IMG/VR virus record: IMGVR_UViG_3300050821_005195
Span: 1 to 44,520 of that record
DNA length: 44,520 nt
From: a virus
Reading direction: 5' to 3' (one strand)
The notes under the pieces were generated by a model. That model had not been told where the DNA came from. It did not search any database and was given only the letters and a program-made list of their open reading frames with translations. Numbering within the stretch: the stretch's first letter is position 1; each line of letters starts with the position of its first letter. This document shows positions 1 through 44,520 of this stretch, in pieces. The position numbers and the translations under genes are program-made.

Positions 1-8
1 AAAACCGC

Positions 9-98
<90 letters not shown>

Positions 99-144
99 TA
101 AAACCTACGGGGAGTTTCGAAAGGAAGCCATGGAGGGTTAGAAC

Positions 145-1041
145 ATGGTTTCCCAAATCGAAGCATACCTCAACAGGTTAGAAGTCAGCGGTGCCACACA
201 CAAAACCCTTTGTGCTTATCGGTATCCGTTGAATTTGTTCTCGAAGTCCTGCCGGAAAGAAATCGCATCCGTGACCGAAGATGATTTGGTGTCTTTCGTC
301 TCGGGTATGCGCCGGTCCAACCTCGCCGACCGCACATGCTTCAACTATTTGAACGTGGTTAAAATCTTCCTTAAAACCCACGGACTCCAGTTCAAGTTGA
401 GCGTGTCCTACGTCGAGCCGGAAGTGGATTCGTACACGAGACGTGAAGTGAAGGCGATGCTCGCCATCGCGGACTACAAGATGGCGCTCGTCATCCGTTT
501 CCTGCTCGGGACGGGCACACGCGAAGGCGAGGCGATGCACGCCGAGTTCGGCGACATAGACTTCGGTCGCAAGTTGCTCCGTGTGCGTCCAAAACCGCAA
601 TGGGGTTGGAAGCCGAAGACCAGCGAATGCCGCCTGATTCCCATCCCCGATTCCTTACTTGAATCCTTGCGGGAACTCAAGCAGGCACGCGAAGAAATCA
701 CGGACTTCACCGTGGACTCCAATGAACTCGTTCCCGTGCCCGTGCACTCAGTGCGTCCGGTCACGAATCTCATTTTCCCGAACGCTGCTGGCGCGCCGGA
801 CGGCCACCTGCTTCGCAAGGTCCAACAAGTGGCGAAACGTGCTGGCGTCGAGAACGCATCCTTGCACCGTTTCCGCCGTAGCTTCGCAACGCTGCACCAT
901 GACTCGGGTGTGAGCGCCCGCACGGTCCAGACTTGGTTGGGTCACAAGGATTTGGCGACGACGATGCGGTACTTAGCGTCAGCCGAACTCGAATCCGAAT
1001 CCACGCGCACGATGGTCAACTCTACGTTTGGAGGGCTGTGA
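145..1041 (+). CDS. int: Tyrosine-family integrase
   Basis: Site-specific recombinase of 298 residues expected to join phage attP to the tRNA-Ser 3' end. An N-terminal SAM-like core-binding domain (about 1-90) precedes the catalytic domain. Catalytic residues can be placed: R126 (GTGTREGEA), K158 between the beta strands, H241-x-x-R244 (LHRFRR), H267 (WLGH) and nucleophile Y276 (TMRYL). The start ATG has a strong ribosome-binding site (GGAGGG, 7 bases upstream). It lies directly downstream of attL and is the first phage gene. Its stop TGA overlaps the ATG of the next gene. In the integrated state its only obvious upstream promoter is that of the tRNA. In circular phage DNA it would be preceded by the promoter at 43909-43937. 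Confidence 0.97.
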   Translation: MVSQIEAYLNRLEVSGATHKTLCAYRYPLNLFSKSCRKEIASVTEDDLVSFVSGMRRSNLADRTCFNYLNVVKIFLKTHGLQFKLSVSYVEPEVDSYTRREVKAMLAIADYKMALVIRFLLGTGTREGEAMHAEFGDIDFGRKLLRVRPKPQWGWKPKTSECRLIPIPDSLLESLRELKQAREEITDFTVDSNELVPVPVHSVRPVTNLIFPNAAGAPDGHLLRKVQQVAKRAGVENASLHRFRRSFATLHHDSGVSARTVQTWLGHKDLATTMRYLASAELESESTRTMVNSTFGGL

Positions 1042-1196
1042 TGGACATCCTTGCCGGAATTTTCATCTTTGTGGTCGTGATGTTGATACTGGTGGGAGCC
1101 AAGAACATGGCGTCCGACGCGGTTAAGTCCGTCGTCGTGCTCGCTACTCTCACCGACAAAGAGAAGCAGGAGTTGCGAGCCAAGCTGTTGAGCTAA
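1041..1196 (+). CDS. Small single-pass membrane protein
   Basis: Encodes 51 residues. ATG 1041 overlaps the integrase stop (TGATG) and has its own GGAGGG site at 1030-1035, which favours it over longer upstream starts in the same frame. Residues about 3-20 form a hydrophobic helix (LAGIFIFVVVMLILVGA), followed by a short charged tail ending in KEKQELRAKLLS. I do not recognise the family. Coupling to int suggests expression with it, perhaps as a modulator or an unrelated small membrane protein. Its stop overlaps the stop of the convergent glycosyltransferase-like gene. Confidence 0.7.
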   Translation: MDILAGIFIFVVVMLILVGAKNMASDAVKSVVVLATLTDKEKQELRAKLLS

Positions 1197-1822
1197 GGTC
1201 GGTGGTAGAACGGGGCAGCCGGGTCGGTGAGCGAGACGGCTGCCCATTCCTTCGGTTCGATTCCCAATCTTTCCACCACACTCGTGGTGATTTCATCCTG
1301 ACAACTAATCATCTCCGAGGACTGGTCTTCCCCCGGTTTCAAGAACGGTGGCCAGAACCGTGGGTAGAAAAACTTCGTCTCGTAAACGGGGTCCAAGAGC
1401 AGATTCGAATCCACGATGGCTTGAGCCGCGTCACGCCGGAATCCTATCGCGGGACCGGCGAGCACACGTTCTCCGTGGTAGTTGTAGCGAAAAGCCGAGA
1501 ACACGGGAGCGTCGGGGAGGTCAGCCTCACGGTTGATGTGAGTGTCCGGGTCCACTTTGACAACCAAGTCGTGGTCACTTGACAACAAGATTTTGAGGAA
1601 TCGTTCCGTCCAACGACCGGCGCTCGACGGCAGCTTGAGTCTCGTGCCAAAAATGTGCTCGACACCGACAGACTTGCAGAACAGGTCGTAGCCCGGGTAG
1701 CCGGTGCCATCCGAGATAGACACGATGCCCGCCTCGGGATACCAGAACTTCAGCGCAGCTATGCACTCGGCGGCAAGCAAGTGGTCTCTATACGTGTTCA
1801 CGCAGAAAAGCAAGGGCGGCAT
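1193..1822 (-). CDS. Glycosyltransferase-like protein (GT-A type)
   Basis: Encodes 209 residues. The N-terminus (residues 1-45: LLFCVNTYRDH, then AALKFWYPEAGIVSISDG) looks like the nucleotide-binding half of a GT-A fold. VKVDPDTH near residue 92 supplies a DxD-type metal/sugar-nucleotide motif. The C-terminal half has GPAIGFRRDAAQAIV and a SCQDE segment that could complete the active site. It is last in the minus-strand operon behind two sigma-like genes. Its ATG lies 35 bases inside the preceding gene, and a TTG three codons later is an alternative start. In phages such enzymes modify host surface glycans or virion components; which applies here is unknown. Its position near attL would suit lysogenic conversion. 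Confidence 0.7.
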   Translation of the reverse strand: MPPLLFCVNTYRDHLLAAECIAALKFWYPEAGIVSISDGTGYPGYDLFCKSVGVEHIFGTRLKLPSSAGRWTERFLKILLSSDHDLVVKVDPDTHINREADLPDAPVFSAFRYNYHGERVLAGPAIGFRRDAAQAIVDSNLLLDPVYETKFFYPRFWPPFLKPGEDQSSEMISCQDEITTSVVERLGIEPKEWAAVSLTDPAAPFYHRP

Positions 1823-2294
1823 CCTTTGACTTCTGGATTTCGGGCACCGACTTCCCGAGGATGTCGGCTACGTCTTGTTCCGAGAGTTCGTCAAGCATGA
1901 GGTAGGAGAGGATTTGTACTTGGTCGGGCGGGAGGTTGGAGAGGAGTCGTTCGGTGTCAATGCGATTCTCGATTTGGGTCGTGACCGAGTTCGGGTCTTC
2001 GATGTCAAAGTTCGGCCCTCCGGCCCCGATGGGGTTGTCACTCGTGAGAAACCGCTGGCGGTAGCGGAACTCTTTCTTGATGGCGTCCCGCATCGCGTTG
2101 TTGATGCAAGTGCGAATAAGCTGTGGCGTGACCCGGTAGCCGTTGTCGAGGGCGCGAAACATGCCAAGAAAGCCTTGTTGAGCCACGTCGTCCTTGATGT
2201 CCGGGGGCAGCGAGAACCGCTCAATCATCGAGATAGCGATGTGGAACACCAGTCGGTGGTATTGCTTGTAGACATCCTTCTGTTGCCGGGTCAT
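1788..2294 (-). CDS. Sigma-70-like factor B (ECF-like)
   Basis: Encodes 168 residues with the layout of a minimal sigma factor. A region-2-like helical segment lies at about 10-55 (YHRLVFHIAISMIERF, then DDVAQQGFLGMFRAL). A region-4-like HTH lies at about 115-165 (LPPDQVQILSYLMLDELS, then QDVADILGKSVPEIQKS). The central linker is short, as in ECF factors. It is translationally coupled to the upstream sigma-like gene by TAATG. Phage sigma factors redirect host RNA polymerase to phage promoters (T4 gp55 and SPO1 gp28 are known cases). The repeated GGCGTTCTATT and TCAGTANTAT words elsewhere in this genome are candidate targets. A regulator with a sigma-like fold but another role is possible. Confidence 0.8.
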   Translation of the reverse strand: MTRQQKDVYKQYHRLVFHIAISMIERFSLPPDIKDDVAQQGFLGMFRALDNGYRVTPQLIRTCINNAMRDAIKKEFRYRQRFLTSDNPIGAGGPNFDIEDPNSVTTQIENRIDTERLLSNLPPDQVQILSYLMLDELSEQDVADILGKSVPEIQKSKDAALAFLREHV

Positions 2295-2959
2295 TAGGCT
2301 TGACTCCGGGCTTCCCGCTTTTCTTTCCGCTTAGCCTTCTCGGTTCTCTCGTAATGACGGCGACTATAAGCACGTTTGGCTTCCTTGGTTTTCGGCCAAC
2401 TGCCGTCTCTGAAAAGACCGTCTATAGGTAGTTCTCTCGACAACCCCAATTTGAGGCGAATCTTGATGACCGCCTTTTGAACTCTTTGGCGATAGCTTTC
2501 TGTACGCGCTCCAAGGTGGTCAGCGGCTTCCTGTATGCTGAAGCCACGCATCAAAGGCTCGAACAAGTAACGGTCTTTGCCCGCAGCCTCCAAGATGATT
2601 TCGGCATCCAGTTTGCGGTTGACGGCAGCCATGTGTTCGGCTGCTCGCCCGTCAGAGATGTAGAGCAGCGCATCGTCTTGAATACCGGGGACGTTCACGC
2701 ACTTCTTGTTTCTGGTCACTAGAACGAGCATCTTGTTCGAGATGGTCGTTCTCACATAGTTCGCGGACCATCGGTTTTCGACGGGAATACAAAACAGTGC
2801 CCAATAGCCAGCGGAGACGAAGTTATCGAAGTCGGATTCGGGTCTGTTCCATCGCTGGCAGAAGTAACCAGCCTGCTTGATGATGAACGCCTTCCAACGC
2901 CGGACGAACTCCTCGTCGGGGATAAGCTGGTTCTTTTCGAGTCGAAATTCTGGTCTCAT
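2294..2959 (-). CDS. Sigma-70-like factor A
   Basis: Encodes 221 residues, with a divergent sigma fold. Residues about 20-75 resemble region 2 (WKAFIIKQAGYFCQRW, SDFDNFVSAGYWALF, NYVRTTISNKMLVLV). Residues about 130-175 resemble region 4 (LFEPLMRGFSIQEAADHLG, then TESYRQRVQKAVIKIRLKLG). A very basic tail follows (RRHYERTEKAKRKEKRE). There is no ribosome-binding site before ATG 2959. A TATTAT box ends five bases before it, so the message may be leaderless. It is the first gene of the sigma A, sigma B, glycosyltransferase operon and is divergent from the small basic gene at 3003. Homology is inferred from pattern only. Confidence 0.7.
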   Translation of the reverse strand: MRPEFRLEKNQLIPDEEFVRRWKAFIIKQAGYFCQRWNRPESDFDNFVSAGYWALFCIPVENRWSANYVRTTISNKMLVLVTRNKKCVNVPGIQDDALLYISDGRAAEHMAAVNRKLDAEIILEAAGKDRYLFEPLMRGFSIQEAADHLGARTESYRQRVQKAVIKIRLKLGLSRELPIDGLFRDGSWPKTKEAKRAYSRRHYERTEKAKRKEKREARSQA

Positions 2960-3002
2960 GTTCTATAATACGGAACCGTAGTCGAAACTTTGGAGGCTAA
3001 CG
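2960..3002. promoter_or_regulatory. Divergent promoter region of sigma A and the small basic gene
   Basis: Only 43 bases separate two divergent start codons. On the + strand GTTCTATAATACGG (2960-2973) contains a consensus -10 box TATAAT (2964-2969) and matches the late-gene word GTTCTATTACGG with two extra bases. On the minus strand the same bases read as TATTAT just before the sigma A start. GGCTAACG at 2995-3002 is repeated at 3005-3012 and overlaps the start of the + gene, so it could be an operator. I see no good -35 box. Confidence 0.6.
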
Positions 3003-3191
3003 ATGGCTAACGCCGTGGAAGTGTTGAGGCAGGAGCGGGAGAAGCTAATGAGGCAGGTCAAGGTTCTCGACGAGGCTATAGTAGTGGTTGGTGGTGCAGC
3101 GAGGCCCGGCAAGAGGCATTTGAGCGCCGAGGCAAGGAAGAAGCTATCCGAGGCGGGAAAACGCCGCTGGAGCGGTCAGAAGAAGAAGTAG
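3003..3191 (+). CDS. Small basic protein, putative DNA-binding regulator
   Basis: Encodes 62 residues and is the only + strand gene between int and attR. An N-terminal heptad-like helix (VEVLRQEREKLMRQVKVLDEA) is followed by a Lys/Arg-rich tail (HLSAEARKKLSEAGKRRW) of a kind seen in many small bacterial and phage proteins that look nucleic-acid binding. A strong GGAGG site sits 7 bases before ATG. It diverges from sigma A and converges with the internal-protein gene, one base separating the stops. A tandem GGCTAACG repeat straddles its start codon. The function is not known; a regulatory role is inferred from context. Confidence 0.65.
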   Translation: MANAVEVLRQEREKLMRQVKVLDEAIVVVGGAARPGKRHLSAEARKKLSEAGKRRWSGQKKK

Positions 3192-3192
3192 G

Positions 3193-4575
3193 CTACTGAG
3201 CCTTCTTCGCCAAGTCGAGAATCTGTTGAGGCTTGAGACCCTTGGCGAGGAGACGGTCGAAGGCGGATTCGCGGCTGATGGAACCGGCTCCCGCGAACTT
3301 GGAGTCCGAAATCGTGGTTTGTCCCATGTCTTCCCCGGCATTGATGAGCGCCTGACGCAGGTCAACACGGGTGAGGTCGTGGACGGCTTTCATGGTCTTC
3401 GGGTCATCCCCGATAGCCTTCACGATGCCCTCACCGTTGGCACGAACCATTTGACGCACGGCGGGGTCGGGATACTTTACCTTCAAATCGGTGATAGGCT
3501 CGCCGGTCGGCTTAGGTCCACCGATTTCAAGCTGCTCACCGAGAGGCACATTCGGCTTGAGCGGCTTGACACCTGTGGCTTCATTGACAATGGTGTCAAT
3601 TCGTGACTTCGTGCCGGTCGGCTTCGGCGACGCGACTTCGGGTACTTCGGCTACAGCCTTGGGTGCGGCAGCAGCCTTCGGTCCCGCAATTTCGGCTTCA
3701 CCACCGGGATTGAAATACGGAGGCTTTGGCGCACGAGGAGCCGGGGTTCCAAGCGATGTCGGAGGCTCGTTTCCAAATGGAGTCGGGCTGCCTTTGGGAA
3801 TGCCACCCGAGGCACCGCCCTCGGCGGCACCCTCGACAGCACCTTCCGCACCACCCGCTGCGCCCTTCGTCAAAAGCCAATCCGCGAAGGCAGCCTTCGA
3901 CGGGAACTTGCCACCCATGCCGCCGTACAAGCCGCCACCGAAAGAACCAATTTGTTCCCCGAGTTCGGGATGACCAACCCAATTGCCGACATCCTTGCCG
4001 ATGTGTCCGCCGACCTTCGCACCGACGTATCCCTTGACTAAATTCGAGACGAGAGGATAGAGGGGAGCCAAACTGCGTTGAACGATTGCTCTCCCGAATG
4101 GAGCCGCGATGTCTGCCGCCGCGCCTTCGCCCAATAACATCGCGGGACCAGCGGCGGCGGCGACTCCCAAGGTGGGAAGCGCCAGCTTCTTGTTTCGTGC
4201 GTTCTCGGCGTCAATTTGTGGCTGTGTGACGTGCTTCCCGGCTTCGATGGCACGAGCCATGAACTGTTGGAAAGTCTCGTCCGGGCGTTGCATCATGGCT
4301 CCGGTGCCACCGAGCACGGATGTCGTCGTATCGGAGAACGGATGAGCGGCGTCTTCGTTAACGTTGCGAATCTTGCCACCCTTGGTTTGCTGGTAGGCTC
4401 CCGGTTGGGCGGCAGGATTTGAGGCGTTGGAATTCTGAGTCTTGACGAAGCTATCGAAATCGCCCTTGCCGGGCGTAGGTGTAGTAGCCGGAGCCGCGAC
4501 CTGAGTCGCGGCGTCGGATTTCATGAAGGAATCGAAATCGCCTGTTGGTTTCTTGTCGTCCTGTGGGTCTGCCAT
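3193..4575 (-). CDS. Putative internal virion (ejection) protein, Gly/Ala/Pro-rich
   Basis: Encodes 460 residues; no family recognised with certainty. Two copies of GDFDSF(M/V)K (about 12-19 and 38-45) mark the N-terminus. Residues about 130-240 are Gly/Ala-rich and hydrophobic (LPTLGVAAAAGPAMLLGEGAAA, GGGLYGGMGGKF), and could insert in membranes. A long Pro/Ala/Lys linker follows, then a helical C-terminus. It is the last gene of the late block, directly after another long helical protein (TAA next to ATG). In short-tailed phages this position usually holds proteins ejected with the DNA to form a conduit through the envelope. The assignment rests on position and composition. Confidence 0.6.
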   Translation of the reverse strand: MADPQDDKKPTGDFDSFMKSDAATQVAAPATTPTPGKGDFDSFVKTQNSNASNPAAQPGAYQQTKGGKIRNVNEDAAHPFSDTTTSVLGGTGAMMQRPDETFQQFMARAIEAGKHVTQPQIDAENARNKKLALPTLGVAAAAGPAMLLGEGAAADIAAPFGRAIVQRSLAPLYPLVSNLVKGYVGAKVGGHIGKDVGNWVGHPELGEQIGSFGGGLYGGMGGKFPSKAAFADWLLTKGAAGGAEGAVEGAAEGGASGGIPKGSPTPFGNEPPTSLGTPAPRAPKPPYFNPGGEAEIAGPKAAAAPKAVAEVPEVASPKPTGTKSRIDTIVNEATGVKPLKPNVPLGEQLEIGGPKPTGEPITDLKVKYPDPAVRQMVRANGEGIVKAIGDDPKTMKAVHDLTRVDLRQALINAGEDMGQTTISDSKFAGAGSISRESAFDRLLAKGLKPQQILDLAKKAQ

Positions 4576-6165
4576 TTAGTCCACTACCACGTAGCCATCG
4601 CTCTCGGCGTGCTGTTGCGCTTCTTGGACACTAATCTTGTGAGCCTGAGCGTAAGCCTGCACCTGAGCGGAAGTCGCAACCTTGCCTTGCTCGAACGAAG
4701 TCATGTTCTTGCGGATGCGGTTGTCAATTTGCTTCACTTCTTTGTCGGAAGCCGCGTTGTTGATGTCATCAAGACCCTTGTTGATGATGGCGAGTTTCTG
4801 GCCCGCACGTTTCTGAACGTCGTCAATGAGGCCGTTAATCTGCTTCACTTGGTCCGGCGTCAAGGGCTGACCCGAGTCGAGAATCTTTTGCTTCAAGGCT
4901 TCCAAGTCTCCACCGAGACCACGTGCCTTCACCATCGAGTTCAACTCGGCTTGGGTGATGCGGACGCCCGAGCCTTGACCCGATGCCATGCCGGAGAGCG
5001 TCGTGATGACGCCGATAGCCTGACCTGCGGAAGCCCCGGATGAAATCTCGGTCTTGGCTTGGTTCAACTTGTCGAATTGAGCCGTGCTGGAGTCGTACTG
5101 CTTGCGCCAATCTTTCTGGTATTGGGTTTGCGCCTTGTTGAGGTTGTCCGTGGCCTGCTTCTGTTGTGCCTCGGTTTGCTTTTGGTTGAACTCTTGCTTG
5201 TGCTCGCCAGCCTGCTCTTCTTGTCCGAGAGCGGCTGTGCGGCGGGTGTAGTCGCCGATAAGGTCGCCCGCCTTCGCCGTGTACTCAGGCGGAAGCGGCT
5301 GGCCCTTGTGATTGATGTTCCAACGACGAGCGGCGCTGGCATTGGCGTCCGTGATTTCCTGTTCGCTCATCGGACGGTCGGGTTCCTTCGGTTGGACGCT
5401 GGCTTGCTTCGCGGCGATGAGAGCCTTCAACTTCGGGTCATCATTAGGATTGCGCCCGGCCTTCACAGCGGCGTCAATCGTGAGAGCCATGTCTTGGTCC
5501 GTGGTCTCGGGCTTCTGTTGCGTAGCACCGAGGTCGAGCACCGTGCCTCTCTTGCTCAGCGCGTGCTGATGCCCGTCATCGCCAACCCACTTCACGTCGG
5601 TAGGCGTGTCGAGTCCGAGGTTCGCGGTCTGAGCACGTTCAAAGTCTTCACGAGTAGCGTTCTGGAGGCCACGGCGAGCCTCGCCGAGCATGACTCGCTT
5701 GTTCAAGTCCGTGCCCGGAATGAGTTCCGCCGTGGTCGGCGCGAAGACATCGAGTGCGAGGTTGCCAGCCGTCGAGAGACCGCGCTTGATTTTTCCACCA
5801 AGGCCCAAATCACTCCATGGCGTCTTCGGTTTTTCGAGGTTTGCGATTTGCTGACGATAATCTTCCTGCGAGCCGGGGCCGGTGGAAGTAAGTGGTGCTT
5901 GCAAAATGTCGGCGGACTTCGGTTTTGGTGAAGCCACGGCAGGAGCCTCGGGAGGTTTTTCACCGGAGGCCGCACCGGGGGCAAGGATGTCCGGCGCTGC
6001 CATCGCAGCCTTGCCTTCGGGAGGCAAAGCGGTTGGAGTCGGAGGTTCAGCTTGTTTGCCCGGAGGAGCGACGATGGGCGGAGTCCCATCCGTTTCATTT
6101 GGACCAAGGATTCCCGCGTTGAGCAGTTCATCCAAGTCCGAGAATTTGTCTATTTTGATGGCCAT
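4576..6165 (-). CDS. Putative internal virion protein, coiled-coil
   Basis: Encodes 529 residues. A Pro/Ala-rich, probably disordered first quarter (to about residue 115) precedes a Gln-, Lys- and Ala-rich helical region. Residues about 290-360 (EEQAGEHKQEFNQKQTEAQQ and following) should form a long coiled coil. A short KISVQEAQQHAESDGY segment near the C-terminus resembles a LysM-like or repeat end but is too short to call. Its order, between a small 188-residue protein and the Gly-rich protein, matches the internal-core or ejection cluster of podoviruses. It is not homologous at sight to T7 gp14-16. Confidence 0.6.
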   Translation of the reverse strand: MAIKIDKFSDLDELLNAGILGPNETDGTPPIVAPPGKQAEPPTPTALPPEGKAAMAAPDILAPGAASGEKPPEAPAVASPKPKSADILQAPLTSTGPGSQEDYRQQIANLEKPKTPWSDLGLGGKIKRGLSTAGNLALDVFAPTTAELIPGTDLNKRVMLGEARRGLQNATREDFERAQTANLGLDTPTDVKWVGDDGHQHALSKRGTVLDLGATQQKPETTDQDMALTIDAAVKAGRNPNDDPKLKALIAAKQASVQPKEPDRPMSEQEITDANASAARRWNINHKGQPLPPEYTAKAGDLIGDYTRRTAALGQEEQAGEHKQEFNQKQTEAQQKQATDNLNKAQTQYQKDWRKQYDSSTAQFDKLNQAKTEISSGASAGQAIGVITTLSGMASGQGSGVRITQAELNSMVKARGLGGDLEALKQKILDSGQPLTPDQVKQINGLIDDVQKRAGQKLAIINKGLDDINNAASDKEVKQIDNRIRKNMTSFEQGKVATSAQVQAYAQAHKISVQEAQQHAESDGYVVVD

Positions 6166-6168
6166 GGT

Positions 6169-6735
6169 TTATTGCAACCCCTTGAGGATGGAGCCAGCCG
6201 CTTGACCGCCGCCCGTAATCATGTTGCCGATGCCCTCCACGTTCTGGAGCCAGCCTTGAGAACCGGCGTTCGTCTCGGCGTTGACCGTGCCGGGAACCAG
6301 ACCCATGGCGGAAAGTTGAGCGTTGACATCCGTGCCGAACAAGCCTTGGAGTGCACGTTGAGCATCTTGCTGCTTGGTCTGCTTGAGCATCGCGTTCTGG
6401 TTTTGGACGCCCAAAGCATTGGCTCCCAAAGTCTGCGTCTTTTGACGTTGCAAGGCATCGAGCACGCCTGATGTCGAGCCGGTGTTACGAGTGCGAGCAG
6501 CGGCCAACGATGCGTCGGACGCCAAGTCTCCGGTTGCGCCGCCAGCGGCTTCCTCACCGCCGACCAACATGGAGTTGATGTCCTCGGGAGAGAATCCGGT
6601 CGGATTCGTGGCTTCGGATTGAAGCTGTGCGGTCAATGGACCGCCGATACTTGACGCGGCGGCTCCGAAGCCACCGGATGTCTTGTTTTCGGTATCAACT
6701 GCTTGTGAGGCTTGCTGTTGTGCTTTGCGTGCCAT
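6169..6735 (-). CDS. Conserved small podoviral virion protein
   Basis: Encodes 188 residues rich in Gln, Ala, Gly and Asn. The central part (ALQRQKTQTLGANALGVQNQ, then NAMLKQTKQQDAQRALQGLFG) resembles a protein I associate with the ejection clusters of uncultivated podoviruses. There is no signal peptide or metal motif. It sits between the acetyltransferase-like gene and the coiled-coil internal protein, with 2-3 base gaps. It is probably a minor capsid-internal component. Confidence 0.6.
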   Translation of the reverse strand: MARKAQQQASQAVDTENKTSGGFGAAASSIGGPLTAQLQSEATNPTGFSPEDINSMLVGGEEAAGGATGDLASDASLAAARTRNTGSTSGVLDALQRQKTQTLGANALGVQNQNAMLKQTKQQDAQRALQGLFGTDVNAQLSAMGLVPGTVNAETNAGSQGWLQNVEGIGNMITGGGQAAGSILKGLQ

Positions 6736-6737
6736 GG

Positions 6738-7136
6738 TTATTCCTTAATCGTTCTTGTCCAAGTGGGCCACTCCCGGTCCTTTTGCCACTTCATTGACTT
6801 CAATCTCTTTGCGAATCTCGCTTCCAGTTCAGGCGGGATGCAACACATGACTTCCTCGATGCCCATCGAGTCGGCTTCGGCTCTCATGTTCTCGTGGAGC
6901 AACTGGAGGGACATCCACCGTTCTCTTGGGGTTCCCCATTCGGGGTCGAGCCAGAGGTAAGCCTCGGCTTGAATCTTGAGCACGGCAGCCATCTTGATTT
7001 CTAACTCGTGCTCGACGACTGTCTTGCAAACGAAAAGGGGGCTGTTCAGGTCGGGCATCTTGTAATCGAAACCCAAACGGGTGTGCAAGCCCCGAATCTC
7101 CGCCAAGTCAGCGGGCGTATAGGGACGGATGAGCAT
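6738..7136 (-). CDS. GNAT-like acetyltransferase
   Basis: Encodes 132 residues. It begins MLIRPYTPADLAEIRGLHTR, the standard first strand and helix of a GNAT fold. The middle (ELEIKMAAVLKIQAEAYLWL) fits the central strands, and the C-terminal half predicts the last helices. The ATG at 7136 has a good AGGAGA site and is preferred over the longer upstream frame. Similar small GNAT-like genes often lie beside internal protein genes of podoviruses. The substrate is unknown. A GGCGTTCTATTAGGGG element lies 29 bases upstream (7165-7180), between this gene and the preceding stop, so it may head a separate transcript for the four genes to 3193. Confidence 0.75.
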   Translation of the reverse strand: MLIRPYTPADLAEIRGLHTRLGFDYKMPDLNSPLFVCKTVVEHELEIKMAAVLKIQAEAYLWLDPEWGTPRERWMSLQLLHENMRAEADSMGIEEVMCCIPPELEARFAKRLKSMKWQKDREWPTWTRTIKE

Positions 7137-7164
7137 GGTTCTCCTGTGGATTACGGCGGGTCTA

Positions 7165-7180
7165 CCCCTAATAGAACGCC
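7165..7180 (-). promoter_or_regulatory. Late-type promoter-like word, copy B1
   Basis: On the minus strand it reads GGCGTTCTATTAGGGG, one of five near-identical 16-mers in the same orientation relative to transcription. It starts right after the TAG of the preceding gene and lies 29 bases before the acetyltransferase ATG. TCTATT would serve as a -10 box; no conserved -35 is seen. Confidence 0.6.
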
Positions 7181-7735
7181 CTATAGTCGGTTGAAATCCA
7201 CGCCAAGACCTTTGCCGCCTTGAAGCCCGGTGCCCGAACTCGTGCCGCTTCCCGTGCTCGGAATCGGAGTCAAGGTGGTCGTGCCTCCCGGCGTCACCGC
7301 CGTGGGCGTGAACTTGGACCCAAAGTAGGTGTGCTCGCTCGGGTCCGACCCCGGATATTGAGCGAAGACACGCACGTACCAACTCTGCGGATTGCTGTCG
7401 TCATCCATGCCCGGCAATAAAGCAAAGTGAGAACGAGAAGCCCCCATGTCAATAGGGTGAGGTTGAGTGAAAGCCGGATTGGTGTCCGCTTCGGCGATGT
7501 ATTGGATGCCTTTCTGAATCGGAGCATTGTGTGTCGCCACGATGTGGACCAAACCATTGTTCGCCTTCACGCTCACGCTCTCGATGGGAGGCGGAGGCGG
7601 CAGCTTCCCTGTAGGATTGACGGCAATGGAGTTCCCCATGTTGTTGATGCCGGTCTGCAATTCTTCGAGAGCGAGTCCCAAGACGGGACTCATTTGGCGA
7701 ATTTTCGAGATGAAACGTCCGATGTCTATCGCCAT
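7181..7735 (-). CDS. Tail-associated protein with fibronectin-like domain
   Basis: Encodes 184 residues. A helical N-terminus (DIGRFISKIRQMSPVLGLAL) is followed by PPPPP and one beta-sandwich-like domain (ESVSVKANNGLVHIVATHN through SWYVRVFAQYP, about 50-140). That domain has the strand spacing of fibronectin III or Ig-like folds. A Gly/Thr/Ser-rich tail follows. ATG 7735 overlaps the stop of the giant nozzle gene (TAATG), so the two are coupled and probably partners in the tail. The family is not identified. Confidence 0.6.
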   Translation of the reverse strand: MAIDIGRFISKIRQMSPVLGLALEELQTGINNMGNSIAVNPTGKLPPPPPIESVSVKANNGLVHIVATHNAPIQKGIQYIAEADTNPAFTQPHPIDMGASRSHFALLPGMDDDSNPQSWYVRVFAQYPGSDPSEHTYFGSKFTPTAVTPGGTTTLTPIPSTGSGTSSGTGLQGGKGLGVDFNRL

Positions 7736-10700
7736 TAGTAGCTCCCACGGATAGGCGTCCACGGGTCGGCGTCGAGCGAGAGCACCAAACGGCTGACCTC
7801 GAACCATTCGTTGATGCAGTGCGTGCTCAACTCGAAGAAGAAGCGGTTGCCCTTCGAGTTGATAGGCGGCATTTGAGTGTCGCCATACAAATTCGGGTTC
7901 GACAAAGGCACGGGCGGCAAAACCTTGGCGTTCGCGGGATTGAGAGAGTTCGTGAACACCGTGATGCCAAGTTCGCCATTTCCGCTCACGTTCATCGTGC
8001 CAAAACGTGCGCTGAGACGGTGAGAGCCGAGACCAAGCGCCTGAGCCAAATCGGACTTGATGAAGCCGTAGGTTGTGTAGACGCTCTGAATCGGGAGGCC
8101 GTCGTCCGAGAACGCGGTGTCGTTCAACTGATAGACCTTCGAGTTGCCGACGCCATTGCAGAAAAAGATGGGATACGTGGTATCCGCACGAGTGATGAAG
8201 TCCGCATACGGGCAAGGAATCGTCCAGAAACTCCACTTGCGAACCATGTCAAAGCTACGGAGTGTGCCCGTGTAGGTGTTGTGCACGGGGGCTGAAGACG
8301 CGAGTTCCGCAGCCGTGTTCACGTCGCGGTACGAGCACATCAAAATCATGTTCGGAGTCGTCGGGTTCGCGTTCGGAGGCGCGTAAGGCAAATACTGGAA
8401 AGCAGCGGTGCCCGGCCCGGTTGGGATAGGGACGCCGATGTAGATGCGCTTCCGCTTGATGTCGTTCCGCAGCCAGATGGTGTTCCCGTATTGCCAATTG
8501 ATGGCATCCACGATGGGTTGGATTTCCTGAGAAATTTTGATGGGTTCGGAACCAAGGAACAAATACATGCCGCCTTGAGAGAAGCCCAAAGCGAATTCGT
8601 CGCCCACGTCGTAGGCGTTGATGCCGCAGATTCCGACCTTGTTCGAGACTTCCTTCACGTTCCAGAAAAGAGGTTCGTTCTTGCCGTCGTCCACCGTGGA
8701 CAAAAGCGAGCGGCTCTTCCAGATATAAAGGTTGTCGAAGAGCGGGAACATGCCGACGATGGGTTGCGAGTTCGTGCCCGCGCACCCCAAGTTGCCGGTC
8801 ACTTGGTCGTAGGCGTCGAAGTTGTTCGCATAGGAAGCACGAGCCTGCGTTGAGAGCACGGGTTCCTGCGTCGGAAATGGCTCGATGCGGTCAATCAAGA
8901 AGTTGCCGCCGTTCGGCACATTCGCGCCGTAGATACGGAATTCCAAATCGAAAGGCGTCGGTTGCGGATTCGGATTCGGTGGCGGAGCCGGAGGATTGAT
9001 AGGCGTGAGTCGGAATGCAGCCGTGAGACCATCCAAGCCTGCACCCGTGAGTCCGGTCCACGTCGGTGAAAAAGTTCCGGTCGAACTGACTTGCTTATAA
9101 GCGGAGCACAGATATTGGAGACCCGAACCATTCCACGCCGAGGTCACCTTTGCAAGTGCGGTGAATCCCGTGGGCGCGGTGCCGTTCGACGCCACGTCGG
9201 AGATAATAAGGTCGTTTGCGTTCGCGGTCGTGATGGTGCCGGAATTGAATGTGGACGACAAGCCGGTCGAGTTCATCGCCGTGCCATCCAAGGTAATCGG
9301 CGTCAACAGTCCATTCCATTCCGAGAAATGGGCGAGCATGAAAGAGTTGCCGTGCGAATTGAAGCCTTCGTCAATGTGCACGGTCGTGCTTCCACCTACG
9401 GCATTCTGAGCAATGAGTACGTACTTGTTGTACTCGGAGCCGGAGGCTACGTCGTCGGCGATGTAGGCGACCCACTGGTTGCCGTTGTTGTCTGTGACTG
9501 TCAGACGGTTCGGTGTGCCCGGACCCGAGTTGTAATGGAAACTCGTGTAGATGAGCATCAACGAATCGCCCTTCGTGACTGGCGAGGGGTACGTGAAGAA
9601 AATTGTGTTGTCACGGTGGTCGTTGTAAATCGGGTGCATTGACGCCGTGCCTTGCTGGACAAGCGACGCCTGATAGACGGGCGGTCCCGGTGGAGGCGGT
9701 GGTGGAGGCGGAGGCGTACCGGGCTGAGTCGAGATAGGAATCGTGAGCAATGGGCCGGTGAAGATTTGCGACGTAGGCGTCAACGTGGAGAGTGCAACCG
9801 TGAAGCTGCCGATGACCGAATTGAGGCTCGGACGATACAAGTCAACGACGAGAGTTCCTCCCGCGTTCGGCGTCAAAGCGGAAGCCGTCAAGCGGACGCT
9901 ATACGTCGTGTTGGCGGCGATGATGGGAATACCGTATTCGTCGAAGGCTGCGGTCTGCGTGATGCGACCCATCACGGCTTGTGTGCTGCCCGTCGTGTTC
10001 TGGACTTGATAAGCATCGCCAAATAGTGGCGAAGTCGTGACGGAGCCGCCGTAAGGCACAGTGGGGTCAATCGTCCAACCAAGCGGATAGGTCTGGTTGG
10101 CGAGACCCGGATTCTGAGTCGCGGAGATGACACCGGCACCGCCGTCGAAACTCAAATTCTGCATGTTTTGAATCTTGTTGTTTTCGCCCCACCAGAAAAG
10201 ACGTTCGGCGTAGTTGACGACGCCCAAACAAGAACCGAGTTCGATGGTCTGTTGGTAGTTGCGGCCCTGCACGCTAATCGCGGTCGAACTGAGCAAGACT
10301 CCATCCGGGAACGAGAGCGTGACTTGAGTCGTGACGTTATCGTTGATGACGGTGCTGGAGTAGGTGACGTTTTGGCCGTTGCTCTGGACCGTGACGGGAG
10401 TCGGGATGTAGAAGAAGAAGCCCGTGACCTGACCTTCGGTTCCGGCTGGCGTGAAAGCTAGAATGCGGGCCACGACATCGGCGGGGCCTCTCGGAATCTG
10501 TGAGACCGAGATAGATGACGCTCCCTCATTGACATCGAATTGGGCGAAGTCGGATGCGGGTGTGATGCCACCATTGCGGGTCTGGAAGAGAACCACGCAT
10601 TGACGCGGCCCCGCCGCGACGATACCAGCGGTTTCAATCGTGCCGCCCGTCCCTGTTCCAAAGATGGCGAGCGGGTCGAAGACGAACTGCGTCCCGAAGA

Positions 10701-13700
10701 TGATGCCGTTTCCTTGTTCGGCGGCGGAACTGATGTTCGGCGACACGATGGTCACCGAGAAGGTGTTGGTGCTCGCCGAAGTGATGACTTGATTGACGAC
10801 GTTGAAGATTCCGTTTCCGTTTGTCGTCGCGGTCACGGTCACGAATTGACCGGGCGTCGGCGCGGCTCCGCTCACGAGCACGTAGGTGTAGGTGGCGACG
10901 TTGCCGCTCAGCACCGTGGACGTGATTTCGAGCTGGCTCGCGTTCGGCGTGCTGAGCACGGTCCAAGTGCTGTCGTAGCCCGCCACCGAGTTGCCGGTGA
11001 CCGAGAAACTTCCGCCGACTTCCAAGTAAGGAACTTGAGCCGAAGTCGTGACTGTGGCTTGTGTGGCCTGAACCGTGACACCGGATGGCGTGTGTGCGTT
11101 GTAGAACGTGGATGGAGTAATTTGGAATTGAATCCAGTTCGAAGAACTTCCAGTCGTCACGGAACCGATGGCGCTCACGGTGTAGAACTTCGGAGCGTTG
11201 ACGCCGGTCGGGTCGTTGTTAATCTGGAAGCCGTTGATTGACGGCAAGCCAGAGACGACGATGTTTGTGCCAACCGTGATGTAACCGGGGCGGGAGAAAG
11301 ATGTTGCGGGCGTGAATGTGAAGACGTTGCCCGGATTGCTGCCCGACCCCGAACTGATGGTGATGAAATCGTGGCTGCTCACGGGCATCGCAATGGCGGG
11401 ATTCTGTTCGATGTCAACGATGGCGGTGCCAGCCACGGTGGAGGAACAAACCGGAGCCGCTCCCGGACCCACTTGCGACACGCGGTCGAAGTAAGTGGCA
11501 TCGTATTGACGAGGCATGTCCGTGCCTTGCGTCAGGTCGCTGAGCGCGATGTATTCGCGTTCGTCTGCCGTCACCGACTTTGCGAATGTGTTCGGTTCGA
11601 TGGCGGTGTAGAAGGCACGAAGCTGATTCGGCTCCGCCTCGACTTGTTCCTGCCAGAAGGTGCCTCCCGCATCGAGGGCCAACGTGAGGTTCGTGCCGTC
11701 AGGCTGCGAGAACGTCTTGATGTAGTTGAAATTTTGCGGCGGATTCGTGGTCGTGAAGACCGTGAGGTCAACACCAGACACATCGAAAGTGATTTCCTCG
11801 CCGTTTGGCGCGAACGCTTGAACGTTGAAGCCGAACATCGGGTCATTGACGACGGCAGGCGTCAAATTCGCGCCGAGGCCCCACGTGTTCACCGGCCCAC
11901 CCACGGTGAATGAACTATCGGAGGTCTGGAGTTGGAATGTGTAGGTCGGAGACAATTCGGCGGCGTGGCCGCAATCGCCGGGGATGTTCGCGGGGCGAAT
12001 CAACGAAATCTGGAAGACGGCATCCGATGGCAGAGCGCCGGTGACAAGCGAGGCCGTGCCCGTGTCCGAGGAACTTCCCGAGCCGGGCGGGTAATCGGAG
12101 TGAGTGAAAGCGGCGGTGAAAGAAGTCCCGCTCGATGACAGCACGATGACGATTACGTTGTTGAGGAACGTGGCATTCGTCAGACCTGCGAGCAAAATGG
12201 ACTCACCGGGCGTGAAAGTGTTGGCGCAGAACACGGTCAGGATGTTCGACGAAATCGTGACGGCGGTGATTGACGCCGAGACCTGCGGAAGATTCTCGTT
12301 ACCATTTACTTGAACTTGGAGACCGAGGATGTTTTCCGTGGTCGGGATGTTGAATCCGAAAGCCGTGGCTTGAAGATATTGAGATTGAGAGCAAGAGGAA
12401 GGCGGCACCAAGTTGGCGTACATCAACGGCGAGCCGGTAAATTCTTGCGTGTAAATCGCGGTGCCTCCCGCAGTCGGGCCGAAGTTCTGGAGATAGACCA
12501 TGTTCGCTTCGGCGCTAGTCCCGCTCACCGGGCCGGGGTTGAACTTCTGTGTGAATGTTGGCAATGCGCTCCAGAAAAGAGCGTTGCCGTCCGGCGACTG
12601 GAAACTCGGGTTGAAACTCGTGCGTGCAGCGGGGTCAATTGCGATATTGATTGAAGAACCGGGACCGCTCGGCACCTTGGCGATGTACGGCAATCCATCG
12701 GTGCCTACGACGAAATCATTTGCCAAATAATGTGTGCCAGAGTTCCACGTGCCGTGGCTCGGATATTGTGCAGTCGGCTGCACGGAGTTCTGCGTGATTC
12801 CAACCAAGTCGTAGGTCGCTTGCACGCCTAAAGTCGCGGGATTGATGATGTTGATTACGCATTCGCGGTTGTTCGGGTAGCTCACCGCAGGTCTGATGGG
12901 CACGGCGAGACTCGTGTTTGCAAGCCATGGTTGAGCCTTCATCGCACGCATGGCGGAAAGCGGGATGTCGAACGTGCCGTTGTAAAACGGCGAAGGGTCG
13001 GTCTGGCCGGATTGGAAAGCGATTTGGTGACCATCCGTCAGGCTGAATGCGCCCAAGTCACTCGCGCTGGTGTCCGTCAACACGTTGAAGGCAGGTGCCA
13101 CGATGACGGAGTTGTTCGCCGCCCAATAAGCACAGAACGGGAAATTACGGGTGACCGGAGTTCCGCTCTGCCACTGGTTGCCCGGAATCGTGAAGCGCAA
13201 CTGGACATTGCTCATCCACGGGTCGGGAGGATAGCCGCCCGGAGCCGTTGTGGTTCCATCGGCGGGATTCCAAGAGATAAGATAGAGATTGGTGTTTGCA
13301 CTCGTGACACACGCCCACCAGAAAACGCCGGAAGAATCCGCCCATACAGAAAGTGGTTCAATCCCGCTTGGTGCGCCACCGGGAGGAAAGGCTCCGGCAT
13401 CGAATGTCGCCTTGACGCTCATCGCCGTCAAGTCAATGACTTGGATTAAAGTGCTGCTCAGGGCTTGGTCTTGGCAAGCCATCGCAACGTAGTGGTGGCC
13501 GTCGCTTAGCGTCGTGATTGCCCAATCTGGATTGTTGCCGACGAAAACCGAATTGACGGAACCCGTGTTGCTCGGAGCCGGATGCAAGTCGTCGTAACCG
13601 AGAGCCGCGACTTCCAAGAATGTTGCGGGGTCAATTTTGTGCAAACGGCACAAGCCGTTTCCAAAGTTTGCGCTATTCTTGCGGCTATGCCCGTAGAGGA

Positions 13701-14562
13701 ATCCATCCGGGTCTTGGAACCAAACCGTGGAGCCGTCCTCGAAACCTTGGATGTCACCAGTCTGACCCGCTGAGTTGGGATTGAACGGCCAGAACCAAGT
13801 CGCGGTGCAGGTCTTCGTGTTCAAATCGTATTTTTGAATTGCTTGGTTGTCGTAAACATAGGACATGACCCAAATCGAGTGACCATCGGGGTCTAGCATC
13901 ATGGACCACGCGCCAGCGATACCCGAGTAGGTGTCGAGCATGGAGTTGACGCCGATGTCGGAGACCGTGACGCCGCCGACGCTATAGTGAGCGTTGACGC
14001 TTTGGTCGTACCACGTGCTGTCCACGACGGAATCGTGAGTGTTCTGGTTGATGTGAGCCGCGACCGCGATTGCGGTCTCGGAGCCGGGGTTCACGACTAC
14101 CACGGTACCCAAAGTGCTGCCGTCGTTGCCCGACGTGAACGTGAGCGTGCCGTTCGGCACGGGACCGCCGCTGCTCGTGAGAACAGCGGAGAGGATGAGA
14201 GCCTTGGTTACGTCTTGAAGAATGAAAGCGGAGCCACTGCCGTAGCCAGCGGCATTGAGGGTCACGGAGGCATAGGTGCCGGGAGTATCGTGGGCGATGT
14301 TGGCGGGACTGGTCCAAGGTGTCTGGCACCCGGATTGAGGAGCGACAGCATTAGCGCCGAAGCCCGCATGGGATTCGACGAATAAATCAGGGAATGAATA
14401 CACGTTTTGCGTACCGGCTCGCGTGCGAGCGGAGCCGATACGGAAGTCCATGTTTTGGTTGTACGCGGACGCGCCCTCGGGCAGGTCGGGCGCTGTCATC
14501 TCAGGGACGGCACCGCCCCACACGGTGAGCGGCGCGTCCTTTGTTCCGAGGACGTTGTTCAC
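7735..14562 (-). CDS. Giant tail nozzle-like structural protein (2275 aa)
   Basis: This is the largest gene of the phage. The N-terminus (LTVWGGAVPEMTAPDLPEGA, then MDFRIGSARTRAG) and the last 350 residues (QPIVGMFPLFDNLYIWKSRS, then GIGVP-like strands to the C-terminus) resemble podoviral nozzle or tail-tubular B proteins, which are normally well under half this length. The excess comes from insertions. A beta-propeller-like region spans about 215-640 (SIWVMSYVYDNQAIQKYDLN and similar strands). Several short Ig-like beta modules lie at about 780-1300. A roughly 225-residue beta-sandwich domain (about 1628-1853) is isolated by a run of nine prolines on one side and PPAPPPNPNPQPTP on the other. 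It starts on GTG at 14562 with GGAG 8 bases upstream. It is coupled to the downstream gene by TAATG. The inserts may be host-binding modules. Confidence 0.78.
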   Translation of the reverse strand: MNNVLGTKDAPLTVWGGAVPEMTAPDLPEGASAYNQNMDFRIGSARTRAGTQNVYSFPDLFVESHAGFGANAVAPQSGCQTPWTSPANIAHDTPGTYASVTLNAAGYGSGSAFILQDVTKALILSAVLTSSGGPVPNGTLTFTSGNDGSTLGTVVVVNPGSETAIAVAAHINQNTHDSVVDSTWYDQSVNAHYSVGGVTVSDIGVNSMLDTYSGIAGAWSMMLDPDGHSIWVMSYVYDNQAIQKYDLNTKTCTATWFWPFNPNSAGQTGDIQGFEDGSTVWFQDPDGFLYGHSRKNSANFGNGLCRLHKIDPATFLEVAALGYDDLHPAPSNTGSVNSVFVGNNPDWAITTLSDGHHYVAMACQDQALSSTLIQVIDLTAMSVKATFDAGAFPPGGAPSGIEPLSVWADSSGVFWWACVTSANTNLYLISWNPADGTTTAPGGYPPDPWMSNVQLRFTIPGNQWQSGTPVTRNFPFCAYWAANNSVIVAPAFNVLTDTSASDLGAFSLTDGHQIAFQSGQTDPSPFYNGTFDIPLSAMRAMKAQPWLANTSLAVPIRPAVSYPNNRECVINIINPATLGVQATYDLVGITQNSVQPTAQYPSHGTWNSGTHYLANDFVVGTDGLPYIAKVPSGPGSSINIAIDPAARTSFNPSFQSPDGNALFWSALPTFTQKFNPGPVSGTSAEANMVYLQNFGPTAGGTAIYTQEFTGSPLMYANLVPPSSCSQSQYLQATAFGFNIPTTENILGLQVQVNGNENLPQVSASITAVTISSNILTVFCANTFTPGESILLAGLTNATFLNNVIVIVLSSSGTSFTAAFTHSDYPPGSGSSSDTGTASLVTGALPSDAVFQISLIRPANIPGDCGHAAELSPTYTFQLQTSDSSFTVGGPVNTWGLGANLTPAVVNDPMFGFNVQAFAPNGEEITFDVSGVDLTVFTTTNPPQNFNYIKTFSQPDGTNLTLALDAGGTFWQEQVEAEPNQLRAFYTAIEPNTFAKSVTADEREYIALSDLTQGTDMPRQYDATYFDRVSQVGPGAAPVCSSTVAGTAIVDIEQNPAIAMPVSSHDFITISSGSGSNPGNVFTFTPATSFSRPGYITVGTNIVVSGLPSINGFQINNDPTGVNAPKFYTVSAIGSVTTGSSSNWIQFQITPSTFYNAHTPSGVTVQATQATVTTSAQVPYLEVGGSFSVTGNSVAGYDSTWTVLSTPNASQLEITSTVLSGNVATYTYVLVSGAAPTPGQFVTVTATTNGNGIFNVVNQVITSASTNTFSVTIVSPNISSAAEQGNGIIFGTQFVFDPLAIFGTGTGGTIETAGIVAAGPRQCVVLFQTRNGGITPASDFAQFDVNEGASSISVSQIPRGPADVVARILAFTPAGTEGQVTGFFFYIPTPVTVQSNGQNVTYSSTVINDNVTTQVTLSFPDGVLLSSTAISVQGRNYQQTIELGSCLGVVNYAERLFWWGENNKIQNMQNLSFDGGAGVISATQNPGLANQTYPLGWTIDPTVPYGGSVTTSPLFGDAYQVQNTTGSTQAVMGRITQTAAFDEYGIPIIAANTTYSVRLTASALTPNAGGTLVVDLYRPSLNSVIGSFTVALSTLTPTSQIFTGPLLTIPISTQPGTPPPPPPPPPGPPVYQASLVQQGTASMHPIYNDHRDNTIFFTYPSPVTKGDSLMLIYTSFHYNSGPGTPNRLTVTDNNGNQWVAYIADDVASGSEYNKYVLIAQNAVGGSTTVHIDEGFNSHGNSFMLAHFSEWNGLLTPITLDGTAMNSTGLSSTFNSGTITTANANDLIISDVASNGTAPTGFTALAKVTSAWNGSGLQYLCSAYKQVSSTGTFSPTWTGLTGAGLDGLTAAFRLTPINPPAPPPNPNPQPTPFDLEFRIYGANVPNGGNFLIDRIEPFPTQEPVLSTQARASYANNFDAYDQVTGNLGCAGTNSQPIVGMFPLFDNLYIWKSRSLLSTVDDGKNEPLFWNVKEVSNKVGICGINAYDVGDEFALGFSQGGMYLFLGSEPIKISQEIQPIVDAINWQYGNTIWLRNDIKRKRIYIGVPIPTGPGTAAFQYLPYAPPNANPTTPNMILMCSYRDVNTAAELASSAPVHNTYTGTLRSFDMVRKWSFWTIPCPYADFITRADTTYPIFFCNGVGNSKVYQLNDTAFSDDGLPIQSVYTTYGFIKSDLAQALGLGSHRLSARFGTMNVSGNGELGITVFTNSLNPANAKVLPPVPLSNPNLYGDTQMPPINSKGNRFFFELSTHCINEWFEVSRLVLSLDADPWTPIRGSY

Positions 14563-14575
14563 CGTTTAACTCCGA

Positions 14576-14944
14576 TTAGCTTGCGATGCTGAAGGTCTGC
14601 TCGACGCTCACGGTATCCGAGTCAATCGTGCCCGCGAATTCGGCGAAGCCAGCAATCGGAGGAGAGCCTGCGGTGCCCGGCACATAAGCCATCAACTTGT
14701 CCGTCGCCGGGTTGTAACGCCAGAAAACCGGAGAAGGCGGATTCGAGATGGAGTCCTGCTTCGAGACTACGGGAACATTCGAAGACGGACTTGTGTTGAA
14801 GAGCGACGCGATGCCCAACGGCCCGAAGCCGCCCGCCACATAGGTGCCGCCGACAATCGTGACTGTCGCACGGCAGATGATGGAGTTGCGGTCGCCGCCG
14901 TTTTGCTGTTGCGCCGGAGCAATCGTGAATGATGCGTTAGACAT
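14576..14944 (-). CDS. Small virion protein (tail or head decoration)
   Basis: Encodes 122 residues, predicted almost wholly beta (SIICRATVTIVGGTYVAGGFG through TVSVEQTFSIAS). No Cys-based motif, signal peptide or membrane segment is seen. It lies between adaptor and nozzle genes and has an AGGA-type site before ATG 14944. The compact beta fold and position suggest a decoration or tail-interface protein, but I do not recognise a named family. Confidence 0.6.
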   Translation of the reverse strand: MSNASFTIAPAQQQNGGDRNSIICRATVTIVGGTYVAGGFGPLGIASLFNTSPSSNVPVVSKQDSISNPPSPVFWRYNPATDKLMAYVPGTAGSPPIAGFAEFAGTIDSDTVSVEQTFSIAS

Positions 14945-14974
14945 TGGTCCTGTCCTTGGTACTTGGATTTACTT

Positions 14975-15745
14975 CTAGTACGTGCCCCCGATGCCCCAAT
15001 CTCCGGTGTTGCCGCCCCACGCCTGACGGCGGTAGCGACGACGCTGGTTCTTGCGAGCATTGCGGTTGCAAATCTGTTTAATCATTTGGTCGGCGTCAGC
15101 CTTGAGGTTATCCGCTTGGACGCTGCCACGAGACTTGGCGTAGTAGTACGCGACCAAGTTTGCGAGTGCGTTCGTCGTGCCTCGCATCGGGATGATGTCG
15201 TTCGGCTGAGTCACAAAAGGCAGCCGCGCCTCATAACGACAACGAAGGTCATTCGGCTGTGTGGCACCGAGCAAATAAATCGCATCCCCACGCCATTCGA
15301 ATTCGCGGATGCGGAAACTCTGGAAATACGAAGGCAGTCCGTCTTCCGGCTGTCCCATCGGTTGGAACGGTTGATTGGTACCCGTTTGACGCTCCCACAT
15401 ACGCCATGGCACCAAAAGGTCTTGAGGCAAGACGGGCGTCGCATGGGTTTGCAGCCCGTCGAAATATCCGGCGTAAGAAACGTTGGTGTACTGATTCGGG
15501 TCGTTGACCGCCACGGGCAAAATCGGAGACAACACGACTTCTTTCGTGAAGGTCGAGATTCCGTTGTTCGCCAACTCATCCTGCGTGTACTCGATGGCCT
15601 CGTTCAGGTATTCCCAAGTGTCGGGATTCGTGTCGGCGAGTTCCGACGTGCCGGAAAAGTTCATCAAGTTGAGAATCGAGCGAGCACGGTTGAGCACTCG
15701 TGCCGCCGTTCCATACGTCGCTGTTTGAATTAGCTGTGTGCCCAT
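14975..15745 (-). CDS. Head-tail adaptor (tail tubular A-like)
   Basis: Encodes 256 residues. A helical N-terminus (ARVLNRARSILNLMNF, then WEYLNEAIEYTQDELANNG) precedes a mixed beta core (residues 65-180, including FRIREFEWRGDAIYLLGA). The C-terminal helices (ALANLVAYYYAKSRGSVQAD) end in a very basic tail (RNARKNQRRRYRRQ). This helix, strand, helix order matches podoviral adaptor proteins that sit between portal and nozzle. The order adaptor, small protein, nozzle in one transcript supports it. ATG 15745 overlaps the upstream stop (TAATG). Confidence 0.75.
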   Translation of the reverse strand: MGTQLIQTATYGTAARVLNRARSILNLMNFSGTSELADTNPDTWEYLNEAIEYTQDELANNGISTFTKEVVLSPILPVAVNDPNQYTNVSYAGYFDGLQTHATPVLPQDLLVPWRMWERQTGTNQPFQPMGQPEDGLPSYFQSFRIREFEWRGDAIYLLGATQPNDLRCRYEARLPFVTQPNDIIPMRGTTNALANLVAYYYAKSRGSVQADNLKADADQMIKQICNRNARKNQRRRYRRQAWGGNTGDWGIGGTY

Positions 15746-15897
15746 TATTGAACCTGCGTGGTCTTACCTTTTGGGTAGACCCGATACATGACCCCGCTCA
15801 CTAACGCCCACACGAGTGTGTTCGCCGCTGACGCCGCTGCTTGAGCCTCGCCGAGGCTCGCGTAAGTTTGAGGAACCTTCTGAGTACCGATAGCCAT
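15745..15897 (-). CDS. 50-residue hypothetical protein
   Basis: Short gene linked by TAATG overlaps to both the fibre gene before it and the adaptor gene after it, which supports real translation. The sequence has one Ala-rich helix (SLGEAQAAASAANTLVWALV) and a basic end (YRVYPKGKTTQVQ). No family recognised. It may be a small structural or assembly protein. Confidence 0.65.
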   Translation of the reverse strand: MAIGTQKVPQTYASLGEAQAAASAANTLVWALVSGVMYRVYPKGKTTQVQ

Positions 15898-17222
15898 TAC
15901 GCTTGCACCAATGCGTCCGTGGAGTACACGTGCCATCCGGCGCTCGACGGCGGGCTGCCTCCGGCATCCGCACTCCAATACACAGGCACACCGGAACCAA
16001 AGCCCGAGGCTTCGCCAACCTTGCGACCATTGGTCGCATAGGCGAGTTGTCCTTCGACGCCCGCAGGCAAAAGAGCCACGGTGTACTTCTGCAAAATAGG
16101 AAGGATGAGAGTCGGTGCGGTCTGGAGCACGACTTCGCCGGTTCCCGTGGTACCGTTCGTCAAATCCGAGGCTGCGGGTTGCGCGGAATGCAAAACACCG
16201 CTCGTGTCCAAACTCGTCAAGAATTGGTGGCTAACCGCCGTGTAAGCCTGCACGCCGCCGATGCTCGAAGCCCCGGGGAATGGCAAATCCGCTCCGATAA
16301 GGCTGCGAGCCGTGATTGGTCCCGCACCGCCCGTCGTCGGGGATGCGAGCACGAGGTTCGCGTTCTGGTTCTGGAAATCAAAGGTGACGGCAATCGTGCC
16401 GGAGGTCGTGATGGGACTTCCCGTCACACCGCTCGTGAACAATGTGCCCGGCGTCACCGTCAAAGCGACGCTCGACACCGAACCAGCGCCAAGAGTGGCG
16501 ATGTCATTCGCTGTCAGTGCACGGAATGTCCATGTGCCGGGGGAACCGCTTATGGGTCCAGCCGCGACGAAGTTCGCCGGGATATTGTTCTGCTTCCCGA
16601 TGGTGATGGTGCCGTTCGACGTAATGGGGCCGGTGACCGTGAAGACATCGGTAGGCACCGCGATGGCGACGCTCGTCACCGAGCCTCCACCGGGAGCCAA
16701 CACAACTTGGTCGAGATAGATGACGGTCGGGAATTGAATGCCGCCGCTCGTCGAGTATTCCTGAATCGTGTAGAAGCCGGTCGCCGCGTAGAAGAAGTAG
16801 TGACCGTAGCCGTCGCTCTGGAACGGGTTCGGGAGCACGGAAGTCGTGACGGCCCCACCGGAAATATAGGTGCCCGGATTCGAGGCAGCGGCGACTACGA
16901 CGTTGTTGCCGCTCACCGACAAGACTTTCCAGATGTTGTTGAAAGTTGATGGACTCACGCCCACGACGGCGATGTACGAGCCGGGAACCACGTCGGACGG
17001 TGGCGTGGCGGTGAAGCCAAACGTGAGTTGACCACCAATCCAAGAAGCACTGGAGATAGAGGCTGAGTTTGTGTTGGGGGCGGCAAAAATTTGGGCCAGT
17101 GGGCTGCCCGGTTGCGTCGTGATATTGGCGGGTTGAGTTAGAACGGCAATGAAGGCCCCCGCGATAGCTTGCGTCGGGTAGGAATTCAGGATGGTGCCGT
17201 CGTAACGAAAGTAGGTTGACAT
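15897..17222 (-). CDS. Tail fibre-like protein
   Basis: Encodes 441 residues, rich in Thr, Ser, Gly and Val with beta-strand periodicity. Residues 1-30 (MSTYFRYDGTILNSYPTQAI) look like a virion-attachment head. Repeats of the type PGS-x-SVTSVA/SVSSVALTVTPG and PITTSGTI lie at about 180-280, as in trimeric fibre shafts. The C-terminus (YATNGRKVGEASGFGSGVPV, then a Trp-Tyr end) matches a short capping domain common on fibre-like proteins of soil phages. It lies between the small membrane protein gene and the adaptor gene. It probably contacts the host surface together with the 1120-residue fibre. Confidence 0.75.
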   Translation of the reverse strand: MSTYFRYDGTILNSYPTQAIAGAFIAVLTQPANITTQPGSPLAQIFAAPNTNSASISSASWIGGQLTFGFTATPPSDVVPGSYIAVVGVSPSTFNNIWKVLSVSGNNVVVAAASNPGTYISGGAVTTSVLPNPFQSDGYGHYFFYAATGFYTIQEYSTSGGIQFPTVIYLDQVVLAPGGGSVTSVAIAVPTDVFTVTGPITSNGTITIGKQNNIPANFVAAGPISGSPGTWTFRALTANDIATLGAGSVSSVALTVTPGTLFTSGVTGSPITTSGTIAVTFDFQNQNANLVLASPTTGGAGPITARSLIGADLPFPGASSIGGVQAYTAVSHQFLTSLDTSGVLHSAQPAASDLTNGTTGTGEVVLQTAPTLILPILQKYTVALLPAGVEGQLAYATNGRKVGEASGFGSGVPVYWSADAGGSPPSSAGWHVYSTDALVQA

Positions 17223-17432
17223 TTAGCTCTGTCCTTGGTCGCCATCGCCGCTTCGCTTCGAGAAACAGGCATGGCCCGTGATTGCGCCGATGACCGTTCC
17301 GGCGAAGGCCACATAAGAGGGGTCAAGGCGGTGATACCAAGACAAAGCAGTGCCGATGCCAAAAATTCCTACGAGAATAGGAATGTGATGGTCGGCGCAG
17401 TCGGAGAGAATTTTGTCAATTTTGAGCCACAT
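17223..17432 (-). CDS. Small two-helix membrane protein, holin candidate
   Basis: Encodes 69 residues with two hydrophobic segments (about 18-33, IPILVGIFGIGTALSW, and 38-55, SYVAFAGTVIGAITGHA) joined by a short polar loop. It has a charged N-terminus and a polar C-terminus (SKRSGDGDQGQS). This is the outline of a small holin. The lysozyme at 39115 lacks a signal peptide and needs one. The gene lies far from the lysozyme and inside the late operon, which weakens the call. Other membrane candidates are at 29076 and 36263. Confidence 0.55.
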   Translation of the reverse strand: MWLKIDKILSDCADHHIPILVGIFGIGTALSWYHRLDPSYVAFAGTVIGAITGHACFSKRSGDGDQGQS

Positions 17433-17512
17433 AAAACATCCACCAAGGAACCGTGTAGTTCCCCCACAGGAGAATCAAGGGCGTTCCACGATTCCCTGAT
17501 GGAAGACCTTTG

Positions 17513-18238
17513 TTACTTGCTGGCTGGCTCGGCGTTTTTGCCGCTTGCGCGGTCGCGTTCCTCGGGAGTCTTGAGGCCCAACTTCACGGCCTTGTCCCAA
17601 TCCAAAACTGCTCCGCAGGAGTGTGTCGCGGCTCCGATTGCCACATACTCTTGGCAGTTCGGGCATTCCTTCATGGGAACGACCGCCTTGTTCCACATGC
17701 GGTTAATCTTCAAGAACGCGGCGGCTCTCCGCTCTTCGTTCGTAATGTCTTTCTCGTTGCCGAGGTTGTACTTCTTGTCGGCTACGGTCACGAGTGTCTT
17801 GCAGTAGTCGGTGTAACGAGTGCGAGCCTTGGCGACTTCTTCCTCTTTCGGAGGGTTGTTGTGGGTCCAGAACACGCCTTGGTCGTACAGGTTGTTGTTC
17901 TCGCCACCGATGCCGCCACGCACGAGGGACTCCGCGATTTCATCGGCGTCAAAGTACTGCCCCATGATTTTGTTATTATCCGAGGCGTATTCCTCAACGA
18001 ACGGGTGCTCGATTTCGGTCGGCTCGCTGTAAGGCAATCCGGGCAGACAAGCCTTGATGAGGAAATTGCCGGTGCCGCCCATCTCACGGCGGAAGGATTC
18101 TCCCGACACGTTGTAGATGAAGGCAGACGGCTGCGGAGCGAACTTTATCCGTGAATAGGCTCGCTTCTTCGGATTGGCGGCACGGCTACTTTCGGGCGAC
18201 AATCCATCGAACTGAGGGTTACCTTGTACTTTTGCCAT
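17513..18238 (-). CDS. Conserved phage protein with C-terminal zinc ribbon
   Basis: Encodes 241 residues. Around residues 192-207 CPNCQEY and HSCGA give C-x2-C and H-x-C ligands of a small zinc ribbon. The N-terminal half is globular (FIYNVSGESFRREMGGTGNF). AGGAGA precedes ATG 18238. It is next to another capsid-proximal gene and 16 bases downstream of it. Similar proteins occur beside capsid genes in podoviruses, possibly with a packaging or capsid-vertex role. No firm function. Confidence 0.6.
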   Translation of the reverse strand: MAKVQGNPQFDGLSPESSRAANPKKRAYSRIKFAPQPSAFIYNVSGESFRREMGGTGNFLIKACLPGLPYSEPTEIEHPFVEEYASDNNKIMGQYFDADEIAESLVRGGIGGENNNLYDQGVFWTHNNPPKEEEVAKARTRYTDYCKTLVTVADKKYNLGNEKDITNEERRAAAFLKINRMWNKAVVPMKECPNCQEYVAIGAATHSCGAVLDWDKAVKLGLKTPEERDRASGKNAEPASK

Positions 18239-18253
18239 GTGGCATTCTCCTGT

Positions 18254-18916
18254 TTACTTCGATTGCTTGAATCCCCCGCCCAAACCAGTTTTGGCTTCCA
18301 GTTCGTCGGCGGTGACTCTCAAATTCACGCGGTCAAGCGGGTTCGTGCGATTGCTTTGACCCGCGACCGAAAACGCATCGCAAAATGCTGGCGCTTGGTC
18401 ATCGAAGGCATCCGAGAACCACTGCTTTTCCTCGGCTTCCTTCTTTTCTTGGGCAGCAATCTGGCCGTACTTGCGTTGAGCCGCCGTGGTCTCGGCCTGA
18501 CTCTTGAGAATCAGAGGCACGAGCACGTCGAGCCATGCGTAAGAAAGGGTGTCGAACGTGTAGCAGGCTTCGTATTCCCCTTCGTAGGGATACGGCCCCA
18601 AAAGGCTCAGCCCTGAATACGGGCACATGTTTTCCCGATACCAACTCTCGGGAGTCCCGTACATCAAGGGTGAAAGCCAACGTTCGAGAATCCATTTCGG
18701 CTTCTCCAAGTTGTACTTCACTTGATAGCGGTATTCGGCGACGGCTGTCTTGGTCGCCGGGTCTTCCCACATGCCGCCAGCGAGTTCATAGCGGCTGTCA
18801 GACCACACAATTCTGAAATTCGGTTTCCGGTAGAGATTCAAGCCGCCGATTTTGTTCAGGCGTTCTTGATACTCTCGCGGAGTTCGGAGACGCTCCGGTC
18901 CTACGATTGTGAACAT
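18254..18916 (-). CDS. Conserved hypothetical protein, capsid region
   Basis: Encodes 220 residues if started at ATG 18916 (MFTIVGPERLR), which has GGCGGA upstream. ATG 18934 is an alternative. A still longer frame would lie wholly inside the GroES gene and is unlikely. Aromatic-rich, with a Tyr/Trp-dense middle (WILERWLSPLMYGTPESWY, then YPYEGEYEACYTFDT). A coiled segment follows at about residues 145-170 (LKSQAETTAAQRKYGQIAAQ). Overlaps the GroES gene by 16 bases. Family unknown; the setting suggests a structural or assembly role. Confidence 0.6.
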   Translation of the reverse strand: MFTIVGPERLRTPREYQERLNKIGGLNLYRKPNFRIVWSDSRYELAGGMWEDPATKTAVAEYRYQVKYNLEKPKWILERWLSPLMYGTPESWYRENMCPYSGLSLLGPYPYEGEYEACYTFDTLSYAWLDVLVPLILKSQAETTAAQRKYGQIAAQEKKEAEEKQWFSDAFDDQAPAFCDAFSVAGQSNRTNPLDRVNLRVTADELEAKTGLGGGFKQSK

Positions 18917-19251
18917 GCGTCCGCCGTCTCGCATGGCGTGTAGGTAGCGAACGGAATCGGGTCTGGAGTTCGCTTCCCGTACAACTCGTCGGCACGGAAG
19001 AGCCATAGCTCTTCGCCGTCAATGTTGACTCTCATGCCGGTCGCCCGGGAGAACAACACGCGGTCGTTAATCTTTTGGCTCAGGGCGACGAACTTCTGGC
19101 CGTCCCAACGGCCTTCACCCACGGCCAACACGGTGCCTTCGTTGCTTTCCAGCTTGGCGATGTCGGGCTTGTACAAACCGCCTGCCGTCTTTTCCTCAAC
19201 TTCCGGGTCTTTGCGGACGAGGACAAATTCATTGAATGGTTGGAGTCCCAT
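18901..19251 (-). CDS. Phage co-chaperonin, GroES-like
   Basis: Encodes 116 residues from ATG 19251 (AGGAGA site); the longer upstream frame is not needed. The GroES fold is clear. PFNEFVLVRKDP is the first strand. A mobile-loop-like segment at 20-33 holds TAGGLYKPD, close to the GG(I/L)xxPD pattern of GroES. NEGTVLAVGEG (37-47) and INDRVLFSRATGMRVNIDGE (61-80) are the conserved strands, and LWLFRADELYG ends the domain. About 24 extra residues follow. No GroEL gene is present, so it should cap host GroEL, as T4 gp31 does, probably to fold the capsid protein encoded 375 bases upstream. Confidence 0.9.
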   Translation of the reverse strand: MGLQPFNEFVLVRKDPEVEEKTAGGLYKPDIAKLESNEGTVLAVGEGRWDGQKFVALSQKINDRVLFSRATGMRVNIDGEELWLFRADELYGKRTPDPIPFATYTPCETADACSQS

Positions 19252-19277
19252 CTGACTTCTCCTGTGACAAAACAAAA

Positions 19278-19577
19278 TTAAGCAGCACGACGCCAAGCAT
19301 TGCGCTTGGCCGTTCTGCGACGGTGGTCGTTCGAGCACACAACGTCACATTTGTTGATTTCTTCTTGGATTGCTTTCAGGGAGTAGCCCGAAGCGGCCAT
19401 GAAGCTAACATCTTTTCGCTTCGTTCCTCGAACATGGTCGAAGTCCAAAACGATAATGTCAGTCTCACCGCAATCAACACACGGATGAGTTTTGAGATAG
19501 TCCTCGACGTATTGCTTGTTACGAGCAGCAAGCGCAAGAACTAAGTTGCGGCGTGTCTGATTGGGAAGGCTTTTCAC
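19278..19577 (-). CDS. HNH endonuclease (homing-type)
   Basis: Encodes 99 residues. Metal and catalytic elements: C33-x2-C36, LDFDH (H48), then C77-x3-C81 and NDHRR (H85). This is the standard HNH/McrA pattern. It starts on GTG 19577 with no clear ribosome-binding site. The start lies inside a 50-base imperfect palindrome (19563-19612) that would hide it in the mRNA. It is inserted between the capsid and GroES genes, a common place for free-standing homing endonucleases. It may also help packaging, as some HNH proteins near terminase do, but the location argues for a mobile gene. Confidence 0.85.
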   Translation of the reverse strand: MKSLPNQTRRNLVLALAARNKQYVEDYLKTHPCVDCGETDIIVLDFDHVRGTKRKDVSFMAASGYSLKAIQEEINKCDVVCSNDHRRRTAKRNAWRRAA

Positions 19578-19612
19578 TCACTATAGTACTAAGCGAGTGA
19601 GAAAACCTTCCC
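19563..19612 (-). promoter_or_regulatory. Long imperfect palindrome after the capsid gene
   Basis: GGGAAGG (19563-19569) pairs with CCTTCCC (19606-19612). Inside this, TTTT pairs with AAAA and CACTC with GAGTG around an apex GTAC. It lies between the capsid stop and the HNH gene and covers the HNH GTG start. No U-tract follows, so it is more likely an mRNA hairpin that limits HNH translation or protects the capsid message 3' end than a classical terminator. Confidence 0.7.
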
Positions 19613-19626
19613 ACCAGAGAAGAGGG

Positions 19627-20919
19627 TTAGTACCCCGAAGGTAGACCGCAGTTTTGGGCGTATGCGCCTGCGCGAACGTTGCGGTTCACGAGGTTCTGAC
19701 CAGTCCAGTAATACCATTGCGAACTGGTTTGGATACCGCCGCTTGCACCGTAACGCGGGAACACGTTCTGGCCCCCCACGTCATAGAGGCTGACCGGCAC
19801 CGTGCTCAAACGGCCCCAATTCTTGAGGCAGAGAGCATCAATGCGGCCCGCCGAGGCGTGCACGGAAACGAACAGCTCACGACCGAGAACTTCGTCGGAG
19901 GGTTCCTTCGTGCCCATGTCAACCGGAGCGCCGGAGTTCTTCACTTCGTTCTGGATGGTCTTCGCAACCTGCAAGTGGAGGTTTTCCACCGCAGCCTGTT
20001 GGTCCAAGCCAGCGTAGAAGATGATGTCCTTCGCAGCCGGGTTCTGGTCACCGAGGGCCACACGGGTCAACTGAACCATGCGGCGGAGAGCCTGAATGGT
20101 GATTGCGTTGCCATTCAAGTTCACGGTCGGCGTGGACAACTTGCCGGGGAAGCTGGAGCGGTTAAGCCCGAGCAACGAGCCGGTGTTGCTGTTCACTTGG
20201 TAGTACTTCAAGCCGAGGAGCGAGGCTCCTGCGGCACCGGAAGCACCGTTGACGACGAGAATGTCGCCTGCCTGTGTTGCTCCGCCCGTGCTCGGTAGAG
20301 CCTGAGACGACCACAACGTCTTGCCGAGGCTGTCCACGGATGAAATCTGGAACGTGCCACGGGTGACGCCGCCAACGTTCGGGAAGACTTGGATAATCTG
20401 CGAGTCTTGGAAGTTGTTGGCGTTGTTGACGGTGATGTTCGAGAACATGGCACCGGAACCGGAACCGCTTGAGGCGGTCACGATGGTGTCGAGAGTTCCC
20501 GAGCCATCACTCTGGTAGAGGGATTCGAGACCCGAGCGGAACTGAGCAAGCGAGGCTTGCATTTGTTCCTTGGCGTAGTCACGAACCGCCTTGCCCTTGG
20601 AGTCGGTTGCGACTTCGGGCAGCTTGGCGATGCTCACAGCTTGGTCGAAGAAGACGATGGAGAGTTGGAGTACCTCGTAGTCGTCGGCTCCGCCAACGCC
20701 CATGTCTGCGTTATCGGCAGACGTTTGGCTAAACTGCGAGCCGTTGGTGACTTGAATCGGGAAGCGGGCGTTACGGGTGCTCACCGAGATGGCATCCGTG
20801 GCTTCGTCAATTCGTCCGTAGAGAGCGTCGTCGCGCTGCAAATACAACGCGACCATCTCATCCACGTGTTCCAACTGCAAAGCAGTTGATTGCACGTTAA
20901 GTGCGGTTTGGTCGGACAT
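19627..20919 (-). CDS. Major capsid protein
   Basis: Encodes 430 residues. The N-arm (ALNVQSTALQLEHVDEMVAL) is followed by HK97-like spine features: RDYAKEQMQASLAQFRSGLE forms the long helix at about 110-135. A Gly/Ser/Asn-rich insertion (about 145-245, GSGSGAMFSNITVNNANNFQ) precedes the second half (ALRRMVQLTRVALGDQNPAA, then DIIFYAGLDQQ). It sits directly behind the scaffold gene with a 174-base leader. A phage GroES gene lies downstream. Position, size and composition make it the only good candidate for the capsid shell. Confidence 0.9.
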   Translation of the reverse strand: MSDQTALNVQSTALQLEHVDEMVALYLQRDDALYGRIDEATDAISVSTRNARFPIQVTNGSQFSQTSADNADMGVGGADDYEVLQLSIVFFDQAVSIAKLPEVATDSKGKAVRDYAKEQMQASLAQFRSGLESLYQSDGSGTLDTIVTASSGSGSGAMFSNITVNNANNFQDSQIIQVFPNVGGVTRGTFQISSVDSLGKTLWSSQALPSTGGATQAGDILVVNGASGAAGASLLGLKYYQVNSNTGSLLGLNRSSFPGKLSTPTVNLNGNAITIQALRRMVQLTRVALGDQNPAAKDIIFYAGLDQQAAVENLHLQVAKTIQNEVKNSGAPVDMGTKEPSDEVLGRELFVSVHASAGRIDALCLKNWGRLSTVPVSLYDVGGQNVFPRYGASGGIQTSSQWYYWTGQNLVNRNVRAGAYAQNCGLPSGY

Positions 20920-21093
20920 GGAAATGGTCCTGAAAAATTGGTCTCACCAACCCCGGCTCTCCTGTGCTCGGGACTAATGGATGACGACACCAAGCCTTCC
21001 GGCTTGGGCGTTGTGCTGCTCTCCTGTTGGTGCTTTTTCAGGCCATCGGGTTTTTAACGTGGGTCCGCCCACGAGCCTTACTTCGCAAAACTT
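20920..21093 (-). promoter_or_regulatory. Structured leader between scaffold and capsid genes
   Basis: This 174-base gap has three notable parts on the minus strand. A hairpin CGTGGG/CCCACG (21059-21074) just past the scaffold stop is followed by an A-rich rather than U-rich run. A 7-bp hairpin CCAAGCC/GGCTTGG lies at 20991-21008. CAACAGGAGA (21021-21030) and GCACAGGAGA (near 20959-20968) are strong ribosome-binding sites without a following ATG. TTG codons 11 bases after the second would open an 18-codon frame overlapping the capsid start. It may tune the high output of capsid. Confidence 0.5.
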
Positions 21094-22410
21094 TTATTTT
21101 TTCAGCTTCAAGACGCGAGGCTTAGCCTCACCCTTGAGCCATACTTTCGGAGGGTTACCGTTCCAGATACCCTCGTTGTATGTGCGCGGGTCAATCTTTT
21201 CTTTCGGCGGCATCGCGGTGAGCATCGGTAGCTCGCCTTCGACTTTGCCTGCCGGTGGTTTGTTGCCCGCAACGGGGCCAGCCTTACGAGTGGCGGCAAC
21301 CCCGTACAATTCTGATTTGACTCTTGCGACGGCCTCGGGAATCTCACGGCGCATTCTCGCCATGAAGAAGTCCAAAGCCTTTTGCTTGTTGCCAGCCTTC
21401 AAGAAGGCGGCACGTTGTGACTGAAACTTTTTGTCCGCCTTGAGCATGGCGGCTACGTCATTGTTGACGTTTTGCGCGATGCGCTTCTTTTGGGCATCGC
21501 TCAACTTCATGTTCTTGAAGTTGGTATCAATTTCGCGGCTGAGAATCTGGTTCGACTGAGCCGTGATGTCGGTTGCCAGCGACGTGCGGAATGTCTCCGC
21601 ATTCTCTTTCTTAGTGTTGGCAATTAACTCGCGGGCTTCCTTGACCTCGGCTGGAATTTCTTCCTTCTGCGCCGCCTCTGCTACCTTGGCGATGCCTTCC
21701 ATCCACGAGTAGAACTTCTCAATCTTCTCGGCGGCATCCGGTCCCTTACCCGCCTTCAAGAGGCCGTAAGCCTCTTCGACCAACTTGAAAAAGCCCGTAT
21801 TCGCAAAGGTGTTTGCGATGACCCCGCACATCATGCGGTTGTAAGCAGGCTTGTCCATCTGCTGCATCAAATCAACCGCTTCCGGTATCAATTTGACGAA
21901 GCCCTTCGGGAACTGCTTGGCAATACCTTCGATGGCCCACGGCTCTCCGGCTTCGAGAGCGGCATCCATCTTGAACATGTCCTGAACGATTTGTTCAGCG
22001 GCGGCGACGCCGGTCAATGACTCGCCATCGGCGGTCTCGGCTTCCACGGTGTCGAACAACGACAGGGAATCCTTGGCCGCTTGAGCCTCGGCAGCCGTGG
22101 GATACACGGCCTTGAAAGCCTTGTTCTCGAACAGGTCATGGCGAATCGCTTTCGCCGCAGCCGGGTCGGTCTTACTCAATTCCTTGAGATACGAGGTTAA
22201 CTTCGCGTCGGTTAACGGCTTCGCATCTTTGGCGTCTTGCTTGTCGTCCGTCGCCGCATCGTTTGAAGCATCGGCGTCAGTTTGGTCGCTCGACGCATCC
22301 GCATCGGCGACATCGGTTGTATCCTGAACGTCCGTGTCTTGAACGTCTGTGACATCCGTTGCGTCGGCAACGGCGTCCACGCCCACGAGTGGGTTAACTT
22401 CGGTAGCCAT
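21094..22410 (-). CDS. Putative scaffolding protein
   Basis: Encodes 438 residues. Residues about 10-65 are extremely acidic with Asp/Val/Thr repeats (DVTDVQDTDVQDTTDVADAD). The middle is helical (residues 70-330). The C-terminus is strongly basic (KVWLKGEAKPRVLKLKK). An acidic, helical, Cys-poor body with a basic tail directly upstream of the capsid gene is the usual make-up of a scaffold, whose tail binds the capsid protein. AGGAGA precedes ATG 22410, and a late-type 16-mer lies 42 bases upstream. Confidence 0.78.
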   Translation of the reverse strand: MATEVNPLVGVDAVADATDVTDVQDTDVQDTTDVADADASSDQTDADASNDAATDDKQDAKDAKPLTDAKLTSYLKELSKTDPAAAKAIRHDLFENKAFKAVYPTAAEAQAAKDSLSLFDTVEAETADGESLTGVAAAEQIVQDMFKMDAALEAGEPWAIEGIAKQFPKGFVKLIPEAVDLMQQMDKPAYNRMMCGVIANTFANTGFFKLVEEAYGLLKAGKGPDAAEKIEKFYSWMEGIAKVAEAAQKEEIPAEVKEARELIANTKKENAETFRTSLATDITAQSNQILSREIDTNFKNMKLSDAQKKRIAQNVNNDVAAMLKADKKFQSQRAAFLKAGNKQKALDFFMARMRREIPEAVARVKSELYGVAATRKAGPVAGNKPPAGKVEGELPMLTAMPPKEKIDPRTYNEGIWNGNPPKVWLKGEAKPRVLKLKK

Positions 22411-22451
22411 GAGGCACTTCTCCTGTTGGGAACAAACGACGGGAACTAACT

Positions 22452-22467
22452 CCCGTAATAGAACGAC
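22452..22467 (-). promoter_or_regulatory. Late-type promoter-like word, copy B2
   Basis: Minus-strand GTCGTTCTATTACGGG, in the 60-base gap before the scaffold gene. It is followed at once by a small inverted repeat CGGGA-TCCCG (near 22442-22456). Same orientation and core as the other copies, suggesting a promoter for scaffold, capsid and downstream genes. Confidence 0.6.
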
Positions 22468-22470
22468 GCA

Positions 22471-23094
22471 CTACGAGGTTCCGAATTCTGCTTTTTTCTC
22501 GTGCCCAAAAATAGGCTCGATGCTATAGCCTTCATCCTCGACGTAGACTCCGCAAATGCCTCCCGGAGCCACGACTTCTCCCTGCTCAGGGCGTCCATCC
22601 ACGGTGTTGTTGATGAGGTCCGTGAGGGAGATAACGTCGCTGGTATGAGTGACATACAGGGTGAGGCTTGGGAGGCTTAGCTGGTACTCAAAAAAGTCAC
22701 CTACACGCTGGATAAAGGCATTCAAGGCTTGACCGTTCTCTGGTTCCTCATCGGGATGGTCAATGAAGTGGTCAAGACGAGATTTCAAGTCTTGCCGGTC
22801 CTTGCCGTAGAATTCCGGTCCCATTTGCCACGGAAGTAAGGCTCGGTCTTGACGAATCGCCAAGCCTCCCAAGGCACCGGAGCAGATTTCCGCCGTTTCG
22901 ATGGCTCTCAAGAGAGGCGAGGCGATGATTCGCTCGATTTGGAACTTTTTCAGAAATTGGGCCGCACGATGAGCGTCTAAAACGCCTTCGTCGTTGAGAC
23001 CGGGGTCCAACATCCCTCGAAAAACGTTGGAGTCATTGGCATCCGTGTCTCCGTGACGGAGAACGAGTGCTCGGAGTTCCTTTTTCGTCGCCAT
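22471..23094 (-). CDS. Histidine phosphatase superfamily protein
   Basis: Encodes 207 residues. The phosphoglycerate-mutase-type signature is present: LVLRHGDT near residues 10-17 (catalytic His14), IASPLLRAIETAEI (second Arg region, about 58-71) and VTHTSDV (second His, about 148). Substrate unknown. Members of this fold occur beside portal genes of several tailed phages. It lies between portal and scaffold, 2 bases from the portal stop. It may act on nucleotides or a small phosphorylated metabolite, or be a structural exaptation; both key His residues are kept, so activity is likely. Confidence 0.88.
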   Translation of the reverse strand: MATKKELRALVLRHGDTDANDSNVFRGMLDPGLNDEGVLDAHRAAQFLKKFQIERIIASPLLRAIETAEICSGALGGLAIRQDRALLPWQMGPEFYGKDRQDLKSRLDHFIDHPDEEPENGQALNAFIQRVGDFFEYQLSLPSLTLYVTHTSDVISLTDLINNTVDGRPEQGEVVAPGGICGVYVEDEGYSIEPIFGHEKKAEFGTS

Positions 23095-23096
23095 TC

Positions 23097-25532
23097 TTAA
23101 CGCCCCAATTTACGAGGCTGGCGTGGAGCGTTAGCCGCCGCCACGGACGCCGGATTTGTCTGAATTCCTTGCTGTGCGGCGGCTTGAGCCACGGCGTCGG
23201 GCGGCAACTTGCCACTCAACGAGATTGTGGGAGGCTTGGCTGGCGCATTCGTGGCTTGAGCCTTGGCGAGAGCCTCGTGTGCCAAGAAATGGAGACGCAC
23301 GTTCGTGTATCCGCCGTCCTCATTCGGGTCGGCGGCTTTCGCCTTGACGCCTTCCGGCGAATTCAGCCAGCGTTTGCACTCTTTGGCTTCGACTTCGTGG
23401 TCTTCGACCTCGGGGTCGGGCGTAATCGAGGTCACGAGAGGCTGACTTTGTTGAATCTGCTTCAATTGAGTGAGCAAAGTCCCGGCTTGCACGGCGACTT
23501 GGGGGTCGGGCTGTTGTCCTTGAGTCTTGGCCGCTTCCGAGGCTTGCTGGATTTGGTCCAATTGAGTCTGGATTTGCTCAATCATCGGGTTCGGGTTCGG
23601 CGGCTCTTGCAACATCTGGTCAATTTCGGCGAGTTGCTTGTCACGGGAGTCTTTTTCGGGGATGGTGAAGTTTTCGAGTCCGAGCATGTACCATGACTCG
23701 GCGATGTTGTCCGGCTCCAAGAGTTCCTGCATGAGTTCAGGACTTTGCTTCGCACCGATGACGAGTTCCGTGAATTGTGCCTTCTTGTCGGCCCACGATT
23801 CCGGGAAGTTGTCATCAACATCGGGGAACGCGAGTACATTGCCCTGCATGTCGTCCAGCGAAATCTCGATGGGTTGAGGCTTTTGACGGCGGTTGCCCGG
23901 AAGAACTTCGGCAATGTCGTCTTTGCGGCTATTCGCGGCGCACACCACGGCTTGCTTCATGCAAGACGCATAGGCTTCCTTGATGGATTGCCACGTCGTG
24001 CCTTGGACGCCAAGGGCTTGGTTCTTCTGGATGGTCATGCCGCCCATCGTGTTACCGGCGTTGCCAACGTCGCCGCCGAACAACGCGGGAAAAGCACCGC
24101 ACAGGAACTGAGCGATGTCGCCCTTCAATTCCTGAATCATGGGGATGAGGGAAGCGGGGCAATCCACGGTAGGCTCGATGAAGAAGTACGAAGCCAAGTT
24201 GACGCCCGTGTCTTGGTCAACCGGCTGGTATTCACCCGGAGCATTCTTCTGAGAAGCGAGAGAGCCGAGGTCAACCTTGGACTGGTTCACCCACTTCATC
24301 GGAATCGTGTAGTTGTACGTGTTGAACGCCAAGTCAATGAGGTCGTTGAGGCGTTCCTGCAAGGAAACGAGAGGACCACCCAAAGCAATGCGGTGGTTGC
24401 CGTCGCCTTCGGTGCCGTAAACCATCGTCCAGTGGTCGTCCATCTTTTCGTTTTTTGCTTCGCAGAAGGTGTCGCCCATGAAGGTCACGGCGCAGCCATC
24501 GGGGAAGAACGAGAGCAATTCCTCACGCAAATCATCTTGGTCAATGTCGGTGAAGGTGCACGGGCGGAGCCAATAACGTAGCTCTTCTACCGTGCGAATC
24601 ATGGTGTCGGAAGACTGAGAGAGAACGCGGGTGCCCTGCTTCGTGCTCACACGGGCGATGCGTTCGTACTCGGACTGGCCTGCGCCAATCGTGTTCGAGC
24701 GCACAATTTTGTCGGCGACCTTCGGGAATTTGGCGCGAGCGATGGTGATGTCTACATCGTTCTTGAGGGCAAGACAGTGGGCTTCCGTGAGTTCGTTGAT
24801 GAGGATGGGAACCTTGACTTCAAGAGTGCCGTAAGCCTTGATGACTTCCTGACCCTTGGGCGTGCGTTCGCCGAGCGTCGGAGTCTCGCCGGTCTCAGGC
24901 TCCTCGTAGCCGAACTTCTGGCCGTCAATCACGTATTCCGTGTGGAGATAAGCGACGCCATCCGTCCACAGGTAATAGAGAAGGTTGTGCTGAATCTTAC
25001 GCATTTTGTTGTTGCGTTCGATTAGGCGCTTCACCTTTTCGGCAGCGGCAGCGGTCTTGATGTCAATGCTGGCTTTTGGGTTTTGAGGTTCGAAACGGAC
25101 GGTAGGATTGTTGGCGGACAGCGCACCGATGACGAGTCGCCCGTAGCCGAAATAGATGTTGGTGTCGTAACGAAGGTCGGAGTGGTCGGCGTTGTTGCCG
25201 TTGCCCTGATTCGAGGCGGGCTGGTCGCCGAAGAGACGCCATGCTTGACCACGGGCATCCCACAAAATGCGTTGCAAGCCCTTCCAGAAATAGCGGGCTT
25301 TGCGTGCTTCCATCAATTGCCAGCGGCGGGGATAGAGGTCGGACTCCGCGTACTTCTTGCACAGGTCTTGAAGTGCGACCTTGGCTTCGTCGCTGAGTTC
25401 CTTGTTTTGCTCGGCAACATCCTCGGCCCCCTCGTTGGAACCGGAGTAGGGCGCAAGTTCTCCTGTCGCAGCTTTTTGTTCCGGCTCACCGCTGAACGCG
25501 GAGTCGGACATTTCTGTGGCGATTCGTGCCAT
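23097..25532 (-). CDS. Portal protein
   Basis: Encodes 811 residues, large for a portal but within the range for podoviruses. The N-terminal third carries RRWQLMEARKARYFWKGLQR and the wing region. The core has LSFFPDGCAVTFMGDTFCEA, then DHWTMVYGTEGDGNHRIALG, and helix LQERLNDLIDLAFNTYNY, which fits the channel helix area. The C-terminal 200 residues are Gln/Pro-rich coiled segments (IQTQLDQIQQASEAAKTQGQ) as in barrel-bearing portals. It lies between the terminase block and scaffold, the canonical place. It forms the dodecameric DNA channel at one capsid vertex. Confidence 0.92.
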   Translation of the reverse strand: MARIATEMSDSAFSGEPEQKAATGELAPYSGSNEGAEDVAEQNKELSDEAKVALQDLCKKYAESDLYPRRWQLMEARKARYFWKGLQRILWDARGQAWRLFGDQPASNQGNGNNADHSDLRYDTNIYFGYGRLVIGALSANNPTVRFEPQNPKASIDIKTAAAAEKVKRLIERNNKMRKIQHNLLYYLWTDGVAYLHTEYVIDGQKFGYEEPETGETPTLGERTPKGQEVIKAYGTLEVKVPILINELTEAHCLALKNDVDITIARAKFPKVADKIVRSNTIGAGQSEYERIARVSTKQGTRVLSQSSDTMIRTVEELRYWLRPCTFTDIDQDDLREELLSFFPDGCAVTFMGDTFCEAKNEKMDDHWTMVYGTEGDGNHRIALGGPLVSLQERLNDLIDLAFNTYNYTIPMKWVNQSKVDLGSLASQKNAPGEYQPVDQDTGVNLASYFFIEPTVDCPASLIPMIQELKGDIAQFLCGAFPALFGGDVGNAGNTMGGMTIQKNQALGVQGTTWQSIKEAYASCMKQAVVCAANSRKDDIAEVLPGNRRQKPQPIEISLDDMQGNVLAFPDVDDNFPESWADKKAQFTELVIGAKQSPELMQELLEPDNIAESWYMLGLENFTIPEKDSRDKQLAEIDQMLQEPPNPNPMIEQIQTQLDQIQQASEAAKTQGQQPDPQVAVQAGTLLTQLKQIQQSQPLVTSITPDPEVEDHEVEAKECKRWLNSPEGVKAKAADPNEDGGYTNVRLHFLAHEALAKAQATNAPAKPPTISLSGKLPPDAVAQAAAQQGIQTNPASVAAANAPRQPRKLGR

Positions 25533-25541
25533 GGTTACCTA

Positions 25542-25928
25542 CTATTTGGTTTCTCTTTCGGCGTATTCCGCCAAAAGTCTGAGTTCTATCGGAGTCAAAT
25601 TGCTCTTGCTCCGATTAGCCTTGTACGAAATCACTTTCACGTTTCCTCTCACGTACCCTTTCGAGGAAACAATTCGGTCGAGAGTTGGAGAACCATCACA
25701 AATGCGACCTCTACCTCTGACCAGAGGAATTCCGAGTGCCGGACAATATGCGGGAATCACGATGTCTGAGAGTTCCAAATCAAACTCACATCCCTCATCT
25801 TTGGCTCGCCGCTTGGCGTGATACCAAAGTTGAAGTTCGGCTGGCTGCTTTCTCGTACCCGCCATGAGGCCGTGTTTCAAATTCCCGAGACCGATTTTTC
25901 GATTGTGTTCTTTACTTCTGATTTGCAT
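25542..25928 (-). CDS. HNH-like endonuclease, phage type
   Basis: Encodes 128 residues. The C-terminal half carries the pattern CPALGIPL, then SPTLDRIVSSKGYVRGNVKV, then SYKANRSKS. This is typical of a phage HNH-like family in which the D-R-I and N-V-x-V elements form the finger and the last Asn/Arg replace the second His. An N-terminal CEFDLE segment supplies another Cys. The start ATG overlaps the previous gene by 17 bases. Base composition looks more AT-rich than the flanking portal gene, consistent with a mobile insertion between two structural blocks. Confidence 0.72.
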   Translation of the reverse strand: MQIRSKEHNRKIGLGNLKHGLMAGTRKQPAELQLWYHAKRRAKDEGCEFDLELSDIVIPAYCPALGIPLVRGRGRICDGSPTLDRIVSSKGYVRGNVKVISYKANRSKSNLTPIELRLLAEYAERETK

Positions 25929-26097
25929 TGAGGGCGAATTGCGCCTTCCGCTTCATCTTTGTCGAGGCATTCGGCGATGCCTTCAAGTGATGGGCGTATT
26001 CCATCGGGGAAAAACCGGCACGGTGAGCCGCCTTCGTGAGGCTACCCTTGGTGCCTTTCTTCTCCATTTTTTCTGTTGCTTTTTGCATCCACTTCAT
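25912..26097 (-). CDS. Small conserved phage protein (KAAHRAG type)
   Basis: Encodes 61 residues, highly basic. KKGSLTKAAHRAGFSPMEYA and NASTKMKRKAQFALN match a short family seen next to terminase or portal genes in many phages, function unknown. The ATG overlaps the stop of the DUF3008-like gene (ATGA), and its own end overlaps the HNH gene. Confidence 0.7.
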   Translation of the reverse strand: MKWMQKATEKMEKKGTKGSLTKAAHRAGFSPMEYAHHLKASPNASTKMKRKAQFALNANQK

Positions 26098-26261
26098 GTC
26101 CGTCTCCGAGCGGCTATTTTTTGCATCGAGCCTTTGCGCTCAGGAAGGCTTCGAGGCGAACTCGTGGCCCCAAGCCATTCCTTCACGCCGGAAGCGCCGA
26201 GAGCCTTCTTAGCGGTTGGAGTATGGAGCCAGCGGAATTGCGCTTTTGAAACGGCGGGCAT
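26094..26261 (-). CDS. DUF3008-like small protein
   Basis: A 55-residue gene linked by TAATG to the gene before it and by ATGA to the one after. It starts MPAVSKAQFRW, the signature opening of DUF3008-type phage and bacterial proteins (MPAVSKAQ). It ends with SLPERKGSMQKIAARRRT, also like that family. Function unknown. The two overlaps support real translation. Confidence 0.72.
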   Translation of the reverse strand: MPAVSKAQFRWLHTPTAKKALGASGVKEWLGATSSPRSLPERKGSMQKIAARRRT

Positions 26262-26692
26262 TAGCAAACAACGGAGCCGAGATTGCCGAGACCGCCGATG
26301 TCCGCGCTTTCGCCGGACTTCGCCTGTGCGTTCTCGTGTTGCTCGAACTGGTCGGGATTCTCTTCGCCGAATGCTTGAGCCGCGTGCTGCGAAGCCTCAT
26401 CGAACTGGTCGGCACGGTGTTCGTGCACGTGTTCGCCGTGGTGGGAAGAAACCTTGAAGCCGCCTTCCGGGTGCTTCTCCATTTCGACCTTGTTGGCGGG
26501 GCCGTGCGTGGCGACGACACCCTTGATGTCCTCACCCTCACCCTTCGCCTGCTGAGCAGCGATGCCAGCGTGTTCGGACTCGGCCTTGGCTTTGCCCGAA
26601 TGGTCTTCCGCCGCAGGCTTAGCCTTCGACTGACCGCCACCCTTCGAGGCTTGCGCCTTGGGCTTTCCGTAAACGTCTCCCCATGATTTCAT
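26261..26692 (-). CDS. Hydrophilic hypothetical protein
   Basis: Encodes 143 residues, rich in Gly, Ala, Glu, Gln, Lys and His (HHGEHVHEHRADQF near residue 85), probably disordered or weakly folded. The middle GVVATHGPANKVEMEKHPEG and FKVSSHHGEHVHEH reads like a compact beta element with clustered histidines that could bind metal. It starts at ATG 26692 and lies in the run of small genes between terminase and portal. Family not identified. Confidence 0.6.
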   Translation of the reverse strand: MKSWGDVYGKPKAQASKGGGQSKAKPAAEDHSGKAKAESEHAGIAAQQAKGEGEDIKGVVATHGPANKVEMEKHPEGGFKVSSHHGEHVHEHRADQFDEASQHAAQAFGEENPDQFEQHENAQAKSGESADIGGLGNLGSVVC

Positions 26693-26696
26693 GTTG

Positions 26697-27038
26697 TTAT
26701 CCTTGTGCTGCGAGTGTTACTAATTCTGCTTTGGCTGCCTCGGCGTCTTCCGCCGCCATTTCCCGCTCTTGTTGGGCGTAATACTCTTGCCGAATTTGAG
26801 CGAAAGTCTTGCCACGACCGGGTATCTTCACCCACTCCCCGGGTGTCTTCGGTTCACCGGGCTTCTGCTCCGTTAGGTGTTGATAGCGAGCACCGGCTGT
26901 CGTCGAAAGCGGAAAGAGAGCGAGTTCAAGCCGCTCAATCTTTCCCTTCTGAAATTCAAATTGTTGCCGCAGCCACTCGTTCTCGCTTTCGAGATGAGTG
27001 ACGTAGGCGCTCTTAAACAAATCTTTTAGCCATCCCAC
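26697..27038 (-). CDS. Hypothetical coiled-coil protein next to terminase
   Basis: Encodes 113 residues. The N-terminal helix (VTHLESENEWLRQQFEFQKG, then KIERLELALF) is a clear coiled coil. A Pro/Gly linker (EQKPGEPKTPGEWVKIPGRG) and a charged helix (REMAAEDAEAAKAELV) follow. Its start lies 13 bases inside the terminase 3' end, so it is coupled to it. It could be a small packaging or head-completion accessory. Confidence 0.6.
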   Translation of the reverse strand: MGWLKDLFKSAYVTHLESENEWLRQQFEFQKGKIERLELALFPLSTTAGARYQHLTEQKPGEPKTPGEWVKIPGRGKTFAQIRQEYYAQQEREMAAEDAEAAKAELVTLAAQG

Positions 27039-28609
27039 GGGTTGTTCTTTCGCCAGCCTTGCGTGCGCTGGAGTCGAAAGCCTCCTGTTCCTTGCTTCGC
27101 TAACTTCTCTCGCTTGAATTCCATGTCCGCACGGTAGATGCGTTGGAAATCGGGCTTGCCGTCAGCGGTCACGAGCGTCGAAAACTTCTCGGCCTTGAGG
27201 ATTGACTCGGGCTTTTTCTTCGGCGACAAAAACGACTTCAATCCATATCGGGCCGAGTCAGCGCAGTCGTCGAAAATTGACGGCGTGATTTTCACGATGT
27301 CGTTCTGTTTCTTCTCGTCACGAATGAGCGTCGGCAAACCCTCGATGAGGTATTTGCAGTTCTCCGTGATAATCCACTCGGTCAAAATCAACTTGTTGAG
27401 CATGAGTGTCCAGCCACCTGCACGCTCGTTGTCGGCTGGCTGACAAGCCGGAAGGTTGTACTTCCGCAAATAGCGGGTGAACTCTTCCGCGATGCTGTGA
27501 GGACCATCCACTCGTTGGAAACAATCCGGGGAGAGGTAAATGTGCTGGATGTTCTCCAGAAACTTTCCGCTCTCATCCCGCTCCATGAGGTTGGCGATGT
27601 CCGATGCCAACTCGTAGCTGCCGTGTTCCTGAAAAGTGGCTTCACGGTAGGTGACGACGACATCGCGTTTCTCGCCTTTGGGGACCGGAATCCCGAACCG
27701 CTCGCCGGTTACTTCATCGAGAGTCACAATCGTGTGCCAATAGATGGCGGTCCACGATGGGCTGTACGCCCAATCAACTGAAATCCACCGTGGTTGCCAC
27801 ACCTGAAAAGGCACATCACGGACATCCCGCATGTGTTGACCGGGATTGAAAACCGCGAAGTACTGACCCGCGACCACATCCCATGCGCCGTCGAGCATCT
27901 GTGCTCGGAGGTCCGGTGCGAGTGACCGCAAGCCCGTGAGGTAATTCACATCGTTGGCGTAAATCGGGTTGTCGAAAACCGTGGTCTGGATGCACTCGTA
28001 ATCGGCGGCGTTATAAGTGTCCTCGCCCATGCCCGGTGCGGGCTTCTTGTCTTTCCAGAGAGCACGTAGCCAAGCGATGCCCGGCCCACAAGGGTTCGTG
28101 GCTCCCGCCATGTTCGGACGGCTACCTTTAATGGGGCAGCGGTTACGGGACTTCATGAAGTCCCATTGCTTGTACGTGAAGTGCGAAATCTCGTCGAAGC
28201 CGATGAACAAGAACTCAGCCGACTGATACTGGTAAACGTCCTTCTCGTTTTCGCAATGGCCGAAGTACAGAATCGAGCCGTTTTCGAAGGCCACGGTGTG
28301 GTTCGATTTGTAGTACTTCTTGATGCCGAGCAGCTTGCGGTGCGGATGGATGTAGCGGAGATAGTGGTCAATGACCGACTTCTCCAATTCCGTGAAAGTG
28401 CGGCGCAAGATGATGGAGTTCGAACCGGGGAACTCCATGCAATGGAATACCGCTTCCCACAGAAGGCTCAGCGTCTTGCCAGCACCGGCACCACCGAAGT
28501 AGAGCCGATACCGTGCTGAACAACCGTGGAAACTCTCCTGTACCGGGAATGGGTCGTAGAACTGCCGGATGTCGAGGAATTCCTCGCCAGCCGTGATGAC
28601 TTCTTGCAT
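27026..28609 (-). CDS. terL: Terminase large subunit
   Basis: Encodes 527 residues; it is the ATPase-nuclease of the packaging motor. Walker A is FGGAGAGKT (38-46) and Walker B with catalytic Glu is LFIGFDE (134-140). The coupling motif region is GATNPCGP (169-176). The nuclease domain starts at WISVDWAYSPSWTAIY (275-290, Asp279), with further acidic residues towards SIFDDCADSARYGL near residue 450. ATG 28609 overlaps the stop of the small subunit gene (TAATG). The length is usual for the family. Confidence 0.96.
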   Translation of the reverse strand: MQEVITAGEEFLDIRQFYDPFPVQESFHGCSARYRLYFGGAGAGKTLSLLWEAVFHCMEFPGSNSIILRRTFTELEKSVIDHYLRYIHPHRKLLGIKKYYKSNHTVAFENGSILYFGHCENEKDVYQYQSAEFLFIGFDEISHFTYKQWDFMKSRNRCPIKGSRPNMAGATNPCGPGIAWLRALWKDKKPAPGMGEDTYNAADYECIQTTVFDNPIYANDVNYLTGLRSLAPDLRAQMLDGAWDVVAGQYFAVFNPGQHMRDVRDVPFQVWQPRWISVDWAYSPSWTAIYWHTIVTLDEVTGERFGIPVPKGEKRDVVVTYREATFQEHGSYELASDIANLMERDESGKFLENIQHIYLSPDCFQRVDGPHSIAEEFTRYLRKYNLPACQPADNERAGGWTLMLNKLILTEWIITENCKYLIEGLPTLIRDEKKQNDIVKITPSIFDDCADSARYGLKSFLSPKKKPESILKAEKFSTLVTADGKPDFQRIYRADMEFKREKLAKQGTGGFRLQRTQGWRKNNPWDG

Positions 28610-29076
28610 TATTCGATTTTGATTACCGGGCGAGCGATGGTACCCACGATGAACTTCGGCGCGGTTTGGGCGTCGAGTTCTTCATCCGAGGGAACAGCCT
28701 TGCCGTCCACGCGATTTGCCAATTCCTGAATTGCGGCGACTGCGGTCTTGAATTTCCCGTCTCCGTGGAGACAACGTTCGACCAGAGACCACGCGATTTG
28801 CTCGATGATGGTCGTCGGGATGAACACCGTGTCTGCGGGGAGTTCGAGAATCTTGAGAAGTGCTTTCCGCAATCTCTTGTTGTTGGCGGAAATCTTTCCA
28901 CCGGGGTTGACCGAGACGCCGGGCTGGAACTTGACGCCTTCTTGATTCCCCGGCTCAAATACGTGCAAATTTGGATTCTTCGGTTTTTCGAGACCCACGA
29001 CCGGCACGGGGTCGGGGAACTTCGCTTTGATGGCGGCGACCTGTTCGTCGCTCAAAAGAGATTTGAATTCGCGCAT
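28609..29076 (-). CDS. Putative terminase small subunit
   Basis: Encodes 155 residues. FQPGVSVNPGGK followed by RLRKALLKILEL matches the N-terminal pattern of a family often annotated as phage small terminases or DUF5681-like proteins. The C-terminal helix FKTAVAAIQELANRVDGKAV is also typical. It lies immediately upstream of and coupled to terL, the normal place. It should bind the packaging-start site and load TerL. The call rests on pattern and position. Confidence 0.72.
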   Translation of the reverse strand: MREFKSLLSDEQVAAIKAKFPDPVPVVGLEKPKNPNLHVFEPGNQEGVKFQPGVSVNPGGKISANNKRLRKALLKILELPADTVFIPTTIIEQIAWSLVERCLHGDGKFKTAVAAIQELANRVDGKAVPSDEELDAQTAPKFIVGTIARPVIKIE

Positions 29077-29381
29077 TAGGCTTCTCTACCTCGGTCAACC
29101 AAGACCGCGATTCCCTTATCAATGCTGGAGAGCGTCTTGATTTGCTCATCTGACTTCTCGTTGGCCGAATCTTGCTTGGCGTTCAACTCGACGAGAGCCT
29201 TCTGCATCGTAGGAAAGCAATTCGTGGACATGTGGTCAATTTGTTGCATGGCTTTCAGACCCGCAGCCTTCTGGTCGTGGCGGGTGATGATGTAACCCAC
29301 GGCGGCGGCGAGTACGGTCAAAGCGGTGATAGCGGATGCAAGAATGTCAACCGCATCCTTGAAATTCTGCGGGATTGGCAC
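29076..29381 (-). CDS. Membrane-anchored small protein, holin candidate
   Basis: Encodes 101 residues. One strong hydrophobic segment at about 12-32 (ILASAITALTVLAAAVGYII) is followed by a helical soluble domain with heptad-like spacing (KALVELNAKQDSANEKSDEQ). One helix plus a coiled tail fits a type III holin or a spanin-like protein. It sits in a run of three small membrane or coiled-coil genes before the terminase genes, a frequent lysis location. Its stop overlaps the terminase small subunit start. Confidence 0.55.
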   Translation of the reverse strand: MPIPQNFKDAVDILASAITALTVLAAAVGYIITRHDQKAAGLKAMQQIDHMSTNCFPTMQKALVELNAKQDSANEKSDEQIKTLSSIDKGIAVLVDRGREA

Positions 29382-29387
29382 GGGAGC

Positions 29388-29678
29388 CTACTTTTTGAAA
29401 ACAGCCTTGATTCGGGTCCAGATGGCCTTGATATGGCTCCAGACGCTCTTGGCTTCGGCATCCAACTTGGCAGCCTCGGCCTTGAGACGTGCTTCTTCCA
29501 GAACGGCAAGGTGTTCGGTTTTTTCGGTAATGGCCTTGGCGGAGGCTTCGAGGGCCTCTGCCTTGGCTTTGAACTCGGCTTCAAACTTGGCGGCGGCGGC
29601 TTCCACGCGGGTAGCGGCGGCGGATACGGACTTCTCGAATGAGTCCATCTTTTCGGCGATTTGGTCAATGCTTAGCAT
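29388..29678 (-). CDS. Alanine-rich coiled-coil protein
   Basis: Encodes 96 residues from ATG 29678, which has a clear GGGAG site; longer upstream starts are not supported. Almost wholly helical with Ala/Glu/Lys heptads (RVEAAAAKFEAEFKAKAEAL). It ends in an amphipathic basic helix (SHIKAIWTRIKAVFKK) that could bind membrane. It may be a lysis accessory or structural spacer. No family recognised. Confidence 0.6.
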   Translation of the reverse strand: MLSIDQIAEKMDSFEKSVSAAATRVEAAAAKFEAEFKAKAEALEASAKAITEKTEHLAVLEEARLKAEAAKLDAEAKSVWSHIKAIWTRIKAVFKK

Positions 29679-29689
29679 GGTGACTCCCG

Positions 29690-30013
29690 TTAACGGCAAA
29701 AATGGTGGATGAGGTACGCGATTCCGGCGTTGGTGGCTATCAGGAGCCAATTGACTCTCAGCCAGAGGATGCTTCTACCCGTAATAGAACGCCAGCGAGC
29801 GGACTTCACGGCTTGCAAGTCCATGGCGGTCGCAGGCTTGGCGGCGAGGAGCAAACCTTGGACGTAGCGGGACTTATGAGCCTCGGACTTAGCCGTGGCC
29901 AGCCGGGAGGTAAAGCCTTCACCGACGACGGCCAAGCCATCAACGACACCCTCGGCGATAAGCCGTTTGTTGTCGGGGCTATAGACCTTCTGAACTTGGA
30001 TTGTGTGTTCCAT
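29690..30013 (-). CDS. Small protein with C-terminal membrane helix
   Basis: Encodes 107 residues from ATG 30013, two bases after the previous stop, with GGGG upstream; the longer frame is rejected. A soluble N-terminal part (EHTIQVQKVYSPDNKRLIAE) is followed by a hydrophobic helix at about 84-103 (WLRVNWLLIATNAGIAYLIH). It is one of three adjacent membrane or coiled-coil genes that could form a lysis cassette. A late-type 16-mer lies inside its last codons (29778-29793). Confidence 0.6.
   Translation of the reverse strand: MEHTIQVQKVYSPDNKRLIAEGVVDGLAVVGEGFTSRLATAKSEAHKSRYVQGLLLAAKPATAMDLQAVKSARWRSITGRSILWLRVNWLLIATNAGIAYLIHHFCR
29778..29793 (-). promoter_or_regulatory. Late-type promoter-like word, copy B3
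   Basis: Minus-strand GGCGTTCTATTACGGG, inside the 3' end of the 107-residue gene and 100 bases before the coiled-coil gene start. It would drive the coiled-coil gene, the holin candidate and the terminase genes. It is the best-conserved of the five copies together with B2. Confidence 0.55.
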
Positions 30014-30014
30014 T

Positions 30015-30737
30015 TTAGTATCCCCACCCTCGTTGACGGCGGGTGTAGATGATGCTCGACGGTGATGCACTCTTGAGGGCAAAAACAGTGAGACCATTTA
30101 CCGTGGAACCCGTCTTCGTGAAGGTGATGGTGTCGGAACTCAAGGCTGCCGTCAGCGTGGCCCACGAGGACGCAAAGCGGCAGTATCCGGCGACGTTCTG
30201 GTCTACACCATTCGTGCCTTGGAACGACGTAGCCGCCGTGTCAGCAATCTTCGTGACGCTCGCTCCCGCTGCGCCCGCCGTAGTGATGGCGAAAACACAA
30301 GTGAAAACGAAATCGCCGCTGGCTCCGAGAGATGCACCGCTGCCGATGGTCGGAGCGGGGGTAGTGACTTCTATAGGCTGAACGATGCCATCCGTGATAG
30401 AGGCCGTTCCAAATCCCGAGTACTCGAAGACGTGAACGTCCTCCACGACCTTGCTGGCAGAGTTGCTGACCGTGATGGATGACGTGGAGTTGATGTTGAC
30501 GACAATCCACACATCCATCCAAGAACCATCAGAAGTTGAGGTTCCCATTTGGACGCCCGTCAATTGGGTGACCGTTCCGCTCACGCCGCTGAGGCCGCTG
30601 AGGGAACTTCCCGTGCGAGAGTTGGTGACCGCGCAAACAATCATCACGTTACCCGCACCCGTGGCGGTGAGCGTCACCGAGGCGCTGGAGGTAGCATTGC
30701 TTAGCGTGTTCTTGTATTGGACTTCGGCGAAGGCCAT
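30015..30737 (-). CDS. Beta-sandwich virion protein
   Basis: Encodes 240 residues, Thr/Ser/Gly/Val-rich and beta. Strand pattern: SVTLTATGAGNVMIVCAV, GSWMDVWIVVNIN, VVEDVHVFEYSGFG, then GDFVFTCVFAITTAG and a final TVFALKS. The same order (a first strand of the type LMLIY/VMIVC, a central E-W/Y-x-G turn, and a late AFxL strand) appears in the proline-flanked insert of the giant nozzle. The fold may therefore be shared. It lies directly after the 1120-residue fibre gene and is probably attached to it or to the baseplate area. Confidence 0.6.
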   Translation of the reverse strand: MAFAEVQYKNTLSNATSSASVTLTATGAGNVMIVCAVTNSRTGSSLSGLSGVSGTVTQLTGVQMGTSTSDGSWMDVWIVVNINSTSSITVSNSASKVVEDVHVFEYSGFGTASITDGIVQPIEVTTPAPTIGSGASLGASGDFVFTCVFAITTAGAAGASVTKIADTAATSFQGTNGVDQNVAGYCRFASSWATLTAALSSDTITFTKTGSTVNGLTVFALKSASPSSIIYTRRQRGWGY

Positions 30738-30746
30738 CGGTCACCT

Positions 30747-33700
30747 TTAGAACTGACAATAGGTCACGGAACCCGCGATGTGGATGGCGTTGGAGTTGTT
30801 AATGTCCAGACCTTCGCCCGCAGTCGTGGTAATCCATGTGCCGGGGTTGTGGTCATAGTTAGAGCCTTGGTTTGCGACGAAGAAATCTATGCCTGATGTG
30901 TTGGTCGTCGTTGTGTGAGATTGCAAGTTGACGTTCGTGGCTCCGTTCACGGATACCTTGTAGCTCAGCACATAAATTTTCGTGCTGCCGGAAGCCGCGA
31001 CAAGGGTGGCAGCGCCAGATGATGAAGTGTCGAAAGTTGCGCGGGAAATCGCACGCTGGACTCCGGTGGAATCCATGATGAATCCGAGTCCGATGGCTTG
31101 CGACAATGGATTCTGGCTGACAACCAAAGCAGTGTCACCAGCGGCGGCGGCGGTGGAAGCCGCCTTGATGGTTGCCTTGTTGGTTCCACCGGAGTCAATG
31201 AGTTCGACGCCGCCGATGTTGTTCGTGCCTGCGGGAAGCGGTAACGCGATGTTCACGGGTTGGAGCGGAGCCTCGGCGAGAGTCGCCCAATAAGGTGTGA
31301 CGAGCGGTGTCGAAGAGCCGGTGATAGCCGTCGTCAACTTCGCACGGACGGAGATGAAGCCTTGAAGCTGAATCAAGAAAGGCACGTTCGAGTTGGCGAC
31401 GAAGGTATAAGGGTTCGTGAGTTGTGCGAATGTCGCCGGGTTCAAGATTTGCGCGACGGGAATCGTAATCCAGTTGACGTTATCGTATGTGCCTTGGAAC
31501 GTGACCGCGCCTGCGGTGAACGTCGAGTTGGAAATGTCCAATTGGACGATGATGGCATCGGGTGAATTGAGTTGGCCCTGAGTCGCGGTGCCGGTTGGGT
31601 ATTGCAAGGTGTTCTGAGCGGTGCCGGTTCCCCACGCAGCTCCGGTCGTGAATTGCGTGCCGGGGAACACAAGCAAGTTGCCGTTCTGGTCGGCTTGTTG
31701 CGCCATGCTCTGGCCGGTGGTCGGCGCGGGAGCCGTGACGTTGTACACGGAAAGAACTGCGAGACCGTTGGCGGGAGCCGTGCCTGCGCTGATAGCCGCA
31801 TCCAAAGTGGCACCGGAGTTACCTTTAATGTCAGCAGTCCAAGTCCCGGATTGTGCCGCTTGAACGGCAAAGGTTCCGGTATTCGTGACCGCGATGGTTT
31901 GACTCGCGGAGATACCAACGGTCCATGTTCCCGATTGCGATGCCGTGACTTGAAGTTGTCCAACACTCGAACTCAAAGCACCACCCGAACTATCGGTGAT
32001 GGCTACCTTCATGATGCCCGTGCCACCAGTAGCGACAGTGCTTCCCCCAACTTGGGCAATGTTCATGGACCAGTTGGAGCCGCCCTGTTGAACCGTCCAT
32101 GTCCCGGATTGCGTGACGGCCAACGTCGAGTTTTGAATTTGTGTCCAGAGGGCGTTTGAAGTCGAAGCGATGAGGTTGCCGGAACCGTCTTGCAGACGAA
32201 CGGACCAGTTGCCGGATTGTGTGACGGCAAGAGTCGAGTTGCCGATGTAAATGTTTCCACTCGAATCAACTTTGAGAGTCTGTGCTTTCGCGGTTCCACC
32301 GTAATCTGAACCACCCATGAGGACAGGGTTTCCCGCCACGTTGGAACCCGCAGCGGCGTCACCAACAACGGTGACAGGGTTCGTGATGGAAGTAAGAGTT
32401 CCGATGTTCCATGTACCGCTTTGCGTCGCTTGGACCGCAAAGGTTCCCGTGTTGGCGACGTTCCATGTTCCCGATTGCGTGACACCACCGATAACATTCG
32501 AGCCTGCGGGAAGCGGGGCCACGATTGTCGTGATGGGAAGCAGAACTGTTGAAGCCTCGACCGCGATTTCCACGGAACCCGTGCCCACGAGGGATGAGTT
32601 GGTGTTGAAACGAATCTGAGTGGGTTGGAACCCCGCCGTCGAGAATGCAATCTTTTGATTCGTGGAGAATGACGTGAAGGCAATCGGTTGCGAGACTGGC
32701 GCAAAATTGTTTGCGGGGTCGTAGACGGGCAAGTTGTACCAATTCACGCCGTCAACAGTGCCTTGAATCGTGAAGTTGCCGCCCGTCACCGAGCCGGTGA
32801 TGACGCCCGAAAGCAAAACGGAGGCATAGTTATAGTTTGATACCGCGACGGCCAACAAGACAGCGAGAGTCGCGCTCGGACTGCCCGAACTCGTGATGTT
32901 GAGTGCGTTCGGGTTCCCGGAGCACGCATCTAAGAAGGCACCGATTGTGTTCGTGCCTGAAGGAAAAGAGACCGCGAAAGAACCTACGGCAACGCTCCAC
33001 GCACCGGATTGCGTGGCGGCAACGATGCCGGAATCCACGACGACGTGCTGAGGGGATGGGAAGGTAACCGACCACGGAGCCGAACCTTGTTGCACGGTCC
33101 ATGTCCCGGATTGAGACACACTCCACGAACCACCTTGATTCGCGGTCACCGTGCCGGAAACAACCCACGGAATCGTGCCTTGCGTGACGCTGCCGCCGCC
33201 GCCTCCACCAGAACTGGCGGGGTCATGGACGGCCAAACACACAACCGGAGGACTTCCGGCCAAAATTGTGGTCAATCCCGTGGTGCCCGCAAACAAAGAA
33301 GCATTGACGCCGATAACGTTGCCGCTCGGAGCCGTACCGAATGCGGTCGGCGAACCCAAAGCCACGGAGTTCCACTCGGTGACGTTATCGGTGACGCTCC
33401 ATGCCCCGCCTTGATTTGCGGTCACCGTAGATAGCGGAGTCAAAGTTGAAAGTTGAGCCGCCGTTAAAACGACAGGTAGTGAAACGGCAGCGAGTTGCTG
33501 ACCGAGGGAGAAAGATACGCCACCAACTTGGGCAATGTTTTCGTTCCAAGGTGTAGCATTTGCGGTGCCTTGATTAGCGGTGACAGTACCCGAGACAACC
33601 CACGGTGACGTGGATTGTGTAACGGCTTGAGTTGAGGGGAAATTGCCGACCGTGACGGGAACGCTGGATTGGTCCGAGGCAAGCACGACGGGAAGCGAGG

Positions 33701-34109
33701 CAGACATGGTTGTCTGGCCGAGCGTGATGGGAGCGCCGCCGACTTGAATCAAATTTACGTTGGGGGAACCACCGCCAGAGATGACGGTGACGGGGAAGGG
33801 ATTTACTGCGGAGGGGATTTGAAGATTGCCGGAGCCATCCTTGTAACCGATTTGGATAGCGTCGGCGACGATAGGGCTACCGATGAGACCATCGGCGGCG
33901 TCTTCCGTGGGCTGCGTGACGCCGGAGCCATCAACTTTGAGCGCGTCGCCAGCCGTGACCAAAGCGATGTTGCCGCCGCCGACGACCGACACATACCATG
34001 CGCCAGCCGGGGAGCCGGGAGTGCCTTGATTTACGGTGCCGCCGCCTCCACCTGAGCCGGTGGTGAGCAATGCGCCCGTGTCGTCGAAGTGAAAATTGTG
34101 CTGGCTCAT
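30747..34109 (-). CDS. Long tail fibre with QSG(T/A/N)W repeats
   Basis: Encodes 1120 residues. A short virion-binding head (MSQHNFHFDDTGALLTTGSG) and a glycine run open it. The shaft (about 335-757) holds eight QSG(T/A/N)W motifs, several preceded by VT and followed by (N/T)VQ or VG, plus NQGG(A/S)W variants. Two copies of NTGTFAVQA(T/A)QSGTW occur. Two related globular beta modules carry FTIQGTVDGVNWYNLPV (about 450) and VTFQGTYDNVNWITIPV (about 870). The C-terminal 150 residues lack repeats and probably form the receptor-binding tip. The composition is typical of trimeric beta fibres. Confidence 0.82.
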   Translation of the reverse strand: MSQHNFHFDDTGALLTTGSGGGGGTVNQGTPGSPAGAWYVSVVGGGNIALVTAGDALKVDGSGVTQPTEDAADGLIGSPIVADAIQIGYKDGSGNLQIPSAVNPFPVTVISGGGSPNVNLIQVGGAPITLGQTTMSASLPVVLASDQSSVPVTVGNFPSTQAVTQSTSPWVVSGTVTANQGTANATPWNENIAQVGGVSFSLGQQLAAVSLPVVLTAAQLSTLTPLSTVTANQGGAWSVTDNVTEWNSVALGSPTAFGTAPSGNVIGVNASLFAGTTGLTTILAGSPPVVCLAVHDPASSGGGGGGSVTQGTIPWVVSGTVTANQGGSWSVSQSGTWTVQQGSAPWSVTFPSPQHVVVDSGIVAATQSGAWSVAVGSFAVSFPSGTNTIGAFLDACSGNPNALNITSSGSPSATLAVLLAVAVSNYNYASVLLSGVITGSVTGGNFTIQGTVDGVNWYNLPVYDPANNFAPVSQPIAFTSFSTNQKIAFSTAGFQPTQIRFNTNSSLVGTGSVEIAVEASTVLLPITTIVAPLPAGSNVIGGVTQSGTWNVANTGTFAVQATQSGTWNIGTLTSITNPVTVVGDAAAGSNVAGNPVLMGGSDYGGTAKAQTLKVDSSGNIYIGNSTLAVTQSGNWSVRLQDGSGNLIASTSNALWTQIQNSTLAVTQSGTWTVQQGGSNWSMNIAQVGGSTVATGGTGIMKVAITDSSGGALSSSVGQLQVTASQSGTWTVGISASQTIAVTNTGTFAVQAAQSGTWTADIKGNSGATLDAAISAGTAPANGLAVLSVYNVTAPAPTTGQSMAQQADQNGNLLVFPGTQFTTGAAWGTGTAQNTLQYPTGTATQGQLNSPDAIIVQLDISNSTFTAGAVTFQGTYDNVNWITIPVAQILNPATFAQLTNPYTFVANSNVPFLIQLQGFISVRAKLTTAITGSSTPLVTPYWATLAEAPLQPVNIALPLPAGTNNIGGVELIDSGGTNKATIKAASTAAAAGDTALVVSQNPLSQAIGLGFIMDSTGVQRAISRATFDTSSSGAATLVAASGSTKIYVLSYKVSVNGATNVNLQSHTTTTNTSGIDFFVANQGSNYDHNPGTWITTTAGEGLDINNSNAIHIAGSVTYCQF

Positions 34110-34127
34110 CAGCTACCCCTTCTCGGG

Positions 34128-34841
34128 TTAGCCGAGGATTTTTGCGATGACGGTCGGCGATGTGCCGCCAGAGAAAGAAGGAACCTTGACGCGGATGAAG
34201 TTCACGTTGTCGGCGGTCGTCACAGGACGGGTTTCGCCACCAGCCGTGAGAATCGCCGAAGTCGGCTTGTCAATGACGGAATACTCGTCGTCTACGTCGT
34301 TGATAGCGCCTTCCAATTGAATGACGGCGGCTGCTGGCGCAGACGGGAATTGATACGCCCACGAGAAATTGGAACCGCGCTGGCGGTTGTGGACGCGGGA
34401 GACCGCGAACTGGAGTCCGGTCAACGAGGTTGCAGGCGGCGAACCGGCACCGAGAGCGTCGGCGGTCTCGGGCACCGGGGCAAAGACCGTGGCCGAGTCG
34501 GGAGCCGAGGCGACGTTAGATGCGGTGATAGCGACGGTGAAGGTGCCGACGCCTGCGGCGGAGAAAGTCCCGACCGAGGCGATAGGCTTTTGCGTCACGT
34601 TGAACACCGAGCCACCATTCGTGCAGCCGACGATGGTGACAAGCTGGCCGACGACGGGGATATTGCCTTCGATGATGAACACCGTGTAGGTGGCGACGTT
34701 CGAGGTCAAAGCGGTATTCGTGACGTAAGCCTTGGTGTCGGCTTGTTCCGAGTTCTTGCCCCCGAGAGAATAATTCGGGAGACTCGGCTCGATGATGGAC
34801 TTCACGGGTGTGACCCAAGGGGTGGAGTTGTAATTTGGCAT
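34128..34841 (-). CDS. Beta-rich structural protein with tail-type Ig-like module
   Basis: Encodes 237 residues. Residues 48-120 (SNVATYTVFIIEGN, then GQLVTIVGCTNGGSVFNVT, then GTFTVAITASNVASA) closely parallel a segment of the giant nozzle at about 1217-1284 (GNVATYTYVLVSGAAPTPGQ, then FVTVTATTNGNGIFNV). The C-terminal half (about 140-237) is another beta region ending in VKVPSFSGGTSPTVIAKILG. It is the first gene of the fibre block. Likely a virion component carrying the same interaction module. Confidence 0.6.
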   Translation of the reverse strand: MPNYNSTPWVTPVKSIIEPSLPNYSLGGKNSEQADTKAYVTNTALTSNVATYTVFIIEGNIPVVGQLVTIVGCTNGGSVFNVTQKPIASVGTFSAAGVGTFTVAITASNVASAPDSATVFAPVPETADALGAGSPPATSLTGLQFAVSRVHNRQRGSNFSWAYQFPSAPAAAVIQLEGAINDVDDEYSVIDKPTSAILTAGGETRPVTTADNVNFIRVKVPSFSGGTSPTVIAKILG

Positions 34842-34843
34842 AG

Positions 34844-35272
34844 CTATCCTTCGACGACCGTGACCAATGGGTCGCTAACTTGTTTCGGAAGGTAGTCGGC
34901 CTTCCGTATTTCTGAAATCTCGGCGAGATGCAAAGCGTGGTCCCGTTTGCCGGTATAGGCTCCGACATAGACCGTTTTGCCATCCATGGCCTGAGCCTCT
35001 TCCCATAGTTCGACTGGAACCAAGAACCACCAGAAGTCAACCTTGAGAGCCTTGTTGAGGCCACGTAAAATGAGCAGGTGTTCGTGACGTGGAATGTACT
35101 TCTTCTCTATCGAGCCATCCGGGAGTTTACGCTCGACGACCTTATCGTCGAGGCGCTTCTTTCGGACCTCGGTGACGACGCCTACCCAAATGTCATCCTT
35201 GCCCATGAGCCACGTCGGGTATCGTGAGGCTAAAGCCTGCTCGGGGGCAGGCATGTCGTGAGTTCGCTTCAT
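34844..35272 (-). CDS. Hypothetical protein, ssDNA/OB-like unknown
   Basis: Encodes 142 residues from ATG 35272 with GGGTGAAG upstream. GTG 35284, inside the late-type word, is an alternative start. Mixed alpha/beta with a Trp-rich core (HLLILRGLNKALKVDFWWFL, VPVELWEEA) and a paired-strand segment (DIWVGVVTEVRKKR). No domain recognised with confidence and no catalytic signature. It is the first gene behind promoter-like copy B4. Confidence 0.5.
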   Translation of the reverse strand: MKRTHDMPAPEQALASRYPTWLMGKDDIWVGVVTEVRKKRLDDKVVERKLPDGSIEKKYIPRHEHLLILRGLNKALKVDFWWFLVPVELWEEAQAMDGKTVYVGAYTGKRDHALHLAEISEIRKADYLPKQVSDPLVTVVEG

Positions 35273-35279
35273 GACTTCA

Positions 35280-35295
35280 CCCACAATAGAACGCC
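35280..35295 (-). promoter_or_regulatory. Late-type promoter-like word, copy B4
   Basis: Minus-strand GGCGTTCTATTGTGGG, only 7 bases before the ATG at 35272. If TCTATT is a -10 box, the transcript would start almost at the start codon. It could drive the fibre block. Confidence 0.58.
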
Positions 35296-35296
35296 G

Positions 35297-35482
35297 TCAA
35301 CGACGCCAGCCTTCGCCGGGAGGCACGCCTTCAGAGTTGCCACCCTTGCACGTGACGCAAGCCTTTTCCATCACCGTCACGGTCTTATCCGTGGCCGGGC
35401 ATCGGCACTGAGCTATGACGGCTCCGCACGAACACTTGATGACGAAGTGGGTGCCGCAGGCGGAGAGAGGATTTGTTTGCAT
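35297..35482 (-). CDS. Small cysteine-rich protein
   Basis: Encodes 61 residues from ATG 35482. Cysteines in CGTHFVIKCSCGAVIAQCRCP, then CVTC near residue 47, could bind one zinc. The KCSCGAVIAQCRCPxxxKTV arrangement resembles short proteins of many phages with unknown role. Its first 70 bases overlap the end of the neighbouring zinc-ribbon gene in another frame. No clear ribosome-binding site is visible, so it may be translated by re-initiation. Confidence 0.6.
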   Translation of the reverse strand: MQTNPLSACGTHFVIKCSCGAVIAQCRCPATDKTVTVMEKACVTCKGGNSEGVPPGEGWRR

Positions 35483-35604
35483 TGGAGACACTCGTATACG
35501 GGCAAATAGACTTTGACGCCACGGACGACCTTGACTTCTTGGACCTCGGAACCGCAATGAGGGCAGCGGAGTCCGGGCACGGCTTGGGGTTCGGGGTCGG
35601 ACAT
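35413..35604 (-). CDS. Small zinc-ribbon protein
   Basis: Encodes 63 residues with CPHC (14-17) and CLQC (38-41), a four-cysteine zinc ribbon, then a Ser/Pro tail. GGGAG precedes ATG 35604. It is the first gene after the noncoding island at 35605-35963 in transcription order. Possible DNA or RNA binding; function unknown. The last 70 bases are shared with the next gene in a different frame. Confidence 0.68.
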   Translation of the reverse strand: MSDPEPQAVPGLRCPHCGSEVQEVKVVRGVKVYLPVYECLQCKQILSPPAAPTSSSSVRAEPS

Positions 35605-35963
35605 GGGTTACTCCCAAAAACTGAAAAAATTTAGGGCGTCAGTCGGCGATTTCGCGCCCGGTTTCGAAAAAGGGGGTGTGGGGGGTGAATTTTAGGATTC
35701 ACGCCCACGACCGCGACCTTAAACCGCGTCATGACCAGCTTCCCATCCCGCAATCGGAGTTAAGTCCTTTGTTATCATTAACAGGTCAGGGTTTGAATGC
35801 GGTGTTCTAACCCACGGTTAGCTCAATGGCGAATGCGAGACGAAGTTTGAGGTCGGGTTATCGCCGCCGACCGAGTTTATGGCTAACGGTCGGCTAACGT
35901 TTGTTGATTCTAAACGGTTTATTCCAGCGTCAGTTCGAGTCAGTGTCATTGATTCAAAAGGGT
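35605..35963. promoter_or_regulatory. 359-base noncoding island with repeats
   Basis: No credible gene on either strand. It contains a G-rich run on the + strand (35676-35694), an inverted repeat TGTTA-TCAT-TAACA near 35770-35783, a tandem GGCTAACG pair (35881-35888 and 35892-35899), a GTCAGT pair (near 35930 and 35940) and an 18-bp imperfect direct repeat described separately. It separates the virion block from the small-gene block, so a regulatory region or replication origin is plausible. Confidence 0.5.
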
Positions 35964-35966
35964 TTA
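35904..35966. repeat. 18-bp imperfect direct repeat
   Basis: TTGATTCTAAACGGTTTA (35904-35921) and TTGATTCAAAAGGGTTTA (35949-35966) match at 16 of 18 positions, start to start 45 bases apart. The second copy runs into the 3' end of the downstream gene. Candidate protein-binding iterons. Confidence 0.65.
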
Positions 35967-36326
35967 CGGATGCTCGCTCAACAGCTTGTCGGCGCTGTCC
36001 ATGACGTGAATTAGTCCCGCCTTTAGCATCCGTTCAAAGTCGGGATGCTCTTCATTCACGTAAGGCGCTGACCCCAAATCCGATTTGGCGCACGGCACAT
36101 AGCGTTCGAGCAAAGCAAAGTTCGTCCAGATAGGATGACCTTTGGACGCGACGTGAGTGCTGTGCGGCTCTTGAACGATAGCCACGACTCGCCATCCCAC
36201 TGACGACAACTGATTGAGTTCATGCAAGTCGCCCATATCAACTTCGAGGGCGACCCACTGTCCTACTTGACGTGACCCACGGCTAGTCCTGACACGAAGC
36301 CTGTCACGAAGCCGACCTTGAACCAT
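35964..36326 (-). CDS. DUF4177-like small protein
   Basis: The core GDLHELNQLSSVGWRVVAIV followed by FALLER has the layout of DUF4177-type proteins (Leu-rich helix, G-W-x-(V/L)-V turn, strand with LxR). The protein is 120 residues if begun at ATG 36326, which overlaps the 3' end of the membrane protein gene by 64 bases. A start at ATG 36241 would cut off the first strand (QWVALEVD), and a longer start at 36347 exists too, so the true start is uncertain. Function unknown. Confidence 0.55.
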   Translation of the reverse strand: MVQGRLRDRLRVRTSRGSRQVGQWVALEVDMGDLHELNQLSSVGWRVVAIVQEPHSTHVASKGHPIWTNFALLERYVPCAKSDLGSAPYVNEEHPDFERMLKAGLIHVMDSADKLLSEHP

Positions 36327-36937
36327 TTCATCTTGCCTTTGCGACAATCCGCTTTGAGGGCTGCAATCTCTTTCTTGTTGGCGTCGTCGGCATCCGCGAT
36401 TTGCTTGTTGAGACCCACGATTTGAGCCTGCAATCCGCCTATCACCTTGTCGTCGTTCGCTAACTCGGTTTGGGTGTCTTTGAGCGTGGCCATCGTAGCT
36501 TGCAAGCTATCCAATGCGTTCACGGTCGCGTGTGCTGCATCTACGTTGGCCACGATGCCGGTAGGCGTCGCTTGGAAGTCCGATGGCGGCAAGTTCACGA
36601 GTTGTGCCCAACGAGAGGCTAAGTCGGGCAACGGCAATGCTTGGTCGCTCTTCTGTTGTTGAACCACGACGACTTGGCGGCTCTTCATCGCGGCATCGAG
36701 GCTTTGACGGTCGGCTGCCACTTGTGCTTGGAGTGCGGCATTCGTCTGAGCCAATGCTTGGTTGTCTTCGACCTGAGTTTGTAACTTCTGTTGAGCGAGT
36801 TGAGCCTTTTGGTCGTCCACGACGGCCACGTGGTCGAAGTACTTCTCACCGAAGTGGAAACACAGCAAGCCTGCCAACACGATGACGATTATCGTGTGGT
36901 GAGCCTTGATGAACGCGATGTAGTTCTCTAACGTCAT
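36263..36937 (-). CDS. Membrane-anchored coiled-coil protein, spanin-like
   Basis: Encodes 224 residues. An N-terminal membrane helix (about 15-31, TIIVIVLAGLLCFHFG) is followed by Gln-rich coiled coil (about 42-90, AQLAQQKLQTQVEDNQALAQ). A second helical stretch (about 150-190) leads to a hydrophobic Gly-rich end (FKVGFVTGFVSGLAVGHVK). An N-terminal anchor plus periplasmic coiled coil recalls inner-membrane spanins, but the length and second hydrophobic end are unusual. It is coupled by ATGA to the gene before it and lies in the same module as the lysozyme. Confidence 0.55.
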   Translation of the reverse strand: MTLENYIAFIKAHHTIIVIVLAGLLCFHFGEKYFDHVAVVDDQKAQLAQQKLQTQVEDNQALAQTNAALQAQVAADRQSLDAAMKSRQVVVVQQQKSDQALPLPDLASRWAQLVNLPPSDFQATPTGIVANVDAAHATVNALDSLQATMATLKDTQTELANDDKVIGGLQAQIVGLNKQIADADDANKKEIAALKADCRKGKMKWFKVGFVTGFVSGLAVGHVK

Positions 36938-37356
36938 ACTTCCGGGTCAAGCGGCTTGATTTGGTCCAAGTCAATCGGCGTGAGCAAGCAACGACCTTGT
37001 TCATCTGGTTCACCGACGACGAAATCCTCTTGAAGGCTTTGATGGAAGATTGGGCATGAGCCGCCATGAGTTTCGCTGCCATCCTCATCGGTGTGGCAAT
37101 GCTCCGGGTCGCAATCGGTGCGGTCAAGCTGACCATCCTCACGCTCACGGGTTCCCATGTTGGTGTCGCCCTTGAACACGTATGGCTTGCCTTCCTTCGC
37201 AAAGTCGGTGGACTCAGCGCCAGTAAAAGCCAGAGTCACGTGACGGGCACAGACCCAACGCATGAGTGGTGCCACGAGTAGCACGGTGTTTTCACCGCAC
37301 TGGTTGCCTTCGACTTCGATGCCGCAACGTCCTTGCGGCGTGTCAATGAAGTTCAT
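36934..37356 (-). CDS. Cysteine/histidine-rich hypothetical protein
   Basis: Encodes 140 residues. Cysteines and histidines cluster at CGIEVEGNQC (11-20), CARH (36-39), CDPEHCHTDEDGSETHGGSC (82-101) and a later C, suggesting one or two metal sites. No known family. Coupled to the membrane coiled-coil gene by ATGA. Confidence 0.6.
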   Translation of the reverse strand: MNFIDTPQGRCGIEVEGNQCGENTVLLVAPLMRWVCARHVTLAFTGAESTDFAKEGKPYVFKGDTNMGTREREDGQLDRTDCDPEHCHTDEDGSETHGGSCPIFHQSLQEDFVVGEPDEQGRCLLTPIDLDQIKPLDPEV

Positions 37357-37360
37357 GTGT

Positions 37361-37627
37361 CTACCAGATTTCGAGAATGCCCAAGACTTCGCGGATGTCC
37401 GAAGGGTGGACGCCAGCGGTCGCCAACTCGATGACGATTTCCTCCCGGCGTGCCTTGCGGCTACCGGCTTCCAGTCCTCGCTTGAATTCGTTGTAGTCGC
37501 CCGCTGACTTGGCGCAGTTCCCCTCTACGGCTACTTGGAATGCCCCGGGAGTCTCCAAAAGGTTGTTCGCAATTTTCTTGGCTTCCACGACCTTGCGTGC
37601 TGCCTTAACCGTATCTTTAATGCTCAT
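37361..37627 (-). CDS. Hypothetical helical protein
   Basis: Encodes 88 residues, predicted helical. The C-terminal part (EIVIELATAGVHPSDIREVL) could form a small HTH or UBA-like bundle. The N-terminus is basic (VKAARKVVEAKK). Closely spaced with both neighbours (4 and 7 bases). No family recognised. Confidence 0.58.
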   Translation of the reverse strand: MSIKDTVKAARKVVEAKKIANNLLETPGAFQVAVEGNCAKSAGDYNEFKRGLEAGSRKARREEIVIELATAGVHPSDIREVLGILEIW

Positions 37628-37634
37628 GGTGTCC

Positions 37635-37925
37635 TCAATCCAAAGTGATTTGTGGCCGCGATGCCGTTATCACGTCGCCGTTGTCGGCTTCGAGCACATG
37701 AGGAGCCTCGACGGTTATCCACATGAATTGGGCGGCGGGTAAAATGCGGGTGAACTTCGTGCCATCCGTCTGGTCGGCGTTAATCAAACCCTTGGTGGCT
37801 ATCTCGTTGGTCAGACGGCGATGGATTTCATCCAACTCTTGCAATGAGTTGCACGGGATAGGCAACTCGCGCTGCTCCATCGTGCGGTTAAACCGCGCTG
37901 CATTGACCTTGAATCTCGCAATCAT
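37635..37925 (-). CDS. Hypothetical protein
   Basis: Encodes 96 residues from ATG 37925 with an AAGGAA site; longer upstream starts lie inside the endonuclease gene. Contains a helix (NSLQELDEIHRRLTNEIATK) and a beta end (AQFMWITVEAPHVLEADNGD). No motif identified. Overlaps the endonuclease gene 3' end by 38 bases. Confidence 0.55.
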   Translation of the reverse strand: MIARFKVNAARFNRTMEQRELPIPCNSLQELDEIHRRLTNEIATKGLINADQTDGTKFTRILPAAQFMWITVEAPHVLEADNGDVITASRPQITLD

Positions 37926-38298
37926 GCTTCGTTCCTTTGAGGTACGCTCTCGCTTGCTCCATGAGTTCGTTTTCCAAGTACCCAACCACAATGTTGCATC
38001 GTTGATGAAGCAGGCCACGAACTTCATTGGTTACATGGTCGTGGTCAACGTGTGCCTTTCGGTAATCCACTGGAAGAGGCTTCCCGCATACTAAACAAAG
38101 ACCTTTTTGCTCTTCGTACATCCGCTTCTTGTCTTCGAGCGTGATGCCGTATGCGTGGCGAAGAGAGTTACTTCTCCGCTCGTCGGTCTTCGTCTGATAC
38201 TGAGCCTTCTGCCGGTCGGCGCACTTCTGGCACAGAACTTTTCCCGGTCTCGCTAAGTTCGGGCAATCGTGACACTTCTTTTGAACCGTTTGATTCAT
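37888..38298 (-). CDS. Endonuclease VII-like (HNH-type) nuclease
   Basis: Encodes 136 residues from ATG 38298. The N-terminal zinc element is CHDC (9-12) and CQKC (23-26). The nuclease core has CLVC (68-71), AHVDHDH (82-88), GLLHQRCN (96-102) and a helical C-terminus (VVGYLENELMEQARAYLKG). This matches the phage recombination endonuclease VII family, which can resolve branched DNA or act as a homing-type nuclease. Its first 131 bases overlap another gene in a different frame, which suggests insertion into that gene's 3' end. Confidence 0.85.
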   Translation of the reverse strand: MNQTVQKKCHDCPNLARPGKVLCQKCADRQKAQYQTKTDERRSNSLRHAYGITLEDKKRMYEEQKGLCLVCGKPLPVDYRKAHVDHDHVTNEVRGLLHQRCNIVVGYLENELMEQARAYLKGTKHDCEIQGQCSAV

Positions 38299-38464
38299 AC
38301 TCTTGCTTCGTGATTCCGTACCGTTGCCCGAACTCGTCATCGCTCAAGAACGTGTAATCCCATTTGATTTGTTGAACGTTGGAGGAACTCGGAAACGGTG
38401 CCGACTTGCCGCCGACCGCCAATCGGTCGCCCGGACCCGCTGCATGGATGGGGTTATCGCTCAT
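38168..38464 (-). CDS. Hypothetical protein overlapping the endonuclease
   Basis: Encodes 98 residues from ATG 38464, one base after the upstream stop. The first 60 residues (IKWDYTFLSDDEFGQRYGIT) look folded; the rest is charged and probably disordered. The last 131 bases lie in the endonuclease reading frame's N-terminal region, so this tail may be a by-product of an insertion. Function unknown. Confidence 0.5.
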   Translation of the reverse strand: MSDNPIHAAGPGDRLAVGGKSAPFPSSSNVQQIKWDYTFLSDDEFGQRYGITKQEYESNGSKEVSRLPELSETGKSSVPEVRRPAEGSVSDEDRRAEK

Positions 38465-38465
38465 G

Positions 38466-38816
38466 TTAAGCCTGTGGAGCCTCGGGAGCCGGGGCCGGTG
38501 TGGATTCCGAAAAGACTTGGGGTCCGGCTTGTTGAGCCTCGGGTGTGGGTGCCGGAGCCTCGGCGGGCTTGGGCTGCTCGATGACGACGAACTTCGTGAA
38601 GTCACGGCTGATGCCCCATACCTTGGGGTCGAGTCCTGCCTCGGTGAGAAGCTGGAGCACGTATTCCGTGATGGCTTCGTGGTGAGCCTTGACGATTTGG
38701 TTCCCGGCTGTGACCGCCGCTTGGCACGAGGCAATAGCCGTGGCTCGGTTGATGACGAGCAAACGCAAGGTGCTCTGGTGTGAGGGGGAAAGGGTGAGGG
38801 CTTTGTTCTTCGCCAT
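38466..38816 (-). CDS. Hypothetical protein with Pro/Ala tail
   Basis: Encodes 116 residues with a strong GGGAGGAGA site before ATG 38816. The helical N-terminal two thirds (INRATAIASCQAAVTAGNQI, then AITEYVLQLLTEAGLDPKVW) precede FTKFVVIEQP and a Pro/Ala/Glu tail. The promoter-like element A1 (38833-38847) lies just upstream, so it may head a transcript. No family recognised. Confidence 0.6.
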   Translation of the reverse strand: MAKNKALTLSPSHQSTLRLLVINRATAIASCQAAVTAGNQIVKAHHEAITEYVLQLLTEAGLDPKVWGISRDFTKFVVIEQPKPAEAPAPTPEAQQAGPQVFSESTPAPAPEAPQA

Positions 38817-38832
38817 TTGATTCTCCTCCCGA

Positions 38833-38847
38833 ATAGTACTGAGATTT
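38833..38847 (-). promoter_or_regulatory. Promoter-like element A1 (TCAGTACTAT family)
   Basis: Minus-strand AAATCTCAGTACTAT with a possible -10 TACTAT. TTGACC lies 19 bases upstream, giving a plausible if loosely spaced promoter. It ends 17 bases before the start of the 116-residue gene. A 15-base identical word is at A2. Confidence 0.6.
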
Positions 38848-39122
38848 TATTCTTCAGGGTCAATGATTCTGTCGAGTTCGGAATCGAGTTGTTCCCGGGC
38901 GAGGAGTTCGGCGGCGTCTTGAAGGCTGATGTGGAACCAAACCTTGCCATCGTGGGTGACTTCGATGCGGGTATCCGGGGTCACGGATAGGGGTCCAAGT
39001 ATCGGGTCTTTGACCATGAGACGGCGTACCTCGACTGGTATCTGAACCACTTGGGGAATGTATTGGGTTTCCCGAAGCATCATCACGGGAGCCTCGGAGC
39101 CTTCGACACGGAGTCTAAGCAT
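38847..39122 (-). CDS. Hypothetical beta-rich protein
   Basis: Encodes 91 residues from ATG 39122, overlapping the lysozyme stop by 8 bases; longer starts lie inside the lysozyme frame. Short strands (MLRETQYIPQVVQIPVEVRR, then TRIEVTHDGKVWFHIS) and a C-terminal acidic helix (LAREQLDSELDRIIDPEE). Its position directly after the lysozyme could hint at a lysis role, but nothing in the sequence shows it. Confidence 0.55.
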   Translation of the reverse strand: MLRLRVEGSEAPVMMLRETQYIPQVVQIPVEVRRLMVKDPILGPLSVTPDTRIEVTHDGKVWFHISLQDAAELLAREQLDSELDRIIDPEE

Positions 39123-39540
39123 TGAACTCCTCTTGCTCGGCGACGCGACGGCGGAGTAGTCCAGCCACGACTTGGCCTCCAGCGTGGTCCCATTTTTGGA
39201 ATTCGTTCGCGGCATTGGCGAAGTCGCCTTGATTCACGAGCGCCAATAGCTGGCTATGCTCGAACGAGCCGGAGCCTAAATTGAACGTGAAATCTACCAA
39301 GGCATCGAACTCGTTTTGTGTCAACGGAACCTTGACCATGGCGTCCACGACTCGGGTCGCCCATTGAATGTCCTCTTGGAGCCAAGCCTCGGCTTGGGAC
39401 TGAGTGCAAGTGTCACCCGGCTGGACGCCGAGCGTGTGCCCGTAACCTATCGTCCAGCGACCAACTTGGTCTTGGTAAGCGGCGAGGCGGACGCCCTCGA
39501 ATTGTTCGGTTAGTTGGAGACCTGTGCGGGAATAGTTCAT
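39115..39540 (-). CDS. Endolysin, GH24 lysozyme
   Basis: Encodes 141 residues, phage muramidase. The catalytic triad typical of the family is present: E15 (QFEG), D24 (AYQDQVG) and T30 (WTIGYGHT). ALVDFTFNLGSGSF (about 79-92) is the second conserved block, and GLLRRRVAEQEEF ends the domain. No signal peptide or membrane helix, so it should accumulate in the cytoplasm and need a holin. Coupled by ATGA to the KTSC gene before it. Confidence 0.95.
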   Translation of the reverse strand: MNYSRTGLQLTEQFEGVRLAAYQDQVGRWTIGYGHTLGVQPGDTCTQSQAEAWLQEDIQWATRVVDAMVKVPLTQNEFDALVDFTFNLGSGSFEHSQLLALVNQGDFANAANEFQKWDHAGGQVVAGLLRRRVAEQEEFNA

Positions 39541-39749
39541 CTGATTTTGATTCCTTGGTAGTGGGGGCGAATATAGTGGTTGAAGTAGGAACCCTTAGAG
39601 GCGGCGAGCAAGAGACCGTGGTAAGCCAAGGAAGGCACGCGAATGTACTGGTAGGCGGTGCCATCGGCGAACTCGACGACGAGCACACGCGAAGGCTCGT
39701 CGTAGCTTGCCGAGGTCATGCTTTTGGAGTTGAAGGCTTGGCGTTCCAT
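39537..39749 (-). CDS. KTSC-domain protein
   Basis: Encodes 70 residues, almost exactly one KTSC domain: NSKSMTSASYDEPSRVLVVE, then GTAYQYIRVP, then AASKGSYFNHYIRPHY. ATG 39749 directly follows the late-type word B5 with no ribosome-binding site, so the message may be leaderless. A longer upstream start would place the word inside the coding region. The role of KTSC domains is unclear; they occur fused to synthetases and alone in phages. Confidence 0.8.
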   Translation of the reverse strand: MERQAFNSKSMTSASYDEPSRVLVVEFADGTAYQYIRVPSLAYHGLLLAASKGSYFNHYIRPHYQGIKIR

Positions 39750-39764
39750 GCACAATAGAACGCC
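39749..39764 (-). promoter_or_regulatory. Late-type promoter-like word, copy B5
   Basis: Minus-strand GGCGTTCTATTGTGCA, touching the ATG of the KTSC gene (the last bases form its start). A GC-rich 8-bp hairpin (39769-39789) lies immediately upstream. It would drive the KTSC and lysozyme genes. Confidence 0.6.
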
Positions 39765-39768
39765 GAGA

Positions 39769-39789
39769 GGGGCGGAGGACTTCCGCCCC
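39769..39789 (-). terminator. GC-rich hairpin before the lysis genes
   Basis: GGGGCGGA (39769-39776) pairs with TCCGCCCC (39782-39789) around a 5-base loop. On the minus strand it is followed by TCTCGGCGTTCTATT, only mildly U-rich. It probably ends incoming transcription just before promoter-like copy B5. Confidence 0.55.
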
Positions 39790-39844
39790 AACGGTCTAAT
39801 CACCAATGAAGTCAGTTTTCCACGACTGAATCGTTAGCTTTGAG

Positions 39845-39859
39845 ATAGTACTGAGATTT
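39845..39859 (-). promoter_or_regulatory. Promoter-like element A2 (TCAGTACTAT family)
   Basis: Minus-strand AAATCTCAGTACTAT, identical over 15 bases to A1, in the gap between the HTH gene and the KTSC gene. TACTAT fits a -10 box; I see no -35 box. Confidence 0.55.
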
Positions 39860-39868
39860 GAAGGAAGG

Positions 39869-39903
39869 ACCGGACGGAAAGGTGTTGCGCCCCGCCGTCC
39901 GGT
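39869..39903 (-). terminator. Terminator-like hairpin after the HTH gene
   Basis: A perfect 9-bp inverted repeat ACCGGACGG/CCGTCCGGT with a 17-base loop lies 31 bases past the HTH gene stop. On the minus strand CCTTCCTTC follows, a weak pyrimidine run. Likely ends that transcript. Confidence 0.55.
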
Positions 39904-39934
39904 ATCGGAGAAAGTGTTGAGCAATCCCGATTGC

Positions 39935-40111
39935 TTATATTACTGAGGTTTTGCGGCGCACACCCCAATAAGTCGTGTACAACGCTTTCACGACCGTGGG
40001 ATGCAAGCCCGTCATCGCCGCTACCTTGGCGATGCCGAGTCCAATCGAGATGAGGCGAAGCGCCTCTTCTCTCTTGGCGAGTTCTACTTCTTGTTCGTCG
40101 TCGTAGTTCAT
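39935..40111 (-). CDS. Small HTH protein, putative regulator
   Basis: Encodes 58 residues from ATG 40111, chosen for its strong GGAGGG site; ATG 40147 would add 12 residues. REEALRLISIGLGIAKVAAM and TGLHPTVVKALY form a helix-turn-helix of the homeodomain-like/transposase kind. It ends in a basic tail. Together with the sigma-like genes it is one of few visible DNA-binding regulators in the phage. It may control the right-hand module. Confidence 0.68.
   Translation of the reverse strand: MNYDDEQEVELAKREEALRLISIGLGIAKVAAMTGLHPTVVKALYTTYWGVRRKTSVI
39937..39951 (-). promoter_or_regulatory. Promoter-like element A3 (TCAGTAATAT)
   Basis: Minus-strand AAACCTCAGTAATAT overlaps the last codons of the HTH gene. 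It shares TCAGTA-TAT with A1, A2 and A4; TAATAT is a good -10. A chance match inside coding sequence cannot be excluded. Confidence 0.4.
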
Positions 40112-40143
40112 GAGTAGACCCTCCATGGGTCTACTGGTGGGTT

Positions 40144-40512
40144 TCATAGTCGGATTTCTTCCGCGTTACCGAAGATGTTCGGCACGGGATTGACCTCGGC
40201 CCACAACCAAGACATCCATTCCGACGAGCCTGTATCATCCCACCGCAAAGACCGACGCTCGACGAAGCCCGCCAAATCCAATTCTTTTTCGCAAATGAGA
40301 TGGCAATAGAGGCTGCAAATCCCATCGGGGTTTTTAAGTCCGCGTTTGTCGCCGGTAGGAGACTTGAATCTCATCTCGTTCCAAATCGCTTTCACGCTGT
40401 AGCGGGGCAAGCCGAGGCTCTTGTAGTGACGGAGACAAGCGACCATCTCCGTGTAGGCTTGGGGATGGGCACGGTGGTACTCGATGAATTTCAAGAAGGT
40501 TTCGCGGTTCAT
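40144..40512 (-). CDS. Conserved phage/plasmid protein of unknown function
   Basis: Encodes 122 residues from ATG 40512 (ATGA overlap with the previous gene). FLKFIEYHRAHPQAYTEMVA, then YSVKAIWNEMRF, then the segment ending in YCHLICEKELDLAGFVERR follow the pattern of a family found in many phages and genomic islands (H-x-x-NP-x-V-Y, YS-x-x-x-I, YARL). It is helical and suspected to be DNA-related, but no function is established that I can name. Confidence 0.68.
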   Translation of the reverse strand: MNRETFLKFIEYHRAHPQAYTEMVACLRHYKSLGLPRYSVKAIWNEMRFKSPTGDKRGLKNPDGICSLYCHLICEKELDLAGFVERRSLRWDDTGSSEWMSWLWAEVNPVPNIFGNAEEIRL

Positions 40513-41222
40513 GCGAACTCCGGGTCTACACCGCTCTCGTCGGCATCCTTGGGATTGACGACACGACCCGGGACTTCCGGCTTGTCGCCAAGCCATGTCT
40601 TGTAGCGGGGTAGAATCTTGCCGGGCTTCCCATTCACGAGCACGGATGGGGGACGAAACATCGTGTTGAATGCTTTGACCACATTGCCCTTGTTGTTGTT
40701 GAGAGCGGTTACGCATCCACTCAAGCGCACGATGAAGCGCACGCGGGATGGCGAGATGCCGCCCGCGAGTAGCTCTTCGAGTACGTCGGCATGAATCGGG
40801 AAATCGGGCGGAAAACCTGAGTCGGTTGGGGTTCCATCACACGTATCCATAGACCCTTTAGGGGAATTTGAAGTCGGAGCCGCCTTTACGTCTTCTTCTG
40901 CTTTTCCATTACCATTAACGTTATGTTTTACGTTAAGGGACCGCTCTAAGAGACCGGCTCCCGTTGGCGTCTCTAAGAGAGCGGCCAACATGGACTCTAA
41001 GAAGTCCGGCTCTAAGAGCAACTCTCTTAGAGCGCCTTTAGAGATGAGCGCCGCCGCTACATCGGCATCGCCGCCGTCCGCGTGTGGGCACCAATCCTCG
41101 CACTGGCCACGACGCCCGCAACCATCGCAAAAGGCTTGGCCATCCGAATCCAAAACGTTCCCGTTTTCGTCGGGTTCGCCGCCGAGGAATGTCGTGCCAT
41201 CGGGCGGTGGTGTCGTTGCCAT
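40509..41222 (-). CDS. Zinc-finger protein with iterons in its gene, candidate initiator
   Basis: Encodes 237 residues from ATG 41222, which has GGAG 6 bases upstream. CDGCGRRGQCEDWC (about 40-53) gives four cysteines for one zinc. The C-terminal domain (FPIHADVLEELLAGGISPSR, then VVKAFNTMF) is helical and unrecognised. Bases 40944-41043 carry five to six copies of the near-palindrome CTCTTAGAG, which read as repeated Leu-Leu-Glu, next to an AT-rich stretch. In lambda-like phages the replication origin lies inside the initiator gene, so this could be an initiator with an internal origin. That is inference only. Confidence 0.55.
   Translation of the reverse strand: MATTPPPDGTTFLGGEPDENGNVLDSDGQAFCDGCGRRGQCEDWCPHADGGDADVAAALISKGALRELLLEPDFLESMLAALLETPTGAGLLERSLNVKHNVNGNGKAEEDVKAAPTSNSPKGSMDTCDGTPTDSGFPPDFPIHADVLEELLAGGISPSRVRFIVRLSGCVTALNNNKGNVVKAFNTMFRPPSVLVNGKPGKILPRYKTWLGDKPEVPGRVVNPKDADESGVDPEFA
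40915..41043. repeat. Iteron-like repeats and AT-rich stretch inside a gene
   Basis: CTCTAAGAG occurs at 40944, 40971, 40995 (one mismatch) and 41010, and inverted at 41024, with a degenerate copy at 41035. The last pair forms a perfect 10-bp inverted repeat (41009-41033). An inverted repeat TTAACGT-ACGTTAA (40915-40936) lies in the adjacent AT-rich stretch. The layout, iterons beside AT-rich DNA, resembles phage and plasmid replication origins. Confidence 0.6.
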
Positions 41223-41359
41223 GAGAATCTCCATCCCCGCCAACATAGATTTTTGTGATGGTTAGCGGGTTAGGATTTCGGGGCGGTGGGAGGCCCCAAC
41301 CCGCTAAGGAAGGTGAACCCCCACGCCCGCACACCGAAACTCTGTGTGCATAGTACTGA
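41223..41359 (-). promoter_or_regulatory. Element A4 and structured 5' leader
   Basis: Minus-strand TCAGTACTAT (41350-41359) lies 128 bases before the zinc-finger gene. Downstream of it are a small hairpin GCACAC/GTGTGC (41329-41349) and a large one. In the large one TTAGCGGGTT (41262-41271) pairs with AACCCGCTAA (41298-41307), with inner GGGGC/GCCCC stems (41280-41297). No U-tract follows, so it is a leader structure rather than a terminator. Confidence 0.55.
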
Positions 41360-41393
41360 CCTTGGCGGAAAAGTTTTTGGGGAGATTTGATTC

Positions 41394-41428
41394 GGGCAGT
41401 GCTGCCCACCCGCGAGAGACACGGGTGG
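41394..41428 (-). terminator. Paired hairpins after the restriction operon
   Basis: CCACCCG/CGGGTGG (41406-41428) and GGGCAG/CTGCCC (41394-41407) lie directly downstream of the 77-residue gene in transcription order. No clear U-run. Probable end of the methyltransferase/endonuclease transcript. Confidence 0.5.
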
Positions 41429-41434
41429 TGATGC

Positions 41435-41668
41435 TTATTCCGGCTCGGTAAGGGTATCCGCGATGTAGTAAAGCGCCAACGCGACAACCTCACACGGCAT
41501 ACTTTTTAGCGGTTCTTCTTGAGCGACCGCACGGAGTCCGTCTTCCAAACGGCCTCGAACGACTTGAAGCACCATGTTGGAAGACTCTAACCCGATGGAT
41601 TTGTACATACGCCGTGTAAGGGCCTTCCGATTTTCCTGCCATTCTTTCGGCAATTTGACTCTTTTCAT
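41435..41668 (-). CDS. Small hypothetical protein after the restriction gene
   Basis: Encodes 77 residues. The basic N-terminus (MKRVKLPKEWQENRKALTRR) and a helical remainder (VLQVVRGRLEDGLRAVAQEE, then CEVVALALYYIADTL) do not match a restriction controller protein I know. The inverted repeat 41736-41751 lies 68 bases upstream of its ATG. It may belong to the restriction cassette or be independent. Confidence 0.55.
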   Translation of the reverse strand: MKRVKLPKEWQENRKALTRRMYKSIGLESSNMVLQVVRGRLEDGLRAVAQEEPLKSMPCEVVALALYYIADTLTEPE

Positions 41669-41735
41669 GTTTGCCCGTCTCCTCGTCGGGCACTACGGTA
41701 TACCACCGGCCAAAGCGGAAAAACCTGTCGGGAGG

Positions 41736-41751
41736 CAGTACGAAAGTACTG
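41736..41751. promoter_or_regulatory. Inverted repeat A5 (CAGTAC-GTACTG)
   Basis: CAGTACGAAAGTACTG is a perfect 6-bp inverted repeat with a 4-base spacer, between the restriction gene stop and the next gene. CGAAAGTACTG recurs on the other strand at 43882-43892, upstream of the methyltransferase gene. It looks like an operator shared by both ends of the cassette. Confidence 0.5.
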
Positions 41752-41760
41752 ATTTTGGGC

Positions 41761-42909
41761 TTACTTCGCGCCTTCCGCCGCCTTGCGTAGCGTCAAGAAG
41801 GCTTCCTTCAAGGTGTGGCTGACCGCGCTCTCCGGCTCGTGTAGAACCAGCTTTTGGTACTCGTCGAGGAAGTCCGTCCGCAAGCGATGGAAGAGATGCA
41901 GGAAGTGACCGATGAACCCCAAGCATCCGAGAATCGCTATCTCGACACCACCCAAGTCCTCGTAGAGACTCACGGCGTACTCCCACACGTCGGGGTCAAT
42001 CTTGTCCGTGGTGATGAACACGTAGTGCTGAATCGTCTTCTTGTGGACCTTAATCTTCTCGATGGCGTTGTTGATGTCGCCCTTCGAGACGGCCTTCATC
42101 TTCATCTCGTAGGCGGTCACCACGTCGTCGTCGCCGACCAACGTGATTTCCAAGTCACCAGCGGCTCCGGTCTGCTTGTCGGCGGCGTTGTGTGAGTGCA
42201 CGTGCAAGACTCGCTCCCCCAAACGCTCTTGGGCAGCGTTGTAAGCTGCGGCAACGATGAGCACCGGCAGCCGTGCGGAGTTCTTGCAATCAAGGTGCTG
42301 GTGGAGAAGCCTCACAATGTCTTCCGCTGAGAGCGGTAGCTTATCCGTGGTACGTTTCAAATCCTTGAGCAGATTCTTGATGGATATGTCCCGCTTGTCC
42401 CGCTCCAGAATGAGGAGCCTCATGGTCTCATCCATGACGTTCTGCGCCGAGACCCGGTTCTTCTGGATGTCGTCGAATAGTTGGAGCACGGCCTCGTACA
42501 TTTCGGCTGGACGGCCTTCTAATTCCACGTCGGTGGTGAGCACGATGTTCTTCGTGCGGAAGCCCGGAGTCAGGAAAGCGGTCGTGGAATTGATTGGCAA
42601 CTCGTAAGGCTTGCTCTTCAAAGCCTCGACATAGCGTTCGTCGTATAGCCGACCCGAGTAATTGTCTTTGCCCGCGTCGCCGGTGATGTCGGTGTAAGGC
42701 TTCCGAATGTCTAACTTGGGGTTGTCAATCTTTGCGAGGGAGCAAGCGAGGAGCGCACGGACTCCAGCACGATTCTTGAGGCAGAGTGCTACGGTCTCGA
42801 TGCGTTTCAGGATTTTAGCGTCGGTAACGAATGGCTTCGTGAGTTGTTTCAGTGCTCGGGTGTAGGAGTCATTCAGAATCTTTGAAGAGCCATCCATTGC
42901 CGTTGCCAT
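41761..42909 (-). CDS. Putative type II restriction endonuclease (SacI-family-like)
   Basis: Encodes 382 residues. A PD-(D/E)xK-like core is visible: GDLEITLVG (251-259, Asp252) and AYEMKMK (266-272, Glu268 and Lys270). The rest is helical, with PYTDITGDAGKDNYSGRLYD (about 71-90) and LSAEDIVRLLHQHL (193-206). Its order of elements recalls proteins annotated as SacI-family endonucleases. It overlaps the end of the methyltransferase gene by 41 bases, the arrangement of a type II system with the methyltransferase first. ATG 42897 is an alternative start. Recognition sequence unknown. Confidence 0.72.
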   Translation of the reverse strand: MATAMDGSSKILNDSYTRALKQLTKPFVTDAKILKRIETVALCLKNRAGVRALLACSLAKIDNPKLDIRKPYTDITGDAGKDNYSGRLYDERYVEALKSKPYELPINSTTAFLTPGFRTKNIVLTTDVELEGRPAEMYEAVLQLFDDIQKNRVSAQNVMDETMRLLILERDKRDISIKNLLKDLKRTTDKLPLSAEDIVRLLHQHLDCKNSARLPVLIVAAAYNAAQERLGERVLHVHSHNAADKQTGAAGDLEITLVGDDDVVTAYEMKMKAVSKGDINNAIEKIKVHKKTIQHYVFITTDKIDPDVWEYAVSLYEDLGGVEIAILGCLGFIGHFLHLFHRLRTDFLDEYQKLVLHEPESAVSHTLKEAFLTLRKAAEGAK

Positions 42910-43792
42910 TCGACTTTACCGCCTTCGTCGGGTCGTAGTTAGTCCACAGGACTTCAACCCGCTTCCCCTTGGTTGCGTGATTCGTCTTCTCGGGGCTGAC
43001 GGTCTTCCACCAGTACTTAGCCGGGTACAACCTATCCATAAGGTCGCATTGGTAGTTTGAGATGGCAACCATGCCACGGCAAGCATTTAATACTTTTGCG
43101 AGGCGGCGATGTTGCTCATCAGTCATCTCGTGCCCGTAGGCTTTGGAGTCGCCTCGGGTCTCGTGGACGTATGGAGGGTCACAATAGAACAAAGTTGTCG
43201 GTGAGTCGTATAGCTCGATGACATCCTCGGCGGGACGGTTCTCAATCTGGACACGGAGCAGCCTCAGTGCAATTTTGGGGAGTGCTTCGACGCCGCCAAG
43301 CCAACGGCTAATGACACCGCTCATCCCGGCTCGGCTCGTGTCCTTGCAATTCGCCCATCGTCCGACCGATGCGGTCTGAGCCAGTCCCGTCCTGACCTGT
43401 CGTGCACGGATGTAGAACCGACGAGCACGCTCGAATGGGGAGCAAGTGGGGTCGAGTTTGCAGGCGAGCGCGAACTCCTCACGAGAGAATGGCGTCAAGC
43501 CAATGGCTTCGACAAGTTTTTCTTTCTCGTCGCGGAGCACACGGAAGAAGTTGCAAACCTCGCCGTCCAAATCGTTGTAGCTCTCGATAGCGGCTGGTTT
43601 GCGATTGAGAAGGACGGCACCCGAACCCGAGAACGGCTCGCAGTAGTGATGGCAATGCGGGAGCAAGGGGAGCAGCCAATCGAGATGGGAGAATTTACCG
43701 CCGTACCAACCGAAGGGAATGAGTTTCTTTGTGGTGAGAGAAGAGACAGCGGGCGGTGTTCCTTTTCTCAGAGCCGGTGTTGCCGATGCCAT
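42869..43792 (-). CDS. DNA adenine N6-methyltransferase (Dam-like, D12 class)
   Basis: Encodes 307 residues. Motif X is IPFGWYGGKFSHLDWLL (25-41), the AdoMet-binding motif I is CEPFSGSGAV (51-60), and catalytic motif IV is FYCDPPYV (202-209). The order X, I, target region, IV is that of class alpha (Dam/DpnM) enzymes. GAGG lies 6 bases before ATG 43792. First gene of the rightmost operon and placed next to attR; the overlapping downstream gene looks like a partner endonuclease. It could alternatively protect phage DNA as an orphan enzyme. Confidence 0.94.
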   Translation of the reverse strand: MASATPALRKGTPPAVSSLTTKKLIPFGWYGGKFSHLDWLLPLLPHCHHYCEPFSGSGAVLLNRKPAAIESYNDLDGEVCNFFRVLRDEKEKLVEAIGLTPFSREEFALACKLDPTCSPFERARRFYIRARQVRTGLAQTASVGRWANCKDTSRAGMSGVISRWLGGVEALPKIALRLLRVQIENRPAEDVIELYDSPTTLFYCDPPYVHETRGDSKAYGHEMTDEQHRRLAKVLNACRGMVAISNYQCDLMDRLYPAKYWWKTVSPEKTNHATKGKRVEVLWTNYDPTKAVKSNGNGNGWLFKDSE

Positions 43793-43818
43793 TTGTCCTC
43801 GCCAGCCGAATGATAAAC

Positions 43819-43837
43819 AACTTAGGCCCTAAGTTGC
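43819..43837. promoter_or_regulatory. Operator-like inverted repeat before the methyltransferase
   Basis: CAACTTAG-GCC-CTAAGTTG is a perfect 8-bp inverted repeat with a 3-base spacer, ending 27 bases upstream of the methyltransferase ATG. It may bind a repressor or the methyltransferase itself. Confidence 0.6.
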
Positions 43838-43876
43838 AAACGATTTTATTTCGCTTTTCTATCGCCTGTGGACAAA

Positions 43877-43904
43877 GTTGGCAGTACTTTCGAGCCAACA
43901 GTAC
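43877..43904. repeat. Composite repeat upstream of the methyltransferase
   Basis: GTTGGC (43877-43882) and GCCAAC (43894-43899) form an inverted repeat; each runs into a direct repeat CAGTAC (43882 and 43899). The region lies between the methyltransferase start and attR, next to a + strand promoter. Confidence 0.5.
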
Positions 43905-43908
43905 GGAC

Positions 43909-43937
43909 TTGACATTCAAACCCACCTATGCAATACT
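43909..43937 (+). promoter_or_regulatory. Outward promoter near attR
   Basis: Perfect -35 TTGACA (43909-43914), 17-base spacer and -10 AATACT (43932-43937, four of six consensus bases). It points out of the prophage across attR. In circular phage DNA the same promoter would lie about 105 bases upstream of int. Confidence 0.6.
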
Positions 43938-43968
43938 GGTTCCGAACTTAAATCTCGGCTTCCTCTCA

Positions 43969-43994
43969 GGGTTCGAATCCCACCCTCTCCGCCA
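43969..43994 (+). other. attR core (26-bp tRNA fragment)
   Basis: Exact copy of bases 73-98. Only the 3' part of the tRNA is present, so this is not a functional tRNA gene. Marks the right end of the prophage. Confidence 0.93.
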
Positions 43995-44213
43995 CTTCCT
44001 TTACTTTCTCGCACTTACAACTGGACTGTACCAATGTGGCGCAATTTCCATTGCGCACTGTCCCAAAGACACTCTCGCCATTCGCCTCAAGTCCAAGCCT
44101 CCTGCAAGTGCAACAATTCAAGCAACTTATAGCTCACCCACCGAAGAGTTCTCCCGCCATATGGACTGCCCATTGCTCTACAAGTGAGTGTCGCCACTTG
44201 CGAGGAATTTGCC
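43995..44213. other. Host intergenic region
   Basis: Chromosomal sequence right of attR, 219 bases, no credible gene. It contains a 7-bp inverted repeat GCGCAAT/ATTGCGC (44039-44056) without a U-tract. In the uninfected host this region would follow the tRNA-Ser gene directly. Confidence 0.6.
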
Positions 44214-44520
44214 TTGAAGAACCAGCCTTATCCGCTTAGCCAGAAATGGTCTCGCGTTCAGCTGCCATGGATATTCACGTTCCTTGCCGGAGCATTGTTC
44301 TTTGCTTCGCCAATTCGCTCACAGGAGCGACGTCCAGACTGGCAGACAGAAGTGAGGAAATACGCCGAGACGCAAGACTGGACTGCCGCAATGAGAATTG
44401 TCGAGCGGGAACTCGCGCGGAACCCGCAAGACCTGGACGTACGCGCGTGGCATGCGCGTGTTCTGACTTGGTCCGGTCATCTAGCGGAAGCGGAGAAAGA
44501 ATACCTGGCAATCTTGGACT
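44214..44520 (+). CDS. Exported TPR protein, YaiO-like (partial)
   Basis: Open reading frame to the window end, 102 residues visible. Start TTG 44214 with GAGG 8 bases upstream. Residues about 12-38 form a signal peptide (basic KWSR, then LPWIFTFLAGALFFASP, cleavage likely near the following RSQE). A TPR-like segment follows (DWTAAMRIVERELARNPQDL, then ARVLTWSGHLAEAEKEYLAI). The W-S-G/AEAEKEY pattern is common in YaiO-type outer-membrane beta-barrel proteins. It is a host gene beyond attR. Confidence 0.7.
   Translation, partial: MKNQPYPLSQKWSRVQLPWIFTFLAGALFFASPIRSQERRPDWQTEVRKYAETQDWTAAMRIVERELARNPQDLDVRAWHARVLTWSGHLAEAEKEYLAILD

Follow-up and report, generated by a model that had tools for sequence, protein, structure and literature searches.

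Two adjacent sigma-70-like genes in one temperate phage raise the question of whether they encode separate factors or partners that share the work of one. Such a locus is found in the IMG/VR virus record IMGVR_UViG_3300050821_005195, whose 44,520 bases constitute the window analyzed here. In short, the pair is real, the assignment of the second gene (B) as a sigma factor is secure, that of the first (A) is probable, and a partnership between the two is plausible.

Prophage setting and position of the gene pair

The window is an integrated prophage, as judged from its att repeats, a tRNA-Ser gene and an integrase. The tRNA-Ser (cga; 9-98) ends in a 26-nt sequence (attL, 73-98, plus strand) that is repeated exactly at the far end (attR, 43969-43994, plus strand), and just inside the attL repeat lies a gene for a tyrosine integrase (145-1041, plus strand; Pfam Phage_integrase, 1.4e-21; phrog_1). 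Integrase and repeats bear out a preliminary description of the element as a temperate phage. The tRNA-Ser is 98-100% identical to its counterpart in genomes of soil Acidobacteria, although one of the records it matches bears the label Betaproteobacteria. Judged by this sequence, the host is a soil acidobacterium.

Apart from the integrase gene, almost every gene of the prophage is carried on the minus strand. The final minus-strand trio ahead of the integrase consists of gene A (221 aa, 2959 to 2294), gene B (168 aa, 2294 to 1788) and a glycosyltransferase-like ORF (1822 to 1193). Coordinates, strand and coupling of the two adjacent genes at 1788-2959 had been described correctly: the stop codon of A and the start codon of B together form TAATG, and a GGAG precedes the ATG of B by about 9 nt. 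An in-frame TAG immediately precedes the ATG of gene A, and the GC content of this gene by codon position (0.55/0.41/0.62) is like that of other phage genes. The glycosyltransferase-like ORF (209 aa; 1193-1822, minus strand) overlaps B by 35 nt and contains a DxD-type motif, KVDPDTHI, read by eye; family (Pfam, PHROGs, NCBIfam), PDB and phage searches returned no match for it. This ORF probably completes the operon as its third gene.

Divergent from gene A runs a small ORF of 62 aa (3003-3191, plus strand) with a coiled-coil-like start and a basic SAEARKKLSEAGKRRW tail, which we take to resemble NUMOD3-like DNA-binding motifs. Family and phage searches with this ORF gave nothing significant; a role as regulator of the sigma pair or its operon is possible. 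The putative control region between A and the 62-aa ORF (2942-2980) comprises a promoter-like TCGAAA-16-TATAAT (2942-2969, plus strand) and, adjoining it, a perfect 12-bp dyad TACGGAACCGTA (2969-2980). The promoter-like site is suggestive at best, since the count of such promoters is no higher than the shuffled expectation; together with the dyad it could be a control site.

Gene B encodes an ECF-like sigma factor

The product of gene B (1788-2294, minus strand) passes the cut-off of TIGR02937 (NCBIfam sigma70-ECF) with 3e-14 over residues 6-167. It matches Pfam Sigma70_r2 (PF04542) with 1.4e-5, above the gathering threshold, Pfam Sigma70_r4_2 (PF08281) with 1.3e-5, slightly below the cut-off, and the PHROG sigma family phrog_1740 with 1.7e-14; the best matches of a phmmer search against the PDB are sigma-E and sigma-H. 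Region 2 (residues 9-75; 2070-2270, minus strand), delimited by PF04542 and by alignments, carries D36, Q39 and Q40 at the core-binding triad. Region 4 (residues 115-154; 1833-1952, minus strand), delimited by PF08281, contains the recognition helix PEIQKSKDAALAFLRE with a net charge of 0. The order of region 2 and region 4, the absence of region 3 and the length of 168 aa correspond to the ECF/group IV plan (about 160-200 aa). Searched against 399 acidobacterial genomes, B recovers ordinary sigma factors of the hosts, with approximately 25% identity. By sequence, B is thus securely assigned as a two-domain, ECF-like protein of the sigma-70 family.

None of the four basic positions of the recognition helix is basic in B (Q, S, A and L), which weakens a claim to -35 recognition and leaves the family assignment unaffected; the helix still has two lysines, K155 and K157. 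No neighboring gene (A, the glycosyltransferase-like ORF, the 62-aa ORF) matches an anti-sigma family in Pfam, PHROGs or NCBIfam. We note that a basic -35 recognition helix is a functional feature and is not obligatory for membership in the sigma-70 family; an adjoining anti-sigma gene is typical, and likewise not obligatory.

Gene A is probably a far-diverged relative

The product of gene A (2294-2959, minus strand) has no family match in Pfam, PHROGs or NCBIfam, and its sole match by sequence in the PDB is the ECF sigma factor SigL (residues 72-171, E 0.42). A region-4-like helix-turn-helix (residues 136-171; 2447-2554, minus strand) has a basic recognition helix (R157, R159 and K162; net charge +4). 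Compared with a profile of 80 host sigma proteins, this segment scores 36.1 in hhalign (E 2.4e-5 for a single comparison), against 29.9 for the best of 150 shuffles and 23.3 for the best of 246 other ORFs; HMMER with host sigma profiles scores A only weakly. By profile comparison, region 4 of A is therefore sigma-like beyond shuffled and unrelated controls.

Sequence support for a region-2-like helical bundle (residues 6-84; 2708-2944, minus strand; N46, S49 and A50 at the triad positions) is marginal. Of 5000 shuffles, 45 reach the Smith-Waterman score between A and B, comparison of the profiles detects nothing, and a BLASTP E-value of 0.001 between the two proteins became weaker once tested by shuffling; the alignment of this region is weak, yet it is the same in three alignments. 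The claim that both genes possess segments like regions 2 and 4 consequently stands for both regions of B and for region 4 of A, and is marginal by sequence for region 2 of A. The protein ends in a basic helix (residues 186-221; 2297-2404, minus strand) with 14 K/R and 5 D/E in 36 residues, a helix that B lacks. The searches returned no close relatives of A, so that conservation supports none of its residues. Taken together, A is probably a far-diverged sigma-70-like protein.

Structure prediction, proposed earlier as a check, gave a sigma2/sigma4 fold for A only when steered. From the single sequence, AlphaFold yielded a poor model (pLDDT 43), and a structural search with this model finds no sigma factor, so that the evidence for the fold depends on the sigma sequences supplied. 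With an alignment of 12 sigma sequences, the model reaches a pLDDT of 74 and a pTM of 0.36; since it is steered by these rows, it indicates compatibility with a sigma fold and is no proof of one. The top Foldseek matches of the steered model are sigma factors, and a PhyR-NepR structure appears at rank 41. Residues 6-84 superimpose on sigma2 of FliA (VIA-align Z 8.3, rmsd 2.6 A, 75 residues) and residues 114-173 on sigma4 (Z 7.0, 2.8 A), Z values near 7-8 being also common for helical bundles in general. The basic C-terminus is modelled with a helix at residues 192-220 (pLDDT about 75-95).

Complementary residue loss in A and B

The two proteins differ in which of the functional surfaces they appear to have kept, as a comparison with 80 host sigma proteins (strong profile hits) illustrates. 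Of the host sigmas, 79 retain two or three positions of the region-2.2 triad (D, Q and an E-type residue), a single protein retains one, and none lacks all three. B retains all three (D36, Q39 and Q40, allowing Q for E), and A none (N46, S49, A50). Conversely, no host sigma has zero basic residues at the four recognition-helix positions; B has none and A has three, the charge of the helix being 0 in B and +4 in A, with a minimum of +2 among the host sigmas. Neither full loss, of the triad or of the basic helix residues, occurs in any of the 80 proteins, a contrast that is exaggerated because the host sigmas were chosen as strong profile hits and are canonical.

The wear on A and B looks complementary and, as read from their residues, suggests a shared job. 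The proposal of a split factor, in which one protein supplies core binding and the other DNA binding, gains some indirect support from this pattern (B: triad 3/3, helix 0/4; A: triad 0/3, helix 3/4), with its portion on the triad of A depending on the weak region-2 alignment. Moreover, the absence of the triad in A is no proof of lost binding, since gp55 of T4 has its own acidic residues with which it contacts the clamp (PMC7892883).

Distribution in related phages and hosts

A search of IMG/VR returned no relatives of A or B. When 50,697 phage records were searched by tblastn, A matched none of them at E 1, and B matched only weakly, in Vibrio phages and one other phage. Among acidobacterial genomes (399 at class level, 95 at order level), A has nothing beyond weak region-4 matches. 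At L026 (1507-2139) and L027 (3-500), the gene for a host region-4 sigma-like protein, 28% identical to residues 93-180 of A, directly precedes a membrane-protein gene, perhaps for an anti-sigma factor.

Related phages were identified via terminase and capsid profiles. The structural genes, many of them syntenic with those of two IMG/VR phages, mostly show 30-50% identity. The profile of the capsid-like protein (19627-20919; loci L072-L146) finds 55 IMG/VR viral loci and 54 of the 399 host-class genomes, and this protein marks a widespread prophage family, in which A and B would occupy an optional slot. Over 45 related phage records, some of them fragments, no sigma factor passes the cut-off of TIGR02937 and only partial region-4 matches occur, at least one of which is a small LuxR-type helix-turn-helix ORF; this family model would miss proteins that have diverged to the extent of A. 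A itself has no match in the 49 related records searched. Two partial region-4 matches in G443 were considered as a second sigma pair and rejected, as these partial matches include a LuxR-type helix-turn-helix and A gave none there. Searches with the integrase and the glycosyltransferase-like ORF revealed no copy of the cassette elsewhere. Given that the pair is undetected in the 45 related records, the integrase end seems to hold an accessory cassette made up of A, B and the glycosyltransferase-like ORF. This end is a common place of lysogenic-conversion genes, and the accessory position is compatible with lysogenic-conversion sigma factors of the Bcp25/26 type.

Comparison with known systems

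The pair had been likened to gp33/gp34 of SPO1, where gp33 is the partner of gp34. This analogy is, as far as the searches show, functional only: both are phage gene pairs for transcription, SPO1 is unlike the present phage a lytic Bacillus phage, and tblastn against the 50,697 phage records linked neither A nor B to it by sequence, so that membership of A and B in the gp33/gp34 group was dropped for lack of a sequence link. SPO1 gp34 is a late sigma factor (PMC9429907). Bacillus phage Bcp1, a lysogen-forming phage, encodes two sigma factors, Bcp25 and Bcp26 (bcp25,26), at one locus, and these reprogram its host (PMC2716549). A and B likewise are two sigma-type genes at one locus of a lysogenizing phage; Bcp25/Bcp26, however, resemble the sporulation factors sigma-F/G, whereas the present pair is ECF-like, with A matching no family. 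Tandem phage sigma genes are thus already known, and A/B is a real, divergent variant of them.

In T4, a sigma factor is split into gp55, with homology to region 2 only, and gp33, which is without sequence similarity to sigma (PMC2988020, PMC7892883). The proposed division, in which one protein docks on the clamp and the other replaces sigma region 4, would be alike; unlike the T4 proteins, B spans both regions and A at least region 4, and no sequence relation was found. SigO/RsoA is also a split sigma factor (PMC8103513), encoded like A and B in one operon, with sigma4 and sigma2 functions on two proteins as is proposed here. The domains of SigO/RsoA are physically split, whereas B carries both, so that only the loss of residues would separate the functions of A and B. 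Xpf of the PBSX prophage, a group IV sigma-like protein with sigma2 and sigma4 (PMC10141391), is also prophage-encoded and sigma-like, but is a single gene, in contrast to the pair in an accessory slot described here. Genetically, A and B resemble Bcp25/26; in mechanism they may resemble T4 gp55/gp33 and SigO/RsoA, judging solely by the pattern of residues.

Proposed function and alternative explanations

Tentatively, and at somewhat less than an even chance, we consider A and B to be linked sigma-70-family partners on the host RNA polymerase, encoded in an accessory operon of an acidobacterial prophage. Region 2 of B would dock on the polymerase clamp and read the -10 element, as is expected from its family, and the part of A that appears intact is the region-4 helix-turn-helix with the basic tail. 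B would thus give core binding and A the upstream DNA contacts seemingly lost from the recognition helix of B, the two probably activating the operon that encodes them as well as some genes of the host or the phage. A stricter version, in which one job has been divided between two full-length relatives by complementary decay and the proteins are active only together, is in our view unlikely. B would then be the half that binds the clamp, its DNA-reading helix being blunted, and A the DNA-reading half that lost its clamp surface and acquired a new basic tail. Such a pair would stand midway from an ordinary sigma factor to the physically split SigO/RsoA or T4 gp55/gp33.

Three other explanations were weighed. 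It is somewhat unlikely that A and B act independently of one another, as sigma factors with separate core binding and promoters that are used sequentially or in parallel: each is modelled or matched as a two-domain sigma protein and multi-sigma phages exist, SP10 encoding three (PMC9429907), yet neither the recognition helix of B, with no basic residue at the four positions, nor the missing triad of A is expected of a stand-alone factor, and the one-base coupling favors joint production. That A is an ordinary helix-turn-helix DNA-binding protein without a true sigma region 2, leaving B as the sole sigma factor, we regard as quite unlikely. The insignificance of region 2 by sequence and the single-sequence model agree with it, whereas the only PDB sequence match of A is an ECF sigma factor (SigL, albeit with E 0.42), the region-2 features are found in the correct order and spacing ahead of region 4, and residues 6-84 fall on sigma2 in the steered model. 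Finally, A might regulate B by mimicking a sigma factor and so titrating either B or an anti-sigma factor, similar to the sigma-like domain of PhyR. The lack of the triad, the absence of a recognized anti-sigma gene beside B and the PhyR-NepR structure among the model matches fit such a role; a protein-only mimic would have no need for a basic recognition helix and a basic tail, and we consider this improbable.

Should A and B indeed work jointly, as we tentatively prefer, they would show a route to split sigmas that passes through two full relatives first, followed by complementary surface loss, and would also exemplify phage sigma factors in Acidobacteriota, a phylum that is abundant in soil and has received little study with respect to its phages. 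Should they be two ordinary sigma factors, this would be one further phage with several sigma genes.

Other genes of the prophage

Outside the integrase end, several further genes were annotated. A likely restriction-modification pair occupies the attR end (41761-43792), where a DNA methyltransferase gene (phrog_56, 3.8e-66) is located beside a gene resembling those of SacI-type restriction endonucleases (Pfam RE_SacI, 5e-4, above cut-off). A gene of the histidine-phosphatase superfamily (22471-23094; Pfam His_Phos_1, 5.9e-25) lies within the structural operon between genes for proteins of 811 aa and 438 aa, and at 39115-39806 a phage lysozyme gene (Pfam, 2.3e-48) adjoins that of a KTSC-domain protein (3.5e-18).

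What the first reader, a model, noticed from the sequence alone, without database searches (positions are those of the whole stretch)
40915..41043. Iteron-like array inside a coding sequence next to AT-rich DNA: possible replication origin
Five to six CTCTTAGAG copies, four of them in the same codon phase (Leu-Leu-Glu using the TTA codon, which I see rarely here), plus two perfect inverted repeats. The repetition is stronger at DNA level than protein function requires. Lambda-type origins lie inside the initiator gene.
Basis: partly seen in the sequence, partly recalled or inferred. Interest (0 to 1): 0.7.

Follow-up and report, generated by a model that had tools for sequence, protein, structure and literature searches.

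The report
Likely phage replication origin inside gene
A short stretch of a bacterial virus's DNA carries repeated near-palindromic boxes beside the most easily melted DNA of the whole virus, all written over a protein-coding gene, and a related virus keeps the same boxes but not the same protein around them, so this is probably where the virus starts copying its DNA.

Summary
Protein plus codon usage does not explain them: at most 2 exact boxes in 5000 synonymous recodings. Four boxes use the rare TTA codon; the fifth makes the same palindrome in another reading frame from rare CTA and AGA. Beside the array lies the least stable 30-mer of the 44.5-kb window, weaker than the protein requires. 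A DNA-only scan retrieved a related phage, L059 (terminase 39%, lysozyme 57% identical), with four such boxes at 10-bp spacing, followed on the same strand by an AACGTT-rich, easily melted stretch, but over the end of an HNH gene and intergenic DNA. The next gene there is homologous to the C-terminal domain of the window protein (E = 6e-7). So the element is conserved as nucleic acid, not as protein. Its layout, in the early module of a phage with no other recognised initiator, matches lambda- and SPP1-type intragenic origins. I judge a replication origin most likely (about 0.6). Function and the binding protein are untested; an operator array or a hairpin element remain possible.

The parts
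40944..40952 (-). box 5, CTCTTAGAG on the minus strand, exact
40971..40979 (-). box 4, CTCTTAGAG on the minus strand, exact
40995..41003 (-). box 3, TTCTTAGAG on the minus strand, one mismatch
41010..41018 (-). box 2, CTCTTAGAG on the minus strand, exact; arm of a 10-bp inverted repeat with box 1
41024..41032 (-). box 1, CTCTAAGAG on the minus strand, exact; other codon phase, made with rare codons CTA and AGA
41035..41043 (-). degenerate box, two mismatches; may be chance
   Evidence: read
40885..40936 (.). proposed duplex-unwinding element: lowest-GC 45-mer (40885) and least stable 30-mer (40901) of the window, with TTAACGT / ACGTTAA inverted repeat at 40915-40921 / 40930-40936
40509..41246 (-). 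gene that carries the element: 245-aa orphan; start more likely at 41222 (GGAG 6 nt upstream; 237 aa); N-terminal Cys-rich motif CDGCGRRGQCEDWCPH
   Evidence: no significant Pfam, PHROGs or NCBIfam match; no phage hit by tblastn; fold model too poor to use
40662..40814 (-). part of the gene that codes the C-terminal LSG/NN domain, shared with the gene just downstream of the array in L059
40144..40512 (-). next gene, 122 aa, start overlaps the stop of the array gene (ATGA); phrog_13625, unknown function; possible partner protein (inferred)

Best explanation
The segment 40885-41043 is probably the replication origin of this temperate phage, written over a coding sequence. Dimers of a phage initiator would bind the near-palindromic CTCT(A/T)AGAG boxes (iteron-like) and open the adjacent very unstable TTAACGT...ACGTTAA segment so that a helicase can be loaded. 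The best candidate for the initiator, or a subunit of it, is the protein of the same gene, through its conserved C-terminal LSG/NN domain. Shown: boxes and unstable segment exceed what the protein requires, they sit together, and they recur together in a related phage in a different coding context. Inferred: protein binding, unwinding, replication and the identity of the initiator.
For: Boxes beyond protein and codon usage, in two reading frames. Least stable 30-mer of the whole window lies 14 bp from the array and is weaker than the protein requires. L059, a phage related by terminase and lysozyme, has four boxes at 10-bp period followed on the same strand by AACGTT-rich unstable DNA, then a gene homologous to the C-terminal domain of the window protein. 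The window has no other recognised initiator, helicase loader, helicase or primase among the ORFs scanned. Terminase relatives with O-like or primosomal genes lack the array. Same layout as the lambda origin in gene O (PMC7466680) and SPP1 oriL in gene 38 (PMC6316719).
Against: The protein matches no known initiator, and binding is untested. Box spacing in the window (27, 24, 15, 14) is irregular and not helically phased. Only one independent related phage is known (L059 and L075 are near-identical), and it was found through the box itself. Folded as RNA the array is also unusually stable in both phages, so an RNA or cruciform role is not excluded. About 20 small ORFs of the window were not scanned against family libraries.
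Confidence: 0.6

Rival explanations
1. The boxes are operators: a dimeric phage regulator (for example the small HTH-like protein 39935-40147 or the array protein itself) binds them inside the gene to control early transcription, with no role in replication.
For: Each box is a near-palindrome, as dimeric repressors need; the array lies in the early region; the phage must have lysogeny control and no CI-like repressor was recognised.
Against: Operators usually overlap promoters; no promoter-like site was found at the array. An operator does not need the least stable DNA of the genome beside it. In L059 the array lies at the end of a gene, followed by the repeated unstable segment.
Confidence: 0.2
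2. The element works as folded nucleic acid: an mRNA hairpin, or a DNA cruciform, made by boxes pairing with each other, controls expression of the downstream domain gene.
For: RNA fold z-scores of -5.5 (window) and -7.5 (L059); 1 of 500 synonymous recodings folds as well; in L059 the four boxes plus GGT/ACC flanks form one long dyad; same strand in both phages.
Against: Repeated palindromes fold well whatever their role. A hairpin needs complementary arms, not the same 9-mer in each arm and in both phages. The single-stranded unstable segment beside it is not explained. No covariation test is possible with two sequences.
Confidence: 0.1
3. The array is a packaging (pac) or partition site.
For: Both kinds of site can be repeated boxes inside genes (general knowledge); L027 has a ParB_N gene near its array.
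Against: The array is about 12 kb from the terminase genes in the window and about 7 kb in L059; the window phage integrates and no ParA or ParB was recognised.
Confidence: 0.05
4. No nucleic-acid function: a leucine-rich helix whose codons were duplicated.
For: Two boxes share flanks (15 nt, 93%, spacing 27), as after a duplication.
Against: One box is made in a different reading frame from rare codons. Synonymous recodings do not reproduce the array. The array is conserved in L059, where the protein around it is different and part of it is untranslated.
Confidence: 0.04

Closest known systems
Phage lambda / lambdoid origin in the O gene
   Same: Repeated boxes inside a gene of the early module with an AT-rich tract on one side (PMC7466680); the next gene overlaps the end of the first.
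   Different: Box sequence, length and spacing differ; the window protein has no detectable O-like domain; initiator binding unknown; in a related phage the array is largely outside any conserved gene.
Phage SPP1 oriL in gene 38
   Same: Direct repeats plus an AT-rich unwinding element, placed within the gene of the origin-binding protein (PMC6316719).
   Different: No gp38, gp39 or gp40 homologue recognised in the window; no second origin found (the boxes occur nowhere else).
Box arrays inside DnaD-like replisome-organiser genes (L027; Streptococcus, Lactococcus and Brochothrix phages)
   Same: Short palindrome-like boxes at about 11 bp inside the loader gene; in L027 the box is even CTCTWAGAG.
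   Different: The window protein is not DnaD-like by HMM; the boxes of the named phages (TTGGCAACCAA type) differ; L027 shares no other detected gene with the window in the locus held.

Membership tests
Iteron-type phage origin (lambda/SPP1 type) | Array of repeated protein-binding-type boxes | tested here: met
   Four exact and one near box in 89 bp, beyond protein and codon usage
Iteron-type phage origin (lambda/SPP1 type) | Adjacent AT-rich, easily unwound segment | tested here: met
   Least stable 30-mer of 44,491 in the window, 14 bp away; more than the protein requires
Iteron-type phage origin (lambda/SPP1 type) | Cis element conserved in related phages | tested here: met
   L059/L075, but only one independent relative
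Iteron-type phage origin (lambda/SPP1 type) | Located in or next to the gene of the initiator | tested here: inconclusive
   In the same gene in the window, about 0.35 kb upstream of the domain gene in L059; that the protein is an initiator is unknown
Iteron-type phage origin (lambda/SPP1 type) | Initiator protein binds the boxes | not testable with these tools
   needs gel shift or footprint
Iteron-type phage origin (lambda/SPP1 type) | Replication starts there / autonomous replication | not testable with these tools
   needs marker frequency or plasmid test
Lambda O, DnaD-like or DUF1376-type initiator protein family | Sequence homology of the encoded protein | tested here: not met
   No significant Pfam, PHROGs or NCBIfam match; so it is not filed in any of these families

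The most novel reading that the evidence does not exclude
The shared C-terminal LSG/NN domain belongs to a new family of phage initiators that uses CTCTWAGAG boxes and a TAACGTT unwinding element, and the origin has moved between coding DNA (this prophage) and mostly non-coding DNA (L059) while its sequence was kept.
Probability: 0.33. Interest if true: 0.65.

Novelty: new variant of a known kind. Interest (0 to 1): 0.52.

Why it matters
If true, it gives the replication origin and a candidate initiator for a phage group known only from metagenomes, in which homology search finds none. It also shows one origin kept through a change between mostly non-coding and fully protein-coding context, which bears on how origins come to lie inside initiator genes.

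Tried and rejected
Protein homologues of the array gene: none in viral contigs, genome contigs or named phages, and only one insignificant plasmid hit. Structure predictions of the array protein and its neighbour were too poor to use (pLDDT 37.5 and 42.5), so no fold search was run; a profile of the shared domain found no solved structure. Rfam: only chance-level matches. DnaA boxes: one TTATCCACA, not near the array. Terminase relatives L010 and L012 have O-like or primosomal replication genes and no array, so they do not speak for or against conservation of this element. Most of the 115 contigs with a pair of boxes look like chance or long repetitive genes. L027 was kept as an analogy only, not as homology. 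GC-skew profile: no useful turning point. DNA searches of named phages with either array: nothing. Search of papers for the box sequence: only primer-like chance hits among those listed.

Full report
What the window is. The window is a whole virus record. It is an integrated prophage: tRNA-Ser(CGA) at 9-98, an integrase at 145-1041, and a 26-bp exact copy of the tRNA end at 73-98 and 43969-43994. The predicted genes right of the integrase lie on the minus strand, from a DNA methyltransferase at 43.8 kb through lysozyme, terminase, portal and capsid. The finding lies in the short early region between the restriction-modification genes and the lysozyme.

The observation. CTCTWAGAG occurs exactly four times in the window, all within 89 bp (40944, 40971, 41010, 41024; 0.15 expected). 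One further box has one mismatch (40995) and one has two (41035). The boxes are palindromic apart from the central base. The fifth (41024) is inverted and lies in another phase, where it uses the rare codons CTA and AGA. All four TTA codons of the gene are in the boxes, although TTA is 3.1% of Leu codons in the prophage. Of 5000 synonymous recodings of the protein with the phage's own codon usage, none had more than two boxes; with the gene's own codons permuted the maximum was also two. This is the only place in the window where a 9-mer, other than simple repeats, occurs four times within 130 bp. A less specific measure, any 9-mer four times in the gene, is weaker: 25 of 5000 recodings reach it.

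The neighbour of the array. The 45-mer at 40885 is the lowest in GC of the whole window. By nearest-neighbour energies the 30-mer at 40901 is the least stable of 44,491, and the best 45-mer there (40892) ranks second among all start positions. It lies 14 bp from the first box and contains TTAACGT...ACGTTAA. Of 5000 synonymous recodings, 5 were as unstable over 30 bp and none over 45 bp. So the instability is also more than the protein asks for.

Conservation. No relative of the encoded protein was found by protein searches (one insignificant plasmid hit). A scan of viral contigs for two boxes 4-34 bp apart gave 115 stretches, most of them unremarkable. Two, L059 and L075, turned out to be relatives of this phage by protein: lysozyme 57% identical in both, terminase 39% in L059. 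They are near-identical to each other and so count as one. Their array is GGTCTCTAAGAG-C-CTCTAAGAG-C-CTCTTAGAC-GC-CTCTTAGAGACC, four boxes at about 10-bp period. It is followed on the same strand by TTTTAACGTTCTTACGTTACGTAACGTTGCTAACGTTGC, with four TAACGT/ACGTTA copies within 60 bp out of six in 11 kb; this segment is among the least stable of the locus. The window has the same order on the same strand: boxes, then TTAACGT...ACGTTAA. In L059 the array covers the 3' end of a small HNH-type ORF (phrog_374) and runs into non-coding DNA. The protein encoded around the array is not shared. The gene 9246-9605 of L059, downstream of the array, is homologous to the C-terminal domain of the window protein (32% over 53 aa, E = 6e-7 for the single comparison; score 73 against a maximum of 55 in 5000 shuffles, and 75 against 41 for the next ORF of L059). 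The unit that is kept is therefore: boxes, unstable AACGTT segment, LSG/NN domain. Only in the window are all three in one open frame.

What it does. Box arrays of this kind that are kept as nucleic acid call for a sequence-specific binder, probably a dimer (inference from the symmetry). The unstable segment next to them is what an origin needs and what an operator does not. Lambda and SPP1 provide the pattern: boxes inside the initiator gene with an AT-rich unwinding tract on one side (PMC7466680; PMC6316719). In L027, an otherwise unrelated phage, an array of the same 9-mer at about 11 bp lies inside a DnaD-like helicase-loader gene; I take this as analogy only, because L027 was found by the box itself and is one of about ten array-like hits. 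Homologues of that loader in Lactococcus, Streptococcus and Brochothrix phages have a different box at the same place. Terminase relatives L010/L018 and L012/L016 have O-like or primosomal genes and no array, whereas the window has no other recognised replication gene among the ORFs scanned. This is what exchange of replication modules would give, but it is indirect. A homologue of the next gene (40144-40512) lies in the early recombination and replication region of Polaribacter phage Freya.

What is not settled. Binding, unwinding and replication are untested. The protein resembles no known initiator, and its single-sequence structure prediction failed. RNA folds are strong in both phages, but arrays of palindromes fold by themselves. 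The box spacing in the window is irregular. I give the origin reading 0.6, an operator array 0.2, an RNA or cruciform hairpin 0.1, and packaging, partition or no nucleic-acid function the rest.

Noticed in passing
41761-43792 (-): A D12-class adenine methyltransferase (PF02086, 3e-24) directly followed by a SacI-like endonuclease (PF09566, 5e-4, just above its cut-off): a likely restriction-modification pair carried by the prophage.
   Followed up: partly
1788-2294 (-): A sigma-70-like protein (phrog_1740, 1.7e-14) at the far end of the late operon, beside the integrase.
   Followed up: no
41258-41303: Inverted repeat TTAGCGGGTT ... AACCCGCTAA in the leader of the array gene; RNA fold of the leader is not unusual (z -1.6).
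   Followed up: partly
43909-43937 (+), attR 43969-43994: A good sigma-70-type promoter match points across attR; after excision it would read into the integrase gene, which in the prophage is separated from it.
   Followed up: no
1253-1278 (+): A third tRNA-3'-end-like sequence, 77% identical to the att core, just beyond the integrase.
   Followed up: no
L027:7460-7590 and L027:6717-6762: A 44-kb phage contig with about eight CTCTWAGAG-like boxes at about 11-bp steps inside a DnaD-like loader gene, and four GTTATGTTGTG repeats in the next loader-like gene: probably also an origin region.
   Followed up: partly
L059:4874-5920 (-): An RNA-guided-nuclease-like (TnpB-type, judged by eye) gene between lysozyme and a sigma-like gene of the related phage.
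   Followed up: no
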